Assembly (NCBI GenBank): GCA_947568835.1
Contig: OX387602.1
Span: 2,202,570 to 2,266,569 of the forward strand
Length of the DNA: 64,000 nucleotides
Direction: 5' to 3'
Origin: Protonemura montana
Taxonomy: Eukaryota > Arthropoda > Insecta > Plecoptera > Nemouridae
Below are positions 1 through 64,000 of the stretch, piece by piece (positions within the stretch are counted from its first letter, which is position 1; every line of letters begins with the position of its first letter). The notes below the pieces were generated by a model, which saw only the letters and a program-made list of their open reading frames with translations, searched no databases and was not told the origin of the DNA. The translations under genes were made by a program, and so were the position numbers.

Positions 1-3000
1 CCAGCTCCTTTTTCATGGCTGTCTTTTTGTGTGCATAAAGGAAACGTCCAACAAGCTATCTCTGTTGGCATTGTGGACTGTATCAATATAATATCATCGA
101 CCAAAGCGTCAATTTCCCTAAATGATGGCCCAAGTGTTCAATGCAAGAGGGGACATTATTTCCATCCCTTGTTGCATATGACCACAGAAGAACAGCAGCA
201 ACCGCGACCAACCGCAGACTCCACGCGAGATGCTTTTTCTCTCCAGTGTGTAGAAATGCAATGCTCGTGCTACGATACCGCGACGAATTGTTTAAATCCA
301 TTCAAGCAATCAATGCCATGACTAAATCGCGCAAAAGACAAAAAACGGTGGCTTAATTAAGGTCCATTCGATTCATGAGTTGTTTCATAAAAAACATAAA
401 TCTGACCACCCACTATTTGGTTTAAAGATACGATCACAGTGGTTAACAAAAGACAGAAATCCCCTTGACTATCAAATGGAATCGCATAACAATTCAGAAG
501 CCAGAGTCGGGTCAACACCTTGTTCGAATGCACCTCTCTGCGGCTTGCCACTGAGATTCACACCCAAGCTGGCGAGATAGCATCATCCCAACGCGTATAG
601 CTAAACATGAGAGGAGGTGGGACAGTAAGAGGTAAAGGATACTAATAAATCCACAGAATCTTTGCTACGGGTGTCACCATAAAGGTCTAAAGAACACATT
701 TCATCTCGTAGATTGTCGTTAGAGATAGGAACTGTAGTTTGAGAACATGTTACATATTCCTGTTCCCGTGTGAAGTGTAAGGTTTGGTAAAAGGAAGATT
801 TCATTGAAATTCAACGTGAAATAGTGCACGGACTCCGCTCCGTAACTTCAACGTGTTTCGTGAATCATTTCAAAGCATAATGCCCATTACCCCATTACAA
901 AGGTTGACACAGTAATGTGATATGGCAAGATATTTCTGGGAGCTACACGATAGATTCAGACCATTCAACCAGCCCCTGCAGCGACTGCGATGCAAATCTA
1001 TGCAATATGCAAGTGTTATTGCCGTAGTTTCAAATAGTTACGCTGATATTGAGATGGAAATGTTACTTCTCTCTTACGAATATGCTTTCCGTTTCTTTGA
1101 GAATATTTCATCCAAAACATGATCATATTTAAATCAAGTCAAAGGAAAGCGCATGCACTGTTAACTACCTGCTTGTTCTGAAATTTCAATTGAAGAACAG
1201 GAACAGGCATTAATGAACTCATAAATTATGCATTTAGGAATCTGAGACGTCGGCTTTCCAGTCTCGTAGTCGTCTCTGGAGTATATTACTGACTGAAATT
1301 ATATAGTTTTATCGAAATCAAGTTACATCGCTATAAATCACAAATCAAATAAAGAGCAATCGTTCAATAGAATGACATTAAAGGATGTAAAAAATGTCCC
1401 CAGAGTTTTGGGGGTAGGTATTCACTTGAGAGCAATCCGCAACCCTTAGATAATGATCATATTACGTTGACTAACTCAATCAGATTGGCTTTCAGCTGCA
1501 CCTTTACGTCTACCGACGGAAAACCCCATACACGCACAATGCGTACGACAAACACATTGATTTTTTTTGTAGAGGGGACGAGATTGGAAAATGACGATTG
1601 TGTACTTTTGAAAAGCGAATTCTCTATGCCCAGTTTTTTGGGTTTCTCTATTTCAATGGTCGGTATGCATTCCTTTTCCACGGATGTTTGTCGTTGTGGG
1701 TGCTGGCCATGAATGGGCAGTTGCATTTACCAATATTACCTTCGCTTGTTCAGTATCAGTTTGGGGCAGTCGCGATTGAGGCTCGATAACTTTGATTGCT
1801 TTCGTGCCTTTTATCGAATTGATTGAGACCGCAGCAGTTGTACAAATCAACAGCACAGTTTTATACATATATCTGCTAGACAACTTCAACAATCCAAACA
1901 ATTTAACTTAAATATTCATATAAGAAACTTTAGATTTCACCGAGATTATACAGATAATGTAGATCACTGCTGCACCAATTTAGAGAAAAGTATGTTCTAA
2001 TTTGGCAGAAAAGCCTCCGCTAATGCGCGAGGATCCCTGGCGAGCGCACGTGGTCACATTACCAGCATTACTATAATTTATGCGGACGCTAATGTCCATT
2101 ACTGCTAGGACGAGAATTTACTGGAGTTGGCTCCAGTTGACTCTAGTTTAAGGCTAGTAGTACCTCCTAGCCAGCGCTAGCTGTGCTTACGGCAGGAGCA
2201 AGTGTACAGGATAGGCTAAGATCGAAAATACAGACAGTTTCGTCGAGTCCGATGGCCGAGTTTTATGCTTTATGAAATGTCTCATGAATGACACGGCCAC
2301 GTTAATGGCAGGTGCTTCAGAACTAGCGTTGAAGGTTTAGTGTTTTGTTTTATGGCGGCCATATTTTGTGTTTTATATTAAAAAAATGTCGGTAGAATCA
2401 TGCTGTTTCAAACTGGAATCATGGGGCTGAATTATGATTTTCGGGTGCCGTGCTCTTGTACTGGAGCTGGATTTCGGCCTCTATCGCATGGGTTTAACTC
2501 TAGCTATAGGAGGAAACCCGGTTCGTTAGGGGATCGCTCGTATTTTTATATTGAATCAAGCACCTTTTTGTGTAAAAACGCAATCATTAGGCTTTTCCTC
2601 ATTTCTCGCCGTTCCGCTCCTTTCGTTTCCAAATTGCATCGCAAATGTAATTGCTTACAAACTCTGGGTGGATACCCGGATTCGGCGGCAATGATCTCCC
2701 CTGGAGCTTCTTATTTGTGCGTATAGGCGTAGCCAATTATTGTATATTTTGAGCCTGCAGCTCTTTCTTGGAGCTATGGGGATTCACAATAACGATAATG
2801 ACGCTTCAGTTTCTTAGCCGGGAAATAAACCAGACAGAGATGAATTATACGCTATGTAAATCACTGGTTAGAAAAAGACAGAGTTACATAGTAATCAATT
2901 TGATGGACACATTCTAAACGGAGTAGGTCTCAAATCCATTAGAAATACCAACAGAAATAACACGACAAAAGACGGCGTGTCTGCGGGGAGCGGAACGCGA

Positions 3001-3379
3001 GGTGCAACTAACTCGGGCTAACAAAAACTCTGTGTATTTGGCTTGCGGCAATGCTTTTACAAAATTACCAATTAGTTCTATAGGTAGGTACTATTACCTA
3101 GGCTTGACTGCCTTATAAAAGCGCGGATATATGGTGTACCGGGGAGGTTTCAGCTGTAATTTTCATCCTGAGGGACGTTGTGCCGTGAATGTGCTGGAGT
3201 GAAAGGAAATATCATTGGGTCCTGATCTACATTTTCCAGAAGAAAACTTGGTGCTTTCGTAACTCGTTGGATATCCCGTAAAAAAAACTTTTTTTTCTGG
3301 TTATTGTCTAGAGACGAATTAAAAAGCGCAAACTGGCAAACTGGCAAAGTTTCCCAATAAATTTTAACTGATTACGATA
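1..3379. other. Noncoding stretch, nothing recognised
   Basis: No open frame here exceeds about 110 codons and none shows a domain I recognise. Small inverted repeats are present, for example ACTGGAG and CTCCAGT separated by four bases near 2118-2135, but none is long enough to name. I see no RNA gene. The stretch could be intergenic or part of a long intron. Confidence 0.55.
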
Positions 3380-3790
3380 TTTTGTGAAATATCTGCTTGC
3401 TGATGTTCGGTCCCAGACAAAACGCCATGATAATGTTTGCATTAAAATCCAGGTGGTCCTTTTGGCCGCAGATCGGTGTTGCAATTTGAGTGGGTGGATT
3501 TGTATATGAGCCATTCGATCTGTCTGCAGCAGCATGGTCAACTGCCCGGCAATGGCAGTGCGGGCAATGCCGTCATAACAGTTATCACATACAACATTTG
3601 CAGATGTCGGTGTGCCCAGCGTCGCGGACCACGGTATCTGCAACGTAACGGTGGTAGGGGATTGAGATGCAGTGCACGGGGAAATCTGTTCCGGACAGCG
3701 GGCCGGTCTGCGCGGAATATATCGGCGGCAGAACATAACCAACTTCGGACAAACCATGCTGCAAGTCACACGAACATTTTAACAATGCAA
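3380..3790 (-). pseudogene. Coding-like fragment spread over three frames, possible transposase relic
   Basis: On the minus strand this segment is open in different frames in succession. One frame gives a Cys-rich stretch ending HTDICKCCM near 3585-3785. A second gives a 153-codon frame (3308-3769) containing VVCDNCYDGIARTA. A third frame, about 66 residues long and ending near 3384, contains LDFNANIIMAFCLG. Locally higher GC and the succession of coding-like frames suggest an old gene broken by frameshifts. The D-F-N-x3-I-M-A-F-x2-G pattern after Cys pairs faintly recalls the start of Mutator-like transposase domains in invertebrate elements. That resemblance is from memory and weak. A chance open frame in GC-rich DNA is a real alternative, and no terminal repeats were found. 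Confidence 0.25.
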
Positions 3791-6230
3791 TTAGATATCC
3801 TGTATCCTGGAAATTGAGCAGATCAATAGATTATTGTGTGTCGCGTGGAACAGATGAGACGCGGTGGAAATGAGGGGGGGTCTGAAGAGGCTGCGTGCTG
3901 GGGAGGTTGTATGCAGGGGAGGTTGCCCCCAGGGGGATTATGCGATTCAATTGATGTCGCGAGCTCAAATTATTTGAAATCCATACTTCTCAAAGAAGAC
4001 CAATTTGCAGTTTTGCAATGCAAACTTGGCCTTTTAACTATTTTCCATTGTTCATCACAATGTCAAGCTTAATTTGAGATTTGTGGAAGCTCGATGTACT
4101 TTATGCACTGCACTCAACACGAGCATTACTTTTTGCTGCTATAACACGAACCTACTTTGGTACTTTAGGTGGACAAGTATTGTTTAGCTGGCACTCCACC
4201 CCCGCGTACTACCAGCGTACTACCTGTAGGACTGTTGTGCTGGTGATTACTGGAAATTGTGATGTTCGCAGCTGTGAAGAGAGCGTGGCGATCGTGTGCC
4301 TGGTGCAGATAGATACTACTTGGATAGTGGGGGTGTTCTTCTTGTTGCTGGCTGCTGCAAACTCCCCACGGGCGACTATGTATCTTGCTACCCTACCATT
4401 ATCTCGGTCCACCCCCAACTCAGCTTCTACACAAACAGAGACCATGGTTGCTGGCAACCCCTCCGCTATATCCTAAAGTCTGCTGCAGAATAACCCATAA
4501 TATATACAACAAGAACATTAATTACAAATTCGGGAAGCCACGAAATTTTGCCGTTTAATGGTCTTTCTGTGTCCAATCATGTGATATATCGCACATGCGC
4601 CCCAGAGTCGTAACTAATCATAGATAATTGTTGGTTTCCTTGTAGTAATTGTATTCCTACTGACCCTCGGTATGAATGCGTGTGGTGTTTTTCCCGGGAT
4701 TGCCCTCTGCGCTGGTTTAGAGCTAATGTCGGCCACTTGAAACTTATTATACTGGTCAAGAGGAGATTGTGCCACCAATTGAGACACAAAAACGACCATT
4801 ATTCGATATTTCCAGAAAAGAGGGAAAATACGAAACGGTCTTGAGGTGACACTTAAGCCAGGCAGAAACTTTGAAACCTAAATTGCAGCCTTCTGTTAGT
4901 TCGCTGGTCCTTTTATTAATTTTTTTATTTCAAATGAACTTAATTTTTAGCTGTAGATCCATTCTGTTTACCAGTAACCACAGCGCAGCGCTGCATGCAA
5001 CCCACTTTTGCACAAAGCAAATTGATAATATTCATGGCTTTGATCAAGATTATTTAATTACTTATGTATATATACCTTGTCTTCTTCTATTTTCGAACTA
5101 CAACCCATAACAGTTGTTATCTAAATCTTCTGCAAAATAATCTCTTGCTTGGAAAATTAATCTAGTGGTAACCGCCACGCGCTTGAGGATCAATCTCACC
5201 CTTGAAGTGCACCCTAATTTGCTCTGATTTTATCGCCTAGTTATGATTAAGCAATTGGCCATGACGTCAGAGAGGCCCATAGATCTCCGCGCTATCAGAT
5301 CGCTTTGTTAATTTCATTGTGATGCAGATTTTTAATGAAAAGTCATCGATTTTATGTTGATTTCGTGGTCAGCAGCCATTCCAATTTCCCATTGAAAAAT
5401 ACTCTCCGCGTATATAAGAAGTTGTGTCCGGCATAACCGTTATCTTGGGCAACCACATCCCAAGTGGGCTGCAGTGCATATAATGGCATGCCACAGAGCC
5501 ATGCCGTCCGAGATCGATAGATTTGTCGGCACGCGAGGGGCACACTACGCGCCCAAATATCTGCCCGTGCTATCCGGCCGGTGAGATGTTCGCTACCCGA
5601 TAGAGAAATTATTGGAAGGCGCACAAAGTGGAAGCAGCTTTTATTGCAAATCTATACAAAGATAAACATTATATTATAAAAGGGCCATTTTGGGAGTTTC
5701 TCAGATAATTGTTTGAAAGTACACTGCAATGAGACGCTGTTTAGCTGTTTTAAATGTGTTAAGATCTTGTTGTGCATCTGTATGAAATGTTTTTCTAAAA
5801 CCCCATTTTAATTGATGAAATCCTGTGTTATGTTGTGTGACAACTGGAATTATGCAGCACAAAAACCATATGTCAAGCTCACGAAGGTAATGTTGTTTTC
5901 TGCTACAATTTCTCTGCGCTGTACCAGTGTGAAATGTGTTGTGCACAGGTGTGATTAAGTATATGTCCAGGCCATTACTTATTATTTTTTTTCATTATTA
6001 ATATTTGACACGTTTGATTGTGAAAAATCATAGTGACGTGCAAGGGAAGTCATTGACATAATGTATTCCATGTTTTGTTGGCGAAGGCTAGCCTCACACA
6101 ATGGCGACCAGCATGTGGTCTACACTTAGTTTATTTCGTTTATTTCCCTTCCTTTATTCAGCTAAGGTGACATTTTATTACTTAGCCACCGGAGGGTGAA
6201 AGGGCTGCTCTACGCTGAGCATGCATAAAT

Positions 6231-6246
6231 ATACCTACGTAGGTAT
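6231..6246. repeat. 16-bp perfect palindrome
   Basis: The sequence ATACCTACGTAGGTAT equals its own reverse complement and has no spacer. It lies in AT-rich noncoding DNA. It could be a dimeric protein-binding site or a chance occurrence; a perfect 16-mer palindrome is expected roughly once per 65 kb. Confidence 0.6.
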
Positions 6247-6303
6247 TAAAACCTTAGGCAAAACTGACTCTCCTGTGAATATCAATACCTTCCAAAACTT
6301 GGG

Positions 6304-6321
6304 CACACACACACACACACA
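6304..6321. repeat. (CA)n microsatellite
   Basis: Nine uninterrupted CA dinucleotides. Confidence 0.9.
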
Positions 6322-8420
6322 ATGTCGCAGTTAAACGCAATGCATGAAAGATTTTGAAAAGGAAAAGTTCATCAAATAGAATTTGCTCTAATAAACTACA
6401 ATACCCCATACAATTTCGTTAATTAATTTAAGTGGAGAGAGTGTTTTGTTTTCATCTGGTCGAAACCAACCCTTAGCGAGCCCCATCGCTCGTAACTCTT
6501 TCAATGAATTTCCACCCCCTCCCCGGATACATTTACCCTTATTATCGGAGTGCCAGATGTTAATTACTGCCCCCGGGGGCGGCGGAGACAAGAAGAGTTT
6601 TAGACAGACGAACGCCTCCATTCACCATGGCAACCGTGGATATTTTAAACCTTTAACTTATCGATTTTAAATGAATTCAACTGAACGATTGTCACTTGAT
6701 GGTGATTGTGTGGCAACTGCACGTGGATACGATGCAATGTCGACGACGTCAATTGCACTCGATGTGATTGCAAACACGTTTCATGTTCTACTTTTTCATG
6801 TGTAAAAACATAAACACAATAATGCGTTTACGGATTGGAGCCGCGACGACGCCGACCAGACACCAGGTGAAGTGGTGGTCAGGGATAAGAGGGGGGAGGG
6901 GTGTCGTAATCAGCGACTAATTAACGGGAAACTTTGACGCCGACGCATCAGCACGCAAAATCAGTGGCCAGGACAATGAGAGCACGCCAGCAACTTGGTA
7001 AGTGGGATGATAGCACTTGAGGATGTCATCCATTGAAGACCCCACGGGAATTATCAATCCTCGTCGCACCCTGTACCTACTATTTTATTGTTATAATCGG
7101 ACAGATCCTTTGCGTTTTATTCGCCGTCAAAGTGAGTGTAGGTGTAAGCACAACACCTCGCTGCCATTGAGTTCAGCTTCACATTGTTTGCACAAGTTCT
7201 AAACATTACAGTTAAGGAAGTTTTCTTATGCCGTACTTATCAAACTAATTACCTATACAGAAACAGTGCCGAGGAGGGAAAATAAGCTCGGCTTGGGACT
7301 CGGAAAAGTTATCAGCTGGGAAAATGGGCTCTTGTATTATTCCACTGTCTGTCTTTTCAGATTGAAACAATAGGCCGCGTGTCCCCACTTTGCCATGTTG
7401 GCCATTTCGCGACTCACATTTGCAGATATTTGCAGACAATAGCGAGGGTAGCGAGCTCGGTAAATATAAAGCATCAGCATTATCACGGTCTCAGCTACAG
7501 CCGAGGCACACTTATTCGCCACGAGAGTGTCACCAATTTGGAATCCTCTGGATTGTCACTAAAAACTAAAAAAACTTTCAGAAAATCTTTAATTATTTTC
7601 TTGTTTTTGCTAGTGGCTAGTCACATACTTTAAGTTTCAACCATGCATTTCAGTTCACCTGATTTGAGTGGTGCCAATCGCAGAATGATATAGACATCTA
7701 ATCCTTGAATCTCACGAACCATGGAGAAGCGCACCCTAAGATTAACCCTAGCGCTATATTTGCATTCGTGGGCCGGACGCATGCTGATCACTCGAGGAAG
7801 GATGTTATGCGTCGGCGACGTCTTATTGCGCAAAGCGACGCCGACGTCGACGCCGACAAACTCCATCATCGCACTAATACCAGCGTCGTGAGGCTCGTCC
7901 CGACGCCCGACGCCCGCGGCAGCAGGCGTCTATCAGGGCTTGTGTATCAAGCAAGATGGCAACGGCTATACACACGGCTAATGCCAGTGTCAGTGCGTCG
8001 GGCTCTTGCCACGCCGACGCGCCCTCAACCTCCCTTTAGCTAAAAGATCTTAGCTATCAGACTATACACTGCAGAGTGAGCCATGTTTTTCCTTCTTAAT
8101 GCTTCTATTCCATCTTCATTAAGACGCCGTTTGAAGTTGCTTCTCTTCATTCAGTGAGTTTCTTGTATCTATGAAACAACCTTCTTTAGTCAGTGCGATG
8201 TAAGACGTCGTTCCATCTCTCTTTGGTGCCTATCAGATAACCCTTGCGAATCAGCTCATCTCATCATTTTCGTCTATCTCGCGTGCGTCGGGACGGTGAC
8301 GCCGACGCCGACGCCGGCGGCCCTTGCTGCAATATTATTAGGAGCCCGCCATGATCCACTACGCAATATATATACATCCTCTTATTAACAAAGCGGAATT
8401 TTTGAGTACTCGGCCCTACA

Positions 8421-8826
8421 ATGTCACAAGGCCCGTGCCACGAGCTCATGCCACGAGCCCATGCCACGAGCCCATGCCACGAGCCCATAACACGAGCCCC
8501 ATGCCACGAGCCCATGCCACGAGCCCCATGCCACGAGCCCATGCCACGAGCCCATGCCACAAGCCCATGCCACGTGCCCCATGCCACGAGCCCATGCCAC
8601 GAGCCCATGCCACGAGCCCCATGCCACGAGCCCATGCCACGAGCCCATGCCACGAGCCCATGCCACGAGCCCCATGCCACGAGCCCATGCCACGAGCCCA
8701 TGCCACGTGCCCCATGCCACGAGCCCATGCCACGAGCCCATGCCACGAGCCCCATGCCACGAGCCCATGCCACGAGCCCATGCCACGAGCCCCATGCCAC
8801 GAGCCCATGCCACGAGCCCCATGCCA
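8421..8826. repeat. Minisatellite of 13-14-bp units (CATGCCACGAGCC)
   Basis: About 29 clear head-to-tail copies of a 13-bp unit, CATGCCACGAGCC, of which ten have one extra C and so are 14 bp. Degenerate units sit at the left edge. Variants include ATAACAC, CACAAG and two CACGTG units, and much of the array follows a 13+13+14 (40-bp) super-period. Because neither 13 nor 40 is a multiple of three and no unit has a stop in any phase, long open frames of 120-187 codons run through it on both strands. They give low-complexity peptides rich in Pro, His, Ala and Arg, or in Gly, Trp and His. I treat these as artefacts of the repeat, not genes. A GNC tract lies about 100 bp to the left. Confidence 0.95.
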
Positions 8827-11800
8827 ATGTTCATGAACAGTGAATTATACACCATGGGACACAATTTCTATCGCGTTATTATTTTTCCACTTTCAGAAAG
8901 TTTTTTTGTTGTTGTAATTTATGAGTTACTCAGATTCGATTATAAGTTTGAAAATATTAGCTCAATTTTCATTTTTAAGAGCATTTTCTTATTTCCCCGT
9001 TTATTGCATTTGGGTAAGGCGCATTGTCCTACTACCATTCTAAAGAAGGAATATCAATAGTCCTTTTATTATGGTTATTTTAAAAGTTTACAGAACTGTC
9101 GCGGAGATTTTAATTTTTGACGGTTATAAAACCCCAATTTCCATAATCGCACAGTAAATTAAAATAAGCTATATATGCGTTCTCGCACTCGCGTCGGCCG
9201 ACCACCATCCCGAGCGAGCTTAACGCGCGGATGAGAATTAAAATCTGCACAATTTATAATTTAAGGTTCGAGTTGAAGGTATTGTATATTCATGACAGAA
9301 GGATATTTTTTAAATCTCTGTCTTATAAGAATACTGGATGTCTTTCCCGCGCGATGAAAGATACTTTTCTCTTTAATCTTTCAGCTTGAATAAACCAAGA
9401 GAAAATAAACACAGTCTCTCTGAAATATTTGAATATTCTAATGCATACTTAAGTAAATGAAAGATGAAAGTTCTGTCAATCCAAATTTTCTCTCTGTGCA
9501 ACTAAACATACAATCCATCTTCATTCACTTCAACGCCCCGCCCATTTCCAAAAAAAAAATGGTTTATTTCCACGCTTATCATACAGAAGCATACTCTAAA
9601 CGAATGACACAACGTGATAATGTAACCATGCATTATGTCCAGGAAAATATCGTCATATTTAAAACATTTCACCACGCGCCGATGTTGTGAGCCCTTGTTA
9701 CCAATCAAAACTTTTGCGTCCACTTTCACACAGTGGCGCCGAAATTCGTGCACAAGCGCGCGCGCGCGCGCGTCTCTCTCGAAGGACCCTTTAAACGTAA
9801 CATGGCGTCGGCGGTAGTCTTTCAGCGCCGCCGTCGCCGACGTCGAATTCGCCACCGCGTTAATATTCAAATTATTTCGCGTCCCTGCCAGCCGGGTTGT
9901 GTGCGTACCCAGTTAGAACCTGGGGAAGTCGTCGTCGCTCACCCGGCAGCGTAGCGTTGGCAGCGTTGGACAGCGCAGAGGACAATCGGACAGTCAGTTA
10001 GCAGGCACCCGGCCAGCGACCGGTCACCTAATGAAGCGATCTCTTTAATTAATTAACCAGAAGAACTGACCATGGAATAATTAAACGAGTTGAAGGCTAG
10101 CTCCGACCATTTGAAATAACTTGCGAGCGATGGTCGGTCGGCCTGACTGCCGACCATGCCACCGGCCGGGATGGGGTCGAGCAAGCCGCAGCCCATGGAC
10201 TAGGGATGGGTGTGTGTGCTTTTACTCACTCAATAAAAAGTCCAGCACTTGAATTTACAATACAAAAACGTTGCGGTACCTTTATAATTAATTATTGAAG
10301 TCCTAGCTTATGTACACAAAATAAATTCAAGCTCTGTGCTCTAGATAAATCCCCAGTTGTTACAGGTTGAATGAGCTTGCCCGACTCATTCTTTGTTTTC
10401 GCCAGGAAGAATTAATTGGTTTTAATTATATACGCAGTCCGTTATTTTAATTGATGTTTGTGATTGCTTTTGTTCAAATTTTAATCCTCATTTGGTGAGA
10501 TATTACTACGCGGTGCGATTGAAACGCGGGTGTCGATTTCTTTGCTGGGTGCGACGTGACCATTAATAGCGACGCTGTAGCGACCGCAAACCGAGAGTCG
10601 AAGTCGGTTCACTCGCATAATTGGTCAATTTCAGTCGCCAGCCACGAAACGCACCGCGCGGCGCTTGATTAATAAATTAGTGCGGCTCTTAGCCGGGTAA
10701 TTTGCGCGGGTCCTTTCTTCCACGCGCTGTGTCCGAGCTTTGTAAATCACACCACATGCAGCCAGCCGCGTGCAAGGATTGACTAGAGCTCCGCTCACGG
10801 TCTGCTGAGCGAAGAGCGGCGAGCAGTGTACTAGGCAAGCCGTGTCGTTCACAGTGGCCGCGGGTTCGTTCCCCGGGGACACAGCTACAAGCCACTGGAT
10901 CTCCACGCAACGGCGGCCCCGACGCCGGTGCTGTCGCTGCGTCGTTAGCAAGGCATGGACGCCGCCGGCCGCGCGACATACCACTTGACCAGCGCCGCGA
11001 CGCCGACGCTAGAGCATTTGTCACTCGGCGTCGGAGGAAAGGCGACGTAGGGTGCGCCGAGGCTATTTTCACGTGCATTAGCTTAAAATTTATCGATCGA
11101 TTCCGGTTCTCAGGCATGTTCCGGTAGGGTTTTCGTAGTAATAATCAAACTGCGGAGATTAAAAAAAAAAATGTTTCCATTGTGCGTAAACATTTAATTA
11201 TTTAAACACTAACAAAAAAAAAATGTGATTCAGAGATTTCCATTCCAAATGACACGCTTGACATAAAAGGTGTGGAACTGGGGTTGAGTGAAAACTGCTC
11301 TACCTTATCCGTGTAAATAACGAAGTAGTGCCGAGTTCTCCTTCAGTAGCACCGACCACCTCTTGGGTACCTACATCGCTTCGATTCAACCTCTTTGTCT
11401 TGCGGCGTCGGCGGCGTCCATTGTTTCGGGCGTCCATTCTCTTATACGCGCCGTTTACATAGCTGTGTAACCAGACCAACACCTCCATAATGATATGTTG
11501 TTAAGCTGGCGTCTTTAGAACCGACGCCTTGAGATTTCCGCCCGAGCATTGTTGTCAGAAAGGGGAATGGAAGCTACCTATGTACGCGAACGGCATGCAC
11601 ATACTCTAGCAAGTGCGGTAGAATTTAATTGACAGAATCACCTAGATAGGACTAACTGCATGCAGCATTTGATAAGGATAACGTACGATACTATTTTCAG
11701 ACGCAATTGTGGTCAAGGCAGAGTGATTTCAGATTGGGGCACTTTTTTTTGTCAGCTGTTTGATTTAACCTTTAGTTTATGATACAACCGCGTATCATTC

Positions 11801-12545
11801 ATATTGCAAAGCATATTGTGCATTTCTATATATTTTTTTATTCGCATTGTATGCTGTAGCATTTTATCCGAGTCGGTTTATATGGAACCATTTCGAAGGC
11901 GTCCATGAATGATTTAGGGGTGTATATCTCTCAGATTATGATTGACATTCTAATTGAAGTGCAGGAGGGGGTTGGTTGAGGCTTGAAGGTGAGTTATTGC
12001 AGACGATCTTGGTGGAAAGCAGCTGGAGGACGATCCGCGCGTTGCGACCTTTTATAATTCGTCCATTAGTCAAGTAGAAACTGAAAAGCGTGGCTCGGCG
12101 AGGCAAGCAACAGCGTGGTGTTGCTCAACACCGGCTCAAAGACTGGCCGGGGGGGAGGAGGGAATTCGGAAAGAGTGATGCGCAAAATTAGAAAGGAAGG
12201 AAAAATATTGCGTAGTACCGCACGCAGAACGAACAAGGAATTTATACGAGTTGCCAACAACACGACATTATAATTTTACTAAGACAAATCGTGGGCTGCA
12301 TTAAAGTTTTTTTTTTTTTTTTTTTAATGTTAAGTAAGGTTTGAAAAAAAAAACACCTAGTAGAGGATTTGTTCTTTGCAAACAATTTGTTCGGAATTAT
12401 AAAACCAAATTAATTCCTTTGAAATGCGGGAGTTCCTGTCTACGAGTTCACCTTTTTGTTTTTACAAGGCAATCGATTCACACGAGCAAAAATTTCGTGT
12501 TTTTATCCAACTTCTTCAGAAAGTAAGCGAATTCAATTGCCTTGA
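8827..12545. other. Noncoding stretch with a GC-rich, CpG-rich block
   Basis: The part from about 10540 to 11060 is GC- and CpG-rich and gives overlapping minus-strand open frames of 117 and 142 codons without recognisable motifs. It could be an unmethylated CpG-rich regulatory block or a diverged exon, but I see no domain. The rest is AT-rich with a 19-T run (12307-12325). Alternating GC dinucleotides lie at 9756-9772 and GNC tracts near 9803-9848 and 10979-11009. Confidence 0.5.
9756..9772. repeat. (GC)n tract
   Basis: Uninterrupted alternating GC dinucleotides, one of three such tracts in the window (the others are near 54.08 and 54.74 kb). Such tracts can adopt Z-DNA. Confidence 0.85.
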
Positions 12546-12661
12546 TGCTTCTCATCACCCTTGCTTCTTATCACCCCTGATAATCATTGCCCCGGCTTAT
12601 CATCATCCCTGCTTCTCATCACCCCTGATAATCATCACCCCGGCTTATCATCCCCCCTGCC
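12546..12661. repeat. 48-bp tandem repeat, about 2.4 copies
   Basis: Two near-identical 48-bp units start with TGCTTCT at 12562 and 12610 and end in CTTATCATC. They are preceded by a 16-bp partial copy. Internally each unit is built from related TCATCACCCC / TTATCATC pieces, so the unit itself grew from a shorter pyrimidine-rich motif. An open frame crosses it but shows no protein features. Confidence 0.85.
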
Positions 12662-15149
12662 CCGGCACGTTGCTAGTTGCCTCACAGGTGTACCTCTAAA
12701 CGTAATTAACATCCTTCAAAATATTTTCATGGCGAACGAAAAATAAGCCAGCTATGTAGTGAAAATATTTACAGTATAATTATGGAATACCTCTACTTGG
12801 GCAATGATGACAGCTTTACAAATAATGAAAACAAGAACTGTGTACAAAGGTAGTACGTTTAATGTTGACATTGCTCAGACCTAATTACCTGCAGTGAGCC
12901 ATCTCTGCGGAAAATTTCAAGTTGTAACTTTGGAAAAAAAAAACCTTACACTTTGTCGAAATGGTATAGAGTGACACTTTATTTTTGTACAATAAATTAT
13001 TATTGTTTTTCAAGGATTGGGCACAACAAAAAGGCGTGCGTTGTGCTATATTTTCCGAGAACAACACATGTTTTAGGATGATATAGTATTTGATTGTCAA
13101 TACGAATGTCCGAAGTATTTTCTGCACGCCTCGGTCGGGATTACTCCATACTTGATATGATCATGACGGATGGGCTTACTGCACTGCTAGGGTGAGGGTT
13201 CAGCGAGGGAGGATGAATGATCACGTTTTGTGGAGTGAAATCAGAGAAGCGACAAACCAATTTCATGTCAATGTTCTATCAGGCATTGGGCCCACGCCGT
13301 CATTTCCATTTCTGATTGACGGCCTTTCAAATGAATCCAGGTTTGTCGCATGCGGAGGCCGGCGCCGATTTTTGAAGCAACTGAATAATTACTGAAAGCG
13401 AGAGAAAACGCGGGGAAAATGACTTTTCTTGACGATTGGTGAATTGAGCTTGTCGCGTCAGGATCGTGCGCATATCGTACATGTTCCAAGCTTTTAGGCA
13501 TAGGAAAGCAGATGCGTACCGACACATAATTTGGATTGATGTGGACTCAAAATTTCTTAGATATCCTTACACACAAATTAGTCGTTTCTTGAAACTTGCG
13601 GGTATAAAGTTCCTGTGCAGCGCGTTGCTAAGCGAAACTTCCTTAGGAAACTTTAGATACAATATTAACTGTGAAGTTTGTGTGGTAAGAGTAGATGACA
13701 AAGTTTACGTTTGATACCACGCATATACTAGACTAGAGTATCTGCAAATAGTTATTTTACTGATTACGAATGCTACATTCGATGCGATAATAAATTACAT
13801 TTAGCCTATTGCAATATATTTGCCTGCGGGAAATAAATTCAAACAAATATTTTGCCGCTTACCAGCAAATTTTAGAACAACTCTACCCAACCCCTATCAA
13901 AATAAGCGTCGCAATTCCCCATCCCATGCACTTTTGACATCGCGTTGTGTTCTGGTATGCTCACCTGGCAGGAGAAGCACTCGTTTTGAGAAATAGCTGA
14001 ACAGGAAAAGGAAGACCGGGTCATTTTCCTTACCTGAAAAGAAGAGAAGCATTGGTTAAAAACAATATTATTTATGTATCGTAATGAAAAGTATGACAAC
14101 TCAAATGGAGTCCTAGGAGAAGTCATTTTCTCTTATTCAACCATCGACATTGCAAAATGGCACATTCCGGCGGATGTTAAGATAGAAAAGTGTCATCGTC
14201 GGTCACGTGCTCAAACATTTGGAAACTGAACCCAAACACACTAATATAACTTTTCCTTGTTTGCTGGAGTTTAAGTCAGCAAAGGTTTTTGGTTCTGCTT
14301 GAAAAGTTTCTATTGGATTTCCTTCGTTATGTTACAGGACATTTTGATATATTATGCAGTTACTGGATTATGTTCCGTGAGAGAAAATGCCTATAAAACA
14401 CACACACACACTGAGAGAGAGAGAGAAGAGCGGTGGGAGGAGGGAGCGTGGGAGACGGCAATAGAATTGAAAGTATGTTTGCGTAATTAGTTCCTTGGAG
14501 GATTCGAGGCTGGCCGATAACGACGACCTAGTGGGCTGCAGAACGACCGAAGGATCGACCATAAAGCCATAAAACTGGAATATAATCCTGGAAAATGATG
14601 GTGCAAGCCATTGGATTCCAGCTCCTTGGTTCCGATAGACTCCGAGAGGTTATGTGCTTTTTACATTTTTTTCCCCTTCTTGAAAAGGAACGGAAAAATA
14701 CGTATTATTTCCAGGCGCGCTCTCAATTCGTTGTGAAGGTACCCAATGGAGGTAACCACTGAAGATCTGCCTCTCAATTTATTTCGAAATTGTAAGTGAC
14801 GTGGCTGAAGTTTTAGAGTAACCTCGATAGAAAACGACATAATGGCTTGGTAGCTCTGAAATATTTTTGGAGAATTCTGATTAAAAACCGACCTTTTTTT
14901 CTAACCTTTCAAATCACGATTCGACGTATAGGTAATGAAAAAAGTAATTACCTCACCTAGATTTCGATTAAGTCTGTGCAAAGATATACAACCATCGTAT
15001 AAATTAATTGCTGTTTTTTGTATTGCATATTCGGAAACTAATAAAAAACGTATTAATCAACCTATCTCTTACAATAGAACGGATCTTTCGGTTGTTGTCT
15101 GATAAATGGACAGGACGACGCAGGATGGCGTGCATTATAGCAAGTTTGT
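12662..15149. other. Noncoding stretch
   Basis: No recognisable exon or RNA gene. It holds a compound CA/GA microsatellite and open frames no longer than 85 codons. Confidence 0.55.
14398..14426. repeat. Compound (AC)n(GA)n microsatellite
   Basis: Seven AC units, then CT, then seven GA units. Confidence 0.9.
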
Positions 15150-15211
15150 AAGGAATCTAGTCAGCAGCCAGCGAGCGCATGTCAATCACCGTGCGACTAG
15201 CTAGATTCCTT
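15150..15211. other. Stem-loop candidate
   Basis: AAGGAATCTAG at the left pairs perfectly over 11 bp with CTAGATTCCTT at the right, with a 40-nt loop that can pair partly. The size is near the lower limit of a microRNA precursor, but the stem beyond the first 11 bp is poorly paired and neither arm matches an animal microRNA I recognise. It could also be a remnant of a small inverted-repeat element. Confidence 0.3.
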
Positions 15212-18200
15212 CGCCAGCTTCTTCACTATAGACACACAAACTACCAACAGAGCACAACAAGTCTCCACCAAAACAATGTTACCCCGTCCATAAACAAGAT
15301 TAATTAACTTCAAGATTTGGTGTTCCCTGCATGCATATACGTGTTATAATTAATATCCCATTGATAAAACAACGCCACAGGCAATTAAGCTTGACCATAT
15401 GCATAGGCGATCAGTCTGTCTCGTACGTAGGGTGAGCTAGTGATTATCAAAAGAGTCAGCCCCCGACAGACTGTTGAGCTCGGAGCTGCTGCAAAGTTTT
15501 GCTGGCGGTGGTAAAAATCTGCAAGGACATCGCACAGGTGGTCATGGTCTATTGGGTGCTCGCGTTTGCCCAGAGGACTAAGACTGGAGTCGAGGGCTTC
15601 TGCGCTGCGCTATGTAATTGCCCGTGTAATATGTCAGCAAGGGTAAGGATGGCGGTAGCAACGCCGCCGGCCACTGTCAAGACGATTGCCGGTGTGGCAC
15701 GACTCCTTCGTTGGGAAGTGCATTAGCTTCTTATTTCAGTGTTTCAGGATAATTTCAGTCGTAGTGAAAGAGCGAAAGACTGTAATTATAGCGAGGGGGT
15801 ACCATGGTGCGCCTCGGGGGGGTTCTGGCATTCCCAACCGCGTACCTTTCTTATTAATATTTGTTATTACGATGAGTAGCTGAGGATAGCAACTTTCGGT
15901 AGCAGTCTAAAAGGATCTTTGTTTATATTGACGGTGCAATCCACTCACAAAGAAAAAAAAAAAAACCGTGAGTAGACCTGTGTAGCTAATTTGATACGTG
16001 AATAAGTGGAATTGAAATCATCGTGGAGAAATAATTAAGAAGTAAGAGCCGGACTGAAAAGAATTCCCACATGAAAAAGCAAGCTGGAAAAAAATGCAAC
16101 AAAAAAGTGAAGGTAGACTTGGAACTCTTTTGGTCGAGAATTCGTCACTAACAAATAATTTGCAGAGAAAGTATTTTCATGGCATCCAGCCGTCTAATAA
16201 AAACTATAGTGACAAAATAGATTACTTGTGCTCTTTGTCTCTTTCCTTGGTCTTTGACTTGTTCGCTTTGTCTCCACAAATGAGGAGAGCACGATCCGAA
16301 GAGAGTCTAAGATTGAATACCGGGTCCACCCATCCGGGACGGTGGCTGACGGAGGCTGCAGTGGTCGGGGTGGTTGGTGGCAAGGGGTGGGAGGCAAGGT
16401 AGAGAAGCAATCAGTGGTGAATGAAGATCTCCAGACGAAGCTCAGCCTTAACGTGCCAGTAATCTCTTAACTGCTATATTGAATCCAAAACTTGGAAGCC
16501 GTGGCTACAGAGATAGATACTATATGGGTCTACATATTGGTACAGAATTCATCAAATCAGGATTGGTTATTTTTTTCTGTAACCGTTAAATCTGGGAGCA
16601 ATCATGTCCTGGGTGCCTCGGTGTGGGGGGATAGAGGCTCTTGCTCCCGGGAGTAAGACGGCTTGACAGCAGGAGCCTGCCGAAGATGTGTTAACTCAAT
16701 CGGTTAATAGCACATTTGCATATTAAAACCATCCGCCGAATCAAAGAGATCAAAGGATAAAACGCATGAACGAAATGATCATTACCTATTCTTTTCACCT
16801 AGCTAACTAATGCTGTCGGTGGCTTACACATAATCAAATCAGACGGCTAGGCTGCGCGCCGGCTGTGATTGCCAAAGGTTGCGTTGACAATGGTCGTAGA
16901 TTTAAACGTGCTCCTGGACCGATAGGGGGCCGCACTGCGAACCGAGATCACGTGTTTGCCTAATAGATTAGAGGAAGGGTTACGGGATTACACGCATTTG
17001 AATATAATACAAAATATGAGATGAAACGATATACGCTTCGAACAAGAAAATCCTCGAGTCGGCAAGATGAATAAGCAACTTGGGAAATTGAATCTTTTGA
17101 ACAGGAACAAGAAATGATGTAGATTAAGTTGGTAGATAAGTGAGTTTTTCTTTATAGTGAATTTACTAATGTAATAGCGTCGTCCAGTGGACAGGCTCAC
17201 GGATGATAAGGCACAAGGACAATAGAATGACTACTAAACAAATGGTCATCAACTATAAAAGAATTTAAGATGATGATGATAGTCGATGACTTGAAACATT
17301 CCGCCGTCCTGTTGGCAAAGAAGCACGTCTTCTTACGAACGACGCGCAAACTTCGGCGCAGTTTTAAGACTGTAATCAATTACCTGATGTTCCCAGTCAC
17401 ATGCTAATGTCAGGTAAAGGAAGAGCGACATTCTCGGCTCCTAGTCGAGGCCCCTAATCGAATCACTCTCTTCTCGTAGTTAATTTCAACTAAATCACGA
17501 AGAATTTCCAGTGTTTAGCATGTACGTAATCCGACATTAGGCATGATAGCACCGCCGAGCGAGCGAGGACGTTAAATTGATTGGAGTTACTTGAAGATCG
17601 CTTAACCGTAACATAAGCCTGATCTCGAGAATATTCTATTCGTTACGGTTAACTAATCCTATAAAGAAAACATGTTTTTATCGAGGATAGGGTTGCCGAG
17701 TTAAATAATTATCTAATCCAGTGAATAGATGGACATAAACTAGGTTTAGGAAGCTTCAAAAAGTAAAATCCTCTTCCAGCTTTAAGGGTTTTTGGCTTGC
17801 ATAAAAGTAGCTATAATCGAATCTAATATAGATTTAATTTAATAATATTGCCAGTTATTAAACTTCATGAACTGACACGATAATATGTCTCGAAGTTTCC
17901 ATTAAATCCAAAGAATTTTGCGCCACATTCCATGGCTAAAAATGCGAAAACTATTTATTCTACCAATAGAGGATCAATTTTGATTTTCCCAAAAAAAGCG
18001 TGACTGGTAATTTTGTAATCAACGTGAATAGCGATTGTTGAATGCACGAAAGACGACCGTGTAGTTGGATGCAAGGAGAGCCGGGGCGCGGCACAACGCG
18101 CAGGACTTTCATGACACTGACAGTTTGACTTTGAGCGTGAGGGACGGCGCATCTAATCGCCACCATCCGAAAGGTGGACGGGAGATGGCGTGCCTTTCGG

Positions 18201-21060
18201 CTCGCCTTTCGGTAACCTGGCGCCCATCTGCCATGGAAAGTGATACGTCTTTTCTGTAATCAGCATGATCATTATCCGAAATTAATGCGAATACTCTCCA
18301 GTTAAAAGTAGCACAATCGAACGTTCAAAACGTTCTCGAGCTTTTAAGAAATTCCCTTGTAAATCTACGATGCCTGAGTTACCAAGTTTTTCAATTAAAA
18401 ACTTCCTATTGCTCAACGGAAAAAAAAGGAACTACGAAGCCGTACGGTATACACCGTAGAAAAAAGTACCTGCCGTAATTATCTCAAAATTAACTCGAGA
18501 CAAGAATATAAAGATAAAGGATTTCAGACACATAGAAAAACGTTTTCACTTTCATCTCTTTCTGATAGAATAGTTGTCGAAATGAGATTCTCTTGGGTAC
18601 ATGACACGGTGTACGCCCCCACATTCATCGGGGTACCGTGGGATGAAGGATCGCCTTGGATGGACGAGCGTTTTTCCATGACACTCAATTAAGTTAGTAA
18701 ATTAAACGTGCGGTTTTATGGGGCATTGGGTGATGCCGTGAAACAACGATGAGGAGGAGTAGGCCCTCGTGGAGGAGATTACTGGTTGTCTACGTCACTC
18801 AAATTCATGTACACGCATATTACACACACGGCTATCATTACCCCTAGGAATAGGCACCATTTCGCGTGATGCGCTCTAAGTATCATAAATTAAGTTAAAC
18901 GATTTTATTCAACTGTATTTTACTCATATTCTCTATTCTAATTACAAAATGTATGCGTCTGCACTAAATCAGCCACAGTGAAAATTGTAAAAATATATAT
19001 GTTTAATATTTTTTACGGTCGACGTTGTAAATCATTGTCAAGAATGGGAGGATATGGGGGAAAAATATTTAAGGCGCAACATGTAGTTTAAAGGTGTATA
19101 ATTACGTGGCATTAAGTTAATTGGCTTTCTACGGAACAAAATGAGTTCTGAACGTTAAGATGAGCACGAACAATAATGTTCTGGTGCCGAATCGTCAGGC
19201 GTACACACACCTGTAGATAGACTTTCTGGCCGATGCGAAATGGATGCCTGGTCTAGCCAGACAGCCCCTTACTGGAAAGGAGCTCACGCCCGAATGTGAT
19301 TGATTTCCAGAAGGCTATTTCAATAGGTCCTTTGTTATCAGCTCAGACCATCACCAGAAAGCCTGTGCGTCGTGAAAATCGACGGTTTGTTTTTCCATCC
19401 TCGCATCATGCTGGAGAATCCGGATTCATATCGCCTAGCCACTGATTGAGGTTCCTTTTTGGCTTTTTGGAATGGGCGGCGTGGGGGTTGGCGAAGAGGA
19501 GAGAAGGGGTGGAGGCGCCGAACAAGTAAGGAGGTGTTCTATTTGTGTGCTCTTCTGGATTATCAGCCGATGGAGTTCCAAACTATTACATTATATAACG
19601 CACTTAGCACAGCAAATGTCAACTGCGGTGGCGGTTACCAAATGCTACCAGAAGATACCTTCATATATCTAGAGAGAAAATGATTTCCAAGTTTAGAATC
19701 TTCTGCTCCTCTCTGCTAGCAAACTTAACCATTTCGATTCCTCTCGGATTCGGATAAAGTTTTGCCATCAGTTTCTTATAAATAATAAAGTTTATTTGCG
19801 ATGATTGAGAGTTGGAAGGGAAATGGCGGAGAAAATTTACACCGTAAAGTTATAATGAAATGAAGACAACATAATATTATTTCACGTGGGTTTATAACAT
19901 AATGCGTTGGCGATGGAAACAACGGAATACACCTCGCTCGAGCTCTTGCCGTTTATACGTTGAGTAGCGAGCATAGCGGCATAACACATTTCACGTGCTT
20001 TCAAACATTCTACGCTCGAGTCATTTGCAGCTGATGTCTACGCGTAAATCGGAACAAGACAAATAAAACCCGGGCATAAAAACAAGCGAAACGAAATTGA
20101 AAAGTTAAATTCAGCGGTTTAACTCGTTTAATTACATGGTTTAACACTTCGTGAAATCTTTCAACGGTTCCACTCGCTTCCGAAGGCACCTCCAGTCCCG
20201 CTCAGGTATACCGCCTCGCCATGGGCCTTGAGCTAAGACACTTTGATACACGACTTTCAGCTTTAGAGTCCTGCTAAGCGAGTCTACCTCGAACAAATTG
20301 TATTGAATCGAAATTCATCAAGTCCACTGAATAGGGAGCCAGATCTTATTCAAACTTATTGACCATTGTCCTCGGTAAAACATGTATTATATGATTTCTA
20401 AAATATCGCTTGCTCTATTTTGTTACTGACGTATAACGCCGTCGCCGGCGGAATCTCTTTAGCATGCCATTCGCAATCAATCATGTGCGATAGCTTTTTG
20501 TAGTTCGCTGGTGGCACAGAAAATTCTCGCCCTTCTGTTTCTGTCTAGAGTTTAATGTTTAGAGCGTCAAAGCCACAGAGAACATAAATTTTGAATCAAT
20601 TAGGTTCATGAAGTCGTAGTTATTTTCGTAAGTTAGGTTAATAAATTCAATGCTAAGCTTGCACACTTAAGTTTGATTCCGGGCATGATCTACGAGTGGT
20701 ATAACATTTAATTCACGACATTCCTGTGAAACAGTGCTGCAGTGTAAGTACCCGTAGAGTACTTTCAGGAGTTGAGTGCCGCGAAAAGTGTATTATCGTT
20801 GTAATTGCGTTGCTTGTGTTGTTTCAATCTTGAGGGAAATGGTGTGGTAGATAGTTCAAAGAAGCCTGCAGCCAGCAGCAAGCAGTCCATCATTTTCTTG
20901 ACACTTGGAGGTCCAGATACGTTGAAGGATTTCATAAGTTCCTTGGTCGGTAATTAGGGATATTACTGCACTAACTTCGTGGTGGTCACTTTTTCTTCCT
21001 AAAAGTGGTACTGTTAAATAGTGGCACAAACACTTCAATTCCTGGCCCTTGTTTCAATCA
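15212..21060. other. Noncoding stretch, nothing recognised
   Basis: The longest open frame is 102 codons (16094-16402) and has no recognisable features. No tRNA-like or snRNA-like sequence was seen. A short hairpin near 17380-17417 was considered as a microRNA and rejected. Confidence 0.55.
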
Positions 21061-21276
21061 ATCTGGCGGCGACGCTGGCGACGCCGCCGACATGCCTGAA
21101 GCGTCTTATTGTCGAAACGAATTCAATTTCCCATAGAAAAACTTTTTTACACAAAGATCTCTGCATCTTTCAGCTTATTTTTTGCAATTTGCAGCCAAGC
21201 AGAGAAAACAGCCCCCAGTGTCGCGACGCCAGAAGTGTGAGATATTATCGCGCGACGCCTTACTGTTCCTGTCAGA

Positions 21277-21318
21277 GGCGTCGCCGCCGCCGTCGCCGAC
21301 GCCGCCGACGCCGCCGTC
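21277..21318. repeat. GNC triplet tract
   Basis: The clearest of about a dozen dispersed tracts. About 40 bp is composed almost entirely of GCC, GTC and GAC triplets in one phase (GGCGTCGCCGCC...). Read in one plus-strand frame it gives a string of Arg codons inside a 113-codon open frame, and in another a Pro/Ser/Thr-rich run. Confidence 0.75.
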
Positions 21319-24300
21319 CGATACAGCTTTACATAAAAATATATCGCGTTTTTTATTTGTAGGCACATGAAAGCGCCGCACATTTTTGTTTCGCTTCAAT
21401 TCAATTACATTTCATGATATGGTGCCACAAAAACAAGTTTCTATATGAAGTTTTGTCTAGAAAATTGTCAAAAATATACACGCCGCGCGCCGAAAAAAAA
21501 ATAAAGTTTTTGTTTGTAAGATGAATGAGGTCTAAACAGGAGTCACGTATAGGATCTATATTTTATTAGAACGATCGTAAAGATAAATAACGCGGCTGTC
21601 TACCGATATAATGTAAGTCTTCGGCTTGACATTGGCCCTGCGTCTGAGAAACAACACATAAACGGAGCGCGGGGGCCTCTCGACGCCCAGCCCGTGGCGT
21701 CGACGCCCGGCGTCTAACGACTGACAACAGCTGTGATTGATTTTAGAGAAGCGCTCCTGTCGGCTACGTTGCGAGCGAGCGACACTGCCTCAAGTTTTCT
21801 TGAGTAGCATTTGGTCTCGAGTGGCAATTTCTTTACATCGAAAACAAAGATTTGCAGAAATAAAACGGGATTCGCGCGTTCCCGGTGCGATCGAGCACCG
21901 CGTGGGATAATGTAAGGCTCGAAGTGTGTGCTCGCCCTGTGTTTTGTAAAGATTGTCACGCTCGGGGGGAGACACAATTACACGATCGCCGCCTTCAATT
22001 GAGACGAGAGCCGACACTGGCCAGCCGACGCCGACACCGGCTGGATGAGAATCTGATCACTTAACAGCAATATTGTATTTCATCAACATTGACTGATCAA
22101 TTTATTCTGGTATCTGCGTTTGGAATAGAGCTCAAGAATTTACGCAAATTGCATTTTATTCTCGAACATCGACGATGGCAAAATATAGTGTTCGGTATCT
22201 AGAGAATGGTTTATAGAATAATGTTATGTTCCAAGTTCGGGAGGCATTTTGATCAGAAGCCAGATCCTTGCAGATGTCGAGCCACCCAAGCCGGCGCACC
22301 AGGACCACCTCGGGATAGACCCGGTCGCTGCTGAAAGTGGGTGGGGGCGTGGGGGTAGGCTCCCAGGAGATGGCGTCGCGACGACCTGCAGGGAAACTTC
22401 AGACGTCGCATACAAGATTCGGCGCCGCCTTTGAAAACACCTCCGCACAAACTTTACTGATATCCCTTATTTCAATGGGGTCATACAAAGTAACAAAGAT
22501 CGAACATTGTTGGAAATTTTATAAGTTGCAGGTCGGCGTTTATCTAACTTGCTGGAATCAATGGTGGTTAAAACTGGGCGAGAATGAGTTTACCGTGGCA
22601 ATATGCAGTGTTCCATAATTCAGGATGAATTTTCAACGGGGGAACGTATAAGGGATAAAAATAATAACGCTAAGGTGGGCATAAGAAATATTACACGCAC
22701 ACATTCCGGCGTGTCAGCCACGCAGGAGGAGATATATTGGCATGACGAATCCGTTATGAGGATGTTCCATTAAAAGCAGGCCCGTAACCCGTACCCTTTA
22801 TTAGAGGCGGTAATTGATTTACTCGTTCGTAGACCCAAACCAGAGGAAATGACTTTTAGTTTCATAGTTTAGAATTCTGATAAGAAATTCTCGTTCAGGG
22901 TTACACGGTCAAAATGAATGTCCGCCTGGCACATAAAAATTTGACTGTTTTTCTCTAGTTTTATGGCTTATTTCATGCGTAAAGTTTCAACGAAAATGAT
23001 GATAATAATAACGCATTTGTAGTGAGTGACGCACTTTCTGCCAGCAGCTAACCAACCGTTTAATTGCCGTAAGGAATAATTTAACCATTCCCTTGTTTAA
23101 CTCGACGGTTTTTTACGTGCCGTCATCTCGTCGACGTCGCCGTCGTCGTTGTCGTCGCTGTCTCGTGCCAGCGCCAAAGCAAACTCACAACACGTGTTTC
23201 TTACATTTCTCCACGCTGAAGTTAATTAGTCAGAGTATTCCTTTAATTAACCATGAAGACGTGCCGTTAGAGCCAAGGGCCCATCTGGTACACTCCTTTA
23301 AACTCATCTATACTACCGAATTATTGTCAACCCACATCGATAAACTGGCATGCTGTTTTACTGATAAGGAGGTTAATGATGGAGCTTTACCAGTCTATTA
23401 TTGGCAAAGACGTATTACCGGCTGTTAAAAAAGGGAACACTTATTTCAGCTGTTAAGAGTTAAGGTGGTCTCGAATGTGTTATCTTAAGAGTAATAAAAT
23501 AAGAACGAGGAAAGAAAGACAATTATTCAAATCTCCTGTTCTAGAAATTAGTAAATTGCTATAATTTATCAATGTTGCTGCGCCGCGATGGCTAATTGGA
23601 GCCGGCTCGAGTCGCCTCGTCGCGAAGCAGCAAAAAAGAGCCGGCATTTTAATGGGCGCTTCCTCTTGCAGGGCAATCGCGGGTCGCGACGCCATTCAAC
23701 CCAACGGTTCACGGACACTTGCATCACACTTTTCTTCCATTTTTCCTTCTCTCCGACATGATATTCTCTAATAATATGTTTCTTGCACGACAGGCCATCT
23801 TGTCGCCTCTGTATGTTACGTCACTTGCACGACGACTTCCAGCTACTTGATGAAATATGATGTGCACTTTCCACTTAAATTCCATCTCATTAATTTCATT
23901 AACCTTCTGTCATAATTAAGATTTGTTTTACGTCCCTCAAGTGTAGGATGTGTGTCTTAGCAGCTAACAAACACGGTCTCTACATGGGAAGAATGCTTTA
24001 CTACTGATGTCTGTAGCAAGAAGAGTAAGTGCACCCTTGCATAAGTCTGCAAACTAGGAAGATGCATATTAATGATGGACAAACAATAAGAGAGTGGAAA
24101 AACAGACTCACAGTTTATTGAAATTAATATTTATTAAAACTGATGTATTCCTGTGAGCAGCGATGTACGATATTTCTCAAACGTGTAGAGTTTCAAAGAA
24201 ATCAAGCTCACGGGTCGGAGATACCCGACTTCATTTAAAGATTCGTTCTATTTCCAGCGAGAAGCTTTCTTCATCGCTGCCAATTGCCAATATGCCCATA

Positions 24301-25488
24301 TCTTGTCCCAGACAATTTCCTTGTAACAGGGAATATAATGAAACATGTTCTCCGATAAGTTCACTTCTTCCAGTTGAATCTGGAGGCTTGAGTTGATCTC
24401 TCCATTTCATCTCCTGTCACTCGCTATTGCTCTTCCCTATTTCTCGTCGCTCAGTCTTCGACGGGGAAAAAACGGCAGATCGTCACGTGTTATTTCTGTT
24501 AAAAATAAGTAAGAGAAAAACGGCGATCTAAAAATCCTTATATCTTTAGGTGCTGGTTCAGCAGTTCTTATATAAGTTATTCCCCTCCGGAGCGATTTAT
24601 CCCGGTTAGAAACCACTTTGCCAACTCGCAAGTCTACGGGGCTTTTGTGAGAGGAAGAATGGCTCTGGCTTCCGGCCGTGGTGATGATGGTTCTCCCTTT
24701 TAGAGACCTACCAACTAGTGCTGGAAATGATTTCCTACAGAAAAATGAATTACGCTTTGCCCAAAAAACTGAAGCCCGACACTGTCCGATCAATTATTAT
24801 CGTAAGTATATAACATGCCGTAAAAAGCTTCAGGCGGACTTCGGTGGATGCCCGGTCAGAGGAATGGACCTCCGCGTCAATGGCCGACGAGGCCGTCGAT
24901 CGCATCGTACCACAAACAGCCATCGAGCACGAAGAAAGGACGAGGCATGGAAGATGACATGCTCGTTATGGTCATTGTTAAAAAGGCTTGATGAGTTGAA
25001 ATTCAACGGACAGCTGAATCGTCCTCGCGGTCGCCGGTGACCTATCACCTTCTTAATGAAGAAACGGCTATTCTTTCTTGCTTGTCTGCTGACAATTACA
25101 ATGACGGCGTCCATTAATTGAACAATGTCCGCCGACCCCTTGAAAACGAGCTCATACAATAAAAGCGACGTAAAACGCTTGATCGAAGCACCAATGGGTT
25201 AGCGACGTTCGCTCGTATAGGTAGAGGCACCAATTAAAACTTTCCGGTAAACAATTTGAGTTTGAAAGTGCCATTACACCACTAGCCGTAGGAAAGAAAT
25301 AATAATTCACACATCAACCAGAACACGAAAATTATTTCTACAGCTCTTTTCCCAAGATGCTCGTTTTATTATCTCTCGGTTGTTAAGGCGTAATATAGTT
25401 CCGTGCAATTTCGTCGCTCCCTCTAGTCGTTGTGCCAGGATTAACGTGCTTCTCAAAGGTTTAATAAATATTCGCCGGCATGCTCGAT

Positions 25489-25512
25489 AGCGACGCCGAC
25501 GCCGACGTCGGT
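25489..25512. repeat. GNC triplet tract
   Basis: GCGACGCCGACGCCGACGTC repeats the GCCGAC hexamer, the same sequence class as the tracts near 7.84, 8.30, 21.3, 22.0, 35.95 and 38.56 kb. Confidence 0.75.
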
Positions 25513-25560
25513 CTCGGCGAGCCGGGAAGCGACGCTTAAGCCCTCCGTGCAGCATGTCTC

Positions 25561-28500
25561 CATAGAACCTTCACGTCTTGTGTATCACGAAGAAGACGAC
25601 GGTGCTGCTGCAGCTAGCGACGCCCTAAGCTCGAGCCGTCTTATGCGAGGGACATTTCGAGCGGCGAAAGATCTGCAAAAACCAACGTTGACGACGCGAC
25701 GTTTGGAAATCTTGCGACGTTAAAAACCTAGCGCTAGATAACACGTTTTTGATCTATTTTTAATCCTGGCTGTCACACGAGACAAGTCCTTGTAATTATT
25801 CATTTCCATATTCCGGGCTCCTGCGTTATTAAAAGTTTTAAAAGTTTTAAATGGGTTCGACGTCATATATATATATACCTACACATTGCTTTTGAGTGTG
25901 ATCCTGGCGTCGCCTGGATATCTCGAAAACGAGCACTAAGCATATATATACCTTAGAAAATGCTTCTCCTTCAACCATTGATGAATTTAAACACAAAAAT
26001 TCCGTTCATTAGCACGACAACAATTTAAAAGTGACATACTATACTTGCAGCAAACCGGTAACCAGCAAAAGTCACATCTCTATGGGCCGCTACAACTCGA
26101 ACACCCATATCCAAGCGTCGTGCCCCGCAACAAAAACAACGCGTAGAACGACTCCACTTTCCCGTGCTGTGCACCGCGTAGCATACCCACACCACGGCGG
26201 CGTCACGGAGTGTTCTGAATTCTAATTACGCCCGAGTCCTTCACGACTCACCTAGTTTGTAAATATGAACCGCGCGGCATGGAGGCGCGCTCTGCAGCGG
26301 GTTGCGGCGTCGGGATGCCGACGCTTGCGGTTGGCCCCCACGTAACCCCCTTCACTCACGGAGGAGACGGCTTACGTCATGCACTAGTACCACCGGCATT
26401 CATTTGTGATTGCAGCCACGCCGGCAAGTGGGGGGCGGAAAGTACCGAGCGTACACCTAATACATTTTATCCACGGCTGCAGGAAATAATAGGCGAGTTA
26501 GGGTAAGCGTCTGAAATAACTAGACTCAGCGTACTTGATAATAAGCATTTTAACTCCATTGACGGGCGTAATCGTTTTGAAAAGCTTTCTGCACTAATTT
26601 TAGAACATCATATAAAATCCGTGCCCGCAAAGAAGACGAGCATCTGAAATTATCCTGTGGACAGTTTAGTGATTATAATTTTATCTTCTTTTGAAATGCA
26701 TCTTATCTATAATATATTACTTTAGATTGCAATCGAGACATAAGGTTACCTATACATTGAGCTGTCACCCTTTGTTTTAAGCTTTCCAAGTCTAATTTAC
26801 TCTCCACCCCTTCTCGTGCATTAAGACTGACCCAAAAGTGTCTTCTTGGTATCTAACGTCCAAGGAGATGTATAGGGGCACCTTCTGCAAAGTCCAACGA
26901 ACTAGCCTTTAATGTCTAAACAAAAACTGGACGCCGTAAGTGAATCTGGACTGCAAACAAAACGCATTAGCCAATGAAAATGTTATAAATTGTGCAAAAT
27001 TAATCTTTCTAAGACAGGTAATAATGCATAGCATCCATCAAAGTTAGTAGGTCAGCAATGGAACTGGATGGTACATTGGTGTCTCCTCCGGGGCAATCAT
27101 TAAATCTATTATTTTATTGCTCTTACTTTAGTATGATGCTGGAATCTAAAGAATATGGTTTATATTCCTGCTATCTGCAATATTACCAGTAAAACCACGT
27201 AGTCAGGTTATCTTGGACATTGGCTCCGGGATGGAAAATAAGTTGTGTGAAAAATAAGTCAATTCTTTATGATAAAAAGTAAAACAGGAAGATCGCGAGT
27301 TCGAGTAGGAAAGTGAGTTACGAGTGTGAAGCAAAACCCGCGGGAAATTATCCGACCTCGTTGCTTGTATCCCGGGATTCTCTTGTGTATGAATCTGTTC
27401 ACTTGTTCCGCGTTCGTACCTCGGGCAGGACAGGGCAAGACAGGACAGGGTGCCCCGTGCCCCCGGGGAGGTTGCACACGACAATACTGATTTATAATGC
27501 ATCATTCTTTCACCACAAAACAGCGTAGACTGCACTGCGGGTACGACTAAACTTGTTGCAAGTTTTTACACCTGAGTGCATGCCAGACCGGCTTGTTGTC
27601 CTGCCATGCTTTGCGGCTTACCACAGCATTAACTTACCACTTTTCATTGCGGCCGAGATAACCGCGGTTGAAACCTTTTGTAGTTCAATAAAAATAGCCA
27701 TAAATATAGCCAAGATAACACACACTTAATGCCTATGTTGTTATACGGCTATGCGATTAGAATGGACTGTGGCCCAAGACTTGCTACTTTAATGGCGGCA
27801 AGATGTTCTAGCCACACACAATCTACGATTACAAAGAAAATGAAGTGTCGTTTAGGAAATCTTGTGGGGTAGTTTTTAACTAGCGATACGCGGGTCATAG
27901 AGAAGCCGTTTTTTTCTGCTCCATCCCATCTCATCGCACCCATCCGTGAGTTGTAAACTTGCTAAACGTGGGCGTGCTCGATGACGCATGTACCCACGGA
28001 TACACAGTACAGGGTTGCGAGTGAGTATATTTTGTCTAAATTTCCATCACAAATCGATCGGTCTGCAAAGCAGTAAAAAAAAAAAAAACTTCCACCATCA
28101 CGCCATTGTTTGTTTTCCCAAGAAAGGAACGTCTTCGTGTGGTTTTATTGTTTTTCGATAGAGACTGTTCAGTCAGAACAGAAGAGCAAACCATGTTGAC
28201 CCATACACATGCACACTGGACTCGTCTGGGCTCTTTATGCCAGGCTACGACAAGACTACGATCTAGCGGACAAGACATGGTAAAAGCACAGCGTTAGGAT
28301 TCGACGTTGAAAGGTTTTTTTTCCTTCCTCATCTCAGCGTAACCTTCCAGGGTGGTCTCAAATTGTCACTACACGAATCTCATGAAGACATATGCCGGAG
28401 CCATGACGATGTTTCGAGAGGTACCGTATATAAAACGCGCGAAGGTTTCACCGAACTTTTATTTACACAGTCATAATTGATTGAGGAACGCGTAAAAACC

Positions 28501-31154
28501 GTGCTAATGCGTTTATAGGAGCTCGGCGTTTAACATGGGAAAATTCGAGGATTCGAGAAGCTCATATCCTTTTGTGTCCCATAACGAAACAAGCTTTTTT
28601 TACTCTTAAAACACTGGCTGTCGTTTTTGTATTGGACAATGCTTAAGCGTTATTTTGGCGTCCACAAAAGCAGAACGAACGTGAGTACTTCATCAGCTAG
28701 CACTAGCAGAAGACGACTGGCCATGTTAGGTCCATTTGGGTGAAATTATTTTTGGCTCTAAGTGAGCAAAGTGAATAGTAATCTGATTTATATGCGTTGA
28801 ATGTGATTATAATTAGGTAACCTGGCGTCATTGTTTGCCGAGTACCATCTCTCTGGCGCCCTGGTAATGCGCGTAAACACGCAGTCGCGAAGTCTTACCG
28901 CATTTCACTCACTAAAGATATGAGATTATAATATAGAGTATCTAGTCGTGTCCATTATTTTCCGTCGTGGTGGAACGGGATGGGCCGGGGGTGGAAAAGG
29001 AACGAGGTCTCTTTATGAAGAAAATTACACGTGAAAGTAAACTTTTGATGTAGTAGACCTACAATACCGCGCGCGGCTCGGGAAAGTTTGGAGGCCCTCT
29101 TCGGTCCTCCAAGACAATATTATTTGGCGTGAAAGCGTTCACTCAATTACGAGGAAATGGGCTTTAGGTTTATATTAGTTGAGAAGAAAATGTAAATGAA
29201 CGCGGTGATGTTTTTATATTTTGCCAGAGGGGTAAGCTGGAGATTAAAAATATATCATAGTCTTAATGAAAGCTCCGGTGTAATTTTGAAAGAAATAATG
29301 CCGCATTTCATAAGCGTATCCAAATGCTCATATATGATGATAAACTGGTTTAATGTTGTTGATGTTTTCCATCAACAAGCATGACCAATAAGTAATGGAC
29401 ATTTTTTAAAAGTGCGTTGTCGGCGCTTATCTCTTCATTTCACCGTAGGTCCTTCTTTTCGTTTTTGCAATTCGATCGCCTGCAACTTTCTTAAAAGAAT
29501 TGCTGAGTGCACCAACGCGAAACCGTAGCATCCACTGTTTCCTAAAAACAGTGCCATGTGGAAGCCCAAGAAGACCACCTCGGGCAGTCATCAGGTTAGC
29601 TGCATTCATTCTTCATAACCGCATAGGGAAGACTAAAATTTGTTATTTTGTTTCTAAAATCCTTGTCATTATTTTCCGTAATAAGCATCCCTCAGGAATA
29701 TTGCATGTACAGACTTACGATATCCTCCTTTTCTCTCGCTGGATTGCCCTGCGGTGGTCTATCGATCTCCTGCTCGTTTACGGATTCACTTCCACCTTTC
29801 CTTTTCTCCTCTCAAAATACTATCAGCACTCGTTTTTTTATTTCCAACAAAACTCTGCAAAACTAAAGTGTAGATAGTACCTTCTCGCATTCCCTACGGG
29901 AGATTCATTCATAATTAGAAAAATTCTTTGTGTTAACGTAATTTGCCGTGAAACATCTTGCAAGTGGCGAGAGAGTGAGAGAGTGAAAGAGGGAAAAAAA
30001 AGTAAATTCACAGCTTAAAGTAACATTGGAGCAAACTGAAATAATTAAAATTTAATTAATTCCTATTCGGGCCAACGCACATGATGTGTGCAGAGCGACG
30101 GTGGCTGTTCAACTTTGGCAGATGCCCACATGTGGAGTTGCTCAGTGTTTATTTGCAAACAATTGCATCGGCTTCAATTCACTATACACACTTTGCAAAC
30201 AGCGTTAATTATTTTTGCGATATGCGAGCTGCGTCGCGTGCTGGGAACACATTACGGTCCTCAAGGATCAGCAGGCCTTGCGTGGCAAACAAAACAAGGA
30301 TGATTCTGCAACCCATCATTGGCTAACCAGATCCCTGGGTCGTTATTTACTGGGCGAAAATTGCAAGCCATGTTAACACAATGGTTTCATTATACTTGGC
30401 CGAGTTTTTCAAATTTCCTTCTCCAAAAATTTTGATTTTCAAAATAGTTTTCTCAGCATATTCAATGGAAACCCCAGATCGTTTATACACAAAACCTTAG
30501 TGCCATGATTTGTAGACAAAAAATTATTTTGCAAAGTTTCAGGTCATCAAAAAAAAAACACACAGTTTCAAGTTTCCATAAGTAACGACAAGATGACCCC
30601 AAGGGGCCAAAGTTTTGTACTTTTTTTTTAACCAAGAAAAAGAACTAGCGAAAATAGGAATTCTCCGTCCAAAATAGCGTTTTTTTACAGTCTTATGAAA
30701 CGCGAAAGGGGAAACATTTTCCGAAGCAAATAAACATATTTGTTGCCGGTGGTAGGTATTCAAATAACAGCTACCTTGATGTTTCCCTGCAGGGTTTGAA
30801 AGGGAGGATGGAGTGAGGTATCGACGGTTCCATCGACGTGCCCCTTCGCTGCATACCTCGGGAGGCGACGTCGAGGACCCGCGTTACTAGCGACGGATTC
30901 CACCAGGCATCCTCGATTGGTTTATACAGAGCCGTACGGCAAATACCTGACGGGGACAGCTGCGATATAATTCTTGGATGCGCGAAGGTGGCGCCAAAGA
31001 GCATTCCCAGCACATCTTCGAGGCACTGAAAGCTGATAGCATTCTCAAATAAATAAGAATTCACAGAATTCATTTTCATCGCTCGATTATTTTAATTGAA
31101 TTTTGGAAACTTAAGAACTTAAGTGCCTTCAGCTGATCTTGTGCGCTTTGACGA
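25561..31154. other. Noncoding stretch, nothing recognised
   Basis: Open frames reach 125 codons (29500-29877) without recognisable features. A short TA repeat (25864-25876) and poly-A runs are present. No RNA gene or regulatory site could be supported. Confidence 0.55.
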
Positions 31155-31221
31155 TGGAGGTGCCAGCTCACGCTTATGAAGCTAAGTACACAGTCGGTGG
31201 AGGTGCCAGTTTACGCTTATG
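31155..31221. repeat. Pair of 24-bp direct repeats
   Basis: TGGAGGTGCCAGCTCACGCT... at 31155-31178 recurs at 31198-31221 with two mismatches in 24, a spacing of 43 bp. It may be the remnant of a longer tandem duplication. Confidence 0.7.
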
Positions 31222-31462
31222 TAAAACATTAAAGCTCTTGTGTGTGAGGCATGTGAATTGTTAGAACGAGGTCGGGTCTGGCAAGAAGCGAACACCTGTA
31301 TGATGAATGTCTTTGGCCGGGCAGCGATCAGCTGACCCTAGCCGGGGGGCGTCGGACCGGGCCGGTTTGGGCCGGGTCGGGACAGGCGGGGTCGCAGGTT
31401 AAACTGTTCGATTTCACGCACTTATAAAGTAACGTCCGTACACCGCTGTAAATCCTCGTACC

Positions 31463-31505
31463 GCGCAAGCAAGGCGCAAGCAAGGCGCAAGCAAGGCGCA
31501 AGCAT
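31463..31505. repeat. 11-bp tandem repeat, four copies
   Basis: GCGCAAGCAAG is repeated head to tail almost four times without mismatch. It lies in an otherwise ordinary noncoding stretch about 70 bp right of a G-rich segment (CCGGGCCGG type, 31350-31395). Confidence 0.9.
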
Positions 31506-34500
31506 ATCTGGATGATATATCACAACAATGGTAGAGCGCGCAAAATGGCGCAGTATTTTCGCGCGATATCGCATAAGTCACGATGAAGACGTTAATGGGC
31601 CAGCCCTTAGCCGGAGGCACGGTGATAAATATTATATTTGTTCTTGAATTGAATTACATAGAAATAAAGAGAGATTTGTTAAAAAAATCTGGAAAATTAT
31701 ACGGCTTTCGGCTAGAAAAAAAAAAACTATAACTGCGGCACATTCCCTACAAATGAATACTCAAATATATGACCCATTGACGTGGACGTGAGATATAAGA
31801 CTAGGAAAACTAGGAATAACTGTGGCTATAAAAAACGAGAGGGATCCTTTTTCAGACAAAAAAATGTCTATGCTAGTTAAGTTCAATCCTAGCCAAACCC
31901 TTTGTTAGGCAAGTAAATTTGTATTTAAAAAAAATCACAATTCATCTCTGAATCATAGTGAAAATAAATGATAAAATAGCTACGTCTTTTATTGTTTCGT
32001 ATTCTTTCACCGCCTTGCTTTGAGTTCTCAAAGTCCTGTTCCAGAGATTCAGCGATCGGAGCGATCGGCTCGACTTGACGATAATGGCGGATCAAACGTT
32101 CGGTTGTAAGCGCCAGACTATGATTGGAATCCGAGCCTGAAGCCCCTAGCCCCGCTCTCTTCACCATTTCCATTCCACCGAGATAGATATTATTATTCTC
32201 GAGGGGGGTACAGAACTGCGTCGCATTGCACACATGCACACGCCGACTAGCTTAAGGGTGAATATTCTGAATTGTTCTGTTGGAATAAACTAGTAATGCA
32301 GGGCTGTTAAGTGCATGCACAGGTAGGTACTGCAACGTGTACAGCGTGGGTGCAATGAGAGCATTATTATAACAATGCCTTGGTGTCGCTGGCCTGCTTG
32401 GCGTCGTTTAAATGAGTTGCTTTTCAACAATAATTCTTAACTTATATTATTATTATTTAAAATTATTCTGGACTTCAGGCCTGAAGGATAACAACGCTGA
32501 ACTAGACCAGGAACTTGCTGTAATCGACTGTTAGTATTCGTTGTGTTCCATCAAGTTGTATTGATATTGTTAGCTGGAAAATAATTGTTAATGGTCTTAT
32601 AATTGGATGCTTGTCAACCCTGCATGAGCCTAACAAAACCAGTCGAGCTTGTAATATAAGTTTAATTTTGGTTATAAATTGCACAGCACATTATCATGGG
32701 AGATTTACAATAAACCCACATAATGTTATTACATTGAAAACTCGTTAGAATTCGCGACGTACAAGTTGTATAGTTTATCATAACAGCACTGTATGTAATA
32801 ATTATCTTGATCTAAGTGGTGTATATTGATCCTATAACATCTATTTTAACAGAGGCTTTTAATCAAAGTTGTATATTTCCAGCGTTTAGCTGCAGCGAGC
32901 TGAAATTGTACTTTTACCAGTATTAGATGGCTTGAAATTTACTACGAGCCTATGGGCATGATTTGTGTACGAGGTGTTCGAGAAAATCGAGAAAATTAAA
33001 ATTAAGGTACAAATGGAAAATGTTCCGGTCCAAAAAGCGCCGACTTGGCAGTAACCCATAATTCAAGTTTGAAAATTGTGAAAAGATATCGTTTAAAAAA
33101 TATATTTCACAATAACTACGGTTCGTTTCTCAATGATTTGTAAGAATTAAAAAATTGGATGAAAATCGGACCATGGTTTTTAGCATACACTTAGCGCAGG
33201 TGTACTTGAAATCTCCCCAGCGCTCGCTACGCCTATCCTTAAACGTCAACCAAATTTCAAAAAAATGAATTGAGACTGAATCACGAAGAAAAATGATTCA
33301 ATCTGAGAAGCAAAGTAGTTTTCTTGGGACGTGACGCACTAGACCTCATGCTGAGTAAGGAGAAAGCGACAATTAACCTGCAAGAAACAGAGGAACATTG
33401 AGCACGCATTCGGCAGCCATGTTAATGTTAGAAATACACGTTCACTTTTGCGGCATTCCTTCATCCTGACCGACTAATATGTACAGAATTAACCTGAGCC
33501 AAGCCTTCAAAGGTAATCAAATTTATGGCAAGTGATTTTTCATTTTTTTTTTGTTTCACCAGTCGCTGGTGCAATACGATAGCTGTGCTCAGTGCTCGCT
33601 GCCGAAACTAATAATTAATGCGTGGTTGTTTCAACTCGGGTAGGCCACCACACGAACCTCAGCCTCGCACGCCGCTGATTGATGTTTCAATATATGCAAG
33701 ACAAACATCAAGATGAAAACTGACAGCTCAATTGTCTTATCGCGATGGGACGATAATTGAAAAGCAGATTCCCATTTCGAATTCACTCGATAACGTGTCG
33801 AAACACCTGTAATGCTCACGCAATTCCCCGCGTTGCTCAATATTCGAATCTGCACTAGCAATGCCGATCATATCTATAAAAAGTACAGGACAAAACAAGC
33901 CCAGCCATGCCCATCCTATCCCATCTATAATTAATTACTTCGCCCTTTCCAACTTATGGACTGAAAATGTATTGTGCACCGAATAATAGCGTTGAAAATG
34001 ACATTTTCATATCGATTGTGTCATTTGAACAACAACATAGCGCCCATATTCTGATATTCATTGAAAGAGCGTAAAGGATAATAAAACTACACCGCGCCAT
34101 GTTTATTTCATTTGTGATTTTAACATTTTCTGCTGCACTTCAGAACTTGCCGTGTGCTTGCGCTGTCGTTACTTCGATGTAATTCCAGCTCTCGCGTTGA
34201 ATTGAACGGAATTAATAAATGTTTCAATATAGTGAGCACCTTTTGTGTCGTACTCGAGAAGTGATGTTTTTCATGTTCTACCTATTTGCTGGCGGATTTG
34301 TCTCCAGTCGAAACGTCGTCGCCCAACAATTCGAAATCTGCACTCGAGAGACTTCAAGGAGCACACCAATCGTCTTACCTGAAACGAAGAAAAGGCTTGG
34401 ATAAGACATGGAAGTATGCACTGGAAGCTTCGATGGGCTCGCTTCGAAAACACGGTATCAACACTGTGATTACATCAGGAAAGTTATTGAATAATTATTG

Positions 34501-36640
34501 TGTAATTGTGACTGCGTGCTCGATTCTCGTGCACGAGTATAACGATGTTATTAAACAATAAAGTCGAAGTGAGCGACAGTTGAGTTGAGAAATTCTATCA
34601 GACTTGCCCTCGAACACCGAGCGTTAGACCCATGCATCACGTTTACATGCACGGCGCGATTGCAGGGTAGGAGTACAGACATTTCATATCCAACCTTACT
34701 CTGCTATTACCTTGCCTACCCGTGAAATTATCCATGCACGATGGTCGGCTTATGTGCATTGGGTGGTTGTGGGTTTTCGGAGGTGAAGATTTAGGGTGGA
34801 ATATTATAAGTACACCATGTGTCGGGCTAGCTAATATCTGGGAATTGGGAAAGGAATTCCAAGGAATGGATCGACCTCCATTGGCAATAGAATATCTGGA
34901 ATGTCGGTAAATTCTATGCACCGCCGCGTTTTATGTAGACTCCATTCCGAACGATCTGTTTTATGATGATGGCAAATGGAAAAATATTTTTTTTAATTAA
35001 AAAATAACTATGGCGTATTCCTGTTCGACTGCAGGCATATTTATGCATGATTCCTATCCCGTAAACATCCCAGCAAAATGAAAACGTCCAGCTCCGGTGT
35101 ATCTTTATTAGACTTTAAATTCGCCGGCATGCATTAGTTTTACACCGCACTATTTCTGCCCTTTTCACAGAAAACGATCGCAATGCGCAATGTAGGAGCA
35201 ATGCAAATGACGAGTGTTTCAAGCAAGCTCAGTGAGCATTGCCGGCTACAAAGTTTTTCCTTACATTCTGGGTCACATTCATGCACCAATATCTTTCCTC
35301 CTACCCTCTTCTTATATTAAGGCTAATATTCACGTTTGTTTCACTTCTTCTCATTTCAAAATAATGATATGCTGTCTGGAAACGGGACAAAATTATAGCA
35401 TTGATTCTTCAGAGGTAGGTATCGACGCAGAGCAAAGCCACGATCACGGTCTGTCCCGAGTCTACGGTCTGTGCAAGACATACACGCAATGGGGGCACTG
35501 GCACAGACTCGAACGCGTAGAGTATGAGAAATGAACGACTAATTAATCACAAGACACCCGCTCGGCAATTACATAAAAATAATTTCACAGTTTTACAGAC
35601 GAGCGAATCGACGATGAATAATTGCATCAAATTTTAAAACCTATTTACATTTCCAAACAATTTGTTATCGAGCAGATTATAATAATACTTGGATAAAGTT
35701 TGTTTTTATCGTTAAATAAGCGACGGGGGGCACGGATCCCGTATTAATGACTTCTGACCTATGCATCTCTCTCAAAACACCCTCAAGTCCACTGTCTGCC
35801 GTCTTCTCCGGCTCCCCTTCGTATAATGAGCGTGACGTCGACGGAGCGGCGAGGGGGGGGGGGGGGGTGAAGGGGCGTCGTGCCCCCCGCCGTGCGACAG
35901 TCGATCAGGGGGCCGCTGCCCCCGCTGTGCTGGGATGCCGAGCGATACACGCCGACGACGCCGCCACCGACGCCGACGCCACGTACAATGCACGATTACG
36001 TTGCAGACAAAAGAAAGAGTTATCTAACCAGTAGGGATGAGATGTCCCTGCTAATCCCAGTCTTTCCTGGCAGAATCATTTCATTCGGGATAATTCCTGA
36101 AATGAGGAAACCACACGAAGGAATAATCCACAAGGATTAAAACTTGTCGCATTTACCAAATCCCGGATTTAAGTTCTAATTATTTCTATTTGATTTTATC
36201 ATGCATCAGCAACTTTAGTGGATGACTGGCGACCGTTATAGCTAATATAATTACTGGGGGCTGGTAATTATGCATATCACTAAAACAAGCGCGTGAATCG
36301 CTAATTTGATGTTAAGTTAAACCACGGGGGGGAGTTGAATAGTGCGTACATATAGGAGATGCGTCGACGAGGGCGTTGGAGGTCTCTGTCCCTCCTATCG
36401 CTTATTATCCCCCACGGCTCATCTGATTAATAGTGGGATGAGGGGCACTTTATAGCCAGAAAAACCCACACTTTTATTATTGAATTTAATGACGGTACCA
36501 TGCATAAGGAAAAAAGCTGGTAGTAGTATATATCATTCCAGATATTGCATTTTGGTTTTCAATTAATATTAGTCTATGCGCAACTGAAAGATTTATTTGA
36601 GTTTCGGGGGTGAAAATAAGGAGATGGTTGGGTTGTGTGA
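31506..36640. other. Noncoding stretch, nothing recognised
   Basis: AT-rich with open frames of at most 106 codons. It includes a 15-G run at 35853-35867 and a GNC tract at 35949-35980. No exon, RNA gene or mobile element was recognised. Confidence 0.55.
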
Positions 36641-38060
36641 ATGGGTGGTGATAAAATAGTCTGGTTTTGTAGGCTGAGCGGTGGACGGGTGGGGGGCCGG
36701 GGCGGACGGGGGCACTAATTAAACCTCGTAGCGGCTCGAGCGGGCCGCCGGGCAGGCAGGGCTAATGTCGCTTCTTCGCAGCTCTCACAACTCACGTTGA
36801 AGACGGATATTGCGACTTAGCTTGTCCCTGGCCTGCCCCGTGCTACAATCGGCCAACGCAGAAGCATCTTTGGCGGGCGGGCGGGCGGACGGACGCTCGC
36901 GTGCCCTCCGAACATAAAGCTGCGGCCCTGGCAGGCCCTTCTAATATGATTGTTTGACAAGTCATAGGTTCTCTAGTGGAGTTATTGTGCGGGAGGAAGT
37001 TTATTCGGGCGTTTTGATGCCGTTTACAATTGGGCGTGGGCGGGACTGTGGTTTACAGACGCATACTTGACTAATATTTGCCACAAATGAAACTGCGGTG
37101 TTTAATGAATGAAATTAATTGAGTTTGACCTCGGGTTGTCTTTATTCCAACTGAATTTCGTTCAAATTAACGACGAATTACCAATGAAAGAGCAACAAAC
37201 GTGATCAGTCCCGATTTGAAAGCAACCACGTGATTGAATTTCTATTTTCCAATCTTGGCTCGTCATCGGCAATCGCTTTAAACACTAAATAATGTCCAAT
37301 CAGCCGCAGTCGCTGAATCATATCACTTCTGTGTATACCATGACCACCTCACCCCAGCATCATTTATCACGGTCAGCTGTCCTATGTTGGGGCGCATGCG
37401 TGCAGCAGCGGCAGTCAATGTTGCGATCAGATCCAATTAGCAGCTACCAATAAGTTGATTAGTGGCACGGCACCATCATCGGCGCCCCTGCTGATTCAAT
37501 AATAATGCACAACACAAATACAATGTTTTTCGGTCCTCTCGAGTATTCTTCATGCATCACGCCTGTTTAATAAGAGAACAAAACGTGATTATTATTATTT
37601 CGCGATGCTCAATTTAAATGATCAACGATAGCTAGGCGTATGAATGAATTACTTTATTAGTGCCATAGCTCATCGCGCACGCATCGCGCGCTAGTGTCGT
37701 TCCTAGACCAGTTACCTTTTTAATTAGGTTATGTGCGCTAGTCGATAGGCGCAGGTAAATTGCATAATTACCGGGTCATTATATTATTAAAACTAATTTA
37801 TTTTACGACGCTATAACAGCTTGTGTGGAGAGTTTTTTTATTTTTAATAAATGATTTTGTGTGCCCATAGACCACTTTTTTTTTATATCTCTCGCGCTGC
37901 TCATAACACTCGGCCGCTGGTACATTTATTGAATGCAAATACATAATCAAACTAATTGGATTTTCATTCTTCTTTTAGGTACCGTAACCAGGGACGTACA
38001 ATAACAGCGCTAATCACTACAACCAATTAATGAGCTCAATTAGTGGCCATTACGGACGGT
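36641..38060. promoter_or_regulatory. Candidate regulatory region, GC-rich block plus clustered homeodomain-type sites
   Basis: No long open frame is present. From about 36660 to 36920 the DNA is GC- and CpG-rich with GGGC/GGAC tandem pieces. To the right lie many TAAT/ATTA cores. The densest cluster is at 38010-38052, where TAATC, AATTAATGAGCTCAATTA and CCATTA sit within about 45 bp, and the central part is a near-palindrome around GAGCTC. Paired ATTA cores are typical of homeodomain-binding enhancers, but such cores are common in AT-rich DNA, so this is an inference from appearance only. Confidence 0.25.
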
Positions 38061-41000
38061 GATACTATTTGACATGTTTGGCGAATAAAATCTATGTCAC
38101 ATTCCACACATGTGAGTCGCCCACCGAAACCGCCGGTCGAAAACTTGCACGAGCTGCGATCAATTTTAATGGTCTATCCTTAAATCAATGTTTGATTTTA
38201 CGCAAACTTCGACGGCGGCCTATCGACGTAAGTGTGGAGGCGCTCGACGAGTGTGCCTTTCGTTAAAGTTGTCCAAAGGAAAGTAAACTCGAGTCAGAAA
38301 ACTAAAAGTTAGCGAGTCGATCTGGGCGAAATGTCGCGTGCGCTTGATAACAAGTGTCGGTGTTTGATGTGGTGGGTGCGGGAGGGGGGCGGGGGAGTGA
38401 TGGGTGCAGGGGGCTACCATCATCATGCCCTAGTCTTGCGGTAGCGACCGCTTTTTCCACATTTCTTTAGCTCCCCGCTCGGTTTCTTCCATACACTCGT
38501 ATCGTGTGTGTGTTGCACGTTATCGCGGCAGTTTCCAACTGTATCAACCGCTCACGTCGACGTCGGCGTCTTCGGCGTCGGTTCCCTAGCCCGCGTACAA
38601 CCGACGGCGTTCCGAAATTACATTCCGGTTCTTTTGTGTCAATTTCCTTTTCAAACAATTCAAAGCAAGCAACTAAATCAAGTATTCTAGTAGGACTGCA
38701 CTCAAAATTGAATTAACTTCAAACGGAAAAGATATGACTCGTTATCGGTTTTGTGTATGTGTGAGTGTGGCACTTTGGAATGTAGACAAATGTCGCACTA
38801 TTTTAAATTGAATTTTGCCACTGTAAATCTGGTTGGATATGAGAAGGAGCGAGCTATTTCAGAATCTTTAATTTGTACACTTTTTTGTAAACCGTTTGCT
38901 AGTCTTTAGCTAACACAAATAACACATTTCTAGTTTGGCTTGAGCCAGCCAGCAAAGAATCATGTTTTATTCAAATCGAAACATTTCAACAGCCTTCCAT
39001 GCTTTTGATCTACTGCTGTAATTTTCTTTTCAATCGTATTTTAAGGTTTTCTTTGTCCGTCTTAACGCTCCTAATAAAGCACACAATTTGTTGAAAAACT
39101 TATTAACATATTTCTTTTGTTTAGTAGAAGTATGTCGTATTAAATTTTGACGTTTTCTTTGATTAACGTGCAATCCCTTGCATATGCGAGCATCTCTTTG
39201 TAGCCGGCCAAAGTAACCGCACGGCGTCGTAGATTATCCGCGCGCTACCCGGCGAGGGGTCAACCAACAGCCGGCACGTCACTTCCATGGATGGACCACC
39301 CATTGTCTTAGCCATAATTAGATATCAGAGGAGAAGAATTAAGCCTGGACTGTGCAGCGCATGCCCGTTGTACCGACCGCTCGCAACGTCGTATCTCTCC
39401 CACATGTGTCATTTTCAAGGCAAAGTAATTAAATATGCGTGTCATGTCTGGGTTGTAATTTAGAACATCCCTGGCGTAAGTCTTGGTATTGGATGGTTTC
39501 GCGCGGTACTCGTCCTAGCCGTGTTTTCAGCTGCACCACGCCGTTCCGAGCTCTGCCGGATTTCAAACATAATTTCAATTTATGCTATTTGAGGAACAAA
39601 TCATGCTCTTCTTAGGCAGCGCTGCATGGGGATCCTGAACTCGCGGTTAAAAACGGCTTCGCTCCTTCCTACGCGCCGCTCATTAACTTAATTTTCTAAT
39701 TAATTTTACGAGACACGTTCAAATCTCTTTCAGCTAACTTATATCGAGCAACGGATTTCTTTTAGCTTGTAGTAGGGAAACACGGCTTGTGATAGAATTT
39801 GAAGTGTGTCTCGGTGCTGTAAAGTGCAGGAGAGAGAGAGAGAGAGAGTGCGAATGGCAAGTTGTAGTTTCGCCGGAGAGTGTAACAAACCATTCACTCC
39901 CGTTTCACACGAACGCGGTAAGCGCAAGGTGGATTTTTTTGAAAATCGTTTACGGAACTAGAAATGTGAATTGGCTTGTCACGAGAAGGCTGACTTCGCC
40001 AGGCTGAGTTGCTTACAGTTTGTGAGACAAACTACTTATTCTGTATTTACTACATATCTCAGGTGAATATCGAAGTAAACCAAGCAGTTCCCACCCTTAG
40101 CTGTCAAAGTTGATGAGTCGAGATTGGTATGCACCCCTGGATAAGTATAAATTGTAAGACTTACACCTTACACCCTTTGGATACGGCTGAATTTATAATC
40201 TACATCCCAACATAACCGTAAAGCAAACCTACAAACCCAATGGTAAAAACCTTTGGTTAAACGTTGTTACCATAACTGCAAGGCAGTAGGTCATACCTGC
40301 TCCAATTCTCTACCTAACCACGCTATTTTAATTATCTCGTTAATGTCACACGTTGCTCTCTGACATGAGAGCGTCGTCAGGTGATTACTGTAGCAAAAGC
40401 ACTTGTCCTTGCCCCACAACTGTAAACACCTCAATTAACATCGCATGCAAAACAATTACATTTGATTGCATTTCCTTATAGCCCGCTAATTGCTGTTGGA
40501 ACGCATTCTAGAATAATGTAAAGAATTAAAGCGAGTTACTTTCCTCGATTGCAGCTAATGTTGTGACGGCCTCTGGTCGCGGCAGGAACGCCTCTAGAGA
40601 GTTCCCAATATTTTAAAAGCTCTTCCCGTGGTGGGGCAGATTTGTGCTTGTGACAATGTCTTGTGCCGAGTGCTTTGAGATGTAGGAGCTTGCACTTTAA
40701 TCAAGCTGCAGCCTGACGGTGCACATGGAGGGTTGGGAATCGCGAGGTATCAGCACAGGGGCTTTGGGACATACATGACCTTATGGTGATTGCATGCAGA
40801 GGTTGTGCCACTCTCGTCCTGCAGAGATTTCTGCGAGGGAAAAAATGGACGTGGTTAAAGTGATGTTGCGTTCTTCTGTTTCTGAATTGGGTAGAAAAAC
40901 GAATCCCTTGAATGAAGATAAAGGCATATACAGTGAAAATATATGCATGCCAATATAAATCAAATGTAAAACAAATCGCAAAAAGTGTCAAACAGGAATT

Positions 41001-44000
41001 CACAAAAGCGTAACGTCGATACGCGAGCCGAAAACCCGCATGGTTGATCTGCAAATCAAAACCAGCGAGGAAATCTTTCGTCATTTGGAAACGTGTAAGG
41101 AAAAGCAAGTTTCTCTGGCCGCTGGTCTCGGGCCGCAAGTTCGGCCCATGGTTCGGATGGAACTGTCGTAGTGGGGTTCATAATAGCTAACGCGTTTCGT
41201 CTCATCATTGAAGTCAGCCCCATGCACTTTGCGCTATCGTGGTCGTTCAGGACGGTTCAGAGCCCTGAGAATGTTTCAACAATTACATCGTAACGGAATG
41301 ACGCGACTACGTGCCGTAATTATAATATCTTGGAAGTTGAAGTGCACCGCGGCTCCTCGGTGTACAGTAATATGAAATAATGACAATAATTAGTAGTAAT
41401 GGAGACTCTCCAGTGCCGTCAATGCGGACATGTGAGTATCCGATTCCACTACCGTTGAAACCACGATATCGTTTTGCTATGCAACGCATACACATAGCCA
41501 TGATTGCTAGATATTTATTTTAATCACCAATTCCGAAATAGTTCCTGCCACTGACTCGGGAAGTTTCAGCGTCGCTTATTTCAAATTTTGACCCGAGAAT
41601 CGTTAATTCTCGAACAACGTCGCTGTTATTACCAGTATTGTTTCTCTCGAAGACCTTCCATCGAAGAGGCCGTAACAAGAACATACTTTTGGTAAGCTTC
41701 TAGCGCACTGGCGGGCGCAATTGCAGGCTGGATCTAGTTAGGGCGTCATTAGCGGTTGCTCTGTCTTTTGTCTACACAGCGCACCGCTGTGTCTGAGCCC
41801 CAAATTACACGTAAGAAACACCCCGACAGATAAGACGGCGAGAGAACTTTAATTATCTGCGCTCGATCGATGAAGCTAACTCGTGCCGATGAAATAGAAA
41901 TAGTTTTGGCAAGGAAACAAAAGATTTTCGGGGTCGCGTTCTCGTATACAGAACTGGAAAAGGCAATTACTCGTGTCTGAAAATGGAAATTAGTGCGCAG
42001 CCAAGACGTTTTAGGGCACACACTACAAAATCGAGCAAATCGTCCACACTCAATATTAATATTGTAAAACTGCCTTCGCTTTAATGATGTCTATTTTGCT
42101 GTGTGACGATGCCTCAGTATGTATGCGAGTAAAATCAATGTAGAAATTCCATCCTTTATGGAAAGGATATGACATGGTAATTCCCAAATAAATAATCACA
42201 CGAGGTAAGGGTATGTTTGAATTTAAATAGGGGTTAGAAAAAAGGAAGCAATGAGTGAAGGTACTAGAAAATCGTATGGCACAGCATAGTTCGTTTCGTC
42301 GTACCCACGTTATATAGTAGGACGTATATGCTTTAGATGCATTACAACTTTAAATTGACTGATGTTTGAACAGCCTTTGATGTTTCATAAAAAAACTTGG
42401 TTAGTTAAAATTTGCATCTGCTTATTTCATCTCATGGCGTGTACCGAAGTTAAACAAAGATAAAATCTTCTTTTTTTCGGAATAGCAATTTTTATTTTAT
42501 TTGAATTACAATCCTTGACACAACCACGTGAAACTGATGGGGGTAAACACATAATAATTATCTTTAAACAGCTGTCTTTATGGCTTGGCATTCTATTTGA
42601 TTATAAAATCTTTGTTGGCATTTCACATGAGTGGTATCCCAGCACCCCGTTGTGCTCCTTACCCTCGGCAACACTACACTGGCTGGGCCCTGGCTAACCC
42701 AGAGCAAACACGCTGACGGACAGCGTACTCCCCGACGCGCCAACCCGCGCTAAAACTCGATGACTGGTGACAATGCAAGAACGTTGTCCGGCTCATGCCC
42801 ACTTCGCTCGCAACCTTGTCGTCAATGACAAGGATTTCACGTTCTCGCGTAATGCCGACAGATGTGACGCTCTAGTTCCGACAATCCCTTAACCTCACTT
42901 TACTCTATGCTTCTTATTTTATATCGCAAGGGGTCTTTATATAACCGACATTGTAGAAAATCTACTATGGTCTGCGTCTATTCACTAATTCCTTTTCATG
43001 GGACTGTTTGTTCTTGTATTTGTCATGCTATTTCGTCGTTTGCTCTCTTTTGTCATTCTCTTATTGTGGGCTGAACTTGTCACGATTCGGTAGGGAATAG
43101 GGATGTCTTCTACCTTCTTTTGCTGTGTCAAGGGCGAGCTAACAAGCAGATCGTGTAACATGTTCATTAGATAATTGCACAATTGAGCCGGTTATCAAAT
43201 AAGTAGTGCCAATTGCATGGCTGACAGATTGATTTCTTTCCAGTTGAGTTCACGGAGGCAACACGATGTGAGAAAAACGGCCAAGACATTGTCGTCGAGC
43301 AAGGTTGGAGAACCAAGATCTTGTATCCAGGAAAATTGGCCATTTTATAAAAAAAAAAAAAAGGTAAAAAAAGCAAAATCTATGATTAACATATTTTAAA
43401 ATAAATCGAGGTAAAATGGAACTCTATATGTTGACGACAATGTTGTCGTCGCGTCGTCGTCGACGCCGTCAAAGAAAATAAGGGTGGAAATTGAAAAATG
43501 TAGACTAGCGCGAAGAGTCAAGACCGGGGCAATTTACAAACGAACAAGTAATAAACTAGAAAAGGAAGAAAAACGGTAAACAAAGGAAATAGAAAATGGG
43601 TTTTCGTGGTTTTTCCTAGCGCTGCGCTGCGCGGAAACTATGCATAAAAGAATTGGAAAAGCAGAGTTCATCCCACCGTGAATATCTACGGCAGGAATTA
43701 GGCATTAATGGCTGACAGTTTTGCCTCCCAATGCATATTGTTTACAAAAATAAAAAAGGTTCTTTTTTTTCGGTCCCAAAGAAAGCTTTATACAACTTTA
43801 TATATGGCTCTGTTTACGAATTGCTGCAGGACATATTATTTAGTTGTTTTTTAGCCATAGTCTCAGCCAATAGAGCTTCTGTACCATTGAGGACAAGTGA
43901 GCTGTGTCCTGACATTGAGCGCAGGACATTTGCTCGGTGTGTACTTAATAGCAGCTACCATTGATACAGGATCTGTCAAGCGAACGAGGACATTAGAAGG

Positions 44001-47000
44001 AAATACTTGTTCCATTATTATCCGAGTCCTAAACACTCACCCGGAGTCTTCTCTTAGTCAGAAGAAAAGATGTTAGGACGTTTGTGAAGTGGATGAAATG
44101 GAATGGAATACGACCCCCGCGTCTTTGAATATAAAAATCCTGTATTTCCTGTCGCATGGCTCTGGTCTTCAGCCTCTCTCGAGGAGATATGTGAAGTAAC
44201 ACCATTTAACTTCAAGTAATTGATAATAACGTAACTTACACGCCCACGCATCCTGACTTCATAATTGATGAGAAGAGCGAACGAAACGAAGTACCTATTC
44301 TATTTCATAAGTTCAAAAACTGTCACAGCTGAGTTTGTAACTGTGTTTGTTCCATATTTTATCAAGCTTCGATTGCTTCAATTTTAACAGAACTTTCTGG
44401 GGAAATTTTCGTGTCCTCAGCTTAAGACCTAATGCGCAAAAAAAAACAGGCCAAAAACGATAAAATCTAAGAAAACGTGCCCACGCTCTGGAGGTAAAAT
44501 ACTTATGCTTCCATCTTTTTCGGTGACTTTTCAAATCAGTAAAACTTACTGTAATGCAATCTTTTATCTCTCAAGTTTTATCTCCAATCTTTTGCTTTCA
44601 CTCCTTCGCACTTTTTTGACAAGTCTTAGAGACATTCTCATGTCTTCTTTTACCCTGCATTCCATTAAATACATTTGCTATCAAACTCTTTTGTGATAAA
44701 TTATTTCAAAAGAACTGTTGTTTCAAGCAACTGTTGCGACTTATTTTATTCCTCTTCAACAAATAGGCTAATACACAACGCAACTAAAATACAATCGCGA
44801 GGCAGCAGTTTTACAAAACTACGGCAAAAAAATCAACAATTCTTCTCCATTTAAAAAAGTGACATTTTTAAACATAGTATAAAATCCGATAGAAATGCAT
44901 TTTCTTGAGTTTTAACAGCTTTGTTGATACCTCCGACAAATCCACTGTCAGAAAGAAATCGCAATAACTTTCCGCTTCACTGGCTTCATTGTGCATGAGA
45001 TTCAGGACAAGCAAAGCAAACATTTAGCGGGGACAATACAAGAACGTCCCAGACAGAGATGTCATTCAGCCAGAAGAATGTCACCGACTTCTTGGGCGCT
45101 GTTGGTGAAATTAGGTGGCCCGTTTCCCTCCAGCTTAAAGAATACCCCAATTGAAACGATTACAGGAGCGAGCTACCTTCCTTACCTTCTCGAGCAGACG
45201 AAGATTGTCCGATCAAAGCTGTTTGAGAGGGTGGTATCAAAGCTGTTGTGATTCACGTGATTCGACGACGGCGACGATCGCTTTTGCGAATAAACACGCT
45301 TTGAAATCGTTGTAGAATGTAGTTTTATAATGTTTCAAATTTATATCCGACAAATGGAAGTAATCGACGTCGGATTTATTTTTATTGACACTTTTTGCCG
45401 AACAATGTTGGATACCTACCGTTAACGCGGTCGAACATAAAATATTGTTTTAATGAAACAAATATTTTTCTATTCTTTTCAACGCGTACGTGCAGGGAGC
45501 GCGCTACTCGAACTGCCCGTATATTTAATCCGATACGAATTCTTTTCGGGCGTCCGACCTAATTTATCGTACAGCGAGATGAAGGGATGCCAGCCACATG
45601 TATATCACCACGCCCCCCTCCGTCCCTTACCCTGACAAACCCCCCGAAGCCCGTATTATTGACAGCTCATTTGAAAAACATTGCATTCGACTGATTGCGG
45701 CAAAACAATGCCAACTCGTTCCGCCGATTGGATGTCAAACGTACACTCATATACTACTGGGGAACATTTCAATACCAAATAGCCTTTGTAGTTGATCGAG
45801 GAATTCATCACTGAAAGAGATTCACTGAGAGTTTGGTGTACTTTAATCACTACCGAATTGAATGCAATCGGGGATTGTGACGGTCCACACGATCAAATTC
45901 TTCTCTGTTTTGTTGCTACCCGTCTCGCACTGATTTGACTCCAGTGTCCTGCCATGTACTACGCGGACACGTAAATAAGCGGTCATATCCCGAGCTAATG
46001 GCCCCCGATTCTCCATATATTATCGAACTCCGAGCACATGGCCTGGAGCTTACGCCTCCTTGAAGCTGGGCCGCAAGAAGATGGTCGTCTCCACTCGACT
46101 ATTCTGCGGTCCAAATGTGTGCATCGCGGTCTCTGCGAGGGTCACATGAGCAAACTACTCGACTACTTTATAGTTTATGTACGACGAGCGAGTTTCCTTC
46201 AAAGAACGTAGTCTACGTATATAGTACCAAACGACAAACCCCCCAAGTCTTCAACTATAAACTTCATGGCCTTATGTTACTGTAACAACCTCTTGTTATG
46301 TGCCAGCCGAACAGCAACTTGGCGCGAAGAGTTGGCGCGAAATTTAATAGAGATGTTACCGGGTGCTTACCTGGTGATGGTTTGATTTTTGAATCAATCC
46401 CTATCATCTTTTCGGGGATCCATGCGAGAAATTGACTGTTACCTGTGAATAAAAAAACAATAGATTAGAAACGGTGCAAGTATTCATAAATACAACCAAA
46501 TCACTTGTGCATAATTCAGCGTTTACTCGAGATATTGCAATAACAATTACAGACATAATCAGCAGTGTCAAATTTTACCTGCGGGGCAAACGTGGAGCGA
46601 TATGTATTTCTCGTTACTCGCTCATTCGAATGTCGTGCTGAGAACTATTAGGTGCACTTAAAATAAGTTTCATAATGCATTTTATTAGTTTTTGTGAACC
46701 TTCCACTGAACGACCAGAAAGGTACGCGCCGAAAAGCGCTTCGTGATGAACTAAATCCCCGTTGGGAAGTTAGGATCTCATTATCAGTTAGGATCTCTCT
46801 AAACGTGTCGTTGACAGAAAAAAGGTTTTCTAAAGATATTAATTATTATTCTTAACGTTATTTTTACAGAGCATTTTTATATTCAACAGATTTAATTAAT
46901 TGTATTATGAGTAAATATATAATGGCTGGCTTGAACTTTGTGCACTCGAACGTAATTTCTTCCAGTTAACCATTGATTAAATTGCATTCCTGTCGCACGT

Positions 47001-48338
47001 GAAGCACAAATAACTTTTTGCGGTTCGTTTTATTCATTTATTAACTTAGCATACTCGTGATTTTACTGAAATATGTTCATAAATCATATTATACGGTAAT
47101 GTTCGAAAAGTTTCTAGCCCTAATTGGTTTCATACTGGTTTGATTTGGATATCAAATGTGATTACAGATAGAATGCACAGTGCAAATTCACAGATAGACC
47201 AACTCGTGGCACAAAAGTCAAGTGAATTGGCCGTCGATTTATAGTTTTGCGAATAATTTTAATCTCCATCGGTCTACATATTTCAAATGTCGAATTTAAA
47301 CGCATGCCGCGAGGGCGTTTTCCCCTTATTTATTCATGACACACTGTTCAACATGGCAGGAGGCGCGGAATAAATTCTTTTCTCATATCGCCGGTAAAAT
47401 TGTAAGCGTAAAAGTGTATTCTATAAAATAACAGAAAAAACGGAAACGTAAATAAGATTGTCCAATCATAAACTGAATGGTGTACCTACATAAAAACGTA
47501 CGACCAGAAACTTTCAATCCACATAAGATGTTACAATATATCAGCGCGAAGAAACAGGCCTCGTGGGCTTTTTCAGTTCCATTTCTCAAATAAATTATGA
47601 GTTTATTATGAGACCGAAAATGGAAATTCAAAAAAATAAAATAAACTGAATTTGAAAAAATGTGTGGAAACACTGCGCCAAAGAGAAACCAACTAATGTG
47701 GATCGTACGGGTTTTGAATGTTCATTTCTTTTTGTTGATAATGCGCGCGCAACCTTTGTCTGATCAAATTTGACCTAGATATCTAGTTTTTATCTTCTAA
47801 AGCTAAATATTAAAAATATCATCCCTCCGCGGATCAAAGTACGTCGTCCAATTTGCATGCACGAATCTCGTATATAGAGCGAAGCCCGAAAGTTCATACA
47901 ACAATTTTTTTTTTTTACGTCATCAGGAGTGATAAGCCGCCCTAAAGAAGTCTCATGAAAATATTATAGCGTACTAAAATGTTAAATTTGATATGGTGCA
48001 CGTGTGTAAAAATATTCCTACGGCCTCGTTCCACAGTTCTCGAATCAATAAAGAACATACCTATTTGACGGTTATCATCAATCACCATCATTGTCATCGT
48101 AATCGCGCGCGAATACAAAGAGAACTATGACTCCTAAACCCTAACATGACGCCCACCCCCCTGCACGACTTTCTACTTATTCTTATTTGTCTCCCCATCT
48201 TTTCCTCTCTTTACCCATCAATTCAAATTCTTAGCCGCTATACAATATTGCCCCTTTCCTCGATGCTCCAGTCCATCTTTCCCACATAATCCAGTGTCAA
48301 CCCCGTGTTTCCATCGCCCTGACGCACCCCCAATTTCT
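38061..48338. other. Noncoding stretch, nothing recognised
   Basis: Open frames reach 145 codons (40701-41138, minus) with no recognisable domain. GNC tracts occur near 38554-38581 and 43433-43470, and a GA repeat at 39831-39848. I found no RNA gene. Confidence 0.55.
39831..39848. repeat. (AG)n microsatellite
   Basis: Nine uninterrupted AG dinucleotides. Confidence 0.9.
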
Positions 48339-48360
48339 CCCCCCCCCCCCCCCCCCCCCC
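48339..48360. repeat. Homopolymer C tract
   Basis: Twenty-two consecutive C residues within a pyrimidine-rich stretch. Length in an assembly is unreliable for such runs. Confidence 0.9.
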
Positions 48361-49225
48361 TTCATCTGGAGCCAGTGCTGCACTCTAGCACGCCCCGCTC
48401 AAACACAACCCCATTGAAATCCTAGAAGCAGGAGATGATGGAGATCGAGCGAATTTTAAAACGTCTTGTGCAGCGCGTTGGGTTACCACACTTCAAACGT
48501 GAAAGGCGCGATTGGACTTTGACGTCGCATGTCTGTACGTATTGCATTAATGTGCAATGCCGTCGATCTTCTTGTGATGTTTAACCACTCAACTGCAAGG
48601 TGGACCATGGGGTGTTGCGGACCCTCTGACGTGTCTCAGGGATGAGTCTGGACTCTCATGGCTAGCTTTGCTTGCAACTGGCATCTCTGACGTCATCCCC
48701 CCACCCACCCACCCAACCCACCCACCTAGCAATCTCATCCTGTTGCGACGATCGCCATCGCCCAAGTTTCCTTTGGTTTTCAATCACATTTTGTGAGTTT
48801 TTTTCGACAAAAAGTCCAGGTTGAATCTCTGGCAGAGCAGGAACCCATATGAAAAAAGTTGATCTTCATATTGCGTTTAAGATGAACATAAAAGTTGAAA
48901 ACAAGGTATTTAATTTGAATTGCCAAGATTTCATTTTACATGATTTGATTGTTGTTGCATTGTTAAAAATGAATAAAAGCAAGTCCCCTTTGGCAATACG
49001 GCGCATGGTTTTCGAAAATACAAAAACAATCAAGCTGGGTTTTGAGAATGCAGCGATTCCGACCAATCGGGATTTAGCAAGAGGGATGTATGCTGAACGA
49101 AACTTGGATTGAAATTTGTCACATTTTTCTCTCTTCAGTTTTTGCTCAGCTCCATTTTAAGTGCAAACTTCTAGTTTGAGTTCTAAGACACATAGCCCAG
49201 GAGTAATAGCGATTTTTAGAGCCAT
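48361..49225. other. Left flank of the inverted-repeat element
   Basis: Holds an 87-codon plus-strand open frame (48849-49112) of ordinary AT-rich composition with no recognised domain. It is outside the element and shares no sequence with the right flank. Confidence 0.5.
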
Positions 49226-49229
49226 ACCT
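49226..49229. repeat. Left copy of putative target-site duplication (ACCT)
   Basis: ACCT lies directly outside the left terminus and is repeated in the same orientation directly outside the right terminus. A 4-bp match has about a 1 in 256 chance at a fixed position, so it supports but does not prove insertion. Confidence 0.55.
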
Positions 49230-50566
49230 AGACATGAATAGTGTCAAGCTGAATTTTGCAGGATATGTTCCTTACACCTCCCCTAACTTTGGCCAGAAAG
49301 TTGATAAAAATCTAACCATGGCGTCATTGTTTTCCACCCCTATTTAGGGGCGGCGTTGCTGAAATACGCCATTATTGGCGAAGATAAGGGAGGTATCGAA
49401 AAAGTTTCAACAGCAATGTTGTAGCTTATAAAATTACAAATCGAACAGTATCAATTACATTGCAAATATATTCAGGGGTGACCAAGATATTGCAGTTTAA
49501 AGATGACGTATTTTTTTGCATTTGCTTTTTCTGGGCTATCTCTTGGGTTTTGACTATAATATTTTTAGTTCTATCGACGAGGAAAGCTTTTTCAGTGTAA
49601 ATAATAAGTAAAAGTACATAGTTACGGCAGATTCCATTTTAGTAGCGTATAAAACATCCCAATAGAAACTCTAATAAAGGTGTATCGAACTAAACTATAT
49701 GATAAACTATATAATTGTGTTACAAAATCTATGGTTTTTATTTCCACTTTTGTGAGAAAAATCTCATGCAAATTGAATAGGAAGTGCTTTTATGTAGTCT
49801 CTTAGTTACAATGGTTTGTGTAGATATATTTAAACAATTTTTTAGGGATGATTGGCATGTATCGCCTTTAAACGTAAAACTATTCATACACAGAGCTGGA
49901 GTCAATATAAGCTGCAGGTTGCCAGCACATCTCTTGTACTTTCGATATTGGTCTAACTTTACATTTCGGTTCATCTCAGGGTCATTTTGGTCCTCTTTTA
50001 GTAAAATGTCGTTGTTGCACGTTGCACCGTTGCACTGGCTGCACATATGGGAGCAGCGTAATCCAGCTCGCACACAGCTGCACTTTCCACTGCACGATGT
50101 CTTGCAATTGTAGCTCACTACATTAAATAACTTATCGGGAGATGGCAGCTGCAGGGTTGGTACTGGATGAAGTTCTTCATTCTCCAGTTTCCATCCCCAG
50201 AGGGTGGCTGGAAGGTCATTCCCTCGCCACTGCTGCAGTGGGTGGTAGACACGGAAGGAATGTTGTCGCGCTGCAGCTGTTGTTGGCGGAAGGGTGGCCA
50301 AGTCGAAGTTGGAACTTAAAGCTTGCTTAGCCACCGTTCTCTTGTAGGATATTAACCTCAGCGCATCGAGGGATGTGGAGGTGGTGTCACCATTGAGAGC
50401 TATCGGGAACTCCTCCCCTACAGCAGCGATCATTTCTGCGTCAGCATCAGGAGAGTAAACACTTTTAAGGTTTGGCGCCGGCTTTTCTTCAGTGAAAAGA
50501 TCTTGAGCGTCTTTTTCTTGCCCCGAAGGAACAATGCGGAGGTGGTGTCACATTCTGAGACGGCAT
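49230..50566 (+). repeat. Left arm of the long inverted repeat
   Basis: Pairs with 50710-52045 on the opposite strand. The outer 500 bp is noncoding, AT-rich 3' sequence and the inner part is coding on the minus strand. Homology may continue past the inner edge: allowing a 6-bp gap, an ATTCTG block also matches. Confidence 0.95.
49737..49742 (-). terminator. Polyadenylation signal AATAAA (left copy)
   Basis: AATAAA on the minus strand overlaps the TAA stop codon of the left coding fragment. The mirror copy is at 51534-51539. Overlap of stop and signal fits a compact mobile-element gene. Confidence 0.45.
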
Positions 50567-50675
50567 GCATGAACAGAATGTGCTCGCGGTCGGCACCAAT
50601 TGCATCTTGGTGCACTGCTGCACTGCTGCTGGCGGCTGCTGCAGATCCTGACATGTTGATCATCAACACTGTCAT
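49738..50675 (-). pseudogene. C-terminal fragment of a CXC-domain protein of mobile-element type (left copy)
   Basis: Two frames make up the remnant. The first (50675-50430) starts in the spacer and reads GADREHILFMHAVSECDTTS followed by ALFLRGKKKTLK. The second (50433-49738, 231 codons) carries LPPT at residues 48-51, QHSFRVYH at 57-64, QQW at 67-69, WGW at 79-81 and eight cysteines at 110-139 spaced C-x3-C-x3-C-x-C-x6-C-x3-C-x2-C-x4-C. From memory, this order (GCDTTSA motif, LPPT, WGW, CXC domain) defines an expanded arthropod family whose N-terminal part resembles XPG/FEN-type nucleases; that part is absent here. The frames join through one frameshift near 50486-50515. The methionine opening the 231-codon frame is internal to the family, not a true start. 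Its role is inferred to be transposon-related and is unproven. Confidence 0.75.
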
Positions 50676-50709
50676 CTAAGAATCAAATGCTGGACGCCGT
50701 GTATTCTGA
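50567..50709. other. Unique spacer between the arms
   Basis: 143 bp not shared between the arms. Its left part, read on the minus strand, continues the coding frame into the GCDTTSA-like motif and gives an Ala/Ser-rich stretch (SAAAASSSAAVHQDAIGAD). The right part does not resemble the left copy after a short ATTCTG block. This asymmetry places the breakpoint of the inverted duplication inside or next to the motif. Confidence 0.8.
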
Positions 50710-51538
50710 ATGCCGTCTCAAAATGTGACACCACCTCCGCATTGTTCCTTCGGGGCAAGAAAAAGACGCTCAAGATCTTTTCACTGAAGAAAAGCCGGCG
50801 CCAAACCTTAAAAGTGTTTACTCTCCTGATGCTGACGCAGAAATGATCGCTGCTGTAGGGGAGGAGTTCCCGATAGCTCTCAATGGTGACACCACCTCCA
50901 CATCCCTCGATGCGCTGAGGTTAATATCCTACAAGAGAACGGTGGCTAAGCAAGCTTTAAGTTCCAACTTCGACTTGGCCACCCTTCCGCCAACAACAGC
51001 TGCAGCGCGACAACATTCCTTCCGTGTCTACCACCCACTGCAGCAGTGGCGAGGGAATGACCTTCCAGCCACCCTCTGGGGATGGAAACTGGAGAATGAA
51101 GAACTTCATCCAGTACCAACCCTGCAGCTGCCATCTCCCGATAAGTTATTTAATGTAGTGAGCTACAATTGCAAGACATCGTGCAGTGGAAAGTGCAGCT
51201 GTGTGCGAGCTGGATTACGCTGCTCCCATATGTGCAGCCAGTGCAACGGTGCAACGTGCAACAACGACATTTTACTAAAAGAGGACCAAAATGACCCTGA
51301 GATGAACCGAAATGTAAAGTTAGACCAATATCGAAAGTACAAGAGATGTGCTGGCAACCTGCAGCTTATATTGACTCCAGCTCTGTGTATGAATAGTTTT
51401 ACGTTTAAAGGCGATACATGCCAATCATCCCTAAAAAATTGTTTAAATATATCTACACAAACCATTGTAACTAAGAGACTACATAAAAGCACTTCCTATT
51501 CAATTTGCATGAGATTTTTCTCACAAAAGTGGAAATAA
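50704..51538 (+). pseudogene. C-terminal fragment of the same CXC-domain protein (right copy)
   Basis: Mirror of the left copy. The 231-codon frame (50843-51538) is identical residue for residue. The preceding frame reads ILNAVSKCDTTSALF, so the motif position that is Glu on the left is Lys here, and the sequence before ILNA is unrelated to the left copy. The same frameshift lies near 50761-50790. The cysteine region begins SYNC where family members, as I recall them, have Cys-x-Cys, so one cysteine is probably lost. No promoter or upstream exons are visible, so expression as a protein would need an outside promoter. Confidence 0.75.
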
Positions 51539-52045
51539 AAACCATAGATTTTGTAACACAATTATATGTTTATCATATAGTTTAGTTCGATACACCTTTA
51601 TTAGAGTTTCTATTGGGATGTTTTATACGCTACTAAAATGGAATCTGCCGTAACTATGTACTTTTACTTATTATTTACACTGAAAAAGCTTTCCTCGTCG
51701 ATAGAACTAAAAATATTATAGTCAAAACCCAAGAGATAGCCCAGAAAAAGCAAATGCAAAAAAATACGTCATCTTTAAACTGCAATATCTTGGTCACCCC
51801 TGAATATATTTGCAATGTAATTGATACTGTTCGATTTGTAATTTTATAAGCTACAACATTGCTGTTGAAACTTTTTCGATACCTCCCTTATCTTCGCCAA
51901 TAATGGCGTATTTCAGCAACGCCGCCCCTAAATAGGGGTGGAAAACAATGACGCCATGGTTAGATTTTTATCAACTTTCTGGCCAAAGTTAGGGGAGGTG
52001 TAAGGAACATATCCTGAAAAATTCAGCTTGACACTATTCATGTCT
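50710..52045 (-). repeat. Right arm of the long inverted repeat
   Basis: Reverse complement of the left arm and one base shorter. A transcript crossing both arms would fold into a hairpin of more than 1.3 kb. Confidence 0.95.
51534..51539 (+). terminator. Polyadenylation signal AATAAA (right copy)
   Basis: Overlaps the stop codon of the 231-codon frame, as in the left copy. Confidence 0.45.
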
Positions 52046-52049
52046 ACCT
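52046..52049. repeat. Right copy of putative target-site duplication (ACCT)
   Basis: Direct repeat of the tetramer outside the left terminus. With the element removed, the flanks would read ...CCATACCTCAAA..., one plausible pre-insertion site. Confidence 0.55.
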
Positions 52050-54079
52050 CAAACCTTATTATGCCTGGACTAACAATCGAATTAACCATAATAATAAAAG
52101 AGCGCGATTTAAGATTTGTTAAAAATGTCGGTTTCATGGATTTCTACAAGTTCCACGTTGAATCTAGCTTTAAGTAGATTCCCATGTTAATGGTGGGCGT
52201 TGTACAGAGAGTCCTTGGTAATGTCTAGACCGCATTACAGACGCCGGGGACAACAGAAGAGACGAACAATAGTTCTTATGACGCTGTTTGGTCCTCCTAA
52301 CAAATGGGTTATTGCAGTCGACGGGAGTCGTTACGATGATCAACTGTTGGTCGAAGTCGCGCGGCGAGCGATCACTGCAATGGTTCGTGCACAATCCACT
52401 GGAACTGCTATCTAGCTGGATTTACTAATTGACTTATATACAGAAAGGAATAGAAAACTTGGCGATTTTTCACTTTCAATATTTGTAAATGTCACAAAGA
52501 AAACAAGTTTGAACTGTGTAATGTAAAAAGTGCGGTCACTTTTGGTTTTGGAGTGCATTACAAGAACTGTCATATTAATCGAATGTTGTTAAAATCTTTG
52601 AAATACCAAACATCCACTCGACCATTCGCGTCCCCATAGGTAAAATTATCTTTCGCTTTAAATTATTTCCTCGACATCGCCACTGCGGCTGGTCAGAAAG
52701 TTTTTCGGCCGTTCACGGAAGTTGTACAGTAGCCGCACTTCGCTAATGACATAATATTCTTGGGGGAGTAATCAGCGTCGGAGCAGGTCATCTCGACGAC
52801 CTTCTCGGGGTAAACAACGTCTTCCCCGCCCATCCGCCCCGGCGCTCGCTCGCTCGCTCGCATGTCCCTAACAGGGCCTACACACGAGCGTCCCCAGCAA
52901 AGGGCCGTGTTTGCTCAAGTGTAGCCCCTTCTTCCCGTGTTCCCTACACAAGTCAATAACGCTGTGGCTATAATGGCGTTCCGTCCTCTTGGGACGCCGT
53001 CGGCCGCATGATACTACAGACATTAGAGGCGATCCCGTCGGCAACCCTGGCCCATGGCCGCTGTCGACGCCCGCTACGCAGCGCCAGTCGCGCGTACAGC
53101 GTAAATTAAGTGATTAACATGAGGTGTTAAGTATTGTAATGGCGTCCGTATAATGTGCTTTTTGGAAAAAAAGGAAAAATAACTCGTATTCATGATGAAT
53201 ATTTCATGGTGTTTTCCTGCGTTTACTAAAAATCTTCATTTGCGTGCGCCGGTCCCGAAAGAAGGGACATCATCTGGCATTGTACGAGCGTAATGGAGAA
53301 AATTAATGGATGAAACCGAAGTTGTTATGCGCTCGGAACCGTGGCAATGCTGTTTTCATCTTTGAAAACAAAGAACGCACAGAATTACAAGTAAGCAGGC
53401 GAAGAAATCAGCAACGAACATTAACTGAGGCCTACAGCAGGATAGCTAATACAAGCGGCCAACAAAAACAAGCTCTTTCGTCCTGGAAAATACGTTTTCC
53501 AGTAAAATAGCAAAACAGATCTAAGTGTTTCATATTGATGAAAGAAATCGTTGGCTGTCCAAACATGAGAGGATGAAGAAAGCGGGCCGGTGGGACAGAC
53601 GGGAGGAGAGAGAGAGAGCGATAGAGGGACTGAGAGCTGGTGAGGCCTGGACGTTGTGATACGGGGAAGGAGCAGAAGGCGAGGGTAGCTTGATCTCATT
53701 CAAAAATCTAAGCCTCAATCTCGCAATTTCCCATTATTGCACGTTGGAAAAGTTTTCGAGAGAGCCACTCAGATCCACGGGTGGAAAGAGAGGAGATGAA
53801 GAAATATTATCGAAAAGGTACACGAACAGAATCAAGGAAGAGAATGAAACAACTTCGGACGGGCAAGAGAAAAAAACTTATTAAAACATAGGCTTTCCAA
53901 AGTGGTGGCAAACACATCTCGGAAATGCTCCACTAAAAACAGAAGCTGCAGAGAACGTGCACGTAATATTATTTAGTGCTGGCCATTTTCTGGATCTGGC
54001 CGCGGGGATGAGGATGGATTTGGCAGAACCCATCGTCGGAGGGATTAAAGTGATTATTTTATTGTTTTCTAATTTGCTG

Positions 54080-54098
54080 GCGCGCGCGCGCGCGCGCG
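54080..54098. repeat. (GC)n tract
   Basis: Alternating GC for 19 bp. A similar tract (CTCGCGCGCGCGCGCCC) follows about 650 bp to the right, near 54735-54749. Confidence 0.85.
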
Positions 54099-56920
54099 GT
54101 AGCCGCGAAGTAAGCCTATCCGGTGGCTCTATCATCAACAAATAAAGTTCGAGTGGAAATTAGAAGCTTTAGGCCCAAGAGTTAGCGAATAATCCGGCAT
54201 ATAAACATCTATAGCTGCCTGGGTAAAGCGAATGGAAAGCCTGATATAGATCTGCATGCATGAGAATTGTTGGCTAAGTGTGTAATCCCGGTAAATGGTA
54301 CAAGCTGTGTCGAGGCTAGGGAGCACACGGGAGGATGGGAGGGTGGTTAATCTCTTGGACCGACCAGTCGACCGGCCGGCCAAATGATTGCTCCAGGTTC
54401 GAGTCTAGCCGCTGCTAATGAGCAGTCATCTGGTATCAAGCGGCTGCAGGCACAGAGCGAACAAACGGTCAGAAAACGGCATTCGTTACGAGCGCTCCTC
54501 GTCGCGTAAATTAGCGGAGAAAGGGAGTAAAGTCTGCACCCGAAACGGTTTCATACCGGCGGCTGGGCATGAAACATGGCCGGCAGGCGTGAGCTTATGC
54601 CGTTCATAACAGGCCGCACTTTTCTTAAGCTACGTTCCTTATTAACACTTCATAACTTATAAAAGTTTCTTCTCCTCGCTGCAAGATAATATATTTCGCG
54701 CGTTATTTACTTTGTAGCTTGCGAAAATGAACGCTCGCGCGCGCGCGCCCGGGAAATGAGATTTCTTCCCCAATTTCGCACGAGGTAGCTTGTGGCCACG
54801 ACCAATAATAACGGACAGAAACTCGATTCGATATCTTTTCTGAACGGCCGCAAGGACGGGGTAAATTGATGGCAAAGGACATGCGTGCGTTGGCTTCATC
54901 CATGATGCACATTCTTGTTTACCATTACGCATTATTATGTACACGCTATGTACACGCGTTCTCAATTTTTCTGTTTGTGTGTGTGTTTTTTTTATCGAAT
55001 GACTGTGACTATGTTTTATTAGTTTTTTGTGCGGTAGCCAAGAAAACTCGAATAATGAATCAAGAAAATGTCAAGCGTCATTGAATTTATTGCTTATTTG
55101 AGATTTTCAATTTCCACCCAGAAGCAAATCAATTGTCTCAAGAAACCAAGAAATGCTAATTTATTGCTTGCGTTCTTGCTTCTTGTTTTACGCAGTTGCT
55201 GTCAGGCGAAAGCGAAGGCGAGCTACGGCGACTGCAAATAGGGACAAGGCGCTTTCCCAATTAATCCAGAAATCCATAAATTCGGAAAACAAAAGGTGTC
55301 TCCTTCCACATGGTTTATCTCGGTGGTACATGTGTTAGTCGGTTCAGTTCGGTTCGGTTCGGTCCTGGTGACTTTACATTACGGCTTAGGAACCATTTAA
55401 GCACCCAATCTACCAGAATTGCGCCTCCGAGCGGCGGTCCCTCCCATAAAACGAGCCGTCAAAACGACGCTACGCTGGAAACCAGATTGATCTACTTTTT
55501 AATGGCATTCATATAAATTGCATTAACGTCGTTTGTATTTTACGGTCTATTTTGATTGAAAAGTTTCTGACCCGATGTTATTACGGGCAAGGTACCGATA
55601 CGTGTTTGTTCAGTTGTCCGTGCCCAGGATGGGGTGAAGGATTCCGAGCGGGTGAGAGGCACAGATTGAGGTTTGACGGCCCAGACGCAGGGTATACGCA
55701 CGAAAAGGGCTAGCAGGTGAAATCGAATTTTTTTTTTTACCCCGTCGCATGTATGGGTTGATGGAAATTGAGAAATATTGCAAAGGAGGCGACAGCGAGG
55801 CGAGCATCGCATAGCTGCACTGACAATATTCGACCAAGAAAAGCCATCGGCTTGTCCAAACCAGAAGCCCTTTCACGGGCGGCGAGGTGGTGAGAACGAA
55901 ATCAGATTTTTTTACATGCGCCTGATCATATAAACACACGTAAATGTGTCAGTGGATATCTCGTTTTTTTTTTTTTTTTTGTGGGGGTGCGAGCTCCTAA
56001 ACTGCGAAAGAAGACAGTGGAAAGTATCTCGATGAAATAGCCATGGCACGCCACTATAATACTTGGAATGGGTCTATTTCAGGGTGGATTTCGCTATGCA
56101 GAGATCTGGCATAGATTTGGATAACATCCAGGATAGCACAAGGATGGACTCGAATGCTGCGAGTTGTTAAAAAAGAACTCTTCGAGGGTTGGAAAAATGT
56201 TATCTGAGCGGTTCGCATCGCCTTGTTTCACCAACTCAGAGAATTGGTTGCTTGCTATCGAACAATGCTCTTGGCTGACACTCAACTTATTTGAGACAAA
56301 GTCGTCCCATTAGCGTTGCATCATTATGATTTTAGCATTCTAGAACGCCCACCTCTTACAGACGTGTGTATATCATTTTAAGGAACATTAAATCATGGTG
56401 CTACAGGCAATGTTTTATTTTCGTCTTGCAGGAGTAGACTCGAGAGCTTCTCGGCGCTACTTTCAAAATTAGGGCAGTAGAGTTGGTGCACTAATCACAC
56501 TCGAACACTTATAATGCGAGCTGCTTTATGAGTGACACTTGTTCATTTTTCACTCAAACCTATACTGCCAATCTCTCACACATATAGTGCAGCATATCCG
56601 TGCCGGGCCCTGTAATTATGGACGCGTATGGTTAGAATGATTGATTAGGCTCACACCCACTTCACAGAGCATTTAAGCGAAATTCTGCTCAACTCATTTT
56701 CATTTTGAGAGATTGTAATGTGTTTTTTGATGAGGTTTTAGCCACGTAATTACGGCAATACGATGCCGTATGAGCAGCTCGTCTCCATAATATGAATGAT
56801 GGGAAAGAAGCGCTCCGTATTGAGCAAGAGTTACTTTGTATGTACAATGATAATATTAGATACTAGAGGCAATGACAGTGTAGATAAAATACCTGACTAT
56901 TTATAACTGAATTAAGTTTC

Positions 56921-56940
56921 TAAATAAATAAATAAATAAA
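56921..56940. repeat. (TAAA)n microsatellite
   Basis: Five tetranucleotide copies without mismatch. Confidence 0.9.
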
Positions 56941-59900
56941 TGGCTGCTATTCATCCGTGTCAGTATGTCACGAACGCCAACGCCCAAGGCCGTGCGACAC
57001 GCGACAATGCACGCAAAAAATTGCACCAAGTTCAATAATTTTCCTTTTATTTGTACATTTGCGCGTCATTATCCGATTCGAATGTATCTAGCACAGCAGG
57101 AAAATGCAATTAACACACGAGCCTAGCCGAGAGACGGCCTATGGATTGCAATCGCCGCGAGGTAGCATCAAAGTGTGACATATCTTCGTCGGCCACCCTC
57201 CTCCCTCAGGGCGTCGGGGTGCATCACGCGTAGGACTCACGCATTACGCGTCAATCCCGCCTTACGCATGTATGTACATTGTGCACACACCGGCCGGCGG
57301 GCGGTCACACGCATAGCGCACGCACCTACCATCTATCAGGGGTAGAAATTGCGAGTCGCGTTTGGCGGGACCCAGGAGACCGGGAGACGCACCGGTCTGA
57401 CCGCACCGCACTAGTCCATCGGATATGTAATTCAGTTTGTCAGCTTTCGGAAATGGGACTGCAAGAGGGACGGTCGCAAAGTAGTTCGAGAGAAGAAAAA
57501 AAAGTGCTGCGCGTAGGGATATTGCACGCGGAGGAAATTGGAAACCAAATTTCGAGATCGATTCTTCTTCATAATTTATATGTGGGTCGTTTAGCTTGTC
57601 GGCGTTTTATTGAGAGTTGCGGAATATATAGGTTATACCCATGGTTATGTCCGTGGTGTAGGCTTGCACGGTTTGCCGCGAGCAGCCGTAATTAAATTCC
57701 ACGCCGTTACGGGGGATAATACGGGTAGGAACTTATACACGCGGCTGAACTTGAGGGTAGCGAAAATATTTACAGAAAAAACACGCCGGCTGCGGCAAAT
57801 AAATTCAATAAGAGCGCAACTTTAGGCAGGAAAATTGATATTTTTGATAGAATCGTTGTGAAAACAATGGGCGACTGTTTCTTCAAGGTCTCTTGGGGTT
57901 TCGGAAGTAAACGTAGTGGGAGGAAAATTAGGGGGCGCTTGGTTTCCCTCCTGGGAAATGGGCATTGCGTTCATGGATGTATGCCAAATGAAGAGTAGTT
58001 GTGACTCTTGATTGACCGCCGTGGGGTGTGTCTGCAGGGCCCACTCTCTTATAATGGGGGATGAATCACACTCACACCCGCTCACCACGCACATCATGAC
58101 AATATCATCCCCCAACGAGCATTCAAGAGGGGGTCGGTGGGCGGCTGGACGGGGGATGGGGGTTGGCAAACAGAAGACACCAAACAAACATCCCTCAAAT
58201 CACTCAATAATAGATTTAGATACGAGATCTGGTCATCGTGGGCGTCTGGGTCTAGCCCTAGAGCGATCAAGGGTGCATGTATTTAGGGGTTGCGGAAGGG
58301 AATCGACGCTCAAAGTAAGGCTACGCTTCACTGATAATGTCTTCTTTTATATTATCTTGATGTGGTGCTAAGCCTCGACTGATGTCCAATGTTTGGGGAT
58401 GTTTTTAAGGGCGGAAAGTGCTTAGTCGTAGCTGTGAATTGCACGTGACTGAACGTTGATTTATGACAAATGCAACGCTTATGAGATCCGCCGATAATTC
58501 CCTGCGAGTAATCCGCTGAATTATTGGACCACAGTTTGAGATGCTGCGAAGATACCGGAGGGAAGCTGTGCATGCAATCAGAAGTCAGAAGACAATTATT
58601 GCTCGTGTCTTCAAATGTCGTCTTCTCACAAATGTGCTCCTATGTCGGGCGCCTGCGTGTGCTGTATCTATACGCCGCACCGGGCATGCGCAGGGGGGGG
58701 GGGGCGCTCGCAAATTTGTCAGTGTAAATGCGCTTGAAATTACCGCGAGTCCCGAGCGACATTGAAGTTATTTATATCCGCATGGCGTGTTGCACACCGT
58801 CGGGAACTCTTGCGCGTGGTGGTCTGCACCGTTTGACGAGATATATCACGAAAGTTTCCTTCCTGTCATTGCTCCCTTTTTCAATCAAAAAAAAAAAAGA
58901 GAAAAATATCCGGCAGTATTTTATTAGAAAAAATTTAATCTGTTGATCGGCGTGCCCCTGTAGGCAATTCATCGCCGGAGGTCCGCGCTGGTCCCGGGCA
59001 CGTCCGCGGGTACGTGCCCTTCGACAGTCGGGACCCTTGCGCTGTTGTGCTTGGCCCTTCCAGAGGCCAGACAGCCCTCGCTTAAAGACGAGCCAGCCAG
59101 AGAGAAGTGAAGCGAGATGTTCTTTAAACAAATATCAAATCATTCGTCTTCTTTCGAGGCGAAAACACGACGGCGAAACAAAGTTCCGTCGAGTTCACCC
59201 CTTCGCTTCGCGCCGAATTGAAAAGCGTGCGCCGAGAGATGCAACAGTTTACCACAGTTAACTTTCCCCTTCTATCAAACGCTCACGCTCACACCCGTGA
59301 CCCAATGCGCTGAAACATTTCAGTCGGAAGAGTCAAGAAAAACAAAGCTCACAAATTCTCATATTTTTGTTGTTATTTCTTTCTCAAGGGCGCGTAATTT
59401 TTCATTCCAAAAATTTGTCTATTCTGTGTCACAACGGACGCCATAAATTTCAGATGCTTCATAGAATCGTTTTTGAGTGTCTTTATAAATGACGAAAATA
59501 GTCAGTCCACTCTGGCGTTGACTGAATACGTGTAGCATATAACATTTATACAAATCCCGCCACATATCCCACTAATTCGACTGACAGTCTGAAGCGCACT
59601 AAAATCCAGCCCCATTAAAGTTCGTCCATACCGAAAGAAGAGGCGCATCAACAATGCATGCGACGACCCTTTAGGCATTGTGACTGCAATGGACGACGAC
59701 GTGCCAACGACTGAATTACTTATAAGCTACTTTGAATATAGGCGTTCCTGTAGGATGTCCAAGGAAAATTTAGGGCATTTTACTGACCTAACAAACTGTA
59801 TGCAAGCCTGGAATAACACCAGCACATGAGATGATAGAACGTTACTTTTCAATGGTCAGAAATATCACAACACACAACGCCATACAACGCCAGGAGTTAA

Positions 59901-62900
59901 ATTATTGAAATTTAAGTGCGCAACATTGTGTGTGCATCACATTTTTATCTGAAAATTGACAGCCTTTTATATAAATTTCAAACTGAAAGTGTTCGTTCTT
60001 GTGATATTTTATTCCTCAGATATGACGACCATAAAAAAATGTGAAGGGTCACAAAAAAGGAACAGGGGTGATAAATCTAGGAAATTGTTACGGATCCCCT
60101 GGTGCAATTGCGAGTCATGAATTTCAACCCCTAGTTGCAGCAAGCACGTCGATAACGGAGCAAAACACCTGTTCAATGGAGCTGTGCCAAAAATGCCGGA
60201 TGAAAAAAGAGCCGACTCGCCGAACTGAACAAGACGGGAACACAATTTGGTTGTTCTCAAGTGCTCGATGAAAGTAAATCGCTTAGAGTTGAACCCATTT
60301 GTCGCGAAAATTGGAATACGAATTGGATTAAATCCAAACCATATTCGATGCTTAAGTGTGTTTCAATTTTTCCTCCTTAGTCACGCCACGATTGGATGGC
60401 AACTCTTTCCAAAATAAAAAGTGTTTCGCCGCCTTTCCGATCATTCGACGTGAGGTCGACCGATGCCGACAACCTCTCTGGTAACTTTTCGACGTTGCTT
60501 TCAGCTTTAGGATTAAGAAAATCTTGCATGCTTTATTTCTGTCCGTTGGTGAATAAAGTGTAGCAGTCGCGCTAGGCATGGAACGGGCCATTGTTGTCAC
60601 TGGGTGATTACGACGGAAGATGGGAAGGTGGACGAGGGAGTTCGAGAAGACAAGGTGTCAACGTGAGATTAAGTGACAAAAAATTGGACTAGGTAATCAG
60701 TGATTAGCTGCTACGCGTTGGCTTGCCAGGGGTGGTACTTGTTGTGCCCCGTGGCAATTTCAGCTTACAAGGTAAACATATTTTTATAAAAGAGACGCAT
60801 GACTACGCCACGAACGATGCAAAGTTGTTACAGATAATACGTCACGACTTACATTCTGTAAGAACACCTGAACCCACGAACTTATAAGCCGTATCTTCAA
60901 ATTAAATCCTTATGTTTTTTTTAATAGAGGTGGCCACTATCATTCCAATTATAATTATATGGCAGAGCTATCTGGTATATCACAATTCACAGGCTGAGAT
61001 CGGTCAAGTTTTCGAGGGTTCTGGTTTGATAATTACAGTATTTTTCAGGAAAGATTAGTATAATTCAGGTGGATGTTGTTGCTAACTAGGAAAAGATGAA
61101 TGTGGAAGACATCGTGGAGTAAGATTGGAGATCAATCCGATGTTCGTGCAATACTTGAAAGTAAATGTTTACGAGGAAAAACGCACCAACCGTATAGAAA
61201 GACGGGCATCCCCGATACAATTGCTCGGTTGTTATTCTGAAGAAGTAATCAACGTGTTCGTTACTCCTCACCAACTGCAGCTATTGTTGGGGTGCATTTG
61301 CTTCTATGCTTCCAAACTGCGAATGTGCCCCTGTTTCTGTTCAGCAATTCTGGAGTCCGGAGTCCTGATTTCTGATTTCCAAACCATGAGTCAAGCGCTG
61401 AGTCGATTCATTGAACTGTTTAAGAAACTGCTTGTGGAAATTGGGCTCCAAGGAAAAGCTATTTGTGAGACAGTTTTCTTTTGCTCGTGTGCAGAGCAAG
61501 AACACGTACTTTTGTACTCCTGTTTCTTATCAAAAGCATGTGTTTGCTTGCTCATTATTAAACGCAGAAAAGAAATGTTCATATAATTTGTGCCCAAGAT
61601 TATTAAAAACTCTGCGAAAACTTTGGCCGTAATAAGTAGTTACGAACTATAATTGAAACTTATGGGGGGTGGACTGTAATGCCAAAATGAATATCACATT
61701 CATATTGTAATTCTGTGCGTTAATGTTGATTAAAAGTTTTTTTTTTAATGGCAAACAACGATGAGTTTGGTTGAAGTTAACTAACTTAACGTTATTTGAG
61801 GTTAAAAACTTCTGCTGCACCAAATTCAGAAACAAGTTGGGACCTTGATGTAACGCATAAAAATGCTTCTCTCTTATGCCACTCTAAATCTTTAAAGGAC
61901 AAGCTAATTTATTAAATTTTCAAAGCTAGCCGGGCCGAGTTATTCGAACACGCTCGAAGATCTCACCAGGATCGAAATCACGAAAATATAACCGGCGCTC
62001 AAAGAATTTGCATCCGTTACAGCTCACAACACATACTTTCAACTTCTACGGCCAAGAATTCCACGAGCACAGGCTTAATGGATATGACATCTTCTTCCAA
62101 AAAGTTAGTCGATAGAAATCGGTCGAGTGGATCGGAGAGATTCCGAATGTTGCGATAAAATTTAAAATTCATAAAGTTGCCAACTTAAATCGTAGCCGTG
62201 AATAACTGATATATTGAAACTTGAACGACAATGTAAACCATCCCCTAAACGCCACGCAGCTCAATGAATTTCAAACAATAAAAAGTTGTGTAAAATAACT
62301 CCATCGAGCATCTATAACACTTGGAGCAAAGCGTGAGCTATGTGGGCAAAAGTTTGTCATATTTGGCTCATACTTTTCCTGACTGGAGGAAATAAGAAAT
62401 TACATCACAATTTGGTCTCGGGGAAACGTTTCGTCCCAATCGCAGAGAAATCGGTCCCAGCAGGCGATCTGATCGATCATTAAATCGATCCACGATTCGA
62501 GTCCCGAATACGTTAGGCGGTTCAACTCCAAAGATGCGTCTGCAGTCAATTGCATCAGTCCACTGAGCCGTGCTTATTAACTGTGGCTTGAATTTTAATT
62601 CGAAATTTTCTTTACAAGCGAAAGGACGTGCGAAAATTGCCAAAAACCTCGGGAAATCTGTTTTCCTATCGCGCAGTGCCCTGAGATCAATAACCAATTT
62701 GGCGGTTTCCATTCAAAAGTTTTGGACTCAGTTTCGCGGCCTTCAAACGCGGGCCGTGATCGCCTCCGTTGACGAGGCGTTAGGACCTTTCTTTCAAATT
62801 AGTCTACTGCTGGGAAACTTTTCACTATTTTCAACTTAAAAATATTGTCAACACGTACTTTTTCTACTTAACTCACAAGCCAACAACAAACTAATATACC

Positions 62901-64000
62901 TAATGGTGTTTCTTTTCTTGCAATTTTGGGAACGTGCAATATAGATCGTAAAATAAGCGCCATCCAGTCAAATTGCTTCAAGTTTAGATTTTAAAATCCC
63001 CCAAGCATGGACCTGGTGCATAACGCTAGTGCGATATACTTTATAAACCCGGTCAACGCATGCAAGTGCGTGGGGGCCACGCACGAGAGCGCACTGCCAA
63101 ATATGTAGTGAACTCTAATGCGACTAATCAATGTACTAGTACATATCGGGCCGCTACACGTGCATCGTCGAGCCCGTAATGTGCACTCGTGAAAGAGTAA
63201 TGAACCGGCATCATTAGCTACAGAGTGATATGACAGGCTAATATTACCAATCCTAACTGCACCAGACTCGGCCGATGGACGCAGATAGGTTATTGGTCAC
63301 AATATTAACGCATTAACGCTAATTATAGATAATGCCTGCTTTTAGAAGTTTCGCTTAAAGTCACGTACCATGCATACGTGGAATGACTTACGACCGCATG
63401 ACCATTGTCACGTCATGGCCTAGTATATATGGAAAAAGAAAATGATTAAATTTGTAATTAATTTTCTATGATAATTCTTTTTGTCCATAAATATTATCTT
63501 GCGGCTAAACCGCGTGCCATACCCCATGCGGTATCCATCTGTATAATTACATTCGTAGTAATAGGCAATCTGACGTTTATGTGTAATGTCGGTTGTGTTA
63601 GGCTAACTCTGGGAAGGGGGGGCATGGGGGCAAGGGGGCAGCTGCTCTTTCACGTCGAATTGCTTATGATATATTTGGCCTACACACGAGTTGAGGGCGC
63701 AATTGGACCCTGGTTAGTTTGCCCTGCCGCCGCCTCGCCGCGCCAGCCGCATCAATAATTCAGACGTGCGACGTAAGTTATGAGAAATATTATTTCACGT
63801 GCGCTAGGCGTAAGGTGAAACTGACAGCTGACTGGCCGGCAACGTGCTGCATCCAGCGACGCGAGGAACGTGACGAAAACGTCAAATGCATGTCGTTTAA
63901 AACCACAACTCGCATGGGCCGCACAGGTGAACAGGAATGCCGTTAAATTCTTTTGAGTTTTCAGCACAACAACGCTCGCCGTGCGATCGTGCAACGCTTT

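Follow-up and report, generated by a model that had tools for sequence, protein, structure and literature searches.

A near-perfect inverted repeat in the genome of the plecopteran Protonemura montana raises three questions: where the element that carries it ends, to which group of DNA transposons it belongs, and how its arms came to be so long. The repeat lies in a stretch of 64,000 nucleotides, here called the window. The window copy is read as a non-autonomous DNA transposon, a fold-back derivative with recombining arms, descended from a 6.0-kb parent of the Academ-like (AcademX-type) kind; the probability of this reading is put at about 0.8.

Copies examined

The genome searched comprises 258 Mb in 34 contigs. 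One arm, used as the query, gives at least 61 matches. Thirty-one copies were examined: the window copy, 20 loci and 10 further loci, mostly best-scoring matches and a non-random sample. Both tips are present in 21 of the 31. One or both are missing within the fetched stretch in the remaining 10 (L011, L024, L025, L030, L031, L032, L035, L036, L037, L038). At least six places with arm matches were left out (C3:25483554, C15:1351149-1353586, C2:28126394-28128830, C11:8538671, C14:227139, C1:74331).

Structure of the window element

The element spans positions 49193-52072 (2,880 bp), and its first letters are TAG (Table 1). The long, near-perfect inverted repeat claimed in the initial annotation is real, with arms of ~1.34 kb that are 99.6% identical. 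An inverted-repeat search resolves the arms into perfect blocks of 861 nt and 479 nt with a one-base offset between the blocks. A single alignment of arm against arm gives 99.63% identity over 1,345 columns, with 3 mismatches and 2 gaps. Arms make up 2 x ~1,344 of the 2,880 bp, so that the element has the long inverted repeats of fold-back (FB-like) elements. At the settings used, no other inverted repeat reaching 100 nt was found in the whole window. Elsewhere in the window, positions 8421-8826 hold a tandem array of ~30 copies of a 13-bp unit, GCCCATGCCACGA.

Table 1. Parts of the window element, with positions in the window and counterparts in the full-length parent.
Feature	Position	Strand	Remarks
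Target duplication, left copy, ACA	49190..49192	.	3 bp; from flank comparison among copies
A tip, TAGCCCAGGAGTAATAGCGATTTTTAGAGCCATACC	49193..49228	+	36 bp; inner end is the first 3 letters of the left ACCT
Left arm	49229..50573	-	inverted 3' end of the parent, 5978 to ~4630
Open remnant of 269 codons in the left arm	49738..50547	-	C-terminal end of the parent protein (Cys-rich segment)
Spacer between the arms	50574..50703	+	130 bp
Right arm	50704..52046	+	3' end of the parent in natural orientation, ~4634-5978, 94.4%
Open remnant of 269 codons in the right arm	50729..51538	+	C-terminal end of the parent protein
B tip, CCTCAAACCTTATTATGCCTGGACTA	52047..52072	+	26 bp; short imperfect inverted match to the A tip
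Target duplication, right copy, ACA	52073..52075	.	3 bp

Read against the parent (F, positions in its 6,004 bp), the window copy consists of the A tip, F5978-4594 inverted, ~24 bp, F4395-4464 and F4634-6004. The match of the left arm to the parent extends to 4594, at 94.4%; the outer ~430 bp of this arm are also similar to the natural 5' terminal repeat of the parent. The spacer had been described as unique, but 70 of its 130 bp (50634-50703) match F4395-4464 in the parent gene (92.9%), after which the match jumps to ~F4634, and ~36 further bp continue the left-arm match. The spacer is therefore mostly gene-derived, and the right half of the element corresponds to the natural 3' end, from which a small piece is deleted. 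The gene content of the arms, first given as the 3' half of a gene, amounts to roughly the final seventh of the 1,470-codon frame of the parent and the sequence behind that frame. Both arm remnants read 76 codons beyond the frame stop of the parent. Pfam and PDB searches with the arm protein gave no match at E up to 1.

True ends and target site duplication

The initial annotation placed the outer ends at AGACATG and CATGTCT, and named homology running past AGACATG into the flanks as the observation that would speak against this placement. The letters are present, but homology passes AGACATG in 20 of 20 loci. Both tips are reached in 17 of them, and in three (L011, L024, L025) the B tip is the sole tip found. 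The real ends sit 33 and 23 bases outside the boundaries first read; measured from the arms, the distances are 36 and 26 bp. The two tips, A (36 bp) and B (26 bp), are fixed and differ from each other, although their outermost parts match imperfectly in inverted orientation over a short stretch (GCCCAGGAGTAATA / GTCCAGGCATAATA). A search of the genome at up to 3 mismatches found 30 A tips and 30 B tips, and 0 matches to reversed control patterns.

ACCT, first taken for a 4-bp target duplication, does flank both arms, but belongs to the tip sequence of the element, parent included. It is kept in 29 of the 30 A tips and 28 of the 30 B tips found by the same search. The empty site predicted from an ACCT duplication has 0 matches in the genome at up to 3 mismatches. 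Independent insertions carry, instead of an ACCT-type repeat, a duplication of variable sequence, 3 bp long (4 bp in two copies). With TA counted inside the element, the flanks match in 20 of 20 two-tipped copies, over 3 bp in 18 and over 4 bp in 2, the lengths expected for AcademX. In the control, the left flank of a copy matches the right flank of another copy in 58 of 380 comparisons. The inner tip pair of L022 is an extra row with mismatching flanks, is no insertion and stands outside the 20. The 21st two-tipped copy, on C15, has TAA on both sides (read by eye). The right end of L034 is CA rather than TA.

Two insertions, L018 and L028, have related empty sites. The joined flanks of L018 align with an unoccupied relative in L023 at 157 of 176 positions, through the joint, with a single AGA. 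Those of L028 align with empty relatives in L032 (253/295) and L031 (252/306); at the joint, TTG stands in place of TTA in L032, and L031 shows a small gap.

Full-length parent and its protein

The parent, at C2:14310660-14316663 (6,004 bp, spanning L033 and L029), has the A tip, 423-bp terminal repeats at 99.3% identity, the B tip and the duplication TTA. Its single open frame has 1,470 codons, counted from the first M. The central 820 aa of its protein, used as the query, gave one full-length match among the candidates scored in the genome. Between the parent and the window arms, 43-44 of ~782 sites differ. Given this divergence and the earlier frame stop of the parent, the mover of the window element may be another copy or may be gone.

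The sole Pfam match of the parent protein at E up to 1 is DUF6589, in its central part (E 3.4e-4, 19.9 bits, below the Pfam cut-off of 27). A whole-genome search with DUF6589 gave no match, nor did a search of 14 control genomes. Residues D439, D446, D605, E772, D846 and E850 are conserved in a 24%-identical relative (two-row alignment), and some of them are candidates for a DDD/E triad. In the C-terminal part the motifs VVDGGYLL, VVFDG, AADAD, GTDTDLLVLA and GCDTTSAL follow one another (read by eye), in the same order as in the host XPG_I gene L048, which is taken here for FEN1. The best PDB chain for the parent protein is RAD2, a weak match at E 0.47; hhalign of the parent against host FEN1 gives a probability of 1.5% and E 0.034 at partial coverage. 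The parent is not among the matches of a whole-genome XPG_I (PF00867) search at E up to 10. The XPG-like part is followed by a Cys-rich tail, CSCVRAGLRCSHMCSQCNGATC, presumably CXC-like, for which Pfam gave no CXC-type model. Pfam, PDB and NCBIfam searches with the parent protein and its distant relative gave weak or no matches. Six peptide patterns found no relative in IMG/VR viral contigs. The literature search returned no paper on Academ with a CXC domain and none on DUF6589.

Another, distantly related family, whose frame has 1,400 codons, is present at L039 1711-5913 (C16) and L043 (C1); its second copy is 99% identical and has one stop. The two other long matches of the genome to the central part of the parent protein, at 28%, belong to this family. 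Its protein and that of the parent align over 1,231 columns at 24% (E 4e-60), and the distant family is perhaps another Academ-like transposon.

Classification

Academ, one of the superfamilies named in the initial annotation, is the best match found for the parent, whose protein can be assigned to it putatively. The suggestion of a fold-back derivative was correct: the 3' end of the parent is inverted behind the 5' tip. Duplications of 3-4 bp and a putative nuclease fit the AcademX lineage. The accessible text of PMC10045372 gives duplications of 3 or 4 bp for AcademX and of 9 or 10 bp for AcademH, a length that, according to its authors, seems linked to the encoded nuclease and helicase. Academ is listed among 20 DDD/E superfamilies in an excerpt of PMC9587614. 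The likeness to AcademX lies in an encoded nuclease and duplications of 3 or 4 bp there (PMC10045372), and in duplications of 3-4 bp and XPG-like motifs, read by eye, here; in contrast, the window copy lacks the full gene and is a fold-back derivative.

The window element begins with TAG and has a 3-bp duplication, and was rejected as a Polinton/Maverick. Elements of that kind have a 6-bp duplication and ends beginning AG. At C15:811553-826039 (L040 254-701, L041 1-340) a fold-back copy is interrupted by an insertion of ~14.5 kb, Polinton/Maverick-like by its ends and size. Its duplication is CATGGC (6 bp), its ends are AGTAGGG...CCCTACT and its terminal repeats measure at least 340 bp (97%), as read at the edges.

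Fold-back types and their derivation

Alignments to the parent demonstrate, in several derivatives, a parental 3' end inverted behind the A tip. Such an inversion turns terminal repeats of 0.4 kb into fold-back arms of 0.7-1.4 kb. The type I junction pattern is that of the window copy, L009 (block-mapped) and L010 (placed by 2 differences from L009); the F4464/4624 joint of this type is also present in L011 and the C15 copy. Type II comprises L012-L016 and L018 (2,593 bp; L015, 2,572 bp), type III L019-L023 (2,586 bp) and type IV L026-L028 (2,938 bp). Block maps against the parent were made for L012, L019, L022 and L026, and other members were assigned by length and arm pattern. In types II, III and IV, inverted F4390-4455 adjoins F4521. 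The 3,427-bp L017 is a compound copy of the type II kind. In the type III fold-back L022 (2409-5685), a further 3' end (F5311-6004) follows in tandem behind the B tip; its outer tips are flanked by the 3-bp duplication TTA. The junctions of types I, II/III and IV differ, which suggests that fold-back happened three times, or less often with later remodelling.

L034 (1,811 bp) has both tips and no fold-back. Its A tip and F1-166 are followed by the 3' end and the B tip, and its internal inversion is that of types II-IV. This structure suggests that deletion came first and fold-back later. In L038 (573-2501), which has a large internal deletion (F2356-5264), the A tip lies on the 3' side of the gene, as if the whole interior had been flipped between the terminal repeats.

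L009 and L010 show 2 differences in 2,825 sites, and L026, L027 and L028 show 1-3 differences in 2,876 sites. Near-identical copies on different contigs indicate that the fold-back copies themselves moved recently, presumably driven by the protein of the parent.

The proposed course of events begins with a plain internal-deletion derivative. The transposase of a full-length copy would act on the shared tips and terminal repeats, and the units would move by cut-and-paste. Repair after excision would start in one terminal repeat, use the other as a template and run on into the gene, thereby extending the arm.

Recombination between the arms

With the interior of L019 (type III) reversed, its comparison with L012 (type II) gives 2,482 identical, 42 different and 7 gap columns; unreversed, it gives 1,909 identical, 555 different and 127 gap columns. 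The tips keep their places while the interiors match in reverse, which shows that the interior has flipped between the arms. One pair was compared in this way across types; orientation is the same within types (L012 vs L013, L016 and L018; L019 vs L020 and L021).

Arms were compared over 785 bp in 36 arms from 18 fold-back copies, together with the B arms of the parent and L034. The two arms differ at 1/784 sites in the window copy, at 18/785 in L009 and at 17/785 in L010. These three copies share a junction pattern, and equal arm divergence would be expected of them in the absence of exchange; the inequality suggests that one arm was converted by the other in the window line. Column 421 of type II is T or C by copy, with both arms alike in 6 of 6 copies. 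A rule that the arms of a copy are always alike is countered by L015, with 30 differing sites, mostly at the inner end of the shorter arm, and by type III, with 6-11 differing sites, some of them fixed by side. The flipped isomers and the homogenised arms show that sequence is exchanged between arms.

Alternative explanations

Tc1/mariner elements duplicate TA only, and TA flanks both sides in 19 of the 20 two-tipped copies, as it would if the element were a TA-duplicating (Tc1/mariner-like) one instead of Academ-like. Such an identity is very improbable, given that the 3-4 bases past TA match in all 20 (control 58/380), that at the best empty site (L023) the joint reads AGA once and contains no TA, and that the one Pfam match of the parent at E up to 1 is DUF6589. 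Equally hard to credit is a nested origin, in which a long-arm element (AGACATG/CATGTCT, with an ACCT duplication) inserted into a short-repeat element and the composite was multiplied by the outer one. This would account for the ACCT direct repeat at the arm borders and for outer sequence shared by 20 of 20 loci on at least one side. In the full-length parent, however, the border between these tips and the parent's own 423-bp terminal repeats falls at the same point; L034, which has no fold-back, keeps the tip-arm joints at identical points; an armless outer element has 0 matches in the genome; and each ACCT contributes one base to the inverted match. Long palindromes can arise as artefacts, and a palindromic chimera of assembly or library could imitate a fold-back copy, but several types, each represented by 3 to 6 copies that lie on different contigs or in different places and have matching flanks of 3-4 bp, make this the least probable of the alternatives, with only a minute chance of being right.

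A more serious competitor concerns the origin of the arms, which may have come from recombination between neighbouring copies in opposite orientation, or from a template switch during replication, and not from post-excision repair. Long inverted repeats are recombinogenic, and L022, with its second tandem 3' end, indicates that compound copies occur. Against it, the A tip is kept and everything inside the terminal repeat is replaced, an outcome that is simple under a repair switch within the repeat; a similar copying step is proposed by the Galileo authors in the accessible part of PMC3573991. Recombination or template switching is accordingly considered a possible but unlikely source of the arms, and post-excision repair within the Academ-like family is preferred.

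Comparison with known fold-back systems

Fold-back derivatives are already known; here they occur in an Academ-like family. In Galileo (P superfamily, Drosophila), according to the accessible text, terminal repeats were lengthened to 1,107 bp by internal sequence in inverted orientation, and measure 1,260 bp with tandem repeats included (PMC3573991). Chimeric copies are described there, recombination of long repeats is proposed, and copying from one repeat is proposed to continue into the interior (PMC3573991). The systems share the inverted recruitment of internal sequence into terminal repeats and recombination among long repeats, which for Galileo is a proposal (PMC3573991). Galileo differs in superfamily and transposase; a full-length open frame and flipped isomers are found in the present genome. 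Tm1 Mutator/Foldback of root-knot nematodes and Tetris of Drosophila virilis have, by the descriptions available, the same fold-back architecture in other families. A literature search with Academ and fold-back terms returned, among the matches listed, none that contains the word Academ.

Possible silencing of the parent

Fold-back copies might act as mobile, self-multiplying silencers of the parent, read-through transcription yielding hairpins of ~1.3 kb double-stranded RNA directed at the 3' end of the mRNA for the transposase. This idea, drawn from analogy, is speculative and improbable. As RNA, the 281-base spacer region folds with a z of -18 against 200 shuffles, as any palindrome would. 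For Mu killer of maize it is reported that a transposase gene duplicated in inverted form can silence its parent (PMC3440606). As far as the excerpt of that report goes, the likeness consists in a partial inverted duplication of a transposase gene, two copies of a terminal repeat and a proposed hairpin RNA (PMC3440606). Mu killer is one locus with a reported silencing effect, whereas the present copies are many and mobile. If true, the silencer reading could account for a single full-length copy alongside at least 19 fold-back copies with both tips.

Significance

The longest inverted repeat of an element may stop short of its ends, and duplications read at arm borders can mislead. Long arms are seen here to recombine inside single copies, and the extension of terminal repeats into fold-backs is seen in an Academ-like element. 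The coding parent, a simple deletion product, fold-back junctions of several kinds and both isomers of the flip occur together in one genome, so that the steps from parent to fold-back can be put in order.
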